Shown in pieces: positions 1 through 64,000 of a stretch of 64,000 nucleotides of DNA. The DNA comes from an uncultured Cohaesibacter sp. GTDB taxonomy: Bacteria; Pseudomonadota; Alphaproteobacteria; Rhizobiales; Cohaesibacteraceae. The notes under the pieces are model-generated. The model saw only the letters and a program-made list of their open reading frames with translations, was not told where the DNA came from and searched no databases. Numbering within the stretch: the stretch's first letter is position 1; each line of letters begins with the position of its first letter. A program made the position numbers and the translations under genes. The stretch is taken from contig NZ_OY782763.1 of NCBI RefSeq assembly GCF_963678225.1, positions 186,001-250,000 on the forward strand, read 5' to 3'.

Positions 1-198
1 AGGGGCAAACAGAACCGTTACGGCAGGACCGCATACCACATCGCCAGCCCCAAGAGCGCCGAGCAGGGAGATCCCTTCCAGACATCCCCAAAGCCCCAGT
101 GCTTCCATGCTGTCATGGATATCACCTGAGTACCATTTTTTCAGACGCTCGATAGCCTCCCAATCGGTGTCTGAATAATCGAATTTATCCATTTTCAT
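1..198 (-). CDS. RraA-family protein, partial (N-terminal 66 residues)
   Basis: The reading frame runs off the left edge of the window, so only the N-terminus is visible. It contains an SGDIHDSMEALG-like opening and a later GDVVCGPAVTV stretch. This matches the start of the RraA/4-hydroxy-4-methyl-2-oxoglutarate aldolase fold, which includes class II pyruvate aldolases and oxaloacetate decarboxylases of sugar-acid and aromatic catabolism. ATG codons at 198 and 192 are both possible. Either overlaps the end of the upstream GntR gene, so the two are translationally linked and co-transcribed. An aldolase role would suit the sugar-type enzymes encoded divergently, but the catalytic residues lie outside the window. 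Confidence 0.65.
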   Translation of the reverse strand, partial: MKMDKFDYSDTDWEAIERLKKWYSGDIHDSMEALGLWGCLEGISLLGALGAGDVVCGPAVTVLFAP

Positions 199-970
199 CC
201 TCATTCTTGGATTGTTTCAAGTTCGATTGCTCTATGGCCTGACGCAGATAATCCGCACTCGTGTCAATTTGCGCACGAATGCGCTCCTTGGCACCAGCCT
301 TGTCCCTCCGATAGATCTGATCGTAAATCTCGGCATGTTCCTTGTAGGCTTCGCTCAGAGACTTGATGGGAACACGGCTGGTCACGTGGATCACGTCATT
401 GATCAGGCCAGAAAAATTGTCATAGATATGCATCAGGATCTGGTTGCCTGTGGCATGCACCAGTTCGAGGTGAAAAGCCGCATCAGCATCGACAAACCCG
501 TTGAAGTCCTTCTGATTGACGGCCTTGCGCATGGCCTCAAGCGCCGCTTCAACTTTAGGCATTTCAGGCAAGTCGCCTTCGGTGAGAATTTCCAACACCT
601 CCGACTCAATCATGCGACGCACGCTCATCAACTGAAGCAGATAGTCGGGATCGGAATAAAACTGCTGTCTTACGGTCACCGCGAGCGCGTCAAGATAGTT
701 GTTCACATCGTCGCGCACCACCTCGGTTCGTTCACCATGGCGGCGTTGAACCAGCCCCTTTACTTCCAATTCCTGTATGGCCTCGCGCACTGCACGGGTA
801 GAGACGCCGAATTCACGCGCAATAGCGCTTTCCGATTCCAGTCGGTCTCCCACTTTGAGCTCGCCATTCAGAATGCGGCTCTCAATTACCGAGGAAACCG
901 CAGAATGCAGCCGCCCACGCCTGCGCAGGGGCATTTGAAGCTCTTCGTCTGTTACTGGTTCCATAACCAT
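185..970 (-). CDS. GntR-family regulator, FCD (FadR) subfamily
   Basis: A 261-residue protein with an N-terminal winged helix (about residues 20-85, including the ESAIAREFGVSTRAVREAI recognition region) and an all-helical FCD ligand-binding domain (about 105-240). Asp/His residues in DADAAFHLELVHATGN and EHAEIYDQI are placed as expected for FCD metal ligands. FCD regulators usually repress catabolic operons until a carboxylate-type ligand binds. The gene is divergent from the TTT transporter operon and shares a 139-bp intergenic region containing a palindrome, so it is probably the local repressor and autoregulator. The ligand is unknown but is likely the transported substrate or a breakdown product. 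Confidence 0.9.
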   Translation of the reverse strand: MVMEPVTDEELQMPLRRRGRLHSAVSSVIESRILNGELKVGDRLESESAIAREFGVSTRAVREAIQELEVKGLVQRRHGERTEVVRDDVNNYLDALAVTVRQQFYSDPDYLLQLMSVRRMIESEVLEILTEGDLPEMPKVEAALEAMRKAVNQKDFNGFVDADAAFHLELVHATGNQILMHIYDNFSGLINDVIHVTSRVPIKSLSEAYKEHAEIYDQIYRRDKAGAKERIRAQIDTSADYLRQAIEQSNLKQSKNEDENG

Positions 971-999
971 TTATTCACCACCATCCTGTCTATGGTATA

Positions 1000-1030
1000 T
1001 TGACAATACTTATGTCATGAGTCATAAGTC
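1000..1030. promoter_or_regulatory. Palindromic GntR operator overlapping divergent promoters
   Basis: Arms ACTTATG (1008-1014) and CATAAGT (1023-1029) are perfect inverted repeats around an 8-base centre holding TCATGA. A TTGACA at 1000-1005 lies 17 bases before CATAAG (1023-1028), which could be a plus-strand -35/-10 pair. On the minus strand TTGACT (1030-1025) could be the -35 for the regulator. The palindrome sits inside both putative promoters, as expected for a GntR repressor site. This assignment is inferred from position and symmetry. Confidence 0.6.
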
Positions 1031-1109
1031 AAGTGTTATCTGCATTACCCGTTTCCCCTGTCTATAGGGAAAATACGGACATGGCATTAGATCTAAGGGA
1101 GGAAAGATC

Positions 1110-2087
1110 ATGAAACACTCTATCAAACAGATTTTCCGTGCCTCTGTTGCCACACTGGCAGTTTTTGCTGCCGTGGGAGGAGCCCAGGCAGCTTGGCCGG
1201 AACGCGCTGTTACAATCATCGTTCCCTGGTCCGCCGGTGGTGGCACCGACGCAACGGCACGCATGGTTGCCGCTGACCTGCAGGAGCATTTCGGACAGCC
1301 GTTCAATGTGGTAAACCGCACCGGTGGTGGTGGTCTTGTCGGGCATGCAGCCATTGGCAATGCAAAAGCTGATGGCTATACGCTGGGCGTTATCACCATT
1401 GAAAGCACCATGTATGAAAGCCAGGGCCTGCCGGGCGTTACGCCTGATGATTTCGACTATATCGGCCGCTACAATGCTGATGCCATCGGCATCAACGTTT
1501 CTACCAAAGCCGATTATGGGTCCGTTCAGGACCTGATCGATGCGGTCAAGGCAAATCCGGGCAAGATTACGGCTTCGGGTGCCAACCGTGGCGGTCTGTC
1601 TCACCTTGCCTGGGCAGGTCTGCTCAACACGCTTGACATCAGCCCAGAGGCTAGCAACTGGGTTGCATCCGCAGGCTCCGCGCCAGCCATGCAGCAGCTT
1701 GCAGCCGGTGCCATCGATGTCGTTTCCACATCTCCTGCCGAAGCCCGTTCTCTGGTTGAAGCTGGCGAAGTGAAAACCCTAGCCCTGATTTCGGGTGAAA
1801 AGAGCGAGCTTTTCCCTGACCTGCCAACCACTGACGAAGCTTTCGGCATCAAATGGTCTCCGATGCCTTTCCGTGGCCTTGCAGGACCTGACGGCATGCC
1901 CAAAGAAGTTGTTGATCAACTTTCTGCTGCTCTGAAGGACATCACTGAAGACAAGGAATTCAGGGACTTCATGAAGTCTCGTGGCTTCTCTGTGGCCTAT
2001 CAGGATGCTGCAACCTTCAAGGAAACCGTTATGGCTGCCCGTACCGGCCTTGCCGAAACCATGAAAGCTGTCGGCCTCGCCAAATAA
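1110..2087 (+). CDS. tctC: Tripartite tricarboxylate transporter substrate-binding protein (TctC/Bug family)
   Basis: A periplasmic solute receptor of 325 residues with a Sec signal peptide (residues 1-27, cleavage after GGAQA). The mature start AWPERAVTIIVPWSAGGGTDATAR is the family signature: the WSAGGGTD loop binds the carboxylate of the ligand. A strong GGAGG Shine-Dalgarno lies about 10 bases before the ATG. TctB and TctA follow directly, completing the three-part transporter. Bug-type receptors bind carboxylated ligands (citrate, aromatic acids, amino and sugar acids); the substrate here cannot be read from sequence. Confidence 0.93.
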   Translation: MKHSIKQIFRASVATLAVFAAVGGAQAAWPERAVTIIVPWSAGGGTDATARMVAADLQEHFGQPFNVVNRTGGGGLVGHAAIGNAKADGYTLGVITIESTMYESQGLPGVTPDDFDYIGRYNADAIGINVSTKADYGSVQDLIDAVKANPGKITASGANRGGLSHLAWAGLLNTLDISPEASNWVASAGSAPAMQQLAAGAIDVVSTSPAEARSLVEAGEVKTLALISGEKSELFPDLPTTDEAFGIKWSPMPFRGLAGPDGMPKEVVDQLSAALKDITEDKEFRDFMKSRGFSVAYQDAATFKETVMAARTGLAETMKAVGLAK

Positions 2088-2108
2088 AGCTGCGGCGGAG
2101 AGATACTC

Positions 2109-2582
2109 ATGCGAATTTCTGACCGGGTATCCGGCCCTGCGATCCTGCTCTTCGGAGCGGCGGTGATCTGGGGGGCTACCAAGCTCCCCTCTGTCCCCGG
2201 CGTAAGGTTTGGTGCCGATCTCATGCCGACCCTGATCGGGGTCGGCCTCATCTGCCTGGGGCTGTCGATTTTCATCGGCAGTCTCTCCGTCAAGGTGCCT
2301 GTTCGGATCCTTGATCTGTCCGAATGGGACGTTCCCTTGCGCAACAAGCTGGCAGCCATCTGGAGTCTCGCAGGCCTTGTGATTGGCGGTTTGCTTTTCG
2401 AGCAAGTCGGCTTTCCGCTCATGGGGATTATCTATATGGCGGTGCTCATGACCCTGATGGGAACGAAGCCAAAAGTGACGGCGCTTGTTTCGATCCTCGT
2501 GGTCGGCGCTCTATATATCGGTTTCTCCAAGGGACTTCTTGTTCCCCTGCCGATTGGCCTTTTGGGAGGGCTTCTTCCATGA
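2109..2582 (+). CDS. tctB: TctB-family small membrane subunit of the TTT transporter
   Basis: A 157-residue hydrophobic protein with four predicted membrane segments (about 8-28, 37-57, 79-100 and 106-150, the last probably two helices). Length and topology fit TctB, the poorly conserved small permease subunit. It lies 21 bases after tctC and its stop codon overlaps the start of tctA (ATGA), so translation is coupled. Identification rests on topology and position more than motifs. Confidence 0.88.
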   Translation: MRISDRVSGPAILLFGAAVIWGATKLPSVPGVRFGADLMPTLIGVGLICLGLSIFIGSLSVKVPVRILDLSEWDVPLRNKLAAIWSLAGLVIGGLLFEQVGFPLMGIIYMAVLMTLMGTKPKVTALVSILVVGALYIGFSKGLLVPLPIGLLGGLLP

Positions 2583-4144
2583 CTGCAGACATCCTTTATC
2601 ATTCTTTGGGCATGATCCTCGACCCTGTCGTGCTCTTGTCCATTCTTCTGGGTGCTGTATATGGCTTGTTCATCGGCGCGCTGCCGGGGTTGACAGCCAC
2701 CATGTCGACAGCACTTCTCGTACCAATCACCTTCTACATGGATCCGTTGCCGGCTATTGCCTTGATCGTGGCGAGCACGGCGATGGCTATTTCTGCGGGC
2801 GACATTCCCGGCACCTTGTTGCGTATTCCCGGCACGCCGGCCTCGGCGGCCTACACCGATGAATCCTACCAGATGACCGTGAAGGGCAAGGCCAGTCAGG
2901 CTCTGTCGCTGGGCTTTTTCTTTTCCGCAATTGGCGGTTTGTTCGGAGCGACCGTTCTGTTGCTGACCGGCCCGCTGTTGGCGCGGATCTCCCTCAATTT
3001 CTCAAGCTTCGAGTTTTTCTGGCTTGCAGTTCTTGGCCTTCTCACATGCGCTCTTGTGAGCGGCAGCAATGTGGCACGCGGTTTTGTATCCCTGATGCTC
3101 GGCCTGCTCATTGCCACTGTCGGCCTTGATGTGACGACAGGGGCCCCGCGCTTTACCTTTGGCCAGATCGAACTGATGGGCGGCGTCTCCTTCATTCCCG
3201 TGATGATCGGTATGTTCGCCTTCTCCGAAATCTTGCGAGGCTTCACCACCAACAAGATTGGCGAGGGCAAGATGCCTCAGCTTGGCCGCATCGTGCCATT
3301 TAAAGGCATTGGCGAGTTGTTGCGCAAATATCCCTTCTCGGCCATTCGCGGCGCCACACTTGGCACCACGGTCGGGGCTCTGCCCGGCGTTGGTGGCGAT
3401 TTGGCAGCCTGGATCGCCTATGGCATGAGCCGTCGCTTTTCCCGCACACCGGAGAAATATGGCACCGGCCATCCCGAAGGTCTGATCGAGGCCACTTCGT
3501 CCAACAATGCAGGCCTTTCAAGCGCCTGGATTCCGGCCCTGGTGTTCGGCATTCCCGGAGATGCGGTGACAGCCATTGCAGTGGGCGTGCTGTTTATGAA
3601 GGGGGTTGCCCCCGGTCCCCGGTTGTTCGTTGAAAATCCGACCATGCCAACAGCCATCATCATGACCTTCTTCGCCTCGAACCTGCTGCTTTTCCCGCTC
3701 GGTTTCATAGCGATCAAGGTTGCGCGACATGTGCTTTCCATCCCTCGCTCGGTCATCGTGCCGATCATCCTGATTTGCTGTTTCCTTGGCTCTTATGCCG
3801 TTAACAACACCCTGTTTGGGGTCTGGATCATGCTGATTGCAGGGATCGTGGGCTATCTGATGGAACGCAACGGCTTTCCAATTGCTCCGGTCATTCTGGG
3901 CCTCGTGCTGGGCCCTGTGCTGGAACGCAATTTCATCATGTCAATGCAGATTTCAGGTGGCAACCTGCTCGGCTTTTTCGAACGCCCCATTGCCTGCGGG
4001 CTCGGGCTCGTTATCTGCACAATCTTTATTTTCGTCTTGCTCAAATCGATCCGCAGTTGGTTGACCGGAGCGTCAGCCCGCAGACGAGAGGATCTTCTGA
4101 CAAATGCCGAAAATGTGGCCAAGAGCCGCAGCGGCGATCACTGA
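2579..4144 (+). CDS. tctA: TctA-family large permease subunit of the TTT transporter
   Basis: A 521-residue polytopic membrane protein. The motif IGALPGLTATMSTALLVP near residue 30 is the conserved TctA N-terminal signature, and a second copy-like segment (GALPGVGGDLAAWIAYG) occurs mid-protein, as in the family. The ATG at 2579 overlaps the tctB stop. The open frame extends much further upstream, but that part only shadows tctB. TctA forms the Na+- or H+-driven translocation channel working with the periplasmic receptor. Confidence 0.93.
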   Translation: MTADILYHSLGMILDPVVLLSILLGAVYGLFIGALPGLTATMSTALLVPITFYMDPLPAIALIVASTAMAISAGDIPGTLLRIPGTPASAAYTDESYQMTVKGKASQALSLGFFFSAIGGLFGATVLLLTGPLLARISLNFSSFEFFWLAVLGLLTCALVSGSNVARGFVSLMLGLLIATVGLDVTTGAPRFTFGQIELMGGVSFIPVMIGMFAFSEILRGFTTNKIGEGKMPQLGRIVPFKGIGELLRKYPFSAIRGATLGTTVGALPGVGGDLAAWIAYGMSRRFSRTPEKYGTGHPEGLIEATSSNNAGLSSAWIPALVFGIPGDAVTAIAVGVLFMKGVAPGPRLFVENPTMPTAIIMTFFASNLLLFPLGFIAIKVARHVLSIPRSVIVPIILICCFLGSYAVNNTLFGVWIMLIAGIVGYLMERNGFPIAPVILGLVLGPVLERNFIMSMQISGGNLLGFFERPIACGLGLVICTIFIFVLLKSIRSWLTGASARRREDLLTNAENVAKSRSGDH

Positions 4145-4214
4145 TCAGACCAGACACATCGAATGCCGCCTCAACAGGTGAGTGTTCGGACACAGAATAT
4201 GAAAGGAACCCACT

Positions 4215-5033
4215 ATGTATAATCCGTTTTCCGTTGAAGGACGCATCGCAATCGTCACAGGTGGTCTGGGCCAGATCGGCACCCAGATTTCGACCACCCT
4301 CGCACAGGCTGGGGCAAAAGTGGCGATCTATTCCCGTCGTCCTTTCTCCGCTGAGCAGATCGCCGAGAAATTCCCTGGCCTTGAAGAGAATATCAAGGTC
4401 TATGAAGCCAGCGTCACCGACAAGGATGCTCTGGAAGCTGCCACCGATCAATTGATCAAGGATTGGGGTGTACCCGATATCCTCGTCAACAATGCTGGCA
4501 TCGATTCCAAACCAGATGGCGATGCAGACCAGAACGCGCCGTTTGAAGTCTATCCAAAGAAATACTGGGACGACATCATCGAGACCAACCTGACCGGTGT
4601 CATGCTGACCTCTCAGGTCGTCGGCTCCAAGATGGCCGAAGCAGGGAAGGGGTCCATCATCAATATCGGCTCGATGTATGGCATGGTGTCTCCCAATCAG
4701 GCACTCTATGCCTATCGTGAAGAACGCGATGGCAAACCTTTCATCAAGGCCATCTCCTATGCTGCCTCCAAGTCGGGCCTCATCAACATGACACGCTATC
4801 TTGCCACCTACTGGGCCAAGAAAGGCGTTCGCGTCAATCTGGTCACTTATGGCGGCGTGAAGACCGGTTCCTTCGACAAGGAATTCATCGATGCCTTCCT
4901 CGAGCGCGTTCCTATGGGCCGTCAGGCCGATATCGGCGAATTCAGCCCGATCATCCATTTCCTCGGTTCCGAGGCTTCATCCTATATGACCGGCGCCAAC
5001 CTAGTTTTGGATGGCGGCTTCACCAGTTGGTAA
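4215..5033 (+). CDS. SDR-family NAD(P)-dependent oxidoreductase
   Basis: A 272-residue classical short-chain dehydrogenase. The Rossmann motif TGGLGQIG is at residues 15-22, NNAG at 92-95, the catalytic Ser near 153 (IGSMYG), and Tyr182/Lys186 in SYAASK. It lies 70 bases downstream of tctA with an AAAGGAA ribosome-binding site, in the same operon. By context it probably oxidises or reduces a hydroxyl of the imported substrate. An insertion between the Ser and Tyr motifs (LYAYREERDGKPF) is longer than in most SDRs and may shape substrate choice. Confidence 0.88.
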   Translation: MYNPFSVEGRIAIVTGGLGQIGTQISTTLAQAGAKVAIYSRRPFSAEQIAEKFPGLEENIKVYEASVTDKDALEAATDQLIKDWGVPDILVNNAGIDSKPDGDADQNAPFEVYPKKYWDDIIETNLTGVMLTSQVVGSKMAEAGKGSIINIGSMYGMVSPNQALYAYREERDGKPFIKAISYAASKSGLINMTRYLATYWAKKGVRVNLVTYGGVKTGSFDKEFIDAFLERVPMGRQADIGEFSPIIHFLGSEASSYMTGANLVLDGGFTSW

Positions 5034-5155
5034 TTTCTCGACCCGGTCGAGACTAAGGGATCTTCCCTGATCTATGAAACTTGGATCTGTGAAACAGGCT
5101 ATCGACGGGGTCATCCCGCCGGTAGCCCGAGGTTTTTTGAGAGGAGATTTAAAAC

Positions 5156-6748
5156 ATGACGCGTATTGCACTGGTTGTAAGCGGGGATCTGCGCGAAAGC
5201 GCAAATACCACCTGTTGGCCTGCCCAGAAAGCAATGGAGGAGACACTGACCGCAGTTTTGGCCAAGATGGGCCATGAAGTCTGGCGCGCGCACCCGATAA
5301 AACCCGAAGGGCACGGCTTCATTTCATCCCAGCGCGAGGGCATGGATGTCTTTGCCGGGATAGACCCTGATATGCCCCTGATCGTTGCAGAATCCGTTTG
5401 GCAATATAGTCATCATGTGCTGCCAGGCTTGCTGTCCCATCGCGGGCCGATCCTTACCCTTGCCAACTGGTCAGGGCAATATCCGGGCCTTGTCGGCTTG
5501 CTGAACCTCAATGGATCGCTAACAAAGGCTGGCGTTGCCTATTCCACGCTCTGGAGCCGTGACTTTGATGATGACTTCTTCCTTGAAGGCCTCAAGAGCT
5601 GGCTGGATACTGGCAAGATCGACCATGACCAGTCTCATGTGAAGAATTTTGATCCGGCGGCGGTCGATGCCAAGACCTCCAATCTCGCCCAGCAAATCGC
5701 CAATGAATGGCGCCAGAAAAAACTGATCATGGGTGTGTTCGATGAGGGATGCATGGGCATGTATAATGCGATCATCCCCGATGAACTGCTGATGTCCATG
5801 GGCATTTTCAAAGAGCGCCTGTCTCAATCCGCGCTCTATTTTGCTGCAACTCAGGTTCCTCTGGAAGAAGGGCGTGCGGCCTATCAATGGATGGTCGATA
5901 AAGGCATGACCTTCCATTTCGGCTCAGATCCCAAAACCGAGCTGACTGAAGGGCAGGTGATTGACCAGTGCCGGATGTATATCGCAGCAGTCCGTCTTGC
6001 CGACCAGTTCGGCTGCGCAGCCATTGGTATTCAATATCAGCAGGGCCTCAAGGATCTCTGGCCGGCCTCCGACCTTGTTGAAGGCATGCTCAACAACTCC
6101 GAACGCCCACCCGTTGCGCGCGCAGACGGCAGCATCATCCGTGACGGACAGCCAATCGTACATTTCAACGAAGTAGACGAATGTGCCGCGCTCGACGCCC
6201 TGATGATCAACCGGGCGCACACAGAGCTGAACCAGCCGGTCGAGACCACCTTGCACGATATTCGCTGGGGTGACGTTGATGAATCCGGCACCGTCGATGA
6301 TTTCGTCTGGGTCTTCGAGATTTCCGGAGCAGCTCCAGCAGCGCATCATCCGGGAGGATGGGCCGGATCAGAGAGCTATCGCCAGCCTGCCATGTTCTTC
6401 CCGGCTGGGGGCGGAACACTGAAGGGCTATGCCAAACCGGGCGCCATCGTCTGGAGCCGCGTATTCGTTGAAGGGGGAGCTCTTCATATGGATATCGGAC
6501 GCGGTACCGCGCATGAACTGCCCGAAAGCGAATGCGAACGGCGCAGCAAGGCAACCGACTATCCATGGCCGATCATGAATGCGACCCTTAGCGGAATTGA
6601 TCGAGATCTGATGATGGGCCGACACAAGGCAAACCACATTCAGGTAGCCTATGTCGATGACGAAGATGCTGCACGTCAAGTCATTGCTCTGCGCTCGGCT
6701 CTTGCTAATGACCTTGGCATCAAAGTCTGCCATTGCGGAGATATCTAA
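5156..6748 (+). CDS. L-fucose/L-arabinose isomerase-like protein
   Basis: A 530-residue protein resembling the aldose-ketose isomerases of the FucI/AraA fold: an N-terminal Rossmann-like half (IALVVSGDLRESANTTCWPAQ), a central region with VFDEGCMGMYNAIIPDE, and a C-terminal beta-barrel part with FVEGGALHMDIGRG. These enzymes use Mn2+ to interconvert aldoses and ketoses. It is shorter than E. coli FucI (about 590). The start is fixed by a GAGAGGAG site ahead of the ATG. It is the last gene of the operon and is followed by a terminator. Which sugar it acts on is not evident; other members of this superfamily act on quite different polyols or sugar acids. Confidence 0.75.
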   Translation: MTRIALVVSGDLRESANTTCWPAQKAMEETLTAVLAKMGHEVWRAHPIKPEGHGFISSQREGMDVFAGIDPDMPLIVAESVWQYSHHVLPGLLSHRGPILTLANWSGQYPGLVGLLNLNGSLTKAGVAYSTLWSRDFDDDFFLEGLKSWLDTGKIDHDQSHVKNFDPAAVDAKTSNLAQQIANEWRQKKLIMGVFDEGCMGMYNAIIPDELLMSMGIFKERLSQSALYFAATQVPLEEGRAAYQWMVDKGMTFHFGSDPKTELTEGQVIDQCRMYIAAVRLADQFGCAAIGIQYQQGLKDLWPASDLVEGMLNNSERPPVARADGSIIRDGQPIVHFNEVDECAALDALMINRAHTELNQPVETTLHDIRWGDVDESGTVDDFVWVFEISGAAPAAHHPGGWAGSESYRQPAMFFPAGGGTLKGYAKPGAIVWSRVFVEGGALHMDIGRGTAHELPESECERRSKATDYPWPIMNATLSGIDRDLMMGRHKANHIQVAYVDDEDAARQVIALRSALANDLGIKVCHCGDI

Positions 6749-6793
6749 GCGCCCTCAGGTCGCTCCCAGTATACACGCAAACAGAAACAATCG

Positions 6794-6820
6794 GAGGTGC
6801 GCTCATTGCGCGCCTCTTTT
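6794..6820 (+). terminator. Rho-independent terminator of the TTT/isomerase operon
   Basis: GAGGTGCGC and GCGCGCCTC form a 9-bp stem with one G-T pair around the loop TCATT, followed by TTTT. It lies about 45 bases after the isomerase stop. Confidence 0.8.
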
Positions 6821-6890
6821 CATTTGGCCAAGAGGCCTGGCACAAAGTCGCATAAAGGCATAAATCAAGCCTACAGACACAAAAAAGAGC

Positions 6891-6920
6891 TGGGCCAATC
6901 GGCCCAGCTCACTTCTGTTT
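6891..6920 (-). terminator. Rho-independent terminator of the curlin-repeat gene
   Basis: GAGCTGGGCC and GGCCCAGCTC form a perfect 10-bp stem with a 4-base loop. On the minus strand it is followed by six T residues. It lies just after the stop of the curlin-repeat gene. Confidence 0.9.
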
Positions 6921-6942
6921 TCTGATAAGCGCTCAGTAGAAT

Positions 6943-8748
6943 TTACTGAGAAATACCAACATTGTTGTTCGACCCGCTCTGGGTGACAACAGATGTATTG
7001 CCAGCGCCATTTTGGTAGATGGCGACTTCGTTATAATCGCCACCAGAGATATCAACCGAAGAGTTGTTGCCATCACCCTCTTGGAGCATAGCAACCAAAC
7101 TGTTGTTGCTGTCGATAGTAAAGCTGGCAATGTTGTTTATACCATGCTGCGTAAGCTGACCGGAGGACAAAGAGGCAGATCCTGCTACCGAGCTAGCAAC
7201 ACCCGAGAAGCTTCCGGTGTCTCCGTTGCTATCGCCTGTGACGGTCAAGGTGAGGGAGTTATTGTCCGGAAAGCTGAAAGCACTATTACCGATTTGCTTA
7301 ACATCGAAATCGTTAAAGCTACCAGTTACATTAACCATTGCTGTGCTGGATGAGCTGTTGCTCTGAAGAGACGCAATCTCGTTGCTATCACCTACGATGA
7401 ATACCTTACTATCGCTGTATCTGGTATGGCCATCTGCCTGATAGGCTTGGACTGTGTTTCGGTCGCCGTCAACGTCCACCGCCAAAGTATTATGCTGCGC
7501 ACTGCGTGCCTGCACAGCGTTCACATGGTTAGCATCACCATCAATATAGGTCGAAGCGGTGTTCCCAACAGATGCCTGATAGGTGCGACTGTAGTTGAGA
7601 TCGCCCAATATCGTTGTTTCCGCATCCAGACCATTGCCACCTTGGTCAACAATGACTTTGTTGTTCGGCCCAGCACCGATAGCACTGGATGTGATGCTCA
7701 CTTTTGCATTGTGCCGAATGCTAGATGCACCGCTCTGAGACACATAGACATCGTTGTAGTCACCGGCATAAACCACGATGTCCGCGTCCGCTCCGTCCTT
7801 CTGGCTAAGAGAGATCAGGTTACCATTGCTGCTGTTAGATGTCTCACCCAAGGAGATGGTACCGACATTGTTGCCCCAGCCGGTCTGGCTGACGCCCACA
7901 TTGTTGTCGTTGCCTTTGATCTTATTGATAGTCAGGCTGTTGGCGTCGTTCGGATCCCCAGTGGTCTGCACAACACCAATCTCGTTGCGATCGCCCTGAA
8001 GCTGCAACGCTTGCAGCGAGTTAGAGCCACCATTTACATTTTCCTGAGTGACACCAAACTGGTTGTCATTCCCGTTGATGGAAAGCTTTGCCTCATTGTT
8101 GCTACCTGACTGGGAAATCGCGCTAGAGATCGCACCGGATCCCAGAGCATAACCGCTCAGACTGCCAGCAGTGCCGTTGCTGTTGCCATCAATATATACA
8201 TTGACAGTATTTACATCGGTCTGCGCATTCGCGTCATTGGTCTGGCTAACAGTGTCAATCGTGTTACCAGCACCTTTCATAACCAGCTTGGCAACATTTT
8301 TACCGCTAACTGTCGTCGTCTGAGCAACAGTGTTGACTTTGTTTCCATCACCGACGCTTTGCTCGATTTTCAGAAAGTTCTTGCCATACGCGCCTGACGC
8401 TGTGTTTTCATCCTGCAGAACAGAACCAACACTGTTGTTATTGGAGGTTTGCTCAATCTGTGCGGTGTTATTGCTACCAACCTGATCAAAGCCGTCCACG
8501 CCAAGCCCGATTTCGTTACCGTCGCCGCTTTGCGTAACCGTCAAAGTGTTTTTGTTACCAACTTGCGAAGCTGCATCGGCAGAACTGCCAAGCGTATTGT
8601 ATTCACCACTCGATTGATCGAGTGAAACGCTGTTCGCATCGCCCGTTTGTTCAACAAAAGCCTCATTTCCACCCGCAGCATAAGCATAACCAACTGACAA
8701 AAGTCCCACGGCAGTCGCAGCAAGAAGACCAAAACGAATTTTGTTCAT
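6943..8748 (-). CDS. Long curlin-repeat secreted protein (putative functional amyloid)
   Basis: A 601-residue exported protein with a signal peptide (residues 1-24, cleavage after AYA). The mature chain is built almost wholly of imperfect repeats of the form Q-x-G-x-x-N spaced by N-rich beta-strand units, for example VTQSGDGNEIG, VVTQSGSNNNVGISQ and AIYQNGAGN. This is the CsgA/CsgB curlin signature. It is about four times the length of E. coli CsgA (about 150 residues) and runs to the C-terminus in repeat. A GGAG Shine-Dalgarno lies 7 bases before the ATG. It stands alone with its own terminator; no csgE, csgF or csgG secretion genes lie in this window. Role inferred: extracellular amyloid matrix or surface adhesion. 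Confidence 0.85.
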   Translation of the reverse strand: MNKIRFGLLAATAVGLLSVGYAYAAGGNEAFVEQTGDANSVSLDQSSGEYNTLGSSADAASQVGNKNTLTVTQSGDGNEIGLGVDGFDQVGSNNTAQIEQTSNNNSVGSVLQDENTASGAYGKNFLKIEQSVGDGNKVNTVAQTTTVSGKNVAKLVMKGAGNTIDTVSQTNDANAQTDVNTVNVYIDGNSNGTAGSLSGYALGSGAISSAISQSGSNNEAKLSINGNDNQFGVTQENVNGGSNSLQALQLQGDRNEIGVVQTTGDPNDANSLTINKIKGNDNNVGVSQTGWGNNVGTISLGETSNSSNGNLISLSQKDGADADIVVYAGDYNDVYVSQSGASSIRHNAKVSITSSAIGAGPNNKVIVDQGGNGLDAETTILGDLNYSRTYQASVGNTASTYIDGDANHVNAVQARSAQHNTLAVDVDGDRNTVQAYQADGHTRYSDSKVFIVGDSNEIASLQSNSSSSTAMVNVTGSFNDFDVKQIGNSAFSFPDNNSLTLTVTGDSNGDTGSFSGVASSVAGSASLSSGQLTQHGINNIASFTIDSNNSLVAMLQEGDGNNSSVDISGGDYNEVAIYQNGAGNTSVVTQSGSNNNVGISQ

Positions 8749-9255
8749 TTTAATTCTCCAAATAGAATAGTCAAAAATCGCTACCAGTCATTGCATTCAG
8801 GCAGCACAAACACACCGCATAGGTATAAACACCTAAATATACACGGATCCGTTGCAGACATTTACCCTTCATTAACCCGCACCGTCAACAAATTGTTTAA
8901 AATCTTAAATATATTGTAAACAAATATAATGTATTGGTTAATTTTCAGATCCCCAAACACCGTACAACCAATTGGGCCGTTGTTTTCCAAAGCAAATTTT
9001 TGAGAAGCATAGCCCTGAGAAATTGGTAATTTTATCAGGCGGATAGCTCACTCAGAAATCTTGATGCACAAATCAAAATTTAGATGATGAGCTTAAGAAG
9101 GCACGTATAGACAGAATTGGTACAAACCCAGACAAAATGTCAGAACGTGAATTCTGACATCTAAAATCTGGTCGATAAACCAGAAGCAGCTTATGTTTCA
9201 TTCATGCTGAGAGAAAAGACCTGGCATGCCTACCATTTGTCTAACGACAAACAAA
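8749..9255. other. Intergenic region between curlin gene and island; promoter area and possible gene fragments
   Basis: The first part (8749-9000) is AT-rich and probably holds the long leader and promoter of the curlin-repeat gene. A perfect inverted repeat, ATGTCAGAA/TTCTGACAT with a 6-base loop, lies at 9137-9160. Two short frames look coding-like but lack clear starts: one ending at 9156 (LDDELKKARIDRIG...SEREF) and one from ATG 9204 to 9335 (43 codons) that runs through the 13-bp repeat at 9256. A hairpin CCATTTGT/ACAAATGG lies at about 9232-9257. I cannot assign any function. Confidence 0.4.
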
Positions 9256-9268
9256 TGGCGGAGGGGGA
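9256..9268. repeat. Putative attR: 13-bp copy of the tRNA-Ser 3' end
   Basis: TGGCGGAGGGGGA matches, base for base and in direct orientation, the segment at 18947-18959 that encodes the CCA terminus, discriminator and acceptor strand of tRNA-Ser. It lies 147 bases upstream of the integrase start. The match stops after 13 bases, shorter than many tRNA att sites, so decay or coincidence must be considered. Confidence 0.6.
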
Positions 9269-9414
9269 AGCAGCCATAACAGCTTCCGTTGAAATCCTTG
9301 AACATCCATTTTCGCCATTGATTTCATTCAGTTAATTTTCCCCTTACCTCCATCAGTTTCCACCAATATACTGCCCCATACATGTCAAATTGGGGGAAGG
9401 ATTGAGGGGATAAA

Positions 9415-10674
9415 ATGTTAGGATCCAAACTTTCAGCAGTCTTTGTTCGCTCTGTCAAAGAACCCGGAAAATACCACGACAAATCCGGCACAGGGCTCTT
9501 CCTTCGGGTTGAAAAAAGCGGAGCCAAATTCTGAATCCAGTAGATTACCATTCACGGCAAACGGCGTGAATTAGGGTTAGGCAGTTTCACTTTGGTCACT
9601 GTGGCAGAAGCGCGGGACAAGGCCTTCGATAAGAAGAGAAGTGTCTATCACGGAGGCGATCCCCTTGCTGACAAACAGGCCAAGAAAGGCACGATCACCT
9701 TCTCTGATGCCGTGGTCAAATATCTCGCAGCCAAAGAGAAGGAATTCCGCAACGACAAGCACAAAAAGCAATGGCGCTCTACTCTGGAAAGCTATGCTGT
9801 TCCGGTTATGGGCAAGATGGATGTCAAATCCATACGCTTGCCCGATGTGCTCCGTGTACTTGAACCGATTTGGGAAGAAAAGACAGAAACTGCCTCTCGT
9901 CTTCGCGGACGCATTGAAAGCGTTTTGTCTTGGGCCACTGTTGCCGGGTATCGCGAGGGCGAAAATCCCGCACGCTGGAAAGGCAATCTATCCGAGATCC
10001 TGCCCAAGCCCTCAAAGGTGGCAAAGACCGGCAATCAGCCAGCCATTGCCTTGGCTGACATTCCCGCATGGTGGGACGCACTCAATCAACGACAAGGCAT
10101 GGCAGCCTCAGCCCTTCAGTTTCTCTCTTTGACGCTTGCACGGTCTGGCGAGGTCAGAGGCGCAACTTGGGATGAGATTGATCTCAAGGCCAAAGAAGGC
10201 CCTGTCTGGACCATTCCAGCAACCCGCATGAAAGCAGCTAAGGAGCATCGCGTGCCTCTCCCTGATGCTGCGGTAAAACTTCTCAAGAGCTTACCGACGA
10301 TGGAGAATTCCCCTTATGTCTTCTTTGCGCCGAAAGGTGGTCAAATGTCGGACATGTCGCTTTCAGCCGTCATGCGTCGCATGCACCAAGCAGAGACAGA
10401 GAAGGGCAATACAGGTTGGCTTGATCCACGTTCAAAACGTCCAGCAGTCCCCCATGGTTTGCGTTCCAGCTTCAGAGACTGGACAGCAGAAAGAGGCTAT
10501 GAGCGCGACTTGGCAGAGATCAGCCTTGCCCACAAAGTTGGCTCAGAGGTCGAGCGCGCTTATCGCCGCTCGGATATGCTCGAGCGCCGCAGACTGATGC
10601 TTGAGGCATGGGCGCAGGCCCTTAAGGGCGTTGAACACCAAGAAACCGTTGTGCGCTTCACTCGAAACGAGTGA
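9415..10674 (+). pseudogene. int: P4-type tyrosine integrase with two nonsense codons
   Basis: The frame opens at ATG 9415 and encodes the DUF4102 arm-binding domain (KYHDKSGTGLFLRVEKSGAKF), then TGA at 9532 (codon 40) and TAG at 9541 (codon 43). It continues in the same frame (ITIHGKRRELGLGSFTLVTVAEARDKA) to 10674. In homologues these positions are normally Trp and Arg, so both stops look like point mutations. The catalytic domain is otherwise intact: ARSGEVRGATWDEI (Arg I), PHGLRSSFRDW (HxxR) and VERAYRRSDMLERR (the Tyr nucleophile). A TTG at 9592 could restart translation of a 360-residue protein without the arm domain, which would be unlikely to integrate correctly. Full length would be about 420 residues, typical of the family. 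Confidence 0.88.
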
Positions 10675-10929
10675 GCCAATCGAAAGGCTCCACGCATCAG
10701 AGACACGTTTAGAATCCCTCCAATCGGTTGAAGGAATGAATTTCTACACTTTTTTGAAAGTGATCTTTCTTCTCCAAAAAAACAAATAAAGCCAGATATA
10801 TAGAGATAGATTCAAATTTCAGCTTTGCTCGTTTATCCACCAAATTTCCGAAAAAATTGCTGACTTATCAACCAATCCAATTCCAGCCCTACCTTTTCCT
10901 CGTCCGTTAACAACCAACGAGGAACAAAA

Positions 10930-11139
10930 ATGACTGAGACATTCCTGAGACTACCACAAGTGGAGCTCCGGGTCGGGCTTCGTCGCAGTGCCATCTATCA
11001 GGCCATGAAAGAAAACCGGTTTCCCAAACCGGTCAAGCTGGGCATAAGAGCCGTAGCCTGGGCGGAAAGCGAGATCCTCTCCTGGCAACAGGCTCAGATC
11101 GCAAAGCGCGATGAAACTGCCCTTAGCAGGAAGGGATAG
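10930..11139 (+). CDS. AlpA-family (MerR-like) excisionase/regulator
   Basis: A 69-residue protein with the compact MerR-like helix-turn-helix of AlpA proteins: FLRLPQVELRVGLRRSAIYQAMKENRFPKPVKLG...AWAESEILSW. AlpA-type proteins act as recombination directionality factors or transcriptional activators of integrase genes in P4-like elements, which fits its place downstream of int. The Shine-Dalgarno GAGGAA is partly within a small inverted repeat (CCTCGT 10898-10903, ACGAGG 10917-10922) that could fold over it. The gene itself is intact although the integrase is not. Confidence 0.85.
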   Translation: MTETFLRLPQVELRVGLRRSAIYQAMKENRFPKPVKLGIRAVAWAESEILSWQQAQIAKRDETALSRKG

Positions 11140-11143
11140 TCCA

Positions 11144-11638
11144 ATGCCGAAACCGGGAAAAGAAACCAAATCAGAACATTGGACAAAGCTCATTCGCTCG
11201 ATGATGGAGGAACCCGCCTGGCGGGCTCTTTCTCCCACGGCACAAGCGCTCTATCCTTGGCTTAAACTCGAATGGCGCGGCCCGAACAACAATAACAACG
11301 GGCGGATTTGCCTAAGCGTCCGGCAGGCAGCCCAGAGGCTCGGCGTTAGCGACAACACGGCAGCGAAGGCCTTCCATGATCTGCAGGCAAAGGGCTTTAT
11401 CGTCCAAACTGAAACACCCTGCCTTGGCGTCAACGGAGCGGCTCGCGGTGCCATGTATGAACTGACAGAGCTCGCCAGCAGCAAGCAGGATAACCCGGCA
11501 GGGCGAAAACTCTACAAGACTTGGACAAAGGGCTCCGACTTTCCTATCAAGATTGCCAGAGCCAACAACCCGCACGGCAGAAACGGCAAAACAAAACCCC
11601 ATCGCAAAAAGGAAGACGTCACATCTTCAAATTTATGA
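11144..11638 (+). CDS. Winged-helix protein of mobile elements, function unknown
   Basis: A 164-residue protein starting at ATG 11144, preceded by AGGAAGGG. It begins five bases after the AlpA stop, so the two form an operon. A helix-turn-helix is visible at about residues 60-95 (LSVRQAAQRLGVSDNTAAKAFHDLQAKGFIV), followed by a short beta wing and a basic C-terminal tail (HGRNGKTKPHRKKE). Proteins of this type commonly follow AlpA in alphaproteobacterial integrative elements and may bind a replication or packaging site. The repeat cluster just downstream (11612-11731) would be the obvious candidate target. Function is not established. Confidence 0.7.
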   Translation: MPKPGKETKSEHWTKLIRSMMEEPAWRALSPTAQALYPWLKLEWRGPNNNNNGRICLSVRQAAQRLGVSDNTAAKAFHDLQAKGFIVQTETPCLGVNGAARGAMYELTELASSKQDNPAGRKLYKTWTKGSDFPIKIARANNPHGRNGKTKPHRKKEDVTSSNL

Positions 11639-12247
11639 CGTCGATAAATTCCACGTCTTCAAACTGAAGACAGGCAATCTTAAAAATGATGACGTTCAGG
11701 GCAGAATTCCCGGTCTGGACGTCATCATTTTCGAGACATCCTTAATTACCATATCATCAAGAATAAATTGAACGGATCAAGAACCGCCTAGAGGGAGGGG
11801 GGAGACTAAATCTTCACGGCTCACCAAACCAAGGACCGGCGAATTAGACGCATTTTTATGAGGCCGGAATTCAAAAGGAAAAACCCAAGATTACAGTTTT
11901 ACGGCAAGCAGAAGTAAAAGAATATCACGCATTAAAAATTCGAGCAAAGCTGCTCTAGGCACAAATTCTGCAAATCTGTAATAAGAGCAAAACGGCGTCC
12001 AATCGGATTACCGTTTCAGAAACCTTCTACCAAAGATTTTCAATTCAAAAATTTGCGCATCTATAAAAATTTCTTTTCATCCAACCAATAGTATTTATAA
12101 AAAATAGCTCCTATCGGCTGCCGTATTTCGTGAATACAAAAATTTATTAATAATTATTTCCACTAATTTACAGAATCCTAGCAACCATGAGAACGTACAA
12201 CCTTAACTAGCATCAACACAATACTGCGGTTAGGGGATACCTAAAAG
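11639..12247. other. Non-coding stretch with clustered ACGTC inverted repeats
   Basis: No gene is supported here. Five ACGT-core elements cluster between 11612 and 11731, starting inside the preceding gene's 3' end: GAAGACGTC (11612), GACGTC (11637), ACGTCTTC (11653), GACGTTC (11691) and GACGTC (11718). The remainder (11800-12247) is AT-rich with no convincing codon pattern. Confidence 0.5.
11683..11731. repeat. Perfect 13-bp inverted repeat
   Basis: AAAATGATGACGT (11683-11695) and ACGTCATCATTTT (11719-11731) are exact reverse complements around 23 bases. A second smaller one, GTCTTC/GAAGAC with a 5-base loop, lies at 11655-11671. There is no T-run, so these are not ordinary terminators. They may be a protein-binding or origin-like site. 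Confidence 0.75.
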
Positions 12248-12301
12248 TTGATCCCATCGAAAGCCCAAAAGAGGGAAGGAATCTCTCCAAGAGCGCCTTC
12301 G

Positions 12302-12790
12302 ATGTCCAGCGCAAAGAAGCCAAGGATCATGCTACGTCAGGCAACCATAGCCGATTTAGACACCCTTGTTGCCTTTTGTCGAGATGCGCATGAAGAAAGC
12401 TATTTGAGCGGCATTCCCTTTAGCGAAGAGAAAGCGTTTAAGCTTATGACCAATTGCGTAAGCGACGAGCATCCCAATCTTATTTCGATTTTAGCAGAAG
12501 CAAATGAAAAACCCGTTGGTTATCTCTGCGCTGCGGCAGGGGAGTATTATGTCGGTACAGAAACATTACTCACCACAGTCCATGTCATCCATGTCACCCA
12601 ATCCATCAGACGTAGCCTTCTCGGCGGGAAAGTGGCCATTCGGTTAGTGAGGGGGATTAAGCAATGGTCAGATCAAATCGGCGCCGAACATCTGCTATTC
12701 CATATAACTTCAGATATCCGCCCAGCCCAAAGCGACCGCTTTATGCGCAAAATGGGATTTAGAACGCTCGGAGGAAACTATGCAAAGTAG
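12302..12790 (+). CDS. GNAT-family N-acetyltransferase
   Basis: About 162 residues from ATG 12302; a TTG at 12248 would give 180. The N-terminal strand LRQATIADLDTLVAFCRDAHEES and the C-terminal FMRKMGFRTLGGNYAK are typical GNAT edges, with acetyl-CoA-binding positions near HVTQSIRRSLLGGKVAIRLV. The substrate is unknown. The 3' end (GGAGGAAACTATGC) doubles as Shine-Dalgarno and start codon for the next gene. A 16-bp copy of this end recurs at 14139-14154, revealing a second, lost GNAT copy. GNAT genes of this length are frequent in alphaproteobacterial phages and islands. Confidence 0.75.
   Translation: MSSAKKPRIMLRQATIADLDTLVAFCRDAHEESYLSGIPFSEEKAFKLMTNCVSDEHPNLISILAEANEKPVGYLCAAAGEYYVGTETLLTTVHVIHVTQSIRRSLLGGKVAIRLVRGIKQWSDQIGAEHLLFHITSDIRPAQSDRFMRKMGFRTLGGNYAK
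12768..12783. repeat. 16-bp direct repeat, copy 1 (GNAT tail plus RBS/start of next gene)
   Basis: TCGGAGGAAACTATGC encodes the last residues of the acetyltransferase (GGNYA) in one frame and supplies GGAGG and ATG for the overlapping next gene in another. It is identical to 14139-14154. Confidence 0.9.
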
Positions 12791-13379
12791 AGTGTGCACC
12801 AAATATATTACATTTATTTTCTCTTTAATATCGACAATTATATTCTCAAGCAATTCATTTTCTCAAGAATATATAAATAATAGTACAATATTTGAAATTC
12901 AAAATTCACTAAGATGCCCCAAAAACTATATATGCGAATTAGAAATAAACAAATGCGCCCTCAGAATAACAAGATCTAGAAAAATAAATTGTAATTTCAA
13001 CGGAGAAAAAAAAGAAATTAATGAAACCTTCTACTTAACAGATATAGAATCATTAAATATACTTAAAGACACTATTTTTATTAAATTCAACAAAAAATAC
13101 AATAAAAATATTTCTAAAATAATAAAAGATTACAAAACAAAAAGAAAAAATATAATACATAACTACAACATAAATAATACAAAATTCAATACAGATGAAA
13201 TAAACTCACTAAATACAAACAAAAAAATAAGCATAAGTGAAATAGTGTACTGCTCAAATAAAAATGAATACTACCAATCATACAACTTTATTGCGCTAAA
13301 AAATATTAACAATAAACAAAAAATAAAAACAGTAAATTACTTAAACAGAATAATAAAAAGCTGCAGTATAGGTGAATAA
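12780..13379 (+). CDS. AT-rich secreted protein of unknown function
   Basis: A 199-residue protein with a signal peptide (residues 1-29, ending near SNSFSQ) and several cysteines (about positions 45, 51, 57, 71, 164 and 195) that could pair in the periplasm or outside. It is dominated by Asn, Lys and Ile, with codons and base composition far more AT-rich than any flanking gene, a strong sign of transfer. The start overlaps the GNAT stop by 11 bases and uses the GGAGG inside the GNAT gene. The next frame opens one base after its stop. I recognise no family. Confidence 0.65.
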   Translation: MQSRVCTKYITFIFSLISTIIFSSNSFSQEYINNSTIFEIQNSLRCPKNYICELEINKCALRITRSRKINCNFNGEKKEINETFYLTDIESLNILKDTIFIKFNKKYNKNISKIIKDYKTKRKNIIHNYNINNTKFNTDEINSLNTNKKISISEIVYCSNKNEYYQSYNFIALKNINNKQKIKTVNYLNRIIKSCSIGE

Positions 13380-13380
13380 A

Positions 13381-14172
13381 ATGCCAATAAATTACAGAAA
13401 TTCAACAGATAATCATTTATATTAAGTCGTAGATAAATATATAAAATCTAGTGAATACTATAATAATAACGGATTTGTTGCCAATCACTTAGATGAAATA
13501 AAGAGTTATTTTATATTTGGGGTAGCCACCACTTTCATTTCCCCAGGAACGACTGTGGGCAAAGCAGTAATAAGTGCCTCTAGTAATGGATTTATAAGTT
13601 CCTTACTTGGGCTCTCATACAATGCCCAGAACGACAAAATATCCCTTCATTTGTCGGAAGCAAGCTTAGATGCACAGGGTGCTTCAGAAGAATTATTAAG
13701 GAGGTTGAATGTTCCTTCGCCCCAATATATCGGGGAAGATTTAGATAGGCTGTACATAAATTTCAACGGGAAACCAAACGATGACGTAGAAGGACAAGAA
13801 TTTTTTGTATTAGTGCATCCCGTTTATCCAACGATCTATCAATCTGAGTTGATGTTCAGAGACGGAATTAGTCACCTTGATTCATTTTCTTCAGCTAGCC
13901 AGTCAGAAAAGTATAACAGCCAATGTTTCCCTTCAGACACTTTGATCTCCACATCATCTGGCGACCGTCCGATTTCTGAGCTTTGTGTCGGGGACACCGT
14001 CTGGGCTTATGACGAAAATATCGATGCTGGACGCGGTGCGTTGGCTTTAAAAAAGATCACTCGTCTATTCCGAAATGCAACGGAAGAATGGATAAAGCTG
14101 AGTTGGCTTGAAGATGGAGAAGCACGGGAGCTAGTTGTTCGGAGGAAACTATGCGTGGTAGCTTGTTTTTAA
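13381..14172 (+). pseudogene. Hint-domain protein, interrupted and 3'-truncated
   Basis: The frame opens at ATG 13381, meets TAA at 13423 (codon 15), then continues open to 14172. Near the end it enters a Hint (hedgehog/intein) domain: CFPSDTLISTSSGDRPISELCVGDTVWAYDE, with the Cys splice-site residue and the VGD turn. The domain breaks off after GEARELVV, before the expected TPGH block, and runs out of frame into 24 bases of a lost GNAT gene (14138-14161). A GTG at 13555 could give a 205-residue product. Upstream of Hint lies a hydrophobic segment (YFIFGVATTFISPGTTVGKAV) of the kind seen in pore or pre-toxin regions. Hint domains are autoproteolytic release modules of secreted proteins and polymorphic toxins. 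Confidence 0.6.
14139..14154. repeat. 16-bp direct repeat, copy 2 (remnant of a second GNAT gene)
   Basis: Identical to 12768-12783. In frame TTC GGA GGA AAC TAT GCG TGG TAG (14138-14161) it reads FGGNYAW then stop, closely matching the end of the intact acetyltransferase. It also presents GGAGG plus ATG (14151) to a short frame that ends at 14204, overlapping the next gene's start. Confidence 0.85.
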
Positions 14173-14194
14173 TATCTCTAAACGGAGCGCACGA

Positions 14195-14791
14195 ATGTCC
14201 ATGAAGGAATGGCTCAAAGAAGCTAACCCTATTCCTTATGATGAAACCGAAGAATATAAAAGATTCAATGACGTGTTTGGATGGATTGAGGTATCAATAA
14301 TGATATTTTCTCCTTATATTTTGCTATTGATATATGGAGAAAACATTGAGCAAATAACAAGCTATATCCGAGACAACTTTTCATTGTTTCAAGATAGAGT
14401 TGAATTCTTGAAAACTTATGATAACTACTCCGCCATATCATATTCAGCCACCATTTTAACCAGCCTGTTATTTATGCCAATAATGCTTACCATACGCGTC
14501 GTCGGTTATTGGAAAACAGTCGTAGCAAAGCGACGCTGCAAAGGTTTGAACAGCAAAACCCCTTTTTTCCTGTTGTGCTTTACGACTTTGTTTCTTTGGG
14601 TTGCTGAGATTGCATTTCTAGAAGTACCACAAAATTTTGATCCCCGATGGCCAGGAAATACGAGATGGTTCTTCTGGCCATTGTATCCTCTAGTTGGAGG
14701 GGGCGCCGCTCTCTTCATAAATGCAAACATAAGCTTATTTTTAGTCGTAATCCTAAAACTCGTTTTCTTGCGAAGAGGTCATTATGAATGA
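14195..14791 (+). CDS. Integral membrane protein of unknown function
   Basis: A 198-residue protein with about four hydrophobic helices (near residues 30-48, 82-104, 124-142 and 162-192) and short charged loops (VVAKRRCKGLNSK). A GGAG site precedes the ATG. It is the first complete gene after the duplicated GNAT tail and overlaps the next frame by eight bases. I recognise no family. By position it could be an immunity-like or transport partner of the adjacent secreted-protein remnants, which is speculation. Confidence 0.55.
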   Translation: MSMKEWLKEANPIPYDETEEYKRFNDVFGWIEVSIMIFSPYILLLIYGENIEQITSYIRDNFSLFQDRVEFLKTYDNYSAISYSATILTSLLFMPIMLTIRVVGYWKTVVAKRRCKGLNSKTPFFLLCFTTLFLWVAEIAFLEVPQNFDPRWPGNTRWFFWPLYPLVGGGAALFINANISLFLVVILKLVFLRRGHYE

Positions 14792-15135
14792 CAAAACCAA
14801 TTCAAATCAGAACAACCCGAGCTCTGATAATAATATTGGCATGCCCTTTGCGGCATTTATCGAAAGATAGGTTTGAGTAAGACACAGAAAAAGGCAACGG
14901 AAGAATTGATTTCGAAGACCTCTAAACACATTGATCGTATCGAAAAAACACTCGATACTACAACGGATGTTGCAGAAAAAGCCAAGGATGCATTCGATTG
15001 AGAAACCCTAGAGATACATACTTTTCCGTCAAAAATGGACGCAACCTCACACCTGATGTAAAGACACAAATTGAGAAAGCTTTTTGGGGTACATTTCAAG
15101 GGCTAAACTATCATGACGTATTGTCATTTGGTTAG
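14784..15135 (+). pseudogene. Frameshifted small gene remnant, unknown
   Basis: ATG 14784 opens MNDKTNSNQNNPSSDNNIG and stops at 14868. The next frame continues as KIGLSKTQKKATEELISK...KAKDAFD to 15001. A third frame continues as RNPRDTYFSVKNGRN...TFQGLNYHDVLSFG to 15135. Each segment looks coding-like and they join end to end, suggesting one protein of about 118 residues broken by two frameshifts. The last block has the compact, charged look of a C-terminal effector domain, but I cannot assign it to a family. Confidence 0.4.
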
Positions 15136-15593
15136 TTTTTCAACCTACTCAACAGTATTTAGCAAGATCCAAAGAAATTATTAATGCCCTAATTGAGCAA
15201 GAAGAAGATGATTTACTAAAAGCGTTTTTAACAACAGCTTTTATTTATTGGAAAAGTACAAGTGATATAATAGAAGAAGTTCGTTGTATTGTCAGATTAG
15301 ATGATTTTGATGCTTTTGGAGACGCCATTATCGTAGCTCTAAAGGCGTTAGCCTCGGTTACCAATGAAAATAAATCTGCAATTGACCTTGAAGAATTGAA
15401 GGAAATCGCGTGTAAATACCTGAAAGATGGGAGCCTATTCGAGGCCGAGACTTACGCCGAAGCTGCTCTCTATGCAGCAACTGGAGATCGTCACATCCCG
15501 TCTTCATATGTAAAATTGTGCCTCAATCCAGAAATACTGAAGAATGTTAATGTTAATTTTGATTTTAAGTTGGAAAATATCCGCATACACTAA
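15113..15593 (+). pseudogene. Unknown protein, probably frameshifted near its start
   Basis: A long open frame of about 159 codons (15117-15593) has no usable ATG. An ATG at 15113 lies one frame off and stops after 20 codons, so an early frameshift is likely. The protein is helical and acidic (RSKEIINALIEQEEDDLLKAF, DIIEEVRCIVRLDDFDAFGD, LKEIACKYLKDGSLFEAETYAEA). It overlaps the end of the previous remnant, the arrangement seen for effector-immunity pairs, and its acidic helical nature would suit an immunity protein. A further coding-like fragment in another frame covers about 15544-15705 (DIFLDLPHIHMSESGE...HIPSFQYYK). No family recognised. Confidence 0.4.
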
Positions 15594-15743
15594 ACCGTGA
15601 TATTTTCTTAGATCTACCGCATATTCATATGTCTGAGTCAGGAGAATGCTTCTATCCTACTATTTTTAACCATAAGCATATTCCTTCATTTCAATATTAT
15701 AAGTGAGTCGATTTACATGGTGTCGTTTGCAACACTTCTCTTT

Positions 15744-16593
15744 GACCTGTTGACTAACTGATTAACCCAAAGCCTTGCGGATACGATGTGAACGAAGCCC
15801 AGATAGCTTTGAGCCGTTTTGGCATATCGTGTTGCCAATCGCCTGGCATTCTTGGGTTTATTGAAGCATCGTTCGATCTGGTTTCCCAAGGGATAGACGA
15901 ATGGGTCGAGAAATGGCGGCACCTTGCGATTTGATCAACCCGGAATAATTGCAATCCCTCCCTTATCCCCAATCTCCTGCCTGATGGCATTTGCGTCATA
16001 CACCTTGTCAGCAATGGAGACCTTGGGATCTGGCAAATCTTTGTCTTGCAACAAGCAATAGCCGATATAATCGGACCATTGACCGGGAGATATCTCAGCC
16101 TTAACAGGCAACAAGCCATAAACATTGGTGATCAGGTGGATCTTCGTCGTAAAGCCACCTTTTGAATGGCCAAAACCTTCTTTCGGAGTCCCCCCTTTTG
16201 CGCCCGCCACCTGATGATAGACTCGGCTGATAGTACTGTCGATCATCTGAACTTGGCTGGGAAGGGTGTCACTCTCGTTCAGGGCTTCAAGAATCATCTC
16301 CCAAAGACCCGCCAACGTCCAGCGCCGGAATTGGCGATAAACCGAAGACCATTTTCCGAATTCCTCTGGCAAGTCGCACCACTGTGCTCCTGTCCGAGCA
16401 ATCCAGAATATACCGTCCAGGACCAGACGTTGATCACCCGCCGGGCGACCGCCCCGGCCTCGGAACGAATGAGAAAAGGTTCAAAAAATGCCCATTCGGC
16501 ATTGCTCATCATCAACCGTGCCAAGATAGCCTCCTCGAAAGCTACCTTGAATCACATCTCAACTGATTTGCTAACCCAGTTTGTCAACAGGGC
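15744..16593 (-). mobile_element. IS5-family (IS427-like) insertion sequence, inactive
   Basis: Imperfect terminal inverted repeats CCTGTTGACTAACTG (15746-15760) and CAGTTTGTCAACAGG (16577-16591) differ at one position and enclose an 850-bp element encoding a DDE transposase on the minus strand. The right end abuts the IS3 remnant within a CTAG-containing junction (CTAGGCCCTG in minus orientation), suggesting insertion into the IS3 tail. Confidence 0.8.
15746..16524 (-). pseudogene. IS5-family DDE transposase with frameshift and nonsense mutation
   Basis: The start ATG 16524 gives MARLMMSNAEWAFFEPFLIRSEAG, then a frameshift near 16455 moves the frame to GRGGRPAGDQRLVLDGIFWIARTGAQWCDLPEEFGKWSSVYRQFRRW and the DDE core (MIDSTISRVYHQVAGAKGG, ITNVYGLLPVKAEISPGQWSD, IADKVYDANAI). 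A TGA after GGIAIIPG (about 15935) interrupts the frame; translation past it continues as SNRKVPPFLDPF...NQIERCFNKPKNARRLATRYAK, the normal C-terminal half. The early break lies upstream of the usual IS427 programmed frameshift point, so it is more likely a lesion than recoding. Confidence 0.8.
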
Positions 16594-16920
16594 CTAGGCT
16601 GCGTTCCTCTCGAAAGCGAAGGGGCTTTTCCAGCCGAGGGCTGAATGTTTTCTTCGCGGATTGTAAAGACCATTGATGTACTCGAAAATTGCCACTTCAG
16701 CTTGCCTTATTGATAGCCATCTTTTCCTCCAGATCAATTCGGCCTTGATGGTCTTGAAGAATGTCTCCACCGCCGCATTGTCATAACAATTGCCTTTTCC
16801 GCTCATGGATAGCCTGAAGCCGCGTTGACTAATGAAGATCTAGGATCACGGCGAGATACAGCCAACCTTCACGTGTCCAGACATAACCGGTGTCATTTGC
16901 GGTAGGGGGCGAAATACTAC
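16594..16920 (-). pseudogene. IS3-family orfB transposase remnant with internal deletion
   Basis: Two ends of an IS3 integrase-core transposase are joined. An upstream piece, NDTGYVWTREGWLYLAVILDLH, ends at about 16838 and is followed directly by QRGFRLSMSGKGNCYDNAAVETFFKTIKAELIW...YNPRRKHSALGWKSPFAFERNAA, ending at 16594. About 60 residues between, carrying the second catalytic Asp, are missing. The N-terminal half and orfA are also absent. The downstream end touches the IS5 inverted repeat. Confidence 0.8.
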
Positions 16921-16985
16921 CTTAAGCGAAACAAGAGCCAAATTTGTATAAGCGTCCGGCGAGATTATACGGATAGCCCATAGGG

Positions 16986-17005
16986 AAGGCGGGAACTCCC
17001 GCCTT
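16986..17005. terminator. Hairpin after the second Hint-domain fragment
   Basis: AAGGCGGGA and TCCCGCCTT pair as a perfect 9-bp stem with a 2-base centre, 20 bases after the stop of the minus-strand Hint fragment. T-runs are short on both sides, so termination strength is uncertain. Confidence 0.5.
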
Positions 17006-17025
17006 TGATTTCTGCCTGACACCGA

Positions 17026-17577
17026 TTAGCGAACCGTAACCTTCTTGCGCTTTGTCGTCTTTCTTGCTCTTGCTTCTGCAGCACGGCGTTGTTGACGGCT
17101 CATTGCCTGTCTGGAAGCTCGTGGACCATTTCGCATGGATAGGGGAACGTTGGAGGGGAGGGACTGAATTACAGCCGGATTCTTCGAAATCGATGCATTC
17201 GGTAGATCCAGGAATGAAGGCATTGGTGTTTGTGGTTGGATAGCTTCCCATTCATTGGCCTGATAGATATCATTCAGGGTCGGCGCCGAACGTTGCAATA
17301 CATAATCTTCGGGCTTAGGCAGACTGGGCGAATAGATCCAGGTGACATGTCCCGGAGTAACCATCAGCCCGTGCACATCGAGGATCTGTTTGGCTGCATT
17401 GATGAAGGTGCGTGTCACACGACCGGGCTTGAGATTGCCATCTTTATCATAAGACAGAACCCAATCGTCCGGCCCAACCTCTTCAATCGGCTTTTCAGAG
17501 CCATCCGCCATGGTGACGGGTGTCCCGGCGAGGACGCACTCGGAAGGATTATCTTCCCATGGCTTTTCTTGCGCGTA
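17026..17577 (-). pseudogene. Second Hint-domain protein fragment, 5'-truncated by Tn3 remnant
   Basis: The frame reads EDNPSECVLAGTPVTMADGSEKPIEEVGPDDWVLSYDKDG, the Hint opening with catalytic Cys, then NLKPGRVTRTFINAAKQILDVHGLMVTPGHVTW, which includes the TPGH block missing from the first Hint fragment. A basic C-terminal tail follows (RQQRRAAEARARKTTKRKKVTVR). The first in-frame ATG is 17511, already inside Hint, so the true N-terminus is lost where Tn3 sequence begins near 17578. This was the C-terminus of a larger secreted or self-processing protein. It is not simply the other half of the first fragment, because their Hint openings differ. Confidence 0.65.
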
Positions 17578-18835
17578 TTTTTCAGTTTGAACTCCACAAC
17601 GCCTTGCAGTCGGGTGATATTTGGCTTGCCTACAGCAGACGCTATCTGGAAATCACCACCGCTCTGGTGCCAATAGAGGCCGTGTCGAGTAGCGCCCGCC
17701 TTGCAGTTCCTCTCGATGCGGACGAGTGGCTGGACACGCGCAGCCAAGCCCTGGAAAACAGCATGCTGCAAATTGCTACCACCAATCAGGCCGGCGTTCT
17801 CGCCGGTGGATCAATTGTCGATGGCAAACTTCAAGTCGAACGTCTTGAAAAATCCGTTCCAGATGAAGCCGCAGCCTTTGTTTTCAAGCTCTATGGGCAC
17901 ATGCCATCCGCGCGGATCACCGATATCCTGCTTGAGGTTGACGAAAAGCACAACTTCACCGATGCCTTTACTGATCTTCGCACCGGCATAGCCTGCAATG
18001 ACCGGATCGGCGTACGCACCGTTTTGCTCGCCGACGGTGTCAATCTTGGGCTTTGCAAGATGGCAGACGCCTGTGACACGCACATCTTCTGGGAATTGCT
18101 GCGGATCGGAAAATGGTATGTGCGAGAGGAAACCGTTGCGCGGGCACTTGCCACAATTGTCGAGGGTCAATCCGAACTGCCGATGGCGCGGCTTTGGGGT
18201 GACGGGACAACATCAACTTCCGATGGTCAGCACTTCCCGGCAAGATCGACCGGCGAGGCATTGAACGTTGAAAATGCACGGTATGGCAACTTAGCAGGGC
18301 TATCAACCTACAGCCATATCTCCGATCAATATTCGCCGTTCGCGACGCAGGTCATTCCGGCGACGCCCCACGAAGCACCCTATATCCTGGACGGGCTTCG
18401 GCAAAACGATACCGGAAAGCAAATCTGGGATTTGCCGAACAAGCGGCTTATCCATGACAAAACAGTCTGGCACTGGCGTTGCGAGAAGTTGGTCGCCTTG
18501 AATGCTAGATCTTCATGCTGGACTGGTTAGGCAATGTCGAACTGCAACGCCGGGCGCAAGTCGGCCTGAACAAGGGCGAGGCTCATCACGCGCTGAAACG
18601 GGCTGTAAACTCTACCCGGCGCGGCGAAATACGTGATCGCACGTCCGAAGGGCAACAGCATCGCATTGCCAGCCTCAATTTGCTGACCGCCATCATTATC
18701 TAATGGAACATGCGGAAACTCGGTGAAATAGTCGCTGATCAGATCGCAAACGGCGAAAACATCGACGCAAACCTGCTTCCCCATATCTCGCCGCTGGGCT
18801 GGGAACATATAACTCTCACCGGGGAATATCACTGA
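17578..18835 (+). pseudogene. tnpA: Tn3-family transposase (TnpA) remnant
   Basis: The C-terminal 400 or so codons of a roughly 980-residue Tn3 transposase. The frame from 17578 carries NALQSGDIWLAYSRRYLEI, ...GIACNDRIGVRTVLLADGVNLGL and the DDE region LWGDGTTSTSDGQHF...NARYGNLAGLSTYSHISDQYSPF. An internal deletion near 18400-18510 then shifts the frame to FMLDWLGNVELQRRAQVGLNKGEAHHAL...NLLTAIII. TAA at 18701 stands where homologues have Tyr, and the frame resumes as WNMRKLG...HISPLGWEHITLTGEYH to 18835. The C-rich block just after (18841-18850) may be the outer end of a Tn3 inverted repeat. No resolvase is present. Confidence 0.85.
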
Positions 18836-18946
18836 GGCAAATGCCCCCCCCTCAAGTTAAGAGGCATAACAATGGAGGAAACATAGGGGGAAGAAAATTC
18901 CAAATCTTCTATAAATAATAATATTTCAATTACTTAAAAGAAAAAT

Positions 18947-18959
18947 TGGCGGAGGGGGA
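18947..18959. repeat. Putative attL: tRNA-Ser 3' terminal 13 bp
   Basis: The segment encoding CCA, the discriminator and the acceptor strand, identical to 9256-9268 in the same orientation. The tRNA remains complete on this side, as in tRNA-targeted integration. Confidence 0.65.
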
Positions 18960-19034
18960 GGGATTCGAACCCCCGGGACCGTGAAGCCCAACGGTTTTCA
19001 AGACCGCCGCAATCGACCACTCTGCCACCCCTCC
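18947..19034 (-). tRNA. tRNA-Ser (anticodon UGA)
   Basis: On the minus strand the acceptor stem GGAGGGG (19034-19028) pairs with CCCCTCC (18957-18951), followed by discriminator G and encoded CCA. The long variable arm typical of serine tRNAs is present, the anticodon loop reads CTTGAAA (anticodon TGA), and the T-loop GTTCGAATC is intact. Length is 88 nt. The 3' end faces the genomic island and serves as its attachment site. Confidence 0.97.
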
Positions 19035-19451
19035 GGCGCCATGTGGTTGGAAGCCCTTTTGCCGCTATTTTCAAACAATTGCAAGCCTTCTTACAATTGT
19101 TCGTGCCATGCTGTTGAAAAATAGAGGCTCAAGTGCTGCCAGTGCGTATATTCATCTGGGTACAACACCTGATCAGGAAGCAAAATGCACGAGTTGGATG
19201 CATTATCTTAATCGCGACCACATTTTTGCCACCATCGCTTTACACTCCCTTTACCACGATGGACGGAATAGTCTATTTACTCTGGCAATATCAGCCATTT
19301 TCGGAAATATTGAACTTTTGCGAGCTATCGTCGTAGAAATAGGCACAGCTTGTGTTGTTAACCTTGATGATTAGGGGTAAAACAACTTCGAGTGAAAGCC
19401 GGCGTCAACGTGATGAGTTTTGTCGACATGCCAAAATGAAGTCGACATTCC
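19035..19451. other. Intergenic region between tRNA-Ser and rlpA
   Basis: It holds the tRNA promoter on the minus side and the rlpA leader on the plus side. An 88-codon frame from ATG 19108 to 19374 has no ribosome-binding site and no recognisable motif, so I do not call it a gene. Confidence 0.5.
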
Positions 19452-20759
19452 ATGAAAAATAAGCGGATCCCGCTTTTTAAAAAGCCATCAATGGGGTTTG
19501 AAGTGCTGTTTTCAAATCGAAAAAACTGCCGAACGGGTATGGTTCTGACGCTTCTAGGCGTAGCAGGCATCGCGCTTTCGGGCTGCTCAGGGTCGAGTAA
19601 AAGCAAAGTTGATCCCAAATACGGTGTTTCTGCCAGCGAGCGCGTCGCGACGAAAAAGGGCGATTTCCGCAAGGGTGGCGGCTCTTACAAGATCGGCAAA
19701 CCTTACAAGGTGGCCGGCAGAACCTATGTACCCAAGCATCAGCCCTCATATAACAAAACAGGCAAGGCCTCCTGGTATGGTGACGATTTCCATGGCCGGT
19801 TGACGGCCAATGGTGAGATTTTTGATATGCACTCCCTGACGGGGGCGCATCCTACTTTGCCACTGCCTTCTTATGTGCGGGTCACAAACCTCAAGAACGG
19901 TAAGTCGACTCTGGTCCGCGTCAACGACCGTGGCCCTTATGCTCATAACCGCATCATAGATTTGTCCAAGCGCGTGGCACAGAAGCTTGATTTCATCAAT
20001 GATGGCATCACGAATGTCCGCGTACAATATGTGGGCAGGGCACGCATGGATGGTCACGACACCGCATTTCTGGAGAATTCCTTTAGGGATAAAGGCCAGC
20101 CAATAGGCAATGACCGCAATAACCTGCCAACAGATAGTGGCGCGTCTGGCTCTGAGGCACCAGTGATGATGGCGTCTGCATCGGTGCCCAAATCGAAGCC
20201 GCAAAGACAGTCTTCCAACTTCCTGCTGGCTCACCTGCCACAATTGGGTGCGCCGGACGCCACAGCCTTTGCATCGAGCCCAAGCCCGGTTGATCTTGCC
20301 CAGGCACCAACGTCTGGCTGGGCTCCGGTGGATCTGGTAGGGGATGGCTATTTCCCACCAGAAGGCATGGGCAATGTTGCAGCACCTCTGGAACTGGCGA
20401 GCATGGCTCCCGTACAATTGAACTATGCGCCAGACACTTCTCGGCGCGTTGAAGCAGGGTATCAAGCCATCGACAGTCTCATGGCGGGTGACAAACAGTC
20501 GAACCTGAGTGCTGCCTTGCAAAGAAAAGCGCAATCCATCACCCATACACCGGATATCGCCTCACAGAAATCAATGAAGCATCTGGGCACCTTTACACAA
20601 TCCTACGGCATGCGACTCGCCGAGGAATTTGCCCTACTGGCTGCCGTTGATATCAGTGATGAGCCCGACGGCTCCGTCTCTCTTGAGATCAGCAAACTCA
20701 AGCCCGGCGTAAAATGGAACGACATTGCCGCTTTGAGACATCGATTGGGGCTCAGCTGA
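19452..20759 (+). CDS. rlpA: RlpA-like septal lytic transglycosylase lipoprotein
   Basis: A 435-residue outer-membrane lipoprotein candidate: lipobox LSGC with Cys45, preceded by a hydrophobic stretch (VLTLLGVAGIA). The double-psi beta-barrel domain (about residues 105-195) contains GKASWYGDDFHGRLTANGE and RVNDRGPY, including the Glu and Asp expected at the active site of RlpA, which cleaves naked glycan strands at septa. The rest is a long Pro/Ser/Ala-rich linker and a small C-terminal domain (residues 380-435) that I cannot name and that lacks a clear SPOR signature. The start is uncertain; ATG 19494 would still retain the signal. Confidence 0.85.
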   Translation: MKNKRIPLFKKPSMGFEVLFSNRKNCRTGMVLTLLGVAGIALSGCSGSSKSKVDPKYGVSASERVATKKGDFRKGGGSYKIGKPYKVAGRTYVPKHQPSYNKTGKASWYGDDFHGRLTANGEIFDMHSLTGAHPTLPLPSYVRVTNLKNGKSTLVRVNDRGPYAHNRIIDLSKRVAQKLDFINDGITNVRVQYVGRARMDGHDTAFLENSFRDKGQPIGNDRNNLPTDSGASGSEAPVMMASASVPKSKPQRQSSNFLLAHLPQLGAPDATAFASSPSPVDLAQAPTSGWAPVDLVGDGYFPPEGMGNVAAPLELASMAPVQLNYAPDTSRRVEAGYQAIDSLMAGDKQSNLSAALQRKAQSITHTPDIASQKSMKHLGTFTQSYGMRLAEEFALLAAVDISDEPDGSVSLEISKLKPGVKWNDIAALRHRLGLS

Positions 20760-20801
20760 CGGTCAGGCGTTGCGTTTCGCAAAAATATCGAGATTTTTCA
20801 A

Positions 20802-20826
20802 GGAGAGTAGCGATGCTCTCCTTTTT
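20802..20826 (+). terminator. Rho-independent terminator after rlpA
   Basis: GGAGAG and CTCTCC pair around an 8-base loop and are followed by TTTTT, 42 bases after the rlpA stop. Confidence 0.85.
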
Positions 20827-20966
20827 CTTTGCGCCCACTTAAGCTACTATCGCGCCAACTGGATGGTACACGCAAAGGTGACTTGTCAGCCTTGACGTAT
20901 TGTTCAAGCATGCCTGTCAGCGCCTATACCGCGCTGACTTCATACCTAACGTTGAGGGGGGGAAGG

Positions 20967-22136
20967 ATGCTCAACGACATGTTTAAAAGATTTTCCCGTC
21001 TTATGCTTCTGCTTATAGCGGCCACTTTTTCGGTTCAAACCGCGGTGCAGGCACAGGTCTATCAGACAGCGGCGAAACACGCCTATTTGATAGACTGGAA
21101 TTCCGGCTCGGTACTCTTTTCCAAAGACGAGGATGAACAGGTTCCCCCCGCATCCCTAGCCAAATTGATGACGCTTGAGGTGGTGTTCCATGCCTTAAAA
21201 ACCGGCGAACTGACCCTTGAGTCAGAATTCTACATTTCCGAGCATGCCTGGCGTGATGGCGGCGCCAATTCCGGCGGCTCGACCATGTTCGCAAAGCTGG
21301 GCTCCATGGTTCCGCTTGATGCGCTGCTCCACGGCATCATCGTGCAGTCTGGCAATGACGCATGCATCGCGGTTGCCGAGGGCATGGCTGGAAACGAAGA
21401 AACCTTTGCGCAATTGATGAACAAGCGTGCCGAGGACATTGGCCTTACGCATTCTCATTTTGTGAACTCTACGGGACTGCCAGCAGACGGGCAGGTGGTT
21501 ACGGCAAAGGACCTAGCCAAACTCGCCCGCCATCTTATTGATGACTATCCCGAGTATTATCACTATTTTGCCATTCCCGAATTTACCTGGAACGGTATCA
21601 CACAGCATAACCGCAACCCGATCCTCGGCTTCACAGAAGGAGCCGATGGTCTCAAAACCGGCCATACGGAAGCGGCTGGCTATGGCCTTGTAGCCTCGGC
21701 CAAACGCGGTGACGAACGCCTGATTGCTGTGTTGACCGGCATGAAATCCAAGAAAGAACGGCGCGAAGAAGCCCGCAAGATAATGAATTGGGGCTTCAGG
21801 GCCTTCACCTCTCAACGCATTTTTGATCCGGATGAAGAAGTCGCCTATGCAAGCGTCTTCGGCGGAGACAAGTCCGAAGTCCTGCTGGTCAGCGAGCGCC
21901 CCGTCAGCCTCTTTATGCCGCGGGCGCAGCAAGGCCGCCTCAAGGCCCGTGTCTATTATGATGGCCCGATCAAGGCCCCGATTGAAGAGGGGGTCGAGGT
22001 TGCAACGCTCAAGGTCTGGAACGATGACAAGCTGATCTATGAGGCTCCTCTTATCACGGGAGAGAGCGTTGGACGCGGAACAACAACCCAACGCGCAGTC
22101 GGAGCGTTGAAAGAACTTGTGCTTGGTTGGTTCTGA
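20967..22136 (+). CDS. dacF: D-alanyl-D-alanine carboxypeptidase (PBP5/6 family)
   Basis: A 389-residue penicillin-binding protein starting at ATG 20967, preceded by GGGGGGAAGG; an earlier in-frame start lacks a ribosome site. The signal peptide ends at VQAQ. Active-site motifs are in order: SLAK (PPASLAKLMT, nucleophile Ser), SGN (QSGNDACIAV) and KTG (DGLKTGHTEAAG). The C-terminal beta domain (MPRAQQGRLKARVYYDGPIKAP) and an amphipathic end anchor it to the inner membrane. It trims pentapeptides to tetrapeptides in peptidoglycan. It precedes tmk in the same direction, a common alphaproteobacterial order (dacF-tmk-holB-metG). Confidence 0.93.
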   Translation: MLNDMFKRFSRLMLLLIAATFSVQTAVQAQVYQTAAKHAYLIDWNSGSVLFSKDEDEQVPPASLAKLMTLEVVFHALKTGELTLESEFYISEHAWRDGGANSGGSTMFAKLGSMVPLDALLHGIIVQSGNDACIAVAEGMAGNEETFAQLMNKRAEDIGLTHSHFVNSTGLPADGQVVTAKDLAKLARHLIDDYPEYYHYFAIPEFTWNGITQHNRNPILGFTEGADGLKTGHTEAAGYGLVASAKRGDERLIAVLTGMKSKKERREEARKIMNWGFRAFTSQRIFDPDEEVAYASVFGGDKSEVLLVSERPVSLFMPRAQQGRLKARVYYDGPIKAPIEEGVEVATLKVWNDDKLIYEAPLITGESVGRGTTTQRAVGALKELVLGWF

Positions 22137-22248
22137 GCCGACTTCCTGCTACAAGCTAAGCTCGAAACCAGCATGAGGGAAGCGATTCCCTCACTCAACC
22201 ATGCCAGATAGATGGCACGGTGTTTGCCGATCGGGAGCGAGCTCAGCA

Positions 22249-22971
22249 ATGGCGCTTGGAAAATTTATCACCTTTGAGGGCGGCGAGGGCGTTGGCAAGT
22301 CGACGCAAATCCGCCTTCTTGCCGAACGGTTAGCTCAAAGCGGCATTGATTGCATCCAGACCCGCGAGCCCGGCGGCTCAAGCAAGGCCGAAGCCGTGCG
22401 GGAATTGCTTCTCTCAGGCACAATTGCAGACATGGGCATTCCACCAAGTGGCGAAGCTGTGCTTTTTGCCGCAGCCCGCGCCGATCATGTGGACACCAAA
22501 ATACGACCTGCACTGGAGCAGGGACAATGGGTTCTGTGCGATCGCTTCATGGATTCCACCCGCATCTATCAAGGTGAAAACAAAGAGGTTTCCGAAGAGC
22601 TGGTGAATATGCTCGAGCGCCTCGCCATTGATGGCGTAAAGCCCGACATCACCTTCATCCTCGATCTTCGGGCGGAAATCGGCATGGCGCGCGCCAATAG
22701 TCGCAGAGCCGAAGGCGAAGCTGCTGACCGGTTTGAGCGCGAAGACCTGACCGTGCATGAGAACCGACGCAATGCTTTCCTGTCCCTTGCCTATAAGGAT
22801 CAGCAGCGGTGCAAGGTGATCGATGCCTCCCAATCAATCGATGAAATCGCACAGGATATCTGGCAGGTTGTCGACCGTGAATTGTTGTCAAAAGAGCAGG
22901 GGGCCGAAACAGACCCTCAAGCCTCTTCTGCCCCGTCAGACCAGACAACTGATACTTCAAACGAGAGTTAA
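22249..22971 (+). CDS. tmk: Thymidylate kinase
   Basis: About 240 residues from ATG 22249; earlier in-frame starts add a non-homologous leader. P-loop GGEGVGKST, the REPGGS motif, DRFMDST and a lid RRAEGEAADRFE identify dTMP kinase, which makes dTDP for DNA synthesis. A Ser/Thr/Gln-rich tail of about 20 residues extends past the domain. The holB start codon follows the stop directly, so the two are co-expressed. Confidence 0.95.
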   Translation: MALGKFITFEGGEGVGKSTQIRLLAERLAQSGIDCIQTREPGGSSKAEAVRELLLSGTIADMGIPPSGEAVLFAAARADHVDTKIRPALEQGQWVLCDRFMDSTRIYQGENKEVSEELVNMLERLAIDGVKPDITFILDLRAEIGMARANSRRAEGEAADRFEREDLTVHENRRNAFLSLAYKDQQRCKVIDASQSIDEIAQDIWQVVDRELLSKEQGAETDPQASSAPSDQTTDTSNES

Positions 22972-24060
22972 ATGGCGGAAGCAGATCTGGATTTTCCGAT
23001 TTATGATATCTTACCCGATCTGGAGCCACCACATCGGCAGCGGCTCTTCTTTGGCCATACGGAAGAAGAACAGAAATTCCTGTCGTCCTGGCAATCCGGA
23101 AAAATGCATCATGCGTGGCTTCTGACTGGCCCCAAGGGGATCGGCAAAGCTACATTTGCTTTCCGCGCAGCCCGCTTCATCTTCAATGAGGGAATGGCCT
23201 CTCAAGGTGGTGGACTCTTGGGCGACATGGCAGCCCCAACGAACTTGGATAGTCCGGATGACAGCCAGGCCGTGCATCTTGTTACCAATCTGGCCCACCC
23301 GAACCTTCTGGTAATCGACAGGCCTTATGACCAGAAATCAAAGCGTTTCAAAACGGAAATCACCGTCGATGAAGTGAGAAGAACGGTCCGCTTCTTCGGC
23401 TCCACAGCTGGCGAGAAAACCTGGCGTGTCTGTATCGTCGACCCGGCAGATGACCTCAACAACAATGCTGCCAATGCGCTCTTGAAAATCCTTGAAGAAC
23501 CGCCCGTCCGCACGCTCTTCTTTCTGATCTCCCACGCTCCAGGCCGTTTACTGCCGACCATAAGGTCGCGCTGTCGACGACTTGGCTTTTCGCCGCTCGA
23601 AAATTCGGCCCTCGGTGAAGCCATTGCGGGTCTTGGCATCGCCGAAGGTGCCGACACGATAGAACAGCTCAGCCAGAGCTGCGATGGGTCTATCCGCAAG
23701 GCCGCTGAGCTTCAATCAGATGAAGGTCTGGTGCTCATTCATGCATTTGAGCGCATGCTGGCGCCTCCGTATAATCCCGATTATGAAACGCTAAATGCCT
23801 TCGCAGAAACCGTGGCCCAACGCGGCAAAGACGAACGCTTTGATGGTTTTTCCGATCTGGTTCATCGCTATCTCAGCCGCCAATTGCATGAAAGAAGCGG
23901 CATTGAAGGCACGAGAGGCGCGGATCTGTATCCACTTGCCCGCGTCTGGGATGAAGCGCGAGAACAGATCCAGCAGACCCGCATTTTCAATCTGGACAAA
24001 AAGCAAACCGTTATAGAAGTCATGCGCATGTTGGCAAAAGCATCTCGAGGTGAGCGGTAA
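22972..24060 (+). CDS. holB: DNA polymerase III delta' subunit
   Basis: A 362-residue clamp-loader subunit. A degenerate P-loop GPKGIGKATFAFR, the sensor and SRC region ILEEPPVRTLFFLISHAPGRLLPTIRSRCRRL, and ANALLKILEEPP are typical of delta'. It follows tmk with zero spacing. About 180 bases then separate it from metG, with no clear terminator. Confidence 0.93.
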   Translation: MAEADLDFPIYDILPDLEPPHRQRLFFGHTEEEQKFLSSWQSGKMHHAWLLTGPKGIGKATFAFRAARFIFNEGMASQGGGLLGDMAAPTNLDSPDDSQAVHLVTNLAHPNLLVIDRPYDQKSKRFKTEITVDEVRRTVRFFGSTAGEKTWRVCIVDPADDLNNNAANALLKILEEPPVRTLFFLISHAPGRLLPTIRSRCRRLGFSPLENSALGEAIAGLGIAEGADTIEQLSQSCDGSIRKAAELQSDEGLVLIHAFERMLAPPYNPDYETLNAFAETVAQRGKDERFDGFSDLVHRYLSRQLHERSGIEGTRGADLYPLARVWDEAREQIQQTRIFNLDKKQTVIEVMRMLAKASRGER

Positions 24061-24242
24061 TTCGCACAAGTTTGCGCTCTGTCCACCGTCATTTGCACAA
24101 AAATCCTTGACGATACGCGCCCCTTCGCCCACAAACCTCTTGAAAGAATTCCATGCTCTGATTGCGATCGTTCTTGGTAAAAACATCTGACCCGTCGCAA
24201 TATGAGCGAAAATCCACTCAACGATAGAAGACAACCATCGGC

Positions 24243-25805
24243 ATGACTGACAAATCTCCGTTTTTCATCTCCACAGCTATCTCTTATCCCAATGGCGCTC
24301 CACATATCGGGCACGCCTATGAAATGATGGCAACGGACTCGATGGCACGCTTCAAACGCCTTGATGGATATCCGGTCTTTTTCATCACCGGCACCGATGA
24401 GCATGGCCAGAAAATGCAGCAGACGGCCGAAAAATTCGGTATGACGGCAGCCCAGCTGGCTGACCAGAATGCACCCGTCTTCGAAAAAATGGCCAAAGCA
24501 CTCAACCTGTCCAACGATGATTTCATCCGCACCACGCAGCCGCGCCATTATGAAGCTTCCAAAGCCATCTGGAAGGCTATGGAAGCCAATGGTGATATCT
24601 ATCTGGATAGCTACGCTGGCTGGTATTCGGTACGCGATGAAGCTTACTATGCTGAAAGCGAAACAGAAGTCCGAGAAGATGGCGTGCGCTACGGTCCTCA
24701 AGGCTCTCCGGTTGAATGGACTGAAGAAGAAAGCTACTTCTTCCGCCTGTCTGCTTATGAAGACAAGTTGCTGGCCCTTTACGAGGCTGAGCCCGATTTC
24801 ATGGGCCCATCCGAGCGCCGCAACGAAGTTATCAGTTTTGTGAAAGGCGGCTTGCGCGATCTTTCCATTTCCCGCACAACCTTTGACTGGGGCATTCCGG
24901 TGCCAGGCAATGACAAGCATGTCATGTATGTGTGGGTCGATGCGTTGACCAACTATATCACAGCGCTGGGCTATCCCAATATCGATGCAGACAAGTTTAA
25001 GGCTTTCTGGGGCAACGCGACCCACATCATCGGCAAGGATATCATTCGCTTTCATACAGTTTACTGGCCAGCATTCCTGATGTCTGCAGGCCTTGATATC
25101 CCCGGACGCGTCTTTGCTCACGGCTTCCTGTTCAACCGCGGCGAAAAGATGTCCAAATCCGTCGGCAATGTGATCGACCCGTTCGGCCTCATTGAAGAAT
25201 ATGGTCTGGACCAGACTCGCTTCTTCTTCCTACGCGAAGTGCCGTTTGGTCAGGATGGCAACTACAGCCACGAAGCGATCGTCAACCGCACCAATGCTGA
25301 TCTAGCCAACGACCTTGGCAACCTTGCCAGCCGATCGCTTTCCATGATCGCAAAGAACTGCGACAAGGCTCTGCCCGAGCCGGGCGCATTCAGCAACGAG
25401 GATCAGGCAATGCTCGATCAGGCTGACGCCATGCTCGAAAAATGTCGTGAATTCATGGACAAGCAGTTGATTCACAAGGCGCTTGAAACCATATGGGATG
25501 TAGTGGGCGAAGCGAACCGCTATTTCGCAAGCCAGGAACCTTGGGCACTGCGCAAGACTGATCCAGCCCGGATGAACACCGTGCTTTACGTTACGGCTGA
25601 GATCATTCGTCAGGTCGGCATTCTTGCTCAGCCTTATATTCCGGAATCGGCAGAAAAGCTGCTTGATCTCTTTGCTCTTCCATCTGACAAGCGCGATTTC
25701 GCGTCTCTTGGTCCGGTCGGTCGCCTGGCAGCAGGCACCCCGATTGACAAGCCAAGCCCTGTATTCCCGCGCTATGTCGAAAAAACCGAAGAAAACGAGG
25801 CATAG
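24243..25805 (+). CDS. metG: Methionyl-tRNA synthetase
   Basis: A 520-residue class I synthetase. The HIGH-type motif [12 protein letters not shown] is near residue 20 and KMSKS ([16 protein letters not shown]) near residue 300. The anticodon-binding helical domain follows. It is a short form without the C-terminal tRNA-binding (EMAP-like) extension. The ATG follows GACAACCATCGGC with only a weak ribosome site. tatD begins 8 bases downstream, the usual metG-tatD pair. Confidence 0.96.
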
Positions 25806-25813
25806 ACTAAATC

Positions 25814-26590
25814 ATGCTGGTTGATAGCCATTGTCATCTGGATTTTCCTGATTTCAAGGAAGAACTGGACGATGTCGTACGCCGCGCCGAATTGGCTGGC
25901 GTCGGGCATATGGTCACCATATGCACACGCATCAAGAAATTCGATGAAATCAAGGCCATCGCCGAGCGCTATGACAATGTCTTCTGTTCCGTCGGCTCCC
26001 ATCCGCACAATGCGGATGAAGAGTTGGACTATAGTGCCGAAGACATCGCCAAACTAGCCGAGCATCCCAAATGCGTGGCCATCGGCGAAGTCGGTCTTGA
26101 CTATTTCTATGACAATGCCCCGCGTGAAGCGCAGGCTGAAGGGTTTCGCCGTCATATCAAGGCAGCGCGGATGACTGGGCTACCTTTGTCCATCCATACG
26201 CGTGACGCGGAAGACGACACCATCGCCATTCTGAAAGAAGGCATGGAGGAGGGGGCCTTCCCGGCCCTTTTGCATTGCTATTCCTCCAATCGTGAATTGG
26301 CCATGCGCTCGCTGGAAATGGGGCTGTATGTCTCCCTCTCCGGCATTCTGACCTTCAAGCGCAGTCAGGAAATCCGCGACACCATCAAAGACGTACCACT
26401 GGATAGATTGCTGGTGGAAACCGATGCGCCATATCTTGCGCCAATGCCATATCGCGGCAAACGCAATGAGCCTTCCTATGTGGTCAATACCGCTCAGGTG
26501 CTGGCTGACGTAAAGGGCGTGTCGCTGAAAGAAATCACAAAGATCACGACGGACAATTTCTTCCGCCTGTTCAGCAAAGCAACGCGATAA
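25814..26590 (+). CDS. tatD: TatD-family metal-dependent hydrolase
   Basis: A 258-residue TIM-barrel hydrolase with the metal-binding DSHCHLDF at the N-terminus, GEVGLDYFYD, PLSIHTRDAEDDT, LHCYSS and VETDAPYLAP, all in family order. TatD-type enzymes act as 3'-5' DNases or phosphodiesterases. It lies 8 bases after metG. Confidence 0.93.
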   Translation: MLVDSHCHLDFPDFKEELDDVVRRAELAGVGHMVTICTRIKKFDEIKAIAERYDNVFCSVGSHPHNADEELDYSAEDIAKLAEHPKCVAIGEVGLDYFYDNAPREAQAEGFRRHIKAARMTGLPLSIHTRDAEDDTIAILKEGMEEGAFPALLHCYSSNRELAMRSLEMGLYVSLSGILTFKRSQEIRDTIKDVPLDRLLVETDAPYLAPMPYRGKRNEPSYVVNTAQVLADVKGVSLKEITKITTDNFFRLFSKATR

Positions 26591-26618
26591 GGCAACAGGT
26601 AGCGGGAACCAATGAACA

Positions 26619-27425
26619 ATGACAAAGGACAACGGATTTAAGCTGCGTATTCTGGGCTGCGGATCATCGCCCGGCGTGCCCCGTGTGGGCAACGACTGGG
26701 GCAAGTGCGATCCAAACAACCCGAAGAACAGGCGGACCCGTTGTTCAGCGCTCATTGAAAAATGTCAAGACGGACAGGTCACCCGTGCCCTGATTGACTC
26801 CGGCCCGGACTTTCGCGAGCAGATGCTGCGTGAACATATCGACTGGGTCGACGGTGTTCTTTATACCCATCCCCATGCAGACCATACCCACGGCATCGAC
26901 GACCTGCGCGCCTTTGTTTTCAATCGGCGCGAACGGGTCAAGGTCTACGCCAACGAGATGACACTCAAGCGTCTGCAAGAGGGCTTTGGCTATTGTTTCA
27001 AGACGCCAGAAGGCAGCAAATATCCTCCGATCCTTGATCCATCCTTGATCGCTCATGGCGACACGGTATGTGTCGATGGACCGGCAGGCACGATTGAGGC
27101 GCATCCGTATAATCAGGTTCATGGCGATATCCATTCGCTCGGCTTTCGCATCGGCAATCTGGCTTATTCATCCGACGTCAGTGATCTGGAACCGGACACC
27201 ATCGCCATGATGCGGGATCTGGACGTCTGGATCGTCGACGCCTTGCGCTATGCACCACATCCAAGTCATTTCTCACTGGATGAGGTTTTGGCATGGTCCG
27301 AGCGTCTCAAGCCCAAGATGACCATTCTGACCCATATGCATATCGATATGGATTATGAAACGCTGCGCCGCACGCTGCCAGACAATGTCATCCCAGCCTA
27401 TGACGGCCTGACCATTTCCTTCTAA
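26619..27425 (+). CDS. MBL-fold metal-dependent hydrolase (PhnP/RNase Z-like)
   Basis: A 268-residue metallo-beta-lactamase fold protein. The zinc motif HPHADHTHGIDDLR follows an N-terminal LRILGCGSSPGVPRVGNDWGKCDP typical of the PhnP-like group that follows metG-tatD in many alphaproteobacteria. A later His (THMHIDMDYE) and Asp (SSDVSD) complete the site. Likely a phosphodiesterase; its physiological substrate is unknown. It starts 28 bases after tatD, in the same operon. Confidence 0.88.
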   Translation: MTKDNGFKLRILGCGSSPGVPRVGNDWGKCDPNNPKNRRTRCSALIEKCQDGQVTRALIDSGPDFREQMLREHIDWVDGVLYTHPHADHTHGIDDLRAFVFNRRERVKVYANEMTLKRLQEGFGYCFKTPEGSKYPPILDPSLIAHGDTVCVDGPAGTIEAHPYNQVHGDIHSLGFRIGNLAYSSDVSDLEPDTIAMMRDLDVWIVDALRYAPHPSHFSLDEVLAWSERLKPKMTILTHMHIDMDYETLRRTLPDNVIPAYDGLTISF

Positions 27426-28117
27426 AAATCCTCTGCTAGCGCCTTGAAGCATGTATCCCATAAACGCTTGCCAATAAACGAACTAGGCGTGCGCGCTCAT
27501 AGTCCTGTGTCCATATTACACAATGGGGCATATGACGCGGCATAGGCAAACCATGGTCATGCGATGAGAAGCTGGCGCTTCAAAACTCTCTTTCATCCAT
27601 AGCCGCACACACCTTTATCGCTCCCTGCGATCGCTCCTGACAGAGAGACGCCGCCGCCACCATTGGCGAACGCCTGTCGCACAGGAACACGCATATGACC
27701 GGACAATCTCTGAGCCTCTGCAAAGAAATAGAGATCGATTTTGTCCGAATAGCTTTCATCCCAGGAGCAATAGAGAGCACAAATGCCATTGTGCATCTGT
27801 CACTTAAAGGGATGAAAGCAAAGGATTGATTGCTTCAATTTTTACAGATATCATTCTGACTCTAAAGACTCTTTAGACCATAACGTCAAAAATGAGTACG
27901 CCCGCCCGGTCGCCACCTAAATAATTTTAGTTCCATAATATAGATTATGCGAATTACAGATATAGGGAAACGGCAGCGTCGTGGATGCCCGCTACGCATC
28001 TTCGTTTAAACGGCATTGGCTATGGCCCCTCCCTCAACATGACATAAAATAGCCGCCAGAGCTCAAACGCTGGCGGCCTGTGTGATGACCTTGAACTGTA
28101 GCCCAGATTGCCGGCGC
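27426..28117. other. 692-bp intergenic region between converging genes
   Basis: It lies between the 3' ends of the MBL hydrolase (plus) and the FAD oxidoreductase (minus). One minus-strand frame of 67 codons (27593-27796, with KIDLYFFAEAQRLSGHMRVPVRQAF) has fairly natural codon use but no ribosome site or recognised family; it may be a decayed gene end or a small protein. Nothing else is supported except the terminator at 28044-28077. Confidence 0.4.
28044..28077 (-). terminator. Terminator of the FAD oxidoreductase gene
   Basis: CCGCCAG (28053-28059) and CTGGCGG (28070-28076) form a 7-bp stem with a 10-base loop. The minus strand continues CTATTTTATG. Confidence 0.7.
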
Positions 28118-29296
28118 TTACTTCTGGCCCCAGGCTTTGCCATTGAGATGGTTTGACGCCTCAAAAGAGTCTGGCAGCTTCAATGTAGGCTCCAGCTTGG
28201 CAAGGCGCTCGACGGACACCTGAGCGATGGCATGGGCCAGCCCAAAGCCAATCTTGAAACCACCTGTCGCAACAAAGATGCTTTTCGAGCCCGGCAAGAA
28301 GCCAACCATTGGATCGCGCTTTCTCGCCTTGGGACGAATACCTGCCCAACGCTGCATGATTTCGGCCCCTTCCAGCATCGGACACAGATTGAGCGCCTTG
28401 GCCCAGATTTCATCGCAGCGATCATCTGTGCTGTGTTCATCGTCCCATTCTTCCTCCGTGGTGCTGCCAATGGCACAGACGCCATCATCATGCGGAACCA
28501 CATAGACAGTACGATCATACAAAACCGGCAGACCGGGTTTTTGCCCCACTTTTGCAATCAGCGCCTGCCCCTTAACGCCGATACCAAGATCCTCCATGCC
28601 TGTCAGTGCCTCGATCATCGGGAAACTCTTATAGCCCGCAGACAGCACCACAAGACCAGCTGAGAGCGTCTCTCCGCTGGCAAGCGTCACCTGAGCGCCA
28701 TCGCCCAGATCTTTGATGTCGACCACTTCAGCATTCTCCATGACGACGCCACCGCGCTTGATGACAGAGGACCGAGCAGCCTCGCAATAAGCACGTGGAT
28801 TGGCGCGCGCCGAGAAATTGTCGAACGCATATCCTTCCGGGCACAGCTCAGCATTAAGCCAACCGCCCAGATCATCCTGCGGGAAAACCTTGTGATAATA
28901 GCCGGTCTCGGCACCATGCCAGAGCACTTCTGCTTCTTTGGATCGCACCTCATGGCGTTCTCTCAGCGCCTCGGTACCAAGCGGCACGACGCGTCCGCAG
29001 CGATCATAACCGATGGAAAGACCAGTTTCTTCTTCAAGTAAAACTTTAACTTCAGAAAGATTCCTTAATGCGTTGAATTGAAACTCTTTTTTCTCATTCC
29101 ATCTCTCTGACATATGGGGCAAAAGTGCTCCCAGAAGACCATAGCTTGCGCCCTGCCCGATCTCTTGTTTATCGACCAGTGCAACGCTCATGCCTTCGCC
29201 CAAACAGGCTCTGGCAATGGAAAGACCAAACACGCCACCGCCGACAACGAGGCAATCATAATGAGTGGATGATGAGGAATTGAGAGGACTTGGCAT
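28118..29296 (-). CDS. FAD-dependent oxidoreductase, DAO family (possible MnmC oxidase half)
   Basis: A 392-residue D-amino-acid-oxidase-fold protein. The dinucleotide motif VVGGGVFGLSIARA is at the N-terminus, the DKQEIGQGAS loop binds FAD ribose, and the C-terminal VATGGFKIGFGLAHAIAQ closes the FAD site. It is transcribed divergently from mnmD with about 107 bases between. In E. coli the MnmD-type methyltransferase is fused to a DAO-family oxidase as MnmC, which strips the carboxymethyl group from cmnm5U34 of tRNA. This neighbour is therefore a candidate for the separate oxidase. A glycine- or amino-acid-oxidase role is the alternative. Confidence 0.8.
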   Translation of the reverse strand: MPSPLNSSSSTHYDCLVVGGGVFGLSIARACLGEGMSVALVDKQEIGQGASYGLLGALLPHMSERWNEKKEFQFNALRNLSEVKVLLEEETGLSIGYDRCGRVVPLGTEALRERHEVRSKEAEVLWHGAETGYYHKVFPQDDLGGWLNAELCPEGYAFDNFSARANPRAYCEAARSSVIKRGGVVMENAEVVDIKDLGDGAQVTLASGETLSAGLVVLSAGYKSFPMIEALTGMEDLGIGVKGQALIAKVGQKPGLPVLYDRTVYVVPHDDGVCAIGSTTEEEWDDEHSTDDRCDEIWAKALNLCPMLEGAEIMQRWAGIRPKARKRDPMVGFLPGSKSIFVATGGFKIGFGLAHAIAQVSVERLAKLEPTLKLPDSFEASNHLNGKAWGQK

Positions 29297-29403
29297 AGCT
29301 CATATTTCTTCTTATGAAAGGAAGCGGCATGATGCCGGACACCACGCTCTAGGCTTCCACAGTTAAGGTTGCCGTACCCTAATCGATCGAACGGAAAATT
29401 GAT

Positions 29404-30111
29404 ATGGCGAAGCCTCCTGAACTCGTCTGGCTGGACAATTTGACCCCTAAATCCACACGCTTTGACGACACCTACTACACGCGGGAAAACGGCCTTGAAG
29501 AAACGCGCTATGTCTTCATAGATGGCAACAGGCTGCCGGAGCGCTGGTGCAAGGGACAGTCCGTCACAATCGGCGAACTCGGTTTTGGAACAGGGCTCAA
29601 TTTTCTCGCCACCTGGCAAGCGTGGCACGATACGTTGAGCGACAGCACCATGTCGCAAGGAACCGACGCCCCATCACTGACTTACATCTCCTTTGAGAAA
29701 TATCCTCTCGACCAAGAGAGCCTTGCCAAAGCACTTTCGCCCTGGCCAGATCTCGCTGAGCTCGCTAATAAACTGGTTGAAGAATGGAAGCCAAATAGGG
29801 AGGGCTGGCTAAAATTCAACTTTAACTCTGTCGCTCTTCATCTCTATATTGGAGATGCCGCAGATGGGATCAAGACGATCCCCTCTTCCATCGATGCGTG
29901 GTTTCTCGATGGTTTCAACCCCAAGACCAATCCCGAACTTTGGTCTGAAACGCTGATGCAATCGGTCTATGATGCGTCCAACCCTGAAGCCACACTCGCC
30001 AGCTACACGGCAGCAGGCTGGGTAAGGCGCAACCTTCAATCAGCAGGTTTCTCCATTGCAAAGCGCAAAGGCTTTGGGCATAAACGGGACATGATCACCG
30101 GCTCAAGGTGA
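29404..30111 (+). CDS. mnmD: tRNA U34 5-methylaminomethyl-2-thiouridine methyltransferase (MnmD)
   Basis: A 235-residue SAM-dependent methyltransferase with SAM motif GELGFGTGLNFLATW and catalytic-region WFLDGFNPKTNPELW, ending SYTAAGWVRRNLQSAGFSIAKRKGFGHKRDM. This matches the N-terminal domain of MnmC and stand-alone MnmD, which methylates nm5U34 to mnm5U34 in the wobble position. No oxidase domain is fused; a candidate lies divergently alongside. The ATG at 29404 is preceded by GGAAAATTGAT. Confidence 0.92.
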   Translation: MAKPPELVWLDNLTPKSTRFDDTYYTRENGLEETRYVFIDGNRLPERWCKGQSVTIGELGFGTGLNFLATWQAWHDTLSDSTMSQGTDAPSLTYISFEKYPLDQESLAKALSPWPDLAELANKLVEEWKPNREGWLKFNFNSVALHLYIGDAADGIKTIPSSIDAWFLDGFNPKTNPELWSETLMQSVYDASNPEATLASYTAAGWVRRNLQSAGFSIAKRKGFGHKRDMITGSR

Positions 30112-30166
30112 GTCATTCCATACGCCACAAAAGGCGTCCCACCTCAAATAAGTCTTGAGTTCAAAA

Positions 30167-31012
30167 ATGACAATTCTACCCTCGCGCGACATAGCAACGC
30201 TTGTCGAAATCATGGCCCGCCTTCGTGACAAGGAGACTGGTTGCCCCTGGGACATCGAACAGGATTTCGCCTCCATCATCCCTTACACCATCGAAGAAGC
30301 ATATGAAGTGCAGGACGCTATCGAGCGGAACGACCTCTATGACATGCGTGATGAGTTGGGGGATCTTTTGTTGCAGGTTGTTTTCCACGCGCAGATGGCA
30401 AAGGAAATGGAACACCACCCGGCCAGATTCGATTTTGGCGACGTCGTTTTAGCCAGCACCAAGAAAATGATCCGGCGCCACCCGCACGTCTTTGGCGATA
30501 CAGACGCCCGGGACAAGGGCATGGTCCGCAAGGCATGGGAAGCCATCAAGGCCGAGGAAAAAGCCGAGCGCGCGAGTGAACGGCAGGCGCTGGGCTTGAC
30601 TGACGAGGACAAAACCTTTCTTTCTGCTGTACCGCGTGGCATGCCAACCATGAAAGCAGCCGTCAAACTACAAAAGCAGGCAAGCAAGGTTGGCTTTGAC
30701 TGGAACGATCCGTTGCTGGTTCTCGACAAGATTGCCGAAGAAGTGGAAGAAGTGCGCAACGAGCTCATCCTTCATGAAATGGATGAAAAGGCTGTACGCA
30801 ACGAGATCGGCGATCTGCTTTTCGCCGTTGCCAACCTCGCCCGCCATCTCGATGTAGACCCGGATGAAGCGCTGGCCTATACGAACCAGAAGTTCCGCGA
30901 TCGCTTCGGCCATATCGAAAACGAGCTTTCCGAGCGCGGTGGCAGTCTGGAAAATGCCAGCCTCGACGAGATGGAAGATCTCTGGCAGGAAGCAAAAAAA
31001 GAACGCGATTGA
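30167..31012 (+). CDS. mazG: Nucleoside triphosphate pyrophosphohydrolase MazG
   Basis: About 281 residues from ATG 30167; a TTG at 30155 is an alternative. It has two tandem MazG domains: the first with GCPWDIEQDF, EEAYEVQDAI and DELGDLLLQVVFHAQ, the second with EEVEEVRNELI and NEIGDLLFAVANLARHL. MazG hydrolyses (d)NTPs to monophosphates and cleanses the pool. It converges on hflX with a shared terminator. Confidence 0.94.
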   Translation: MTILPSRDIATLVEIMARLRDKETGCPWDIEQDFASIIPYTIEEAYEVQDAIERNDLYDMRDELGDLLLQVVFHAQMAKEMEHHPARFDFGDVVLASTKKMIRRHPHVFGDTDARDKGMVRKAWEAIKAEEKAERASERQALGLTDEDKTFLSAVPRGMPTMKAAVKLQKQASKVGFDWNDPLLVLDKIAEEVEEVRNELILHEMDEKAVRNEIGDLLFAVANLARHLDVDPDEALAYTNQKFRDRFGHIENELSERGGSLENASLDEMEDLWQEAKKERD

Positions 31013-31020
31013 GCCTAGCA

Positions 31021-31054
31021 AAAAGGCCCCGCCCAACAATGGACGAGGCCTTTT
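31021..31054. terminator. Bidirectional terminator between mazG and hflX
   Basis: AAAAGGCC and GGCCTTTT flank an 18-base inner segment with further CG pairing. The A- and T-runs on the two sides suit both converging genes. Confidence 0.8.
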
Positions 31055-31099
31055 GAATTCCATTCTATTGCAGTATCCGAACCTCACCCGTGCTGGTGA

Positions 31100-32497
31100 T
31101 CAGTCGACGTCAAACCGGTTGCGCAACTCTGCTTCCACCTTGTCTTGCGCCCGCACATGCAGATCGATACCCTCTTCACCATCTGTACGGTCCAGAACGT
31201 CGCAATGGCGATAGAGCCATGCCAGCCCCTCCCCATCTTCAAAGCCCAGATGCAGTGTAAGAATATTGTCATCCTCGCCGAGCTTGTCTTCAATCTCGGC
31301 CAACAGAACATCAGTCCCCTGCCCGGAAACAGCTGAAACGGCCACAGGCTGCAATTGCCCCGTCGCACGCGATGGCTGCTGAGAGGCGGCGCGCTCCATG
31401 ACTGTTTGCCGTTCTTCCTCGGGCAACAGATCGATCTTGTTCCAGACTTCAATCACCCGCGGATCTTCGTCGATCTCGATACCAAGATCATGCAAAACAT
31501 TGGCAACATCTTCCGCTTGCGCATTGGTGTCTTCATGCACGATATCGCGCACATGCAATATCACGTCTGCTTCGAGCACTTCTTCGAGCGTCGCGCGGAA
31601 GGCTGCGATCAGATGTGTTGGAAGATCGGAAATAAATCCGACCGTATCTGACAGGATAACCGGACGCCCGTGAGGCAGAACCATCGTGCGCAAGGTTGGG
31701 TCGAGCGTTGCAAACAACAGATCCTTGGCAAAGATGCCGGACCCGGTCAACAGATTGAACAATGTCGATTTGCCCGCGTTCGTATAGCCAACGAGCGCAA
31801 CGATCGGATGCGGAACCTTCTGGCGATTGGATCGATGCAGCCCGCGCGTCCGGCGCACTTGCTCAAGATCCTTCTCCAGACGATTGATTTTTTCTTGAAG
31901 GGCTCTTCGGTCGGCCTCGATCTGCGTTTCACCAGGACCGCCCATAAAACCGATACCGCCGCGCTGTCTTTCAAGGTGGGTCCAGCTACGAACCAACCGG
32001 CCTTTTTGATAATTGAGATGCGCAAGTTCGACCTGCAGCCGACCTTCCTTGGTCTGGGCGCGGCGTCCGAAAATTTCCAGAATGAGCCCGGTTCTATCCA
32101 GAACCTTGGTATCCCATTCCTTTTCAAGGTTGCGCTGCTGAATAGGAGAAAGCGGATGATCGATGATAATCAGATCAACCTTCTCTCTATCAATAATATC
32201 CCAGATATCTTCCAGCTTCCCCTTCCCGATCAGGGTCGAGGGGCGAATGGCATTGAGCGGCACGCGCAATACATCGACAACATCCAGCTCGATGGCAGCA
32301 GCAAGCCCTGCCGCCTCTTCCAGACGAGACTCATCCGTCCGGCGGATAATACGCCCTTCGGAAGCAGCCTTATTCTGTAAATGTTGCGATAGAATGGGAA
32401 CCAGAACGAGAGTACGCGTTGCCACGGCACCACGCTCAATCATCTTGCGCGAACCTTTACGCTCGTCCTGCCCTTCGAATTCACCTGAATCTGACAA
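31100..32497 (-). CDS. hflX: GTPase HflX
   Basis: A 465-residue ribosome-associated GTPase with N-terminal glycine-rich linker (RQRGGIGFMGGPGETQIEADRR), then the G domain: GYTNAGKSTLF (G1), DTVGFISDLP (G3) and NKIDL (G4). HflX splits stalled or heat-damaged ribosomes. The start follows the hfq stop directly with no gap, the classic hfq-hflX pair. An N-terminal leader of about 18 residues precedes the conserved region, so ATG 32443 (MIERGAVATRT) is a possible alternative start. Confidence 0.94.
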   Translation of the reverse strand: MSDSGEFEGQDERKGSRKMIERGAVATRTLVLVPILSQHLQNKAASEGRIIRRTDESRLEEAAGLAAAIELDVVDVLRVPLNAIRPSTLIGKGKLEDIWDIIDREKVDLIIIDHPLSPIQQRNLEKEWDTKVLDRTGLILEIFGRRAQTKEGRLQVELAHLNYQKGRLVRSWTHLERQRGGIGFMGGPGETQIEADRRALQEKINRLEKDLEQVRRTRGLHRSNRQKVPHPIVALVGYTNAGKSTLFNLLTGSGIFAKDLLFATLDPTLRTMVLPHGRPVILSDTVGFISDLPTHLIAAFRATLEEVLEADVILHVRDIVHEDTNAQAEDVANVLHDLGIEIDEDPRVIEVWNKIDLLPEEERQTVMERAASQQPSRATGQLQPVAVSAVSGQGTDVLLAEIEDKLGEDDNILTLHLGFEDGEGLAWLYRHCDVLDRTDGEEGIDLHVRAQDKVEAELRNRFDVD

Positions 32498-32752
32498 TCA
32501 GCCTTCAGCCTTTTCGCCAGTCTCACCGCCTTCAAACAGGCTCAGCGGCCCATTCGGCATAATCGTCGAGATGGCATGCTTGTAAACCAGCTGAGAATGA
32601 CCATCACGGCGCAGAAGTACGCAGAAATTATCAAACCAGGTTACAACGCCTTGCAGCTTGACCCCGTTGACCAGAAAAATGGTCAAAGGTGTCTTTGTTT
32701 TTCTGACATGATTGAGAAAGGTATCTTGGAGGTTCTGGGCTCGTTCTGCCAT
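32498..32752 (-). CDS. hfq: RNA chaperone Hfq
   Basis: An 84-residue Sm-like protein: [34 protein letters not shown] (Sm1) and [14 protein letters not shown] (Sm2 with the YKHAIST motif), with a short acidic tail. The hexamer pairs small RNAs with mRNAs. It heads the hfq-hflX operon. Confidence 0.98.
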
Positions 32753-33101
32753 GTGTCCTGCCTTATTTTCTTTTAATTCAACACTCGGTCTTATTCCAAC
32801 CTAGTTTGAACCATCACTATGACGTAGTCCGTAAGATTAAACCAGTCTGAGCATAACTCTTTTATTTAAGCAATGCCGCAAAGTCTGGATTGTCCACACA
32901 TCTTGGGGGAAAATGATGAATGATTGCTAGACTGTCCCCCACAAACCGCCTTAACAACCGCGCCATTCAAACTCGAGAGTATCAAACGATAACGATTCTC
33001 AAGCCCTCAGTTTAAACAAAACCACCTGCTTGCCAAGTCGCAATCGCAACCAATTCATGCATTCCTACCAGAAACCAACCATTGTATTGCGTAATAAAGC
33101 A
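32753..33101. other. Intergenic region upstream of hfq
   Basis: It contains the hfq promoter region on the minus strand and the trkH 3' flank. A GATAACGATTCTC stretch at 32988-33000 loosely resembles half of a Fur-type box, but too weakly to call. No gene is seen. Confidence 0.4.
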
Positions 33102-34565
33102 CTATCTGTACCAGAATTTGAAATTTAACGCCCCCAGCAGCACAACGATTTCCATCCGCCCGATAAGCATCGTCCCTGCGAGAGCATATTTGACCAAAGG
33201 CGTCATTTCATAGTAGCGCGGCCAATCTGCGGCTTGCGCCCAACTCGTACTATAGAGCGGCCCGATATTGGCAAAACTCGAAATTGTGGCGATGAGGCCA
33301 CCTTCAAGGTAGCCAGTGTTGGTCGCAACGACGCCTGAGACTATGGCAATCAGAATGATAGAGAGCAGAAGCGACGTCCAAACGCCATTCATGAACTGAA
33401 TTGTCGGTTTGGCATGACCGATCCAGCCCTTGCGGATCTTGTTGGGGTGGAAAAGCCGGCTCACTTCGCTGACGAGCTGCATGAAGAGCGCAAACATGCG
33501 GTAGATTTTTAGCCCTCCTGCCGTGGAGAAGGACGTCGCGCCCATCATGGCAAGACTGATGACCAGCAGGCCTGGAAAGACAGTGACGTCCGCATGGCGC
33601 AACTCAAACCCTGTCGTCGATATCAACGATATGGCGGCGAAGAAGCCCTGCCGCAAGGCCGCCCCCGGAGCCAGAACGCTAGCGCCACCGGCCAATTGGA
33701 ACAAGGTGATGGAATAGACAAGCCCGGCGCCAAACATCAGAATGAAGAGAATATAGCTTTCCCTATGTTCGACCAGAAAGCGTAGCTTGTTCCGCACAGC
33801 CATGCGATGCCACACAATACTTGAGGCCCCAGCGATCATCCCCATTGCGATAATGAACTCGGCCATTCGGTTGTTATAATGCTCACCGATAGCCCCATCC
33901 ACGGGCAAAAAGCCTCCCGTTGAAATGGTCGAAAAAGCAATACAGGTGGAATCAAAAGGCGGTATCCCCGCCACGACCAGCAGAACCACAAGCGTAAGTG
34001 TTACGAGACCATACGCACTGCCGACTTGCCTTAACACGTTGAATGTCCAACCAATTTCATCGCCAAGGCTCTGCTCCATGAATTTACTGTAGGTATCGCG
34101 GATCACGCCTACGCCGCTTGGAGCCAAAATGAGAAGAAAGCTCAACAAGGTGAGGAACCCGCCAAACCATTGCAGAATGGCCCGCCAGAAAATAATCGCT
34201 TTCGGCACGCTCTCCAGCGTTTGCAATATGGTTGCACCCGTCGTGCTGATGCCCGATGCCGCCTCGAAGAAGGCATCAACCCATTCCATTTGTCCAGTCA
34301 GAACGAAGGGAAAGGCGCCAGCAACAGGCAGCCCCAACCAGGCAAGAACACAGAGAAGAAAGGTCTGCTGATTGAGCATCTCCCTTTCCTGCCCACGCAG
34401 AGCAAAATAGACCCCGCCCGAGAGAAAGCCCGTTAATCCCGATGTCAGCAAGAAGCCTTCCGCCAGTTCCGTATCACCAGCACTCAGCGCGACCAGCGCA
34501 GTGGGCAGCATTAGCCCACCGAGCGCACCAAGCAAAATGGAAAGGTAATAGAGAATAGCGGTCAT
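33102..34565 (-). CDS. trkH: Trk potassium uptake system, membrane subunit TrkH
   Basis: A 487-residue membrane protein of the KtrB/TrkH superfamily: repeated pore motifs such as EAASGISTTGATIL, FSTISTGGFLP, SLISTTGFELRHAD and SSFANIGPLYS supply the four selectivity-filter glycines. It lies 23 bases after trkA in the same operon. TrkH takes up K+ when gated by the cytoplasmic TrkA ring. Confidence 0.93.
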   Translation of the reverse strand: MTAILYYLSILLGALGGLMLPTALVALSAGDTELAEGFLLTSGLTGFLSGGVYFALRGQEREMLNQQTFLLCVLAWLGLPVAGAFPFVLTGQMEWVDAFFEAASGISTTGATILQTLESVPKAIIFWRAILQWFGGFLTLLSFLLILAPSGVGVIRDTYSKFMEQSLGDEIGWTFNVLRQVGSAYGLVTLTLVVLLVVAGIPPFDSTCIAFSTISTGGFLPVDGAIGEHYNNRMAEFIIAMGMIAGASSIVWHRMAVRNKLRFLVEHRESYILFILMFGAGLVYSITLFQLAGGASVLAPGAALRQGFFAAISLISTTGFELRHADVTVFPGLLVISLAMMGATSFSTAGGLKIYRMFALFMQLVSEVSRLFHPNKIRKGWIGHAKPTIQFMNGVWTSLLLSIILIAIVSGVVATNTGYLEGGLIATISSFANIGPLYSTSWAQAADWPRYYEMTPLVKYALAGTMLIGRMEIVVLLGALNFKFWYR

Positions 34566-34588
34566 CCGCGCACAGCCTCAATCAGAAC

Positions 34589-35965
34589 TCAGAAAAATTC
34601 AAAGCTGACGCGGAACAGCAGTTCCACCTGTTTCACTCTGTCGGCCAGCGCGAAGAGGATGACCCTGTCACCAGCCTGAATGGTGGTATCGCCATCCGGC
34701 ATCAAAACCGCATTGCGCCGGAAAATGGCTCCCACGCGCACACCATCTGGAAATTCGACGCTTCGCAACGGGCGCCCGACCAACGGAGATGTCTCAAGCG
34801 CTTCAGCCTCGATGCCCTCGGCCGCACCGTCTTCAACCGCATGCACCCCGCGAATACGGCCGCGGCGCACATGCTGCAGGATCTTTGAAATGGTCACCGA
34901 GCGCGGATTGACGTTTGAATCGATACCCAAATCATGCACCAGGTCGGAATAGTGGGAATCGTTGAGCAAGGCCATGGTGCGCGCGCAGCCCAGTCGTTTG
35001 GCCATGGCGCAGCTAAGGATGTTGACCTGATCGTTATTCGTTAGCGCGATCATCGTATCCGCTTCGCGAATATCCGCTTCTTTCAGGATATCCTGATCAA
35101 GCGCGCTTCCTTGCAACACGATTGTATCTTCGAAATCGTTGGCAATCTTGATCGCACGATCCCGGTCAAATTCAATGACCTTGGCGCGGGTGCGCTTCCT
35201 ACGCTGCTCGATGGCCAGTGCCACATAGCGCCCGATATTGCCGCCGCCTGCGATTACAACCTTGTTGGCCTGATCTTCATCATGACCAAAGATGCTCAGC
35301 GTGCGCCAGACCTGCTCACGCGCCACAACCACATAAGCCAAATCTCCAGCCTGCAAATGATCCTCGGCATGAGGCACATAAAGCTGACCATCGCGCCGGA
35401 TGCCAACCACCACCGCTTTAAGGTCAGGGAAAAGCTCGGTCAGCTGACGCAACGGCGTATCAACAACAGGGCATTCTTCTTCGCAGTCAATCGCGATCAT
35501 CAGCACTTCGCCATCAGCGAACCGTACAGTATCTTCCGCCCCGGGCATCGCCATGCGTGACAGCACCATTTCCCCGACTTCCACTTCGGGGGAAATGATC
35601 ACGTCAATCGGCAGATGCTCCCGCGAGAACAAGTCCGCATAATGCTTTTCAAGATAGGATTGTGCACGCACACGCGCCACCTTGGTGGGAACATTAAAGA
35701 TGGAGTGCGCCACCTGACAGGCAACCATGTTGACTTCATCATAAAGCGTGACCGCAATGATCATGTCGGCTTCTTTGGCCCCAGCCCGCGCCAGAATATC
35801 AGGATGAGCCCCATGGCCAACATAGCCACGTACATCCAGAGTATCCCGAATGGCCGCAACCAAGCGCGGAGAACTATCAATCACCGTAACGTCATTCTGT
35901 TCCGATGACAGATGCTTGGCGATGCCGTAGCCGACCTGTCCTGCGCCGCAAATCACCACTTTCAT
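34589..35965 (-). CDS. trkA: Trk potassium uptake regulator TrkA
   Basis: A 458-residue cytoplasmic protein with two RCK repeats. Each Rossmann half starts with a nucleotide motif (MKVVICGAGQVGYGIAKHL at residue 1; VVIAGGGNIGRYVALAIE near 233) and each is followed by a TrkA_C domain (for example VGRPLRSVEFPDGVRVGAI near 380). It binds NAD(H)/ATP and gates TrkH. It lies downstream of ntrX, the usual order in this group. Confidence 0.95.
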   Translation of the reverse strand: MKVVICGAGQVGYGIAKHLSSEQNDVTVIDSSPRLVAAIRDTLDVRGYVGHGAHPDILARAGAKEADMIIAVTLYDEVNMVACQVAHSIFNVPTKVARVRAQSYLEKHYADLFSREHLPIDVIISPEVEVGEMVLSRMAMPGAEDTVRFADGEVLMIAIDCEEECPVVDTPLRQLTELFPDLKAVVVGIRRDGQLYVPHAEDHLQAGDLAYVVVAREQVWRTLSIFGHDEDQANKVVIAGGGNIGRYVALAIEQRRKRTRAKVIEFDRDRAIKIANDFEDTIVLQGSALDQDILKEADIREADTMIALTNNDQVNILSCAMAKRLGCARTMALLNDSHYSDLVHDLGIDSNVNPRSVTISKILQHVRRGRIRGVHAVEDGAAEGIEAEALETSPLVGRPLRSVEFPDGVRVGAIFRRNAVLMPDGDTTIQAGDRVILFALADRVKQVELLFRVSFEFF

Positions 35966-36192
35966 AACTGACCGCTTTCATTTATCGCCAGACCAACGCT
36001 TGCGGCCGGAAAAGGCGAATTGAACTCGATGTCTCAAGGTGCCTAACCTAGAAGGGCCGGTTCCATGAGAAATGTCATCCGGGCTTTATTGCATATTTTC
36101 ACACCAAGCCCAATGAAAGAAACGCATAGCTCTCTTCATATAAGAAGGCAATAGGCGCAAACAGAGCCAAATCACGCCCTGTTTGGCCAGGT

Positions 36193-37563
36193 TCAGACCA
36201 CCCCGAGGCTCTTGAGTTTGCGATGCAACGCGGACCGTTCCATACCGACAAATTCGGCTGTGCGCGAGACATTTCCGCCAAATCGCGCGATCTGTGCCTT
36301 GAGATATTCGCGCTCAAACACCTCTCGCGCCTTCTTGAGCGGCAGGGACATGATCTGCTCGCCAGCTTCCCCGCCTCCGGGAATGCTCGGCACAGTTTCC
36401 CCCACCTCATTGGGCAGAAGGTCTGCTGTAATCACCGCATTCTCGTCCCCTTTGGTCAGAATCAGCAGCCGTTCGATATTGTTTCGCAATTGCCGGATAT
36501 TCCCCGGCCAGTTATGCGCCTGCAAAATAGCCATCGCATCTTCGCCGATCTTGCGCGCAGGCAAGCCTGCAGTCGAGGAAAGCTGCTCCATGAAATGCAG
36601 CACAAGTTCGGGGATGTCTTCGCGTCGCTCTGCCAGAGGCGGCACGGCAAGAGGCACCACACTCAGACGATGGAAAAGATCTTCACGGAACACGCCTTCT
36701 GAAATAAGCCCTTCCATGTTACGCGACGTAGAAGAGATCACACGCACATCCACCTGAACCGGCTTGCTGCCCCCCACACGGATGAATTTGCCGGTGGTCA
36801 AAACCCGCGTCAGCTTGCTTTGCAGCTCATGAGGCAGATCGGAAATCTCCTCCAGATAAAGCGTGCCGCCGTGAGCCTCTTCCAAAGCCCCAACCTTGCG
36901 CTGGGTCGTGCCATCGGCCTCGGTGCCAAAAAGCTGAAATTCGAGATCATCCATAGCAAATTGTATGGAAGAAAAGATCACAAAGGGCGCTTCCGATCGA
37001 GGGGACTGCTGATGAATGCAACGGGCAACCAGCTCCTTTCCCGAACCGGATTGGCCCGAGATCAACACGCGACTATTGGTCGGACCGACGCGCTGGATCA
37101 TCTGGCGCAAATTGTTCATCGGACTGGACGAGCCGACGAGCTTTGTCTCCCCACCGCTGCGCGACTGAAGATCCTTGACCTTGCGCTTCAGGCTGGAGGC
37201 TTCCAGTGCCCGTTCGGCAACCAGAATAAGACGGTCGGCCTTGAAGGGCTTTTCAATAAAGTCATATGCCCCGCGTTTAATGGCAGCCACTGCTGTTTCG
37301 ACGCCACCATGACCGGAAATCATGACGACCGGCAATTCGGGATGCTTTTGCTTGATGACCGCCAACAATGCGAGCCCATCAAGGCGAGAGCCCTGCAGCC
37401 AGATATCAAGAAAGATAAGGGATGGTCGCCGCTGCTCGATCAGCTCCAGCGCCTCATCGCTGTGCGACGCCATACGCGTGTCATAGCCTTCATCTTCCAG
37501 AAGCCCTGCAACAAGCTCACGAATATCGACTTCGTCGTCGACTACGAGGATATCAGCCGCCAT
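36193..37563 (-). CDS. ntrX: Response regulator NtrX
   Basis: A 456-residue NtrC-like regulator: receiver domain (residues 1-120, phospho-acceptor Asp in LIFLDIWL), AAA+ domain with Walker A GQSGSGKE, and a C-terminal Fis-type helix-turn-helix (NVSRTAEFVGMERSALHRKLKSLGV). Where NtrC has GAFTGA the sequence reads QLFGTEADGTTQRKVGALEE, so the sigma-54 contact loop is missing, as known for NtrX in this class. It therefore likely works with sigma-70. It starts two bases after the ntrY stop. Confidence 0.94.
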   Translation of the reverse strand: MAADILVVDDEVDIRELVAGLLEDEGYDTRMASHSDEALELIEQRRPSLIFLDIWLQGSRLDGLALLAVIKQKHPELPVVMISGHGGVETAVAAIKRGAYDFIEKPFKADRLILVAERALEASSLKRKVKDLQSRSGGETKLVGSSSPMNNLRQMIQRVGPTNSRVLISGQSGSGKELVARCIHQQSPRSEAPFVIFSSIQFAMDDLEFQLFGTEADGTTQRKVGALEEAHGGTLYLEEISDLPHELQSKLTRVLTTGKFIRVGGSKPVQVDVRVISSTSRNMEGLISEGVFREDLFHRLSVVPLAVPPLAERREDIPELVLHFMEQLSSTAGLPARKIGEDAMAILQAHNWPGNIRQLRNNIERLLILTKGDENAVITADLLPNEVGETVPSIPGGGEAGEQIMSLPLKKAREVFEREYLKAQIARFGGNVSRTAEFVGMERSALHRKLKSLGVV

Positions 37564-37565
37564 CT

Positions 37566-39932
37566 TCAGACCTCCGTTTCACTATTTGATTGATCGGTCA
37601 GAGCCAAACCGGAATTGTGATTCTGTTCGGCCTTCCCATCGCCTTCCCCGGACGTATCTTGTTCTACCCCCTCTTTGGGAAGGCGTATTTCGATGCATGC
37701 GCCCTGCTCGAATTCAGACACTTCGCTGGCATCCCGCAGTTGAATGCCGCCGCCATGCTCACGCAAAATCTTACGAACAATAGCGAGCCCCAAACCACTG
37801 CCCTTTTCTCGGGTTGTCATATAGGGTTCAAGCAGACGCTGCCGGTTATTGGCCGGAAAACCGATGCCATTGTCTATAATCCGGACGCAATAATTCACGC
37901 CCTCTTCTTCCGCTCTGACGATCACCTGCCCGTCAATATCCTGCCGATCGTCCCGCCCGGCAATCGCTTCAGTGGCATTCTTGATGATATTGGCCATTGC
38001 CTGAGAAATAAGCCGATGATCAAAGGAAACCGGCATCTTTTCCGGGATATCGGTGTCGAATTTAATGTCATGGTTGGCCACCTCTATCAGGAAGACTGAT
38101 TCCTTGATGATCTCCGAAAGGTCCCCATGTTCGAACACCGGTTTAGGCATACGGGCAAAGGAGGAGAACTCATCGACCATGCGACCGATATCGCCCACCT
38201 GCCGGACAATAGTGTTGACACATTGTTCGAAGACCTTCTGGTCATCTTCGGCGATTTTCTTGCCATACCGTCTGCGCAATCGTTCTGCAGAAAGCTGAAT
38301 AGGCGTCAGCGGATTCTTGATTTCATGGGCAATACGGCGGGCCACATCAGCCCACGCGGCCGAGCGCTGCGCGCTAACCAGTTCGGTGATATCATCCAAG
38401 GTGACGACGTAAGAGTGGCTTTCGTCCTCATTGCTGCGTTCGAGGGTTACACGCACACGCAAAGCATATTCAATACCATTGCGCACCAGCGTAATCTGGC
38501 CTTCCTTGTGCGCCTCAGTCAGATTATCAGCTTCGTCCACCAGCGATGCGATTTCTGGCAATACATTATCAAGATCTTCACCCAGCAGATCCTTTTCTCT
38601 GAGACCAAGAATCTTCAAGACGGACGGGTTGGCAAGCGTAATCTCTCCGGTCTCATCAACACCGATTACCCCGGCGCTGACCCCCTGCAACATCGCCTCA
38701 GTAAAGCGCCGTCTGGCATCAATGGCATCGCGCGCAAGAATGAGTTCGTCCCGCTGGGATCGCAACTCGGTTGTCATCGTGTTGAAAGTTTCATTCAGAT
38801 TGCCAAAATCAGACGAACCCTTGTCCACCGGCAGGCGCACATAAAGATCCCCATGCCGAACACGCTCCGCCGCACCGATCAGCCGCCGAATGGGCGCGAC
38901 CAATCGGTTGGAAAACCCGATAGCAAACCAAGTTGTCGAGAGCAGCACAATCAACCCAGCGCCCGTGTAGAGCATAGCAAAGGCCGCCTGAATATTGGAT
39001 CGACTATCAAAGAAAGCTCGATATTCCTGCGCATTCTCCGAGGTCATCCGCAGGAAGTTAGACACAACAGGGTCAATTACACGCAAGACAAACAGATAGG
39101 CGTCGTTGAATTCCTCAAGCCGCGAAATACCGGCCACAAGGTTCGAGTCGCCCAACGCAATAAAGACAGGCTGACTGTGGGCCTGCTCCAGCAACTCCGG
39201 CCCGGGCATCTTGGGCACAGGCTGATCAAGTCTGCTAGGCGAGGCCATCAACTGTTCGCCAGATCCGCTGACCACAAAGGCCGCAGGAATGCCGCGAATG
39301 CGTGTCTGGCGCGAGAAGATGGCACGAAAGCGATCAGAATCGAGCAGGAAATATGGCTCGGCCTCATTCAGCGCCTGTGAAATACCCAGCAGTTCATTGC
39401 GCAATACGCGGGCATGTTCCTTGGTATAAGCGGAGGCCACCGTTTGCGAGCTATTGATAATCGCCTGCGTTCTAGAGGAAAACCAGCGATCGAGACCACG
39501 GTCCAGTGTAATGCTTGCAAAGATCGCAACAAGGATTGTTGGAACCGTTGCCACCAGAGCGAAAAGCCCCATGACGCGAATATGCAAACGGGCGCCAGCC
39601 CGTCCTTTTTTGCGCGCGCGCAATACCGCGCAGGCTTCCAGGAAGATGATCAGCGCTAGCATGAACAACAATACGCCGTTCACGATCATTGCTATCCGAA
39701 TGACATCGTCGGTCGGTTCGATCGATGTCAGTCCCAACAGGATGACGAAGGACGTCACTCCTGAAACGACCGAAAGCACAACGCTAATCAGTCCGAGATA
39801 ACGCAATCGGCTTCTTTTTTCTGGTTTCTCAGGGCCATATTTGGCCGCAGCTTCCTTGCCCCCGAGTTGATCAAGGCCGGTCGTCCGTTTGACGGACGCT
39901 TCAGACTCCGAAAGATATGACACGCGCAACAA
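37566..39932 (-). CDS. ntrY: Sensor histidine kinase NtrY
   Basis: A 788-residue membrane kinase: N-terminal transmembrane helices (about 45-130 and 325-345) around a periplasmic segment, HAMP (RRLIGAAERVRHGDLYVRLP), PAS, HisKA with the phospho-accepting His in RRIAHEIKNPLTPIQLSAERLRRRYG, and a GHKL ATPase (NIIKNATEAI, GSGLGLAIV). It senses redox or nitrogen state and phosphorylates NtrX. The annotated start is TTG; no ATG exists before the first membrane helix, so TTG or a nearby GTG must be used. Confidence 0.94.
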   Translation of the reverse strand: MLRVSYLSESEASVKRTTGLDQLGGKEAAAKYGPEKPEKRSRLRYLGLISVVLSVVSGVTSFVILLGLTSIEPTDDVIRIAMIVNGVLLFMLALIIFLEACAVLRARKKGRAGARLHIRVMGLFALVATVPTILVAIFASITLDRGLDRWFSSRTQAIINSSQTVASAYTKEHARVLRNELLGISQALNEAEPYFLLDSDRFRAIFSRQTRIRGIPAAFVVSGSGEQLMASPSRLDQPVPKMPGPELLEQAHSQPVFIALGDSNLVAGISRLEEFNDAYLFVLRVIDPVVSNFLRMTSENAQEYRAFFDSRSNIQAAFAMLYTGAGLIVLLSTTWFAIGFSNRLVAPIRRLIGAAERVRHGDLYVRLPVDKGSSDFGNLNETFNTMTTELRSQRDELILARDAIDARRRFTEAMLQGVSAGVIGVDETGEITLANPSVLKILGLREKDLLGEDLDNVLPEIASLVDEADNLTEAHKEGQITLVRNGIEYALRVRVTLERSNEDESHSYVVTLDDITELVSAQRSAAWADVARRIAHEIKNPLTPIQLSAERLRRRYGKKIAEDDQKVFEQCVNTIVRQVGDIGRMVDEFSSFARMPKPVFEHGDLSEIIKESVFLIEVANHDIKFDTDIPEKMPVSFDHRLISQAMANIIKNATEAIAGRDDRQDIDGQVIVRAEEEGVNYCVRIIDNGIGFPANNRQRLLEPYMTTREKGSGLGLAIVRKILREHGGGIQLRDASEVSEFEQGACIEIRLPKEGVEQDTSGEGDGKAEQNHNSGLALTDQSNSETEV

Positions 39933-40035
39933 ATCCTAGCAAAAAGAGCTATCCCAATAGAGGGAATCGCCCCTTCTATTCAATGCAATTGTTGCCTAAA
40001 TGTGACAGGTCTTTCAGAAACTGTCCATGCCAAAC

Positions 40036-40069
40036 GGCACCTCTGTGTCTAAAAAGCCACAGAGGTGCC
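40036..40069. repeat. Perfect 12-bp inverted repeat between ntrC and ntrY
   Basis: GGCACCTCTGTG (40036-40047) and CACAGAGGTGCC (40058-40069) are exact reverse complements with a 10-base loop. On the minus strand the loop itself contains TTTTTA, but no T-run follows the stem. It begins 23 bases after the ntrC stop. It may attenuate or stabilise the transcript between the two kinase-regulator pairs. Confidence 0.85.
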
Positions 40070-40091
40070 ATAAACGGCGGAATTCCGGTAG

Positions 40092-41525
40092 TCAAGCACC
40101 TCTGACCACCTGAATATCAAGATCCTTGATCTTTTTGCGCAGAGTGTTCCGGTTGAGCCCGAGCAACTCTGCTGTCTTGATCTGATTGCCCTTGGTGGCT
40201 GCAAGGGAAGCGCAAATCAGCGGATATTCGATTTCTCTGAGCAACCGGTGATAGAGCCCCGGAGGCGGCAGGCTGTCGCCAAACTCCTTGAATAGCTGTT
40301 CAAGATAGGACTCCATAGCCCCGGCCAGATTCTGAACCTTCTGCTCAGGCTGCACATCCGTCGTCAGACTGATCTGATTGAGCTCATTCTCAATCTGATT
40401 GGCCGTGATCGTATCCTGCGGATAGAGCGCAGCGAGACGACGCACGAGGTTTTCCAACTCACGCACGTTGCCCGGCCAGCGATAGCGCAGCATCACATCC
40501 AGAGCATCTGGCTGGATCTGTTTCACCGGCAAGCCTTCACGCTCACCAAGCGCAAAAAAGTGACGCACCAGATCCTTGATGTCTTCGGCACGCTCCCTCA
40601 ACGGAGGAAGACGCATCGGCACGACATTAAGCCGGAAGAACAAATCTTCGCGGAAGAGGCCCTGATGGATGAGAGACTGCAAGTCCTTATTGGTCGCCGC
40701 GACGATACGTACGTTCGTCTTGATCGGCGTACGTCCACCAACAGTGGTATATTCCCCCTGCTGCAAAACACGCAGCAAACGCGTCTGCGCCTCCATCGGC
40801 ATATCACCGATTTCGTCGAGGAACAGCGTGCCGCCTTCGGCCATTTCAAACTTGCCTGCCGAGCGCCCATGCGCACCGGTGAAGGAGCCCTTCTCGTGGC
40901 CGAACAGTTCGGATTCAATTAGATCTTTCGGGATGGCCGCCATATTGATGGCGACAAACGGGCCCTTGCGGCGCTTGCCATAATCATGCAAAGCCCGCGC
41001 TACGAGTTCCTTGCCGGTACCGCTCTCGCCCGTAATCATGACCGTGAGGTCATTCTGCATCAGACGCGCCAACATGCGGTAGATATCCTGCATGGCGGCA
41101 GACCGACCGATCAGCGGAATATCCGTTCCGTCATCATCCGAAGGCTGAAGACTAGGTCTTGGCTCGGAAAGAGCACGACCGGCAATATTGATCAGCTCCT
41201 TGAGGTCAAAGGGCTTTGGCAGATACTCATAGGCGCCCCGTTCAGATGCCTTGATCGCCGTCATGAAAGTATTTTGCGCACTCATGACGATGACCGGCAA
41301 ATGAGGCCGAGCCTTCTTGATACGCGGTAGAACATCAAAAATATTCTCGTCCGGCATCACGACGTCGGTAATGACCAGATCGCCTTCCCCTTGCGAAATC
41401 CAACTCCACAAGGTGGTGGCGTTCGAAGTCAGACGCACGGTGTATCCGGCACGAGACAGCGCCTGATTCAGCACCGTACGAATGGCGGTATCATCATCTG
41501 CAAGCAGGATTGTCCCTTTTGGCAT
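40092..41525 (-). CDS. ntrC: Nitrogen response regulator NtrC
   Basis: A 477-residue sigma-54 activator: receiver (Asp in [11 protein letters not shown]), AAA+ domain with Walker A GESGTGKE, the sigma-54 loop GSFTGA (in [13 protein letters not shown]), Walker [14 protein letters not shown], and a Fis-type DNA-binding helix-turn-helix ([22 protein letters not shown]). It is phosphorylated by NtrB under nitrogen limitation. It starts 14 bases after the ntrB stop. Confidence 0.97.
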
Positions 41526-41539
41526 AGTGGTCCGAACTC

Positions 41540-42649
41540 CTATATCTGATCCGAAGTGCTGGTGGGCAGCATCACCCGGAAAATGGTCTGGCGACCAGAC
41601 CCGTCAAACTCAATGACGCCGCCATGGTCCCCGATAATTTTGGCAACCAGCGCGAGCCCGAGGCCGGACCCGTTGGTTTTAGACGTCACGAACGGATCAA
41701 ACAGACAATCCTCAAGTTCCTTGGGAATGCCCGGTCCGTTGTCTTTTACGCAAATTTCAAGAGGCAGTGAGGTTTTCTCGCTCGAACCGGCCACCTGAAT
41801 ACGGATGCCTGGCCGGAACGCTGTCGTCAAAACGATCTCAGGGTCGGGCACCTCAATAACAGCCTCAGACGCATTCTTGACCAGGTTCAGGAACACCTGA
41901 ACCAATTGGTCCTGATTGGCAAAAACATGCGGCAAGGAGGGGTCATACTCTTCGAGGATGCGAATCCGATCGCCAAACTCAGCCTGTGCCAGCTGTTTGA
42001 CCCGATCCAGCACCACATGGATATTAACGGCCTCACGCTCTACCGGCCGCTGATCAGAGAAGACTTCCATCCGGTCAATCAACCTGACGATCCGGTCAGT
42101 TTCCTGCGTGATCAACTGCGTAAGCGCGCGATCTTCATCCGAGACGGAGCTTTCCAGCAACTGAGCGGCCCCCCGAATACCCGAGAGCGGATTCTTCACT
42201 TCATGCCCAAGCATGGAAGCCAGCCCTGTCACCGAACGAGCCGCATCGCGATGGGTCAATTGACGGTCCATCTTGTCAGCTATGGAGCGCTCTTGCAGCA
42301 TTACGGTCACGAACCCGGTCATGTCAGGTACTGGCGCGGCGTAAACATCAACGACCTTCTCGACCCCAATACGCGGGTTGGAAATATCAATACGATATTC
42401 ATTCACCGGCGCAAGCCGATCTCTTGCCTGATCGACAAGGGCCAGAACCGGACTGCCAAAGGGCAACAATTCAGCAAGCTTCTGCTTGCGCAAATGAGAC
42501 GCGCTTGACTGGAAGAAGAACTGCGCCATATCATTTGCCGCAGCAACGAACCCCTCCTCATCGACCATCACGACCGGATGCGGCAAGGAACTCATCATTG
42601 CCTGATAGGGGTTGCTCGCCAAGCTGCCACCTTTTTTGCTTTCAATCAT
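41540..42649 (-). CDS. ntrB: Nitrogen regulation sensor kinase NtrB
   Basis: A 369-residue soluble kinase: PAS domain (residues 15-130), HisKA with [24 protein letters not shown], and an ATPase domain ([31 protein letters not shown]). It is controlled by PII proteins and acts on NtrC. Its ATG overlaps the dusB stop by four bases (ATGA), so it is translationally coupled. Confidence 0.96.
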
Positions 42650-43683
42650 GCTACGTGCCTCTCCGCAGCAACGCTGAAAAACTCGCGCAGCGCAATGCGC
42701 ACAGTCTCTGGGTCTTCTGCGGTTAAAATTACTTTTCTAAGATTTGATAGTTCGGATGAATTGGAAACGGATGCCTGCAAAACCCCATCCATATACCAGC
42801 CAAGATGCTTGCGAGCGCATCTAACCCCGACAATATCGGGATAATAGTCGATCATGGCGTCATAATGCTCAAGTACGAGTGCCAGCAGATCCGCCCCGGC
42901 GGGTTCGTCCAGATACGCCCCCGCTGCAAAATAATGCGCTATGAACCCTGGTAACCATGGGCGACCATAAGCACCGCGACCGATCATGACCCCATCCGCG
43001 CCCGATTGTTCAAGGCAGGTGACAGCATCATCTTCACTCAATACATCACCATTGGCAATCAGCGGCACAGACACGACATCAGCAACCACCTTAATAGCCC
43101 GCCAATCCGCGTTGCCTTTGTAAAACTGATTGCGCGTGCGCCCATGCACGGTCACCATGGAAACACCGCTTTCCTCAGCCCGCCTGGCCAGTTCAGCTGC
43201 ATTGTGACTGTCATCATCCCAGCCCAGCCGCATCTTGACGGTAACCGGTACAGAGACGGCGCCAACCACCGCGTCAATCAAATGCAAGGCCTGATCTAGA
43301 TCACGCATCAAAGCAGAACCGGAATAACCGGAAATGACCTTCTTGGCTGGACAGCCCATATTGATATCGATGAGCGCCGCCCCAGCCCCCTCAGACAGAC
43401 GCGCAGCTTCGGCCATCCATTCGGCCTGATTACCCGCGAGCTGTACAGCATGCACATCCACACCCTGCCCTTCGGCCCTCAGGCGCATTTCTTCCTTACC
43501 AACAGCAAAGGCCTTGCTGGCCACCATCTCGGAAATAACGAGCCCTGCTCCGAACCGTTTGGCGAGCATGCGGAAAGGCAGATCCGTTATCCCCGACATT
43601 GGCGCAAGAAACACGCCGTTCGGCAACGAAACGGACCCTACAGTCAAGCTGTTTCCAGCCTTATGAAATGGAAGCGATGGCAT
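42646..43683 (-). CDS. dusB: tRNA-dihydrouridine synthase DusB (NifR3)
   Basis: About 345 residues from ATG 43683; a TTG at 43701 is an alternative. FMN-binding TIM barrel with [15 protein letters not shown], the catalytic-Cys motif [25 protein letters not shown] and [11 protein letters not shown]. It reduces uridines in the tRNA D-loop. It heads the dusB-ntrB-ntrC operon, as nifR3 does in other alphaproteobacteria. Confidence 0.94.
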
Positions 43684-43989
43684 AAAGAGATCAGCTTTCA
43701 AAACTCACAACAGTAGACAGTATATCTGTGCCTAATAAATGTGCAAGCAAATTCGCTGATCAATTTTTGATCATTAACACCCTAAGTGAACAAGCAACCC
43801 AAAGATCACTTGACCGCAGCTTCTTTTTCATGAAAAGCCTTACAGCGAACGGGCGCAAATCCATTATTGCAACAATCCATCGGGCATTGCAAAAAGAAAC
43901 AAGCGCATGCGCCCGATATCACCCGAGTTTTCTCGCTTTTGGCGAATCAAAGCACTGCACGCACGTGACCGATCAGGAAACCAAGACAA
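43684..43989. other. Divergent promoter region between dusB and ispDF
   Basis: 306 bases without a supported gene, between two divergent starts. An in-frame ATG set upstream of ispDF in another frame (from 43728) shows no coding character. Promoters for both directions are presumably here, but I could not pick out a convincing pair. Confidence 0.4.
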
Positions 43990-45216
43990 ATGACATGCGC
44001 CGCCATAATCGTTGCCGCAGGATCAGGCAGTCGCGCAAGACGCGCATCCGACACCGTCGCCAAACAATATCTCGAAATTGGTGGCAAAGCGGTTCTGCTC
44101 AGAACACTGGAACAATTTCTCGCCAACGAAAAGGTTGATCGAATTCAGGTCGTCATCGGCCCGCAAGACAACGATCAATACAATGAAGCGATCGCACCAA
44201 CCTTGACCGGTCAGTTGGCCGGACAGGCCAAAGCCAAGCTGCTCCCCCCCGTTCACGGCGGCGACACCCGTCAGATTTCAGTCCTAAATGGCCTTAAGGC
44301 AATCGAGGCGGAGCATCCAAAGCACGTTCTGATCCACGATGCAGCCCGCCCCTTCATCACCGACACCATTCTGGCGCGCTGTTTTGAAAGCCTCAAAGAT
44401 CACAAAGCCTGCCTCGTCGCCACTCCCGTTACGGATACTATCAAGAAAGTCGATGCCAAAGGTGCGATTCTGGAAACCGTTGATCGCAGCACGCTCTGGT
44501 CTGCACAAACGCCACAAGCCTTTGATTATGCCTTTATCCTGAACGCACATAAAAAGGCTTTCGCCCAAACGCTCCACGCATTCACCGACGATGCCTCAGT
44601 AGCAGAATGGGTTGGCGAGCCCGTCCATATTGTCGAAGGCAGCCCCTCCAATCGTAAGCTAACCAGTCAGGAAGATCTCACCATGGCTGAAACCATGATC
44701 AATCCAACAGGCCCGCGCCCGCTGACAGACATCAGAGTTGGCACCGGCTATGATGTTCATGCCTTTGATGAAGGAGATGCGGTTATCATCGGTGGCGTCC
44801 CCATTCCCCATACGCACAAGCTCAAAGGACATTCCGACGCCGACGTGGGACTGCACGCCATTACAGACGCAATACTTGGTGCCATCGCCGACGGCGACAT
44901 AGGCACACATTTTCCGCCCTCTGATCCGCAATGGAAAGGAGCCGCCTCGGATTTATTCTTGAAAGACGCCGTGCGGCGCGTAGAAGAGCGCGGCGGAAAG
45001 CTTTCCTGCATCGACATGACCATCATCTGCGAAGCCCCCAAAATCGGGCCGCACAGGCCGGACATGCGCGCAGCAATCGCCCAAATCTGCCAGATTTCCG
45101 TTGATCGCGTCAGCGTCAAGGCAACCACATCCGAGCGCCTGGGCTTTACGGGTCGCAAAGAAGGCATTGCTGCACTTGCTACCGCCACGGTACGCTTGCC
45201 TGAAAAAGAAGACTGA
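43990..45216 (+). CDS. ispDF: Bifunctional IspD-IspF enzyme of the MEP isoprenoid pathway
   Basis: A 408-residue fusion. Residues 1-230 form the CTP:2-C-methyl-D-erythritol 4-phosphate cytidylyltransferase (AAIIVAAGSGSRA, HDAARPFI, TPQAFDY). Residues 245-408 form 2-C-methyl-D-erythritol 2,4-cyclodiphosphate synthase (GTGYDVHAFDEGD, HSDADVGLHAITDAILGA, KATTSERLGFTGRKEGIAALA), with Asp/His zinc ligands in DVH. It catalyses two non-adjacent steps of isoprenoid synthesis. The fusion is common in alphaproteobacteria. pncC follows in the same direction. Confidence 0.96.
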   Translation: MTCAAIIVAAGSGSRARRASDTVAKQYLEIGGKAVLLRTLEQFLANEKVDRIQVVIGPQDNDQYNEAIAPTLTGQLAGQAKAKLLPPVHGGDTRQISVLNGLKAIEAEHPKHVLIHDAARPFITDTILARCFESLKDHKACLVATPVTDTIKKVDAKGAILETVDRSTLWSAQTPQAFDYAFILNAHKKAFAQTLHAFTDDASVAEWVGEPVHIVEGSPSNRKLTSQEDLTMAETMINPTGPRPLTDIRVGTGYDVHAFDEGDAVIIGGVPIPHTHKLKGHSDADVGLHAITDAILGAIADGDIGTHFPPSDPQWKGAASDLFLKDAVRRVEERGGKLSCIDMTIICEAPKIGPHRPDMRAAIAQICQISVDRVSVKATTSERLGFTGRKEGIAALATATVRLPEKED

Positions 45217-45322
45217 TTGTCACACTGACGAACCGCCCATCAAACTGGCACAATTGAAGATCCGGGCAAGAGCACGCCTTGGCGACAGCCCCTGAATGCC
45301 CTTCTTCAGGAAAGGATCAAAC

Positions 45323-45841
45323 ATGTATGTGACCATGGACACGATTGAACTGGCCAATCAGGTTTTGGAAATCGCTAGAGAACATAACTACAAGCTGGCC
45401 ACAGCAGAATCCTGCACCTCCGGGATGATTAGCGCGACCCTGACCGAAATTCCTGGCGCATCGGTTTCCTTTGACCGCGGCTTTGCCACCTATTCCAACG
45501 AAGCAAAATCAGAAGTCCTCGGCGTACCATCCGAAATGATTGCAGACTTTGGCGCCGTGAGCGAGGAAGTGGCCCGCGCCATGGCTGACGGCGCTCTTGC
45601 GCACTCTAACGCAGACTTCGCTGTATCCGTCACCGGCATCGCCGGCCCCGGAGGAGGCACACAAGAAAAGCCCGTAGGTTTGGTTCATTTTGCCGTATCG
45701 TCCAAACAATACACTCAAAGCCACAGCAAGAAAATCTTCGCCGCGATGGATCGCGAGAATGTTCGCGCAGCAACGGTCGAACACGCCATGATCATGCTAA
45801 TCGAAGCCATGACACAGAAACATTTCATTTCAACTGAATAG
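45323..45841 (+). CDS. pncC: Nicotinamide-nucleotide amidase (CinA C-terminal family, PncC)
   Basis: 172 residues from ATG 45323, chosen because AGGAAAGGA lies at the right distance; an ATG at 45296 lacks one. It is the stand-alone CinA C-terminal domain: KLATAESCTSGMISATLTEIPGAS, GFATYSNEAK and SVTGIAGPGGGTQEKPVG. It deamidates NMN to NaMN in pyridine nucleotide recycling. No CinA N-terminal domain is attached. It lies downstream of ispDF, as in many rhizobia. Confidence 0.92.
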   Translation: MYVTMDTIELANQVLEIAREHNYKLATAESCTSGMISATLTEIPGASVSFDRGFATYSNEAKSEVLGVPSEMIADFGAVSEEVARAMADGALAHSNADFAVSVTGIAGPGGGTQEKPVGLVHFAVSSKQYTQSHSKKIFAAMDRENVRAATVEHAMIMLIEAMTQKHFISTE

Positions 45842-45866
45842 ATTTTATTTCATTTACAACAAAACA

Positions 45867-45894
45867 AAAGCCACCCTCTCTTGAGGGCAGCTTT
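45867..45894. terminator. Bidirectional terminator between pncC and the LytM gene
   Basis: AAAGC-CA-CCCTC and GAGGG-CA-GCTTT pair around TCTT (one internal mismatch), with A-rich and T-rich flanks. It separates two converging genes. Confidence 0.8.
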
Positions 45895-45936
45895 CATTAC
45901 AATTCTCGTTTTGCCTTTCACGAAAGAGCAAGTTAT

Positions 45937-48096
45937 CTAGCTGAGATATGGAACAGGATCGACCGGATCACCCTTGATGCGCAGCTCAAAGTGCAACTGA
46001 GGAGCTCTCACATTGCCCGACATTCCGGCTTCAGCAATAATCTGCCCACGCCGAACAATCTGCCCCTTACTGACGAGCAACTTGTTGTTATGCGCATAGG
46101 CGGTAACCCATCCATTGGGATGGCGAACAAGAATGAAATTGCCATACATCTTCAGGTCATCGCCTGCATAGATGACGGTCCCGTTATCTGCCGCGCGGAT
46201 GGAAGCCCCTTCCGGCACAGAGAGGTTAATCCCCTCATTGCGAACACCAGCATTCTCACCACCAAATCCGGAAATGATACGCCCACGAACAGGCCAACGG
46301 AATTTCGCAGCAGACGCTGTGTCGTCAGACTGATTGGAGACAGGCGTTACCGGAGCTGCATTGACTTGTGAAGGCGCAGGACTGGAAGCCTCATCTGGCA
46401 ACCCAACAGCATTTTTCAAAGACGCAACGCGCTGGCTCTTCGGCTGGCTTGAAGAGGAAGAACGGGCACTTGATGCCATTTCACGCACCCAGCGGGGCTT
46501 TACCTTGGGAACCGCAGCAATCACCGGTGTTGGCGTTTGGCGGCTGGCCGTTTGCAAGGATGTGTCACCGGCATTGCGATTGATCGATGCCGTAGTGGTA
46601 TAATCAATCGCAGGCTGCTGATTTCTCTGCGGAATATGCAGACGCTGCCCCATCCTCAGAGGTGCGCTAACCGACATATTGTTGGCCTGAGCAAGGTCAC
46701 GCGTTGATACACCATAACGGCTTGCAATGCCGCTCAAGGTCTCGCCAGGATTGACCATGTGACGATTCTGGGCATTTGCATTCTGCTGAAGTTGCACAAC
46801 TTCACGCCCATAAGCGGACTGACCGCGCAAACGCAGAGGATTGCCCTTTGGTACGCGCATCACATAGGGCATCTGAGCAGAGCCAGAGCTGATCGACGCA
46901 AGCTGCATTGGCTGAGACGATTGGGAATTGCTCTTCTGCTGAACAGGCTGCTGCGGCCGTTGCGTCTGAGCAGCATAACTTCTGTAGCCCTGCTGTTGGA
47001 ACACAGGGATCAAAACTTGCTGCCCCGGCACCACATAATTGCGCCCATTTATATCAGCAATGGCTTTTTCCGGCACACCGTAGCGACGCGAAAGCGACTG
47101 CATATCTTCGCCCTGATCAACTGTCACCATCGTGCCGCCTACGCTTGTCCATTGACCACTCGTTCGGGCTTGGTTCTGCGTCGACGCAGAAGGCGCAGAC
47201 ATGGCACGCACTTGATCTGAATAGCTATTACCAACTTGTCCGCCTGCCGGAATCGGGTTCGGCGGCGTAATCGAAGCCGTTGAGGTATAGTCTATCCCTT
47301 TAGACTTTGGCGCATTCTTCGGCAAGGAGAAGATTTTGGCCAGACTGAAACGAGATTGCTGTGTTTCCGGCTGCGGTGCAGCCGAAGAGGACGCAGTCGG
47401 GACAGAAACAGGCACACTCTGATACCGATTGTTCGGTGCAGGATTATAGGAAGCGACCTGAGACTTCGGGCGCGGCGCTGCGTGCGGCAAGCTATCAAAG
47501 CGCGACACGACGACCGGCGGCCCATTCAGAACAGCCGCATTGGAGGAAGGCGTCCTTGAGGAATAGCCTCCAGAATTGGAAGAACTGGCCACATCAACAT
47601 AAGCAGGACCGGCAGACGCTTGACGATTCCCCGAAGGCATCGGCGGCATGGGCTGCGACGGATATGACTGATAGGTATTTGATGCAGAGCGATTAATAGA
47701 CCCGGTTGTCAAAGCGACAGGGGCTGCCTGTTGGGACACAGGCACGGACTGGCTGACAGAAGAAGCCTGTGCAACGGGTGCAGGAGACGCCGGCGCCGAA
47801 TAGACCGGTGCGTTGTAAGAGGGCGGCTTTGTGACATTTGCCTGATAGGCAGGATCACGATAAATTGGCTGCGTGCTACGGCTTCCCACAGGCACAGCAG
47901 CAGGCATAGGCTGATTAACCGGTGCCACACTGGGTTGAGAACGAACCGAGCTGGTAAAAATCTCATTCTGATTGGAAGTATACCCTGAGCCAGGAGTTCC
48001 AAAACGTTCAACTTCACCGCTGCAGGCTGCAAGGGTGGCAGCCATCGCCAGCAATGAGGTCGTCGACAGAAGCTTACGCAATACTAAATAGTCCAT
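45937..48096 (-). CDS. nlpD: LysM/LytM (M23) lipoprotein, NlpD/DipM-like
   Basis: About 719 residues from ATG 48096; a GTG at 48117 is also in frame. Lipobox LAAC follows a hydrophobic signal. Then comes a long Ser/Pro/Gln-rich disordered region, LysM 1 (VDQGEDMQSLSRRYGVPEKAIADING), LysM 2 (VNPGETLSGIASRYGVSTRDLAQANN), and a C-terminal M23 domain. In that domain the first zinc motif reads RNEGIN where active enzymes have HxGxD, while the later His residues (AYAHN, LHFEL) remain. Two of four metal ligands are thus lost, so it is probably a non-catalytic activator of cell-division amidases. Its place downstream of surE matches the surE-nlpD order. Confidence 0.9.
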   Translation of the reverse strand: MDYLVLRKLLSTTSLLAMAATLAACSGEVERFGTPGSGYTSNQNEIFTSSVRSQPSVAPVNQPMPAAVPVGSRSTQPIYRDPAYQANVTKPPSYNAPVYSAPASPAPVAQASSVSQSVPVSQQAAPVALTTGSINRSASNTYQSYPSQPMPPMPSGNRQASAGPAYVDVASSSNSGGYSSRTPSSNAAVLNGPPVVVSRFDSLPHAAPRPKSQVASYNPAPNNRYQSVPVSVPTASSSAAPQPETQQSRFSLAKIFSLPKNAPKSKGIDYTSTASITPPNPIPAGGQVGNSYSDQVRAMSAPSASTQNQARTSGQWTSVGGTMVTVDQGEDMQSLSRRYGVPEKAIADINGRNYVVPGQQVLIPVFQQQGYRSYAAQTQRPQQPVQQKSNSQSSQPMQLASISSGSAQMPYVMRVPKGNPLRLRGQSAYGREVVQLQQNANAQNRHMVNPGETLSGIASRYGVSTRDLAQANNMSVSAPLRMGQRLHIPQRNQQPAIDYTTTASINRNAGDTSLQTASRQTPTPVIAAVPKVKPRWVREMASSARSSSSSQPKSQRVASLKNAVGLPDEASSPAPSQVNAAPVTPVSNQSDDTASAAKFRWPVRGRIISGFGGENAGVRNEGINLSVPEGASIRAADNGTVIYAGDDLKMYGNFILVRHPNGWVTAYAHNNKLLVSKGQIVRRGQIIAEAGMSGNVRAPQLHFELRIKGDPVDPVPYLS

Positions 48097-48238
48097 ACCA
48101 ACACCGGTTCTACGCACAACACCCTACAAGTTGATACCAATTTAATCCAACTATCCTTTCCAAACCTTTAAAACAGGCATTAAAATGGGCATCGAAACCA
48201 CTACCCTGTGTTTACTTTCCCAATTGAGCAAATGAATA

Positions 48239-48274
48239 CAAAAAAAGGCCGCAACGCGCTCGCGTTACAGCCTT
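48239..48274 (-). terminator. Terminator after surE
   Basis: On the minus strand AAGGCTGTAACGCG and CGCGTTGCGGCCTT form a long stem (one small internal mismatch) around AG, followed by a T-run. It lies between surE and the LytM lipoprotein gene, so the latter must have its own promoter. Confidence 0.85.
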
Positions 48275-48338
48275 CTGATGAGAAAAATCCATCCCCTCTC
48301 TGACATTAAGAGGCTGGTACTTATAGGGGAATTCCCCC

Positions 48339-49091
48339 CTATGCCTTCATCATTTTATCGAGTGTACTATTGTCCGTCATGTCCAGATGCAGCGGCGTAA
48401 CCGAGATTTTCTTATGCATCACAGCGTGTAGGTCCGTTCCTTCGGCCGGGTCGGACTTGCGATCCTCAAAACCAAGCCAGAAATAGGAAAGCCCACGCGT
48501 ATCAACACGCGGAACCACACTCAAATGCGCCTGATCGCGCTTACCCTGACGGGTATAGACGACCTCTTCCACTTCACTTGCAGGGCATGCAGGAAAGTTC
48601 ACGTTGAGCAGGGTCTGTCTTGGCAACTCATGATCGAGCAGGTCCTTGACAACTCGAGCACCATGCTCTTCGGCAGCACTCCAGTCAAATGGCTCGCAGC
48701 TCTCCCAACTATAGGACTGACTAAGAGCAATGGACCGAATCCCGAGCACAACGCCTTCCATTGCACCGGCGACCGTGCCGGAATAGGTCACGTCTTCAGC
48801 CATATTCTGCCCGCGGTTGACACCAGACAACACAAGATCGGGGCGCCCGTCCAGAATATGATCAACCCCCATGATGACACAGTCTGTTGGGGTACCATGA
48901 ACGGCAAACTTCTTGTCACCCAACTTGCGCATCCGAAGCGGATCATGCAGCGTAAGAGAATGCGCCATGCCGGATTGTTCGGTCTCCGGCGCAACAATCC
49001 AGACATCATCTGAGAGCGCACGCGCGATCTTCTCGAGCACCACAAGACCGGGTGCGTTAATACCATCGTCATTGGTCAGAAGAATTCGCAT
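48339..49091 (-). CDS. surE: 5'/3'-nucleotidase SurE
   Basis: A 250-residue phosphatase. The metal-binding LLTNDDGINAPG at the N-terminus, VSGVNRGQNMAEDVTYSGTVAGAMEG, and NVNFP are diagnostic. SurE dephosphorylates nucleoside monophosphates. It is downstream of serS. The pcm gene often found next to surE is absent here. Confidence 0.96.
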   Translation of the reverse strand: MRILLTNDDGINAPGLVVLEKIARALSDDVWIVAPETEQSGMAHSLTLHDPLRMRKLGDKKFAVHGTPTDCVIMGVDHILDGRPDLVLSGVNRGQNMAEDVTYSGTVAGAMEGVVLGIRSIALSQSYSWESCEPFDWSAAEEHGARVVKDLLDHELPRQTLLNVNFPACPASEVEEVVYTRQGKRDQAHLSVVPRVDTRGLSYFWLGFEDRKSDPAEGTDLHAVMHKKISVTPLHLDMTDNSTLDKMMKA

Positions 49092-49226
49092 TGCATTGCC
49101 TCATCAGTCAAAGTTTCAAAAAGCCAAGCGCAGCGATCCGCGTTTGGAAAACAGGAATACTGCCTGCGGGCGACCAGAACACACATCCGCAAGCCAAAAA
49201 AGTCATGAACTGAAGCATCTGACACT

Positions 49227-50504
49227 TCAGGCGGAAATCTTTTCCAATCCGCCCATATAGGGACGCAGAACTTCCGGAATCACGATGGAGCCATCTTCAG
49301 TCTGGTAATTTTCCATGACAGCAATCAGACAACGGCCAACGGCGACACCGGAACCATTGAGCGTGTGCACATATTTGACGCTCTTGTCAGAGACATCACG
49401 ATAGCGCGCATTCATGCGGCGTGCCTGAAAATCACCACAGGTGGAAACAGAGGAAATTTCGCGGTAGGTCTTCTGGCCCGGCAGCCAAGCTTCGATGTCG
49501 AACGTGCGCCGCGCAGAAAAGCCCATATCACCAATACACAGCGTAACAACACGGTAAGGAATGCCAAGTTTCTGCAAAATGGCTTCCGCACAGCCAAGCA
49601 TACGCTCCTGTTCAGCAACTGAGCTGTTCTCGTCCGTTACAGAAACCATTTCAACCTTGGTGAACTGGTGCTGGCGCAGCATACCACGCGTGTCACGCCC
49701 GGCAGATCCTGCCTCAGAGCGATAGCAATGAGAAAGCGCGGTAACGCGCATCGGCAGCTTCTCACCATCCACAATGCTTTCACGCACCAGGTTGGTTAGC
49801 GGAACCTCGGAGGTCGGAATCAGCCAGCGATCATCATCGGTATGAAAGGCATCTTCGGCAAATTTCGGCAACTGGCCGGTGCCGTACATCACTTCCGAGC
49901 GAACAAGCGTTGGCACGGATACTTCATCATAGCCATGCTCGTTGATGTGGGTATCGATCATGAACTGGCCGATGGCCCGCTCAAGACGCGCCAACTGGCC
50001 TTTCAGCACAACAAAGCGCGAACCGGACAGTTTTGCTGCACTTTCAAAGTCCATCTGGCCAAGCGCTTCGCCCAGCTCAAAATGCTCTTTTGGCTCGAAG
50101 CTGAGCTCCGGCTTGTCACCCCAGGTATGATGCAGAACATTGTCATTCTCATCCTTGCCGGGAGGCACATCATCCAGCGGAATGTTCGGCAGGCTCGACA
50201 GAGCCGCGTTGAGTGCATCCTGCAACTCACGGGTTTTGGCTTCGCCATTCTGAATGGCGCTTTTGAGCTGGCCCACTTCGGCCATCAGGGCCTGAGCCTT
50301 TTCTTCGTCGCCCGACCCTTTGGCCTTGCCAATTTCCTTGGAGGCAGCATTGCGGCGCTGCTGAGCTTCCTGCAATTTCTGCACTTCTACGACCCGCTCC
50401 TCATCCAGCGCGATCAGCCGGGATGACGATGCTTCGGCTCCGCGTGCAATTTGAGCCTTGTCGAATGCCTCGGCATTCTCGCGAATCCATTTGATATCGA
50501 ACAT
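49227..50504 (-). CDS. serS: Seryl-tRNA synthetase
   Basis: A 425-residue class II synthetase. The N-terminal coiled-coil arm (residues 30-110, rich in Glu/Lys/Gln) recognises the long variable arm of tRNA-Ser. Motif 2 ([30 protein letters not shown]) and motif 3 ([17 protein letters not shown]) complete the active site. The window also encodes a cognate tRNA-Ser(UGA). Confidence 0.97.
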
Positions 50505-50692
50505 GTCAGTAATCCCGAATCTAGCTTTGGTGGGAGGGTTGAAAAATTAAGACGGGCGAAAAATAGGCAAGCCCCAAGCATGAAGCAAGCACAATGCCAC
50601 TTAGTCACCGCAAAGAATGCAGAAAACCCACAAACAATGGCCCGAAAGACAAACAATTTCCTTCAGGCCATGATGCAAGTTTGCGAAAATCT

Positions 50693-51487
50693 CTAGGACG
50701 CCTCTTCTTCGGCGTCTCGTTCTGCCCGCTTTTTCTCCACGGATTTGACCGAGAGAATGGACAATTCATAAAGCAGCAGCGTTGGCAGCGCCAACCCCAT
50801 CTGGCTGATCGGGTCTGGCGGCGTCAAAATAGCTGCCATGATAAAGGCAACCACAACAGCATATTTGCGCTTTGACTTGAGAAAAGCGGAATCCACAATG
50901 CCCGCCCGAGCCAACAACGTCAGAACCACCGGTAGCTGAAACACAAGGCCGAAGGCAAAAATTAGGGTCATGATCAGACCGAGATATTCACTCACCTTGG
51001 GCAGATGGCGAATTTCGACCGGTCCCTCGCCCACCTGCTCCATGGAAAGGAAGAACTGCATGGCCAGAGGCATGACGACGAAAAAGACAAGGCAAGCGCC
51101 AAGCAGAAACAGGATAGGCGTCGCAATCAGAAAAGGTCGAAAGGCTTCTCGCTCATGTTTGTAGAGCCCCGGCGCCATGAACATGTAGATCTGGCTGGCG
51201 ATCACCGGAAAGGCAATAAACAGCGCGCCAAAAAGCGCGATCTTGAGCTGGGTGAAGAAATATTCCTGCGGCGCGGTGAAAATCATCTCCACCTGATGCG
51301 CCCCGCCAACGGCACGCTCATAAGGGATGACAAGAATATTGAAAATATCGCTGGCAAAATAGAAGCAGAATAAAAAGGCAATCGCAATCGCGATCACTGT
51401 CTTGAGCAGGCGACTGCGAAGCTCCACCAAATGCTCGATCAAAGGAGCTTTGCTCTCCTCAATCTCGTCTTTTTCATTGTCACTCAT
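50693..51487 (-). CDS. tatC: Sec-independent translocase TatC
   Basis: A 264-residue protein with six transmembrane helices. The N-terminal APLIEHLVELRSRLLK carries the conserved Glu used in twin-arginine signal recognition, and FTAPQEYFFTQLKIALFGA with the following P-loop region are typical. Its ATG overlaps the tatB stop. It is the membrane core of the Tat export complex. Confidence 0.96.
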   Translation of the reverse strand: MSDNEKDEIEESKAPLIEHLVELRSRLLKTVIAIAIAFLFCFYFASDIFNILVIPYERAVGGAHQVEMIFTAPQEYFFTQLKIALFGALFIAFPVIASQIYMFMAPGLYKHEREAFRPFLIATPILFLLGACLVFFVVMPLAMQFFLSMEQVGEGPVEIRHLPKVSEYLGLIMTLIFAFGLVFQLPVVLTLLARAGIVDSAFLKSKRKYAVVVAFIMAAILTPPDPISQMGLALPTLLLYELSILSVKSVEKKRAERDAEEEAS

Positions 51488-51987
51488 CAGTCGGCCTTCT
51501 TGGTCACACCGTCTTCAGGCTCTGCGCTATCCTTGGCTGCATCACCATCCAGAATTTCGGTATCCTGATTTTCTTCGGCAAAAGCCTCTTCTACTTCAAC
51601 CGTTTGAGAAGGCTCATCCGCCGTCTTGGAAGAGGGGTCGGCGGGCTTGTCATTCAGCGACGAATTGATTTCGTCGGTGCTTTCCTTCATGCTCTTGGAG
51701 ACATCATCCGTCACATCGCTGATGTCACCCAACTGCTTGGTGACTGCATTCTTGACCGCATTGCGCGGATTGAGATTGCGGACATCATTCAAGGTATCAG
51801 CAACACCATCAAGCTCCGCTTCCCGCAGGGCCTGATTGAACTGATTTTGGAAATCGCCGGCCATACGTCGAACATTGCCAACGGTTTTGCCAACAGTTCT
51901 GAGCAATCCGGGCAGTTCCTTGGGCCCTACCACCAGAATCGTGATGATAACCACCACGATGATTTCGCTCCAACCGATATCAAACAT
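51487..51987 (-). CDS. tatB: Sec-independent translocase TatB
   Basis: A 166-residue protein: N-terminal membrane helix MFDIGWSEIIVVVIITILVVGPKELP with the Glu and the GPKELP hinge typical of TatB, an amphipathic helix, then a long acidic low-complexity tail. It works with TatC in substrate recognition. It lies between tatA and tatC in the tatABC operon. Confidence 0.94.
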   Translation of the reverse strand: MFDIGWSEIIVVVIITILVVGPKELPGLLRTVGKTVGNVRRMAGDFQNQFNQALREAELDGVADTLNDVRNLNPRNAVKNAVTKQLGDISDVTDDVSKSMKESTDEINSSLNDKPADPSSKTADEPSQTVEVEEAFAEENQDTEILDGDAAKDSAEPEDGVTKKAD

Positions 51988-52051
51988 CGAAATGCACCGG
52001 ACACGCTAGAATACAGGAAAAACAAATAGATAACAAAAGTGCACTAACAGC

Positions 52052-52276
52052 TTAGTTCACTTTGTCTTTCTCTTCGCTACTTGCAGAAACCTGTTCAGAC
52101 TGCTTGCTTTCCAGAGCCTGTTGGTCGTTTTCTTCCTTGTCCTCTTCCTTGAGGCCCTTCTTGAAACTGTTGATGCCCTTTGCGACATCACCCATCAGGT
52201 CGGAAATCTTGCCACGACCAAAAAGAAGAACAACAACGACAGCAATAATTGCGACCTGCCAGATACCAATCTGCAT
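52052..52276 (-). CDS. tatA: Sec-independent translocase TatA
   Basis: A 74-residue protein with [35 protein letters not shown]: short membrane helix, FGRGKI hinge, then an amphipathic helix and charged tail. It forms the variable-size Tat pore. First gene of tatABC. Confidence 0.96.
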
Positions 52277-52389
52277 ACTGAAATCCCTTTATTTTCTGCT
52301 TCGCGTCGCAAAGAGCCTCTCCGCGCACGCTCGAACACACGAGAGCCTTTTGCCAGCTTTGAGCTTACTTTGTCAAAGGAATAAGCAAT

Positions 52390-53505
52390 CTAGGACGATT
52401 TGGCAAATATCAGTACATCCTTTTTACGAAACGATACACCGATATTCTCTCCTGGCACAAAAATATGTCCAGAACCAGATCGGACAAAGAAAGGATTGTC
52501 GCAATCCTTGATTGTTACTTCATATAAATCAATCTCTCCAAGAAACATGCGTCTCTTCACGCGCGCAGGCAGAGCGGACACATATTCCTCATTGATCGCC
52601 TTATGCAGCTTGACGCCCTGCTGGCGGATACAGACCAGCGCCTCTTGCCCGTCTTCAAAGCCGTCAGCCGCAAAAATACCGATTGGCGTATGCACGGCGC
52701 CAGTCTTGAAGACGCCTTCCACCTCGTTAAGGTCGGAGAAAAACCGCGCTGCCCAATAGTCAACAGGATTAAAATACAACTCTTCCGGTTTGGCATATTG
52801 CACAATATGCCCATTCTTCAAAAGCAAGATGCGATCACTCACCCGCAGGGCTTCCTCCGGATCATGAGTGACAATGACGCATGTCGCCCCCATTTCACGC
52901 AACACCGCAATGGTTTCATCGCGCACCCGATCCCGAAGGCGATTATCAAGACCGGAAAAGGGCTCATCCATGAGCAGCACACTGGGCCGAGGCGCAATGG
53001 CACGCGCCAGCGCCACGCGCTGCTGCTGACCACCGGATAGCATATGCGGAAAATGATCGGCATACTCTTCCAGCCCAACCCGTTTGAGTGCCGCCCGCGC
53101 TTCTATATCGGCAGAATTTTGCGGCAAATCCTTGAGCCCGAACATGACATTCTTGAGGATCGAGAGATGCGGAAACAGGGCATAATCCTGAAACATCAAC
53201 CCGACATTACGCGCCTCGGGTGGCACGAACACCCCCTCACCCGCAACGACCTTGCCATTGAGCCGCAACTTTCCGGAGGTCGGGCTTTCGATACCGGCCG
53301 CGATACGCAACAGCGTGGTCTTGCCAGCCCCGGATGCACCAAGCAGGGATACGATCTCCCCCGGCTCAATGGAAAAGGAGATATCACGCAGTACTTCATG
53401 CCCATCGAACGAGCACTCAATCGCCTCAAAATCAAGTCCGGCAGCGATGGCTGCCCGCGCCGTGCCCCGACTTCCCCAACGATTGCGGCCCTCATGCATA
53501 TTCAA
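52390..53505 (-). CDS. ABC transporter ATP-binding protein, FbpC/PotA type, orphan
   Basis: A 371-residue ATPase: Walker A LLGASGAGKTTLLRIAAG, Q-loop FQDYALFPHLS, signature MLSGGQQQRVALARAIA, Walker B LLMDEPFSGLD, H-loop VTHD, then a C-terminal TOBE domain of about 130 residues. Such ATPases power ferric-ion, spermidine or sugar importers. No permease or binding-protein gene is adjacent; it lies between scpB and tatA. It may serve a transporter encoded elsewhere. A leader of about 28 residues precedes the conserved domain, so the exact start is uncertain. Confidence 0.88.
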   Translation of the reverse strand: MNMHEGRNRWGSRGTARAAIAAGLDFEAIECSFDGHEVLRDISFSIEPGEIVSLLGASGAGKTTLLRIAAGIESPTSGKLRLNGKVVAGEGVFVPPEARNVGLMFQDYALFPHLSILKNVMFGLKDLPQNSADIEARAALKRVGLEEYADHFPHMLSGGQQQRVALARAIAPRPSVLLMDEPFSGLDNRLRDRVRDETIAVLREMGATCVIVTHDPEEALRVSDRILLLKNGHIVQYAKPEELYFNPVDYWAARFFSDLNEVEGVFKTGAVHTPIGIFAADGFEDGQEALVCIRQQGVKLHKAINEEYVSALPARVKRRMFLGEIDLYEVTIKDCDNPFFVRSGSGHIFVPGENIGVSFRKKDVLIFAKSS

Positions 53506-53640
53506 TGATACTCTCCGTTAAATGGGCTGACTATGTCCAGTCTCAGTCATCTTATGCATTGGCCAATTCCAAAACACAACTTTTATACTCATAATATAGA
53601 CATCAAGACAGGCAAACTTTGGTCTCTCAAGGAAGGCCAA

Positions 53641-54357
53641 TCAGGACTCATCGGCATCTTGCTTGTCGTCTTCTTCCATCGCTTCAAGCGCGAGCTCGTA
53701 ATTATCTTCCAGCGGCTCCTCGTCATCGGCCAGATCTTCGGTGTCATCAGGTGACGGCATGGAGAAAGCCGGCGGCAAGGCAGAATCCAGCATGCCAGTC
53801 CCCTTGAGCTCTTCCAGCCCCGGCAGATCCTGAATGGATGCCAGATCAAAATGCATAAGAAATTTCTCGCTGGTGCCATAGGTAACCGGACGTCCGGGAA
53901 CGCGCCGACGCCCCCTCACCCGCACCCATTCGGTCTGCAGCAGCACATCCAGAGTGCCGCGCGCAACAGAAACGCCGCGGATCTGTTCGATATCGGCGCG
54001 CGTGACGGGCTGATGATAGGCGATAATAGCCAGTGTTTCCAAAGCCGCACGCGAGAGCTTGCGCGGCTCGATCGCCTCGGCCTGCATCATGAAAGAAAGA
54101 TCCTTGGCCGTGCGAAACAGCCATTTGTCATTCACCACAATCAGATTGACGCCGCGATTTTTATAATCCTCTTTCAGTTGGGCAAGAAGGGCCGGCACAT
54201 CGACCGAATCCGGCAAACGGACAGCGATATCGGCCGTACTCAGCGGCTCCGAACTGGCAAAGAGCAGGGCCTCCACCATCCGCTTGAGCTGCAACCGCGC
54301 TTCCTTGGCCAACGCCTCATACTCGCCCCCCAAGGGATGTTTAATTTCTTCCATCAT
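53641..54357 (-). CDS. scpB: Segregation and condensation protein ScpB
   Basis: A 238-residue winged-helix protein: LKRMVEALLFASSEPLSTADIAVRLP, RAALETLAIIAYHQPVTRADIEQIRGV and VPGRPVTYGTSEKFLMHFDL are diagnostic. An acidic tail of about 45 residues follows. It is the kleisin partner of the SMC-ScpA condensin. Its start overlaps the scpA stop by four bases. Confidence 0.95.
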   Translation of the reverse strand: MMEEIKHPLGGEYEALAKEARLQLKRMVEALLFASSEPLSTADIAVRLPDSVDVPALLAQLKEDYKNRGVNLIVVNDKWLFRTAKDLSFMMQAEAIEPRKLSRAALETLAIIAYHQPVTRADIEQIRGVSVARGTLDVLLQTEWVRVRGRRRVPGRPVTYGTSEKFLMHFDLASIQDLPGLEELKGTGMLDSALPPAFSMPSPDDTEDLADDEEPLEDNYELALEAMEEDDKQDADES

Positions 54358-55340
54358 TGGCCCTTCCCTTGTTTGCCGCGCACATAGATTGTCCCGAATG
54401 CATCGGTCTGCCGGATCTCCAGATGCCCCTCCCGCACCAGCTCCAATGAAGCGGCAAAAGAGCTGGCCAGAGCCGTTGTACGAATATCCGAGAGCTTGAG
54501 ATAGGTCTGCAAAATCGTCTCAACGGGCGTCCAGTCATGAACTCCGCCGATCAGCCGCATCAAAACATCCCGGGCCTCGGGTAGAGACCAGACCTCGCGC
54601 TTGCGCACATGCACCAGCGAAACAGACTGTCTTTGCCGCAAAGAGGCATAGCCGGTCAGCAGATCATATAGTGAGGCGGAAAACTGGGGCTTGCGGATAA
54701 GGGACATATCTTCTGGCTGCCCTCTGACGAAAAAATCCCGCCCAAGACAGGGCCGATCCATAAGCTTGCCAGCAGCTTCGCGCATGGCTTCAAGCTTGCG
54801 CAGACGAAAGGCCAGCATGGCTGCGAGTTCCTCACCGCTCGGCTCATCTTCATCGGGCATCTCGGGGATGAGCAATCTGGACTTGAGATAAGCCAGCCAA
54901 GCCGCCATGACCAGATAGTCCGCCGCCAGTTCCAGCCTCAGCTTGCGGGCGCGCTCGATGAATTGTAAATACTGCTCGGCCAGCGCCAGAATTGAGATCT
55001 TGGTCAGATCGAGCTTTTGCTTTCTGGCCAGCGCCAAGAGGAAATCCAGCGGTCCTTCAAAACCATCAACATCAACAATCAGCGAGGGCTCGCCAACACC
55101 TGCCTTGGGCACCAGATTGAGATCAGCAAATTCACCCCAGTCCGCGCCAGCCTCAGAAGATGAGGCCTTTTCGTCCACCTTGGCGTTATCGCCTTGCCCC
55201 CCGGACACATCGCTTTCGCTCGTCAACGCAAAGGGCAAAGTGGCATCCTCGGCAGCAGCGGACAATTGATCCACATCGGAGGTCTCGCCAACAGCCGCCT
55301 TGCCTTGCCCGCGCCCCTTACCTTCATCGCTAGATGCCAT
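54354..55340 (-). CDS. scpA: Segregation and condensation protein ScpA
   Basis: About 328 residues from ATG 55340 (a TTG at 55367 would add nine). The first 70 residues are low complexity. The kleisin core begins with LIVDVDGFEGPLDFLLALARKQKLDLTKISILALAEQYLQFI and ends with a winged helix that contacts SMC. ScpA bridges SMC heads. It is coupled to scpB. Confidence 0.94.
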   Translation of the reverse strand: MASSDEGKGRGQGKAAVGETSDVDQLSAAAEDATLPFALTSESDVSGGQGDNAKVDEKASSSEAGADWGEFADLNLVPKAGVGEPSLIVDVDGFEGPLDFLLALARKQKLDLTKISILALAEQYLQFIERARKLRLELAADYLVMAAWLAYLKSRLLIPEMPDEDEPSGEELAAMLAFRLRKLEAMREAAGKLMDRPCLGRDFFVRGQPEDMSLIRKPQFSASLYDLLTGYASLRQRQSVSLVHVRKREVWSLPEARDVLMRLIGGVHDWTPVETILQTYLKLSDIRTTALASSFAASLELVREGHLEIRQTDAFGTIYVRGKQGKGQ

Positions 55341-55449
55341 GCTCCGCCAGATCTCACTATACAGCAAGGTCTCGCCCCAGACCCGCTATCGGTTACCCTT
55401 ATAAGGAAAGACTATCGTTCTTTCTGAGCCAAACCAAGCGCACAAAAAG

Positions 55450-55475
55450 AAAATCCGGCCACTAAGCCGGATTTT
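55450..55475 (-). terminator. Terminator after the SPOR-domain gene
   Basis: AAAATCCGGC and GCCGGATTTT form a perfect 10-bp stem with a 6-base loop, 25 bases past the stop on the minus strand. Confidence 0.9.
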
Positions 55476-55499
55476 CGCATTCACATATCAGTATTGAAC

Positions 55500-58241
55500 T
55501 TACTGACGCGCAACCAGACAGTCACCACCGGCGGCCTTGATCCGGTTACAGAAGTTGATCGCGCCACCTTGATCAGCAAAGGAGCCAACGCGGACACGGT
55601 AATAGATGCCCCGTGCGCCAAGGTCGGCTTGCTTGATATCCGGCTGATACCCGGCAAGCACACTGCTCAACTGGGCCTGAATGTTGGCATAGCTGGCGCG
55701 GGCCTGCTCAGGAGTGCGCTGAGACGTCACCTGCACAGTGTAGCCACCATTCCCGCTTGGAGCCGCAATGGACTGCGGAGGAACAGGATTGGACGCGGGT
55801 GCAGGCGCAGGAGCCGCCGCCGGAGCGGTTGGTGTCAGAACCAAAGGAGCCTGACTGCTCGGCTGTGGCGCAGGTGCAACAGGAGCAGGCTGAGGCGCAC
55901 TGCTCTGGTTCGCCGCCTGAAGCGCAGCCAACTCGGCAGGCTTGGACTTCGGCAACGGCATATCTTTTTCATCAACAACCGGCTGCACAGAACTCGCGAC
56001 ACCGCCATTGAGCGGATTGCCATTGATATCCGTATTGTTGGTTTGCGTAATGGCCTGTTCGGAAGGCGTCGCATTCAACAATTGCTGATCCACACTGGAG
56101 AGCTGCGTATTCTGATTCTGATTGGCATCAGAAGCTGCTGGTTCTTCAGAGGTCACAAACGTGCCATCAGGCCGCACAACCACAGTGCGGACCTTTTTGG
56201 GAGCAACAGCACCGCTGACGGAATCGCCATCACCCGAAGACTGGGACACGGAAGATTCGCCACCAGACAATGGAATGACCCGCGGCGACTGTCCGTTGGC
56301 CGTGATATCCATCGGCGTCTCGGTTGCCGGCATCATGTTGGACGGCCCTTCATCGCTTTCAGTGCCATCAATACGGTCATAAACCGTCTGGTCCTGATGC
56401 GGAACAACCTTGCCGCCCGGATCTTCAGGCGCTTCCTTCACCGGGTCGGTATTGGCCTCGATAACAGGCGTTTCGGTGCTACCACCACCGCTCTGACCAA
56501 AGCCCCATGCCAGCAGACCGCCAACAACCACAACACCAGCAGCGGCCATGTACAGGCCCTTGCGGGATTTGCGCTTGGGTTGTGGCGCAGCCATAGCTGC
56601 GGCCGTTTCAAGAGTGGTGTAATCCTCGTCCTGATAAATGGGCGCACTTTCCGCAGCAGCCTGAGCAATCGTAGGGTCTGAGTATGACCCGTAAACTGGC
56701 GTTTCTGCAGCTCCAGCAAAGTCATCCCCGACAGGATCCTGATAGCCACCCTGCCCCGGCGCATACCCCTGATCATAGGATTGAGTGCCCGGATCACGGT
56801 AAGACGGGTCGGTGCCATAATTGGCATAATCATCATATTGCCCGGCAACATTCACATCCGGAGCTGGTGTGGGACTGGGCTCAGGTGCCCTATAGGGCAT
56901 GTAAGGTTCGCTTGCCTGCTGCGCAGACGGATCATTAAACACCGCAAACGGGTCCTGACGCAGACCACGCTGCTGAGCTGGCGCCATCGGCTCTTCAACA
57001 GACCGCCGTTGTTGTCCGTAACTATCGGACGGACTCTGTTGAGATCCCGGATAGGTCCCATAGGGTTCAGGTTCTGATGCAGGCACTGGCGTCGGATCCG
57101 GCGCATACCGCTTAGACTGACCGTCGCCATAGGCACCGGGCGTTCCGGCAGCAGGATCGTTCGGGCGGTAGTCATGCATCGGGTCCACAACAGGCTCCGC
57201 CTGCCGGCGTTCTCTCCAGCTGGACGGTGAGACGGGCTCGGAAGCAGGCTCCACAGGTGCATCGACCGCGTCCGATTGATACCCGCCAAGCGGATCTACC
57301 AGCGGCGCAGAAGCCTCGGGCTGCCGACCATATTGCGGGCCTGAAGCACCTTCATCATAAGATCGACCGCTTCGGAATGACTGGGACCGTTGCTCTCCAA
57401 GAGACACTTCCGGCGCATGAGGGCTCGCCTCGGATTGCGCTGGTTTAGAAGCAAAAACGTCCGGCTCGCGCGTAGCTCGCAAACCGGTAAAGAAAGAATC
57501 TTCTTTTTCTGCTGAACGACGGCTCAGCTGACCATAGCTTCCACTTGTAGCAACAGGTGGCTCATCATCGGTCGCTTCAACTGGCTGGCGCACAGCCTCT
57601 GGCTCCACAGCAGGAGCAGACGAAGCTGAGGAAGATGGCGCAATATCATCAAACAGGGAGCTCCAATCATCCAATCCCGAACCACTTTCTGCAGGGTGCG
57701 CTGCATCAGAAGATGGCAGCGGAGCCTGAGGAACGGCCGGTTCCTGAGCGTAAGCTCTAGGGTCGGGAGCGACCGGAGCTTCGGGCGCTGAATATCTTGG
57801 ATCATATCCACTTCTGGGATCGACAGCTTCCCGCGGATCAGGCACAGGGGCATTCTGGACCGGCTGCTGAGGCCTGTCTTGCGCCAGAGGACGAGCACGC
57901 GGCACGGGATCATACTCAGGCACATCTGCAAGAGGCACTTCACCTTGAGGCGCAGCAGGCTGACCACCAGAGGCTGGCGCTCTATGGCCAGCTTCATCAT
58001 GTTGTCCGCGCAACTCTTTTATTAATTCTTGTTCCAGAATCCGCAAATCATCTTCAGAAACAGTAGAACCACCGCGTTGACCGGAACCTGAGCCAAAGTC
58101 GCCACTTGAGACGATTCGGTCCAATTCGGCCAATGGATCTTCCATAACCGGAGCCGCATCTTTGTTTTCACGAGCCTGACGTTCAAAATCGGACCAGTTG
58201 GATGCGGGTGATTGCGGCTTCTTGTCATTGGGATCAGACAT
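55500..58241 (-). CDS. SPOR-domain cell-division-associated membrane protein
   Basis: About 913 residues from ATG 58241, chosen because AAAAGGCA precedes it (ATG 58259 lacks a site). The N-terminal 560 residues are a cytoplasmic, disordered Pro/Gln/Ser/Tyr-rich region. A single transmembrane helix follows (RKSRKGLYMAAAGVVVVGGLLAWGFG). A periplasmic linker leads to a C-terminal SPOR domain (YTVQVTSQRTPEQARASYANIQAQL...YRVRVGSFADQGGAINFCNRIKAAGGDCLVARQ), which binds denuded septal glycan. The position between argS and scpA is conserved in rhizobia. The cytoplasmic part is unusually long. Confidence 0.9.
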   Translation of the reverse strand: MSDPNDKKPQSPASNWSDFERQARENKDAAPVMEDPLAELDRIVSSGDFGSGSGQRGGSTVSEDDLRILEQELIKELRGQHDEAGHRAPASGGQPAAPQGEVPLADVPEYDPVPRARPLAQDRPQQPVQNAPVPDPREAVDPRSGYDPRYSAPEAPVAPDPRAYAQEPAVPQAPLPSSDAAHPAESGSGLDDWSSLFDDIAPSSSASSAPAVEPEAVRQPVEATDDEPPVATSGSYGQLSRRSAEKEDSFFTGLRATREPDVFASKPAQSEASPHAPEVSLGEQRSQSFRSGRSYDEGASGPQYGRQPEASAPLVDPLGGYQSDAVDAPVEPASEPVSPSSWRERRQAEPVVDPMHDYRPNDPAAGTPGAYGDGQSKRYAPDPTPVPASEPEPYGTYPGSQQSPSDSYGQQRRSVEEPMAPAQQRGLRQDPFAVFNDPSAQQASEPYMPYRAPEPSPTPAPDVNVAGQYDDYANYGTDPSYRDPGTQSYDQGYAPGQGGYQDPVGDDFAGAAETPVYGSYSDPTIAQAAAESAPIYQDEDYTTLETAAAMAAPQPKRKSRKGLYMAAAGVVVVGGLLAWGFGQSGGGSTETPVIEANTDPVKEAPEDPGGKVVPHQDQTVYDRIDGTESDEGPSNMMPATETPMDITANGQSPRVIPLSGGESSVSQSSGDGDSVSGAVAPKKVRTVVVRPDGTFVTSEEPAASDANQNQNTQLSSVDQQLLNATPSEQAITQTNNTDINGNPLNGGVASSVQPVVDEKDMPLPKSKPAELAALQAANQSSAPQPAPVAPAPQPSSQAPLVLTPTAPAAAPAPAPASNPVPPQSIAAPSGNGGYTVQVTSQRTPEQARASYANIQAQLSSVLAGYQPDIKQADLGARGIYYRVRVGSFADQGGAINFCNRIKAAGGDCLVARQ

Positions 58242-58319
58242 GACGATTTGCCTTTTCATTCATACACTTAACTCGTACAGCCTGGCAAAGCTTTGTCTTG
58301 AGAAACGACTGGTAACCAA

Positions 58320-60080
58320 CTATCGCATTTCTTCAGGTGCATTCACACCAAGCAGACCGAGGCCAGAACTGATTATCGTGGCCACTGCCTGAACAAGAGC
58401 CAAGCGCGCTAGAGTCATTTTCTCATCTTTAACGTTAATAAAGCGTAATTGCGGCATTTCCTTGCCTTTGTTCCACACAGCGTGGAAATATCCAGCAAGA
58501 TCATAAAGGTAAAACGCAACCCTGTGGGGCTCTTGTGTTTCGGCCGCACCCTCTACTATACGCGGATATTCTGACAGCTTTCTGATTAACGCCAATTCCA
58601 GATCATCATTTATAGCACTCAGATCGGCATTTGCTAGATCTTCCAGCCCGACAGACAGATTTGGCACTTCATTTGCAGCCTGACGGAAAATGGAAGCGGT
58701 CCGGGCATGCGCATATTGCACGTAGAAAACCGGATTATCTTTGCTCTGTTCCGTAACTTTTGCAAAATCGAAGTCAATCGTCACCTCGGACTTGCGGTAC
58801 ATCATCATGAAGCGCACGGCATCAACGCCCACTTCTTCCACCACATCGCGCAACGTGATGAAATTGCCGGCGCGCTTGGACATCTTGAGCTGTTCACCAT
58901 TGCGCATCAGATTGACCAGCTGACAAATCTTGACTTCCAGACCGCCCTCACCCTGTGTGATGGCTGCAACAGCAGATTTCAGCCGTTTGACATAGCCACC
59001 ATGGTCAGCACCGAGAATATCGACCTGCTTGGAATAGCCCCGTTTGAACTTGTCAAAGTGATAGGCAATGTCATTGGCGAAATAGGTATTGCTGCCATCG
59101 GACTTCTTCAAAGGCCGGTCAATATCGTCGCCAAACTCGGTTGACCGGAACAGGGTCTGTTCTCGATCTTCCCAATCATCGGGAAGCTGCCCCTTGGGTG
59201 GAGGCAGGGTGCCGACATAAACATGTCCCTTGTCAGACAGCCATTCGATGGCTTCCTTCACCCGATCCTTCTCACCATAGATAAGGCTGCGTTCAGAGAA
59301 GAAGACATCGTGATTGACATTGAGTGCGCCCAGATCACCCCGGATCATCTCCATCATCGCATCAACGGCAAAGGCCCGCACCAGAGGCAACCATTCCTCT
59401 TCGCTTGCCTTTTTCAGCTTGTCGCCATGCTCCTTGGCCAGCGCCTCACCAACAGGCACGAGATAATCGCCCGGATAAAGACCATCCGGAATGGTGCCGA
59501 TATCATCGCCGAGCGCTTCGCAATAACGAAGGAAGGCAGACCGTGCCAAAACATCCACCTGCGCACCCGCATCGTTGATGTAATATTCGCGGCACACATC
59601 ATAACCTGCAAAGTCGAGAAGATTGGCGATACAATCGCCCAGAACGGCGCCACGCGTGTGGCCCACATGCATGGGGCCGGTCGGGTTGGCGGACACATAT
59701 TCGACATTGATCTTCGAGCCTGCCCCGAGATCGCAACGACCGAACGCCTCACCGGCCGTAACGATCGTCTTCACCAGACCCCGCCAGAAATCATCGGACA
59801 GCGCCATATTGATAAAGCCCGGCCCGGCGACATCCACCTTGGCCACATCCTTGTCCTGAGCGAGCGCTTCAACGATTTTATCGGCAACATCGCGCGGTTT
59901 CATGCCAACCTGTTTGGACAGGACCATCGCAGCGTTGGTGGCCAGATCACCATGGGCCGCATCGCGCGGAGGCTCGACGATCACACGGGACAGGTCAAGC
60001 TCTGAGCCATCGCGTGCCGTCAATCCGATCTCGCTGATTGCAGCCTTGACCCGGTCGGTAAAAATAGTAAAGACGTTCAT
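58320..60080 (-). CDS. argS: Arginyl-tRNA synthetase
   Basis: 586 residues from ATG 60080, where homology starts; the open frame extends 26 codons further without conserved sequence. The HIGH motif is [17 protein letters not shown], and KMSKR-like [12 protein letters not shown] lies near residue 390. The C-terminal DALR anticodon-binding domain ends at GVNAPEEMR. Class I synthetase, upstream of the SPOR gene. Confidence 0.96.
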
Positions 60081-60278
60081 CTTCAATCCTGTATGATCGT
60101 CGGCCAGTGGCGGAGCGGTTCTTGTTGAAACTCGCCTCAAGTAGCGCGCATCTGGCACTGATTGCTAGCAGTGTAATGGGTCAGGACATCTGGACGCCAT
60201 GGCTTTCGTCTATTCTCAAGCGACAAAGCATCACATGGGGGCCCAACCCGCAAAAATCCATATGTTCGGGGATAGGAT

Positions 60279-61493
60279 CTAACCCAAATCCGGGGTGACG
60301 TCAAACAGACGTTGATGTTCCTGAATGGCAAAACGGTCTGTCATACCAGCCACATAGTCAGCAACGCGACGCGCAACGAGTTTCCGTGGCGCTCCATCAA
60401 GGTCAAACTGCCAGTTTAGCGGCATCATGTCCGGTGCATTAAAGTGATAGACAAAGAGATCTTCAAGCACCTGCTCCGCACCACGCATGATGCGCATGAC
60501 ATGGTCTTCCCGATAAACATTATGAAAAAGAAACTGTCTGATTCCCGTCACGGCAGCGGTCATTTCACTGGAAAAATGAACAATCGTCTCAGATGCATTG
60601 CGCACATCCTCGACCGATTGCGGAGCCAGCCTCTTCAGATTATCCATGGATGTATTGATGACATCTTCAACCATCCGCGTGATCAGCCTACGGACGATTT
60701 CATGGGCCGTGCGTTCTTCAGACAGCCCCGGATAGGTTGCCTCCACCTCTTTGAGCAAGTCGCAGACCAGAGGCACATCCCGCAATTGATCCAGAGAGAT
60801 CAGCATCGCACGCAAGCCATCGTCAATATCATGCGAATTATAGGCAATATCGTCCGCAATGGCCGCCGCCTGCGCTTCGATGCTGGCATAGGACCAGAGC
60901 ATCAGATCCTGTTGCTCGGCATAAACGCGAATGGCATAGGGCAACCCGCCTTCATAATGCCCAATCCCCTTCCCATCCCGATCTGTCAGCGGTCCATTAT
61001 GCTTGACGAGCCCTTCAAGGGTTTCCCAGCTCAGATTGAGACCATCATGTTCTGCATAGCATTGCTCAAGCGCGGTCACGGCCCGCAAGGACTGGGCATT
61101 GTGATCAAACCCGCCATAAGGCTGCATCACCTTGTTGAGCGCCCGCTCCCCCGCATGGCCAAACGGCGTGTGTCCCAGATCATGCGAAAGCGCCAACGCT
61201 TCAGCCAGATCTTCATCAACAGACAGAGCGCGCGCAATGGAACGGGCGATTTGAGAAACCTCCAGCGTGTGAGTCAGGCGCGTTCGGAACATGTCCCCTT
61301 CGTGATAGAGAAACACCTGCGTCTTTGCCTGCAGGCGCCGAAAAGCCGAGGAATGAATGATACGATCCCTATCTCGCTGGAAGGGTGTGCGCGTGGGACT
61401 GGCAGCTTCTTCAAACAAACGCCCCTTGCTTTCATGAGGCAAAACAGCATAGCGGGCGCGCGGCTGCGCACCAAATCCGATCGCTGACACCAT
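60279..61493 (-). CDS. dgt: Deoxyguanosinetriphosphate triphosphohydrolase-like protein
   Basis: A 404-residue HD-domain protein: FRRLQAKTQVF, RTRLTHTLEVSQIARSIARAL and ALSHDLGHTPFGHAGERAL supply the His-Asp metal ligands. It is the dGTPase type 2 group that hydrolyses dNTPs to nucleoside and triphosphate. It diverges from erpA, a pairing common in alphaproteobacteria. Confidence 0.93.
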   Translation of the reverse strand: MVSAIGFGAQPRARYAVLPHESKGRLFEEAASPTRTPFQRDRDRIIHSSAFRRLQAKTQVFLYHEGDMFRTRLTHTLEVSQIARSIARALSVDEDLAEALALSHDLGHTPFGHAGERALNKVMQPYGGFDHNAQSLRAVTALEQCYAEHDGLNLSWETLEGLVKHNGPLTDRDGKGIGHYEGGLPYAIRVYAEQQDLMLWSYASIEAQAAAIADDIAYNSHDIDDGLRAMLISLDQLRDVPLVCDLLKEVEATYPGLSEERTAHEIVRRLITRMVEDVINTSMDNLKRLAPQSVEDVRNASETIVHFSSEMTAAVTGIRQFLFHNVYREDHVMRIMRGAEQVLEDLFVYHFNAPDMMPLNWQFDLDGAPRKLVARRVADYVAGMTDRFAIQEHQRLFDVTPDLG

Positions 61494-61714
61494 TATTCTT
61501 CCATTCCAAGTTCAAGAATTTTAACACGCACCGCCAAAATGGTTGACTTGCGCTTTTTCGATCTTAACTATCATGAGAAAGAGTAGGCTTTGTGAAGCCC
61601 CATTTATAGGTGTAATTCTCCATTTTCAGGCAAAACCGGCCTGTATCACGCACTTCTGGCCAAAATAGAGGCCTTAGTAGAAGCGCGGATGGGAAATGAG
61701 ACAGGAATATCCAA

Positions 61715-62044
61715 ATGTCAAACCCGATCACAGTGACAGATAGTGCCATCAAACGAATCGCCACCATCCTTTCCAAGGAGAAGGAAGGTTCCATGCTGCG
61801 CATCTCCGTGAGTGGTGGTGGCTGCTCCGGTTTCCAGTATAATTATGACATTGTGACGAGCAGCGAGGACGATGATCTGGTCATCAACAAGGATGGCGCA
61901 ACGATCCTTTTCGATCCGCTCTCTTTGCAATATATGGAAGGGGCTGAAGTTGATTTCGTCAGCGACCTGATGGGCCAGTCCTTCCAGATCAACAACCCGA
62001 TCGCCAGCGCATCTTGCGGCTGCGGTACGAGCTTCTCGATCTGA
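61715..62044 (+). CDS. erpA: Iron-sulfur cluster insertion protein ErpA (HesB/IscA family)
   Basis: A 109-residue A-type carrier. The three cluster-binding cysteines are present in GGGCSGFQY and SASCGCGTSFSI at the C-terminus. It passes Fe-S clusters to apo-enzymes, including those of isoprenoid synthesis. Divergent from dgt and followed 72 bases later by xthA. Confidence 0.94.
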   Translation: MSNPITVTDSAIKRIATILSKEKEGSMLRISVSGGGCSGFQYNYDIVTSSEDDDLVINKDGATILFDPLSLQYMEGAEVDFVSDLMGQSFQINNPIASASCGCGTSFSI

Positions 62045-62116
62045 CCGGCAGCCCACACGCCGCGGGCATAACACCTCACACTTAACCATAAATGCCCATC
62101 AGCAAAGAGGCCACCC

Positions 62117-62908
62117 ATGCGCATCGCCACCTGGAACATCAACGGCATCAAGGCTCGTCATCCCAACCTGTTAAGGTGGCTGGAAGAAGAAAAGCCGGAC
62201 ATTGCCTGCCTGCAAGAGATCAAGTCCGTCGATGAAGCCTTTCCGCGCGCAGACATCGAAGCACTGGGCTATAACGTGGAAACTCACGGCCAGAAGAGTT
62301 TCAATGGCGTGGCGCTTCTATCCCGCCTGCCCTTTGAAGAGGTCAATCGCGGCCTGCCCGGCGACGATGAAGACGAGCAGGCCCGTTTTATCGAGGGCAT
62401 TTTCTCAACCGACAAAGGGCCACTGCGCGTCGTGAGCCTCTATTTGCCGAACGGTAATCCGGTAGAGACAGAGAAATATCCCTACAAGCTGAACTGGATG
62501 CGCAGGCTCATCGCCTGGTCAAAAGAACGCCTCACACTTGAGGAAGCTTTTGTTCTTTCCGGCGACTATAATGTCATCCCGACGGCGGATGATGTGCACG
62601 ATCATGATGCCTGGTGGGGCGACGCCCTATATCGCACCGAAACGCTTGAGCTGTTCAGGGAGTTAAAGGCGCTTGGCCTTACCGAAGCCTTCCGCGCCTG
62701 TAATGGCACACCGCACCAATATTCCTTTTGGGATTATCAGGCAGGCGCCTGGCCGCGCAATCGCGGCATTCGCATCGACCATCATCTGCTCTCGCCAGAG
62801 GCGGCAGACATGCTCAAGGCGTGCGAAATCCAGAAAGATACCCGAGATTGGGAAAAACCATCAGATCATGTGCCGGTCATGATGACGCTGAATTGTTCCC
62901 AGTCATAG
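62117..62908 (+). CDS. xthA: Exodeoxyribonuclease III
   Basis: A 263-residue AP endonuclease of the exonuclease III family: ATWNINGIKAR, CLQEIKS (metal-binding Glu), LSGDYNVIPTADDVHD (catalytic Asp-Asn), RIDHHLLSP and PSDHVPVMM (catalytic Asp-His). It acts in base-excision repair. Confidence 0.95.
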   Translation: MRIATWNINGIKARHPNLLRWLEEEKPDIACLQEIKSVDEAFPRADIEALGYNVETHGQKSFNGVALLSRLPFEEVNRGLPGDDEDEQARFIEGIFSTDKGPLRVVSLYLPNGNPVETEKYPYKLNWMRRLIAWSKERLTLEEAFVLSGDYNVIPTADDVHDHDAWWGDALYRTETLELFRELKALGLTEAFRACNGTPHQYSFWDYQAGAWPRNRGIRIDHHLLSPEAADMLKACEIQKDTRDWEKPSDHVPVMMTLNCSQS

Positions 62909-62944
62909 GCGTTGCAAAAGAAGAAAGGCCAAAGCGGCGGACAA

Positions 62945-63760
62945 TCAGTTTCCGCCGCTATCCAGCCATTCATTGGCCAAAGACACGGCCTTTTTCCGCG
63001 TGGAATCATCAGCCAGTGCAAAAGCGGCTTCCTGACGATCCAGCACTTCCGGGTTCGTTGAATCCAGTATCCGAGCAATCGTCAGCCACTTGAGCCCGTT
63101 GACCGGCTGCTGCGGCAGAATACTCCCTTCAAGAAGCAATTCACCCAACTCTAGCTGAGCACCAATATGCCCCTTGCGGGCGGCCTTGCTCAACCAGCGC
63201 GCAGCCATTTTGGGCTCTATCTTGCCATCGGACTTATCCAGATAAGACATCGCCAAATGATATTGCGCATCCGGATCGCGAAAATAGGACGCGGCATATT
63301 GCAGAAAATCGCGTGCCTTTCCCGGATTGGGGGCCAGTTTGCCCTTAATGCCAGTGCGCACAAATGCGCTCAGCTTCACAATGGCATTTGAAACATAGCG
63401 CGCTTCAACAGAGCCCGGCTGCGCATCCCCATACCGTCGCACAATGCCATTGAACAGATCAAAAGCCTGGCTGGGATCCTTGACGACCCCATCCCCTTCT
63501 TCATACATCCGCCCCAGCTTCCACTGAGACGCCATATGGCCATTGTGCGCCGCATAGGTCAAAGCCTGCACAGCGGTGGACTTGTTGCCAAATTTGTAGG
63601 CTTGCGCGCCGAAGCGAAACGCTTCATCGGGACTGGCTTGCCCTTCTTCGATCGTGCGGGGATCAAAGGCATTGGCAGGCAAACTCCCCACGGCTCCAAA
63701 CAAACCGATAAGGGTCAAAGTCTGCAATAGATTTACCGCAAAACTTGTTTGACGCTTCAT
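62945..63760 (-). CDS. exoR: Sel1-repeat periplasmic protein, ExoR-like
   Basis: A 271-residue exported protein with signal peptide (ending LPANA) and tandem Sel1-like repeats: AYKFGNKSTAVQALTYAAHNGHMASQWKLGRMYEEGDGV, ARDFLQYAASYFRDPDAQYHLAMSYL and AARWLSKAARKGHIGAQLELGELLL. Length, repeat layout and wording match rhizobial ExoR, the periplasmic protein that holds the ChvG/ExoS sensor kinase inactive until proteolysed. The partner kinase genes are outside the window. Orthology is inferred from sequence resemblance recalled from memory, not from alignment. Confidence 0.75.
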   Translation of the reverse strand: MKRQTSFAVNLLQTLTLIGLFGAVGSLPANAFDPRTIEEGQASPDEAFRFGAQAYKFGNKSTAVQALTYAAHNGHMASQWKLGRMYEEGDGVVKDPSQAFDLFNGIVRRYGDAQPGSVEARYVSNAIVKLSAFVRTGIKGKLAPNPGKARDFLQYAASYFRDPDAQYHLAMSYLDKSDGKIEPKMAARWLSKAARKGHIGAQLELGELLLEGSILPQQPVNGLKWLTIARILDSTNPEVLDRQEAAFALADDSTRKKAVSLANEWLDSGGN

Positions 63761-64000
63761 GACATACCACTTGCCTGCTCAGCACAAAGACCCTTAAGTC
63801 TCATCGCCTCACAGACCCAGTCTCCTGTTTACCCGGCCGCATCGCTCCCAATCGCCGGGCACTGTTTTAATATCGCTCTTCCCTGAGTGACTTATTTAAA
63901 TGAGATTTCTTGAAACCTATCAAAACCTCAAAAATGTCACTTCTGTGACGGGTTTTCATTAACTTTTATCTCTGCCCCGTTCAAGCTCATTCAAGCTGAC
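63761..64000. other. Upstream region of exoR-like gene to window end
   Basis: This is the leader and promoter side of the minus-strand exoR-like gene. A small inverted repeat GTCAC-TTCT-GTGAC lies at 63936-63949. No gene is seen. Confidence 0.4.

Follow-up and report, generated by a model that had tools for sequence, protein, structure and literature searches.

The segment beside tRNA-Ser(UGA)

The sequence TGGCGGAGGGGGA is found exactly twice, on the same strand, in the window (the whole 64-kb stretch of DNA analysed), at 9256-9268 and 18947-18959, the identity between the copies covering 13 bases and ending there at both sides. The right copy is the 3' end of an intact tRNA-Ser(UGA) gene, in agreement with Rfam (18950-19034). 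On average, 0.01 exact matches were obtained over 100 shuffles, and two copies in none of them (0/100); with two mismatches allowed, four matches were found in the window against 2.0 expected. The features of the segment and its surroundings are as follows:

6943-8748, minus: accessory gene with curlin repeats, flanking the island
9256-9276, plus: left junction, displaced tRNA-Ser 3'-end copy (9256-9268) within an inverted-repeat core
9390-9398 and 9402-9410, plus: putative integrase arm sites TTGGGGGAA and TTGAGGGGA, core +134 and +146
9415-10674, plus: P4-type tyrosine integrase pseudogene, ATG at 9415, open frame from 9592
10930-11139, plus: AlpA-family regulator (Pfam PF05930, E 3.1e-21), after the integrase
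11111-11638, plus: helix-turn-helix-like protein after AlpA, below the Pfam cut-off
12248-13379, plus: GNAT-like ORF (below cut-off) and 199-aa AT-rich ORF
13555-14172, plus: Hint-domain fragment, below the curated cut-off
15747-16598, minus: IS4/IS5-family insertion sequence, decayed
16594-16806, minus: IS3-like transposase remnant, named by eye
17520-18834, plus: Tn3-family transposase remnant without N-terminus, frame broken near 18520
18872-18880 and 18884-18892, plus: putative integrase arm sites ATGGAGGAA and TAGGGGGAA, core -75 and -63
18947-18959, plus: right repeat copy, 3' (CCA) end of the intact tRNA-Ser(UGA)
18947-19034, minus: tRNA-Ser(UGA), intact target gene (ARAGORN)

The integrase ATG at 9415 lies 147 bases past the end of the left copy (9268), in agreement with the preliminary description, and the reading frame is broken. 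Two in-frame stops, TGA at 9532-9534 and TAG at 9541-9543, interrupt it within the arm-binding domain, so that the listed open frame is just 9592-10674. Regarding the domains expected of a P4-type integrase, Phage_int_M and Phage_integrase are present (strong Pfam matches in 9592-10674) and the N-terminal arm-binding domain is incomplete owing to both stops, its last 30 positions alone matching in this frame, below the cut-off. The AlpA-family protein is possibly an excision factor, a role which we take over from CP4-57.

The G+C content is 31-40% in the four kilobases 12001-16000 and 45-60% in the other ones. A relative of the 11111-11638 protein is found at the equivalent place in the island of the relative G013. 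Copies related to the IS4/IS5 element exist in G016 and G010, and several in G005, while the IS3-like remnant is repeated in the own genome and in relatives. The Tn3 assignment is based on Pfam PF01526 (E 1.7e-43) for 17520-18527, the continuation to 18834 being read by eye. Some candidates were discarded: a TcdA/TcdB_pore match of the 199-aa ORF (score 19.4, cut-off 27, AT-rich low-complexity sequence), about which no claim is made; a Hint identity for 17026-17511, seen by eye only and giving no Pfam match; and an ambiguous by-eye Tn3 inverted repeat near 18845-18862. Scanning ten island ORFs against Pfam (E 0.01) gave no match to structural, helper-dependence or conjugation genes.

Thus, the segment lies between an intact tRNA gene and a displaced 3' fragment of equal orientation and has an integrase gene inside, though a broken one; 9256-18959 is a tRNA-Ser 3'-end genomic island. 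According to the Islander report (PMC4383910), islands of that type are likewise bounded by the intact tRNA and its displaced 3' fragment, with the integrase inside; the window island differs from them in its broken integrase and in that a cut in the acceptor-stem region is what we infer.

The same locus and sister islands in the genus

The loci at tRNA-Ser were compared in thirteen genomes of the same genus. In all thirteen, homology spans the tRNA and the genes to its right and breaks off no more than 80 bases to the left of the 3' end of the tRNA. The window has the gene order rlpA-dacA-tmk-holB, which points to an alphaproteobacterium. Within the stretches fetched, the left flank of the window resumes in three of the thirteen loci, each time differently. 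In G013 the left homology reaches window 6757 and is followed by about 257 bases to the tRNA, with neither curlin gene nor island. G002, which has the highest identity, leaves the window sequence at 6765 and continues with 28 kb of other genes. In G009 the curlin gene and the flank up to 9188 are retained; next come a remnant of this integrase (window 9464-9514, 84%) and about 16 kb of a different gene set, after which window 12456-13387 directly adjoins the tRNA, the left repeat copy having been lost. From the integrase remnant and the 12456-13387 stretch, the window and G009 seem to go back to one ancestral copy of the element, decayed in two ways. The 28-kb insert of G002 was rejected as an island of this clade, no integrase of the clade being found there; its first gene is a copy of one that all five genomes searched have at another place. 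The tRNA-Ser locus looks like a hot spot.

The preliminary description had taken everything outside the island as core, which does not hold at the left: among the relatives examined, the curlin orthologue occupies this place in G009 only, and is absent from G002, a closer relative, and from G013. When 21 genomes were searched for it (the own one, twelve of the genus and eight others, G013-G017 left out), the sole close relative was that of G009 (93%, at this place), the remaining matches reaching at most 51% and lying elsewhere. Among 17 other genomes of the genus, G009 alone has the flank 8760-9255, matching it up to 9188, so that a left flank continuing in relatives with no breakpoint, proposed earlier as counter-evidence, was not seen. 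An exact empty site, with the left flank joined to tRNA-Ser, was not found among the relatives examined either, that of G013 being approximate only.

Sister islands offer closer comparisons. G012 is distant within the genus. Its similarity starts at window 9255 and runs to 10578 (84%), covering most of the integrase, and its left copy, TGGCGGAGAGGGTGG, equals the end of G012's own tRNA, differing from that of the window. This starting point together with the tRNA-matched copy is the decisive comparison, and argues strongly against a chance repeat. Moreover, G007 provides a near-exact empty site for the G012 island, 79 flank bases and 15 core bases (93% together) running into the tRNA, with no alignment to the left flank of G012 beyond the 79 bases. 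Similarly, the tRNA-Ser(CGA) of the own genome is a near-exact empty site for the G013 island, the left flanks being 85% identical over 1229 bases and the right ones 86% over 1612; the bases next to the core that fail to align number 71 in G013 and 270 beside the own tRNA-Ser(CGA). A PADLOC scan of ten proteins chosen from both islands gave HerA, SIR2 and a PifA-like protein in G012, and a type IIG restriction enzyme, an Mrr-like (type IV) nuclease and a kinase in G013; anti-phage-type cargo of this kind was not found among the ten window ORFs scanned against Pfam. The comparison with relatives bears out the island, its tRNA-Ser target and its end points. The 13-bp repeat of the preliminary description is confirmed at the same two places, without a third exact copy in the window.

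In both relatives the integrase is intact and its arm-binding domain open, the G013 protein being 92% identical to that of the window. The window island has probably been stranded, with its mobility lost, and looks dead, given the two integrase stops and the transposon remnants that fill its right half. That it still moves, by means of a short integrase started at TTG 9592 or of another integrase acting in trans, is very improbable: the central and catalytic domains and AlpA are open, and both core copies and the arm sites are present, but the short protein would be devoid of most of the arm-binding domain, and the single other integrase match of the own genome is just 32% identical. A 13-base match by chance, with accessory DNA brought in by homologous recombination or transposition, is hardly credible. 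The repeat is short, and Tn3, IS3 and IS5 remnants extend over much of the right half; the expectation of 0.01 exact matches, the start of the G012 homology with its tRNA-matched left copy, and window arm sites at the spacing of the clade led us to reject it.

More consideration is due to a larger block of about 6760-18946, in which the curlin gene and the island arrived together, or separately by two insertions at this tRNA, although we regard it as rather unlikely. Both parts are missing in G013 and G002, whose left homologies end at 6757 and 6765; on the other hand, the G012 homology begins at 9255 and no further left, and no extra copy of the core, with up to two mismatches, is found near 6760. 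We consider it very probable that 9256-18959 is best explained as a decayed P4-type integrase element inserted in the 3' end of tRNA-Ser(UGA) by the mechanism proposed below.

The integrase clade and its attachment site

An integrase alignment was used to scan 84,980 species genomes, and the best 80 of 554 confirmed relatives were classified. An isolated tRNA-end-like core lies upstream of the integrase in 74 of these best 80, and an intact tRNA in two (L129, Arg; L178, Ser); four were assigned to neither class (L136, L163, L165 and L179), the contig end being too near the integrase for the upstream side of L163 and L165 to be classified. The 74 comprise 23 tRNA-paired loci, 30 recognized by pattern and 21 by eye from the upstream sequence, the latter including L111 and L114 (variant core) and L162 and L167 (TGGTGG); the locus itself showed no matching tRNA in 51 of the 74. 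A Ser, Arg or Glu tRNA is found downstream of the integrase, on the opposite (minus) strand, in 24 of the best 80, and in 23 of these at least 12 bases of its end are repeated upstream of the integrase, the match with the upstream core being 14 bases or longer, and L102 shows a match of 11 bases only. In a further set of 14 loci, window included, there were 12 isolated cores, one intact tRNA-Ser (G023) and one unclassed locus.

As a control, 34 other P4-type integrases of the order were inspected, which are not independent because several are near-copies from one genus. In twelve, the gene directly upstream is an intact tRNA-Leu or tRNA-Phe; the tRNA-Pro of L066, over 1 kb away on that side, was not counted. 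None of the 34 shows the TGGCGG core in the form of the clade, the matches in L066 and L067 being chance-like and different from TGGCGG. The position of the integrase away from the intact tRNA had been called the less common arrangement; this agrees with the other P4-type integrases of the order, but in its own clade the far-end position is the norm. In a tree of 125 rows, obtained by a short search without control L080 and loci G007b and G059 and with six long control branches unsure, the two arrangements need four changes, and 11 of the 14 intact-tRNA rows fall in a single branch. The integrase fragment of the window groups with G012 and G013 (support 99). Membership of the window in the clade is indicated by this place, by the isolated core upstream of the integrase and by the arm spacing, its arm match being short (8 bases).

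The attachment site was approached through 29 element pairs (the 23 tRNA-paired scan loci, the window, G012, G013, G007, G034 and G042). Their targets are tRNA-Ser in 25 cases (anticodons UGA, CGA, GGA and GCU), tRNA-Arg in three and tRNA-Glu in one, contrary to the previously considered case of an integrase family that never targets tRNA-Ser. From these pairs, attP would consist of the core TGGCGG-N9-CCGCCA, the commonest form in the family (TGGCGG-N9-CAGCCA at the left junction of the window), and of arm sites near -76/-64 and +134/+146, the sites of each pair being 12 bases apart. At the left junctions, 24 of the 29 have at least five of the six bases of the second core half, and the tRNA side has at most two of six, hence this half belongs to the element. 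The core identity of the pairs is partly a result of selection, since they were picked by exact match; among mismatched pairs, 42 of 812 agree at 13/13 core positions.

The arm sequence varies between elements, while both ends of a given element carry matching versions: over the 29 pairs the longest arm match averages 10.1 bases within an element, 6.0 between elements and 5.2 in a control stretch (permutation test, 0/2000), with at most 7 bases in eight of the 29. In the window, TTGAGGGGA, which ends 4 bases before the integrase ATG, and ATGGAGGAA were read by eye. The arm motif taken alone gives 15 matches window-wide (up to one mismatch) against 18.1 expected, which is not significant, so that its significance is a matter of placement only.

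Furthermore, 58 phage records contain a related integrase, and the integrase region of four was examined. In three of the four, an arm-core-arm or arm-core arrangement exists in one free molecule: the Acidovorax phages Alfacinha3 (a tRNA-Ser-like end with arm pairs at -83/-71 on one side and +159/+171 on the other) and Acica (one pair, -83/-71), and the Caulobacter phage DMCA (-74 and +102/+114/+126). No core was seen in the integrase region of Mwe-Yong1. The three carry a related integrase (39-43% identical), and as in the window a tRNA-Ser-like end lies near arm sites 12 bases apart, with AlpA near the integrase in Acica and Alfacinha3. Unlike the window, they are recorded as complete phages and their core is reversed relative to the integrase, the CCA end facing it, as seen by eye and then measured. 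These phages support the assignment of core and arms to one molecule, and suggest that turning of the core sets the polarity.

Proposed insertion and known elements

The junctions, the clade-wide layout and the broken integrase can be read in the sequences themselves; the following steps are proposed. The integrase would bind the imperfect inverted repeat TGGCGG-N9-CCGCCA of attP, the first half of which is also present in tRNA-Ser 3' ends. By bridging core and arms, it would exchange strands between the core halves, at a predicted crossover, leading to insertion at the acceptor stem, discriminator and CCA of tRNA-Ser(UGA). The 3' end of the tRNA would remain complete, its sequence now coming from the element copy, and the old 3' end would be left at the far junction, now 9256-9268. 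Since the integrase gene is on the tRNA-body side of the core, it would end up far from the tRNA; and since the arm pair on this side is located at its start codon, Int probably represses its own gene. AlpA would act as the excision factor, as in CP4-57.

In a wider sense, a near-palindromic core may fix the inverted polarity across a large proteobacterial clade, flips being produced by turning of the core while arms and integrase stay; we lean slightly towards this reading, our confidence having been lowered a little because of the eight weak arm matches out of 29 and the one negative phage. The flipped cases would be L129, L178, G023 and the related phages.

P4 and CP4-57 elements carry an integrase together with AlpA. 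The window island shares with them the Phage_int_M and Phage_integrase domains and the AlpA neighbour, whereas its integrase is beside the remote copy and theirs beside the intact tRNA. As for KplE1, PMC2951348 describes an attachment region overlapping the start of the IntS gene, negative autoregulation of the latter, and autorepression also for the tested integrase genes whose promoter overlaps the attachment region. The window has the same overlap of attachment region and integrase start, but the KplE1 integrase adjoins its tRNA (PMC2951348) and that of the window is at the far end. The survey in that paper covers tRNA-adjacent integrases only (1273 of 8368), so that the far-end arrangement falls outside it (PMC2951348). 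In the literature found, where subscription journals are little covered, no paper gave the far-end integrase as a clade trait, and priority is not claimed; "tRNA-distal" has other senses in the two papers that use it.

The element itself is ordinary. Its relatives account for the unexpected place of the integrase and provide a complete attachment-site prediction that can be tested (core, overlap and four arm sites); it applies to a widespread integrase clade, most of which would be missed by surveys of integrase-tRNA adjacency if the core-turning reading is true. Finally, they mark islands carrying anti-phage genes, as in G012 and G013.

Sequences shared within and beyond the island

A stretch of about 95 bases within the island (11793-11893) has further copies, at 75-81% identity, in several genomes of the genus, and these copies are located at integrase loci and also away from them. 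The segment at 14904-15740 has a second copy, 93% identical, in the genome from which the window comes (contig C2, 2341956-2342788), and part of it has a 93% match in the congeneric genome G012.

By eye, the 3' end of the AT-rich 199-aa ORF (13366-13400) is similar to the right arm region beside the tRNA (18882-18907). The counterparts of these two sequences are joined in G009, also of the same genus, perhaps as a result of recombination between them.

Related loci in other genomes

The same tRNA carries a 28-kb insert in G002, a further member of the genus (loci L028 and L082, 194-222 kb). A search of this insert for an integrase of the clade of the island's own found none; its genes are mostly metabolic-looking, and the first is a second copy, at 98%, of a gene located elsewhere in G002. 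In the relative G007, a second copy of the clade's integrase (L094, G007:C6:219508-220625) is broken into two overlapping pieces and lies close to a contig end.

The adjoining curlin-repeat gene

Among the relatives examined, only G009 shares with the window a curlin-repeat gene at the position adjoining the island (6943-8748). Elsewhere in the window's own genome, about 90 kb away, lies another, distinct curlin cluster.
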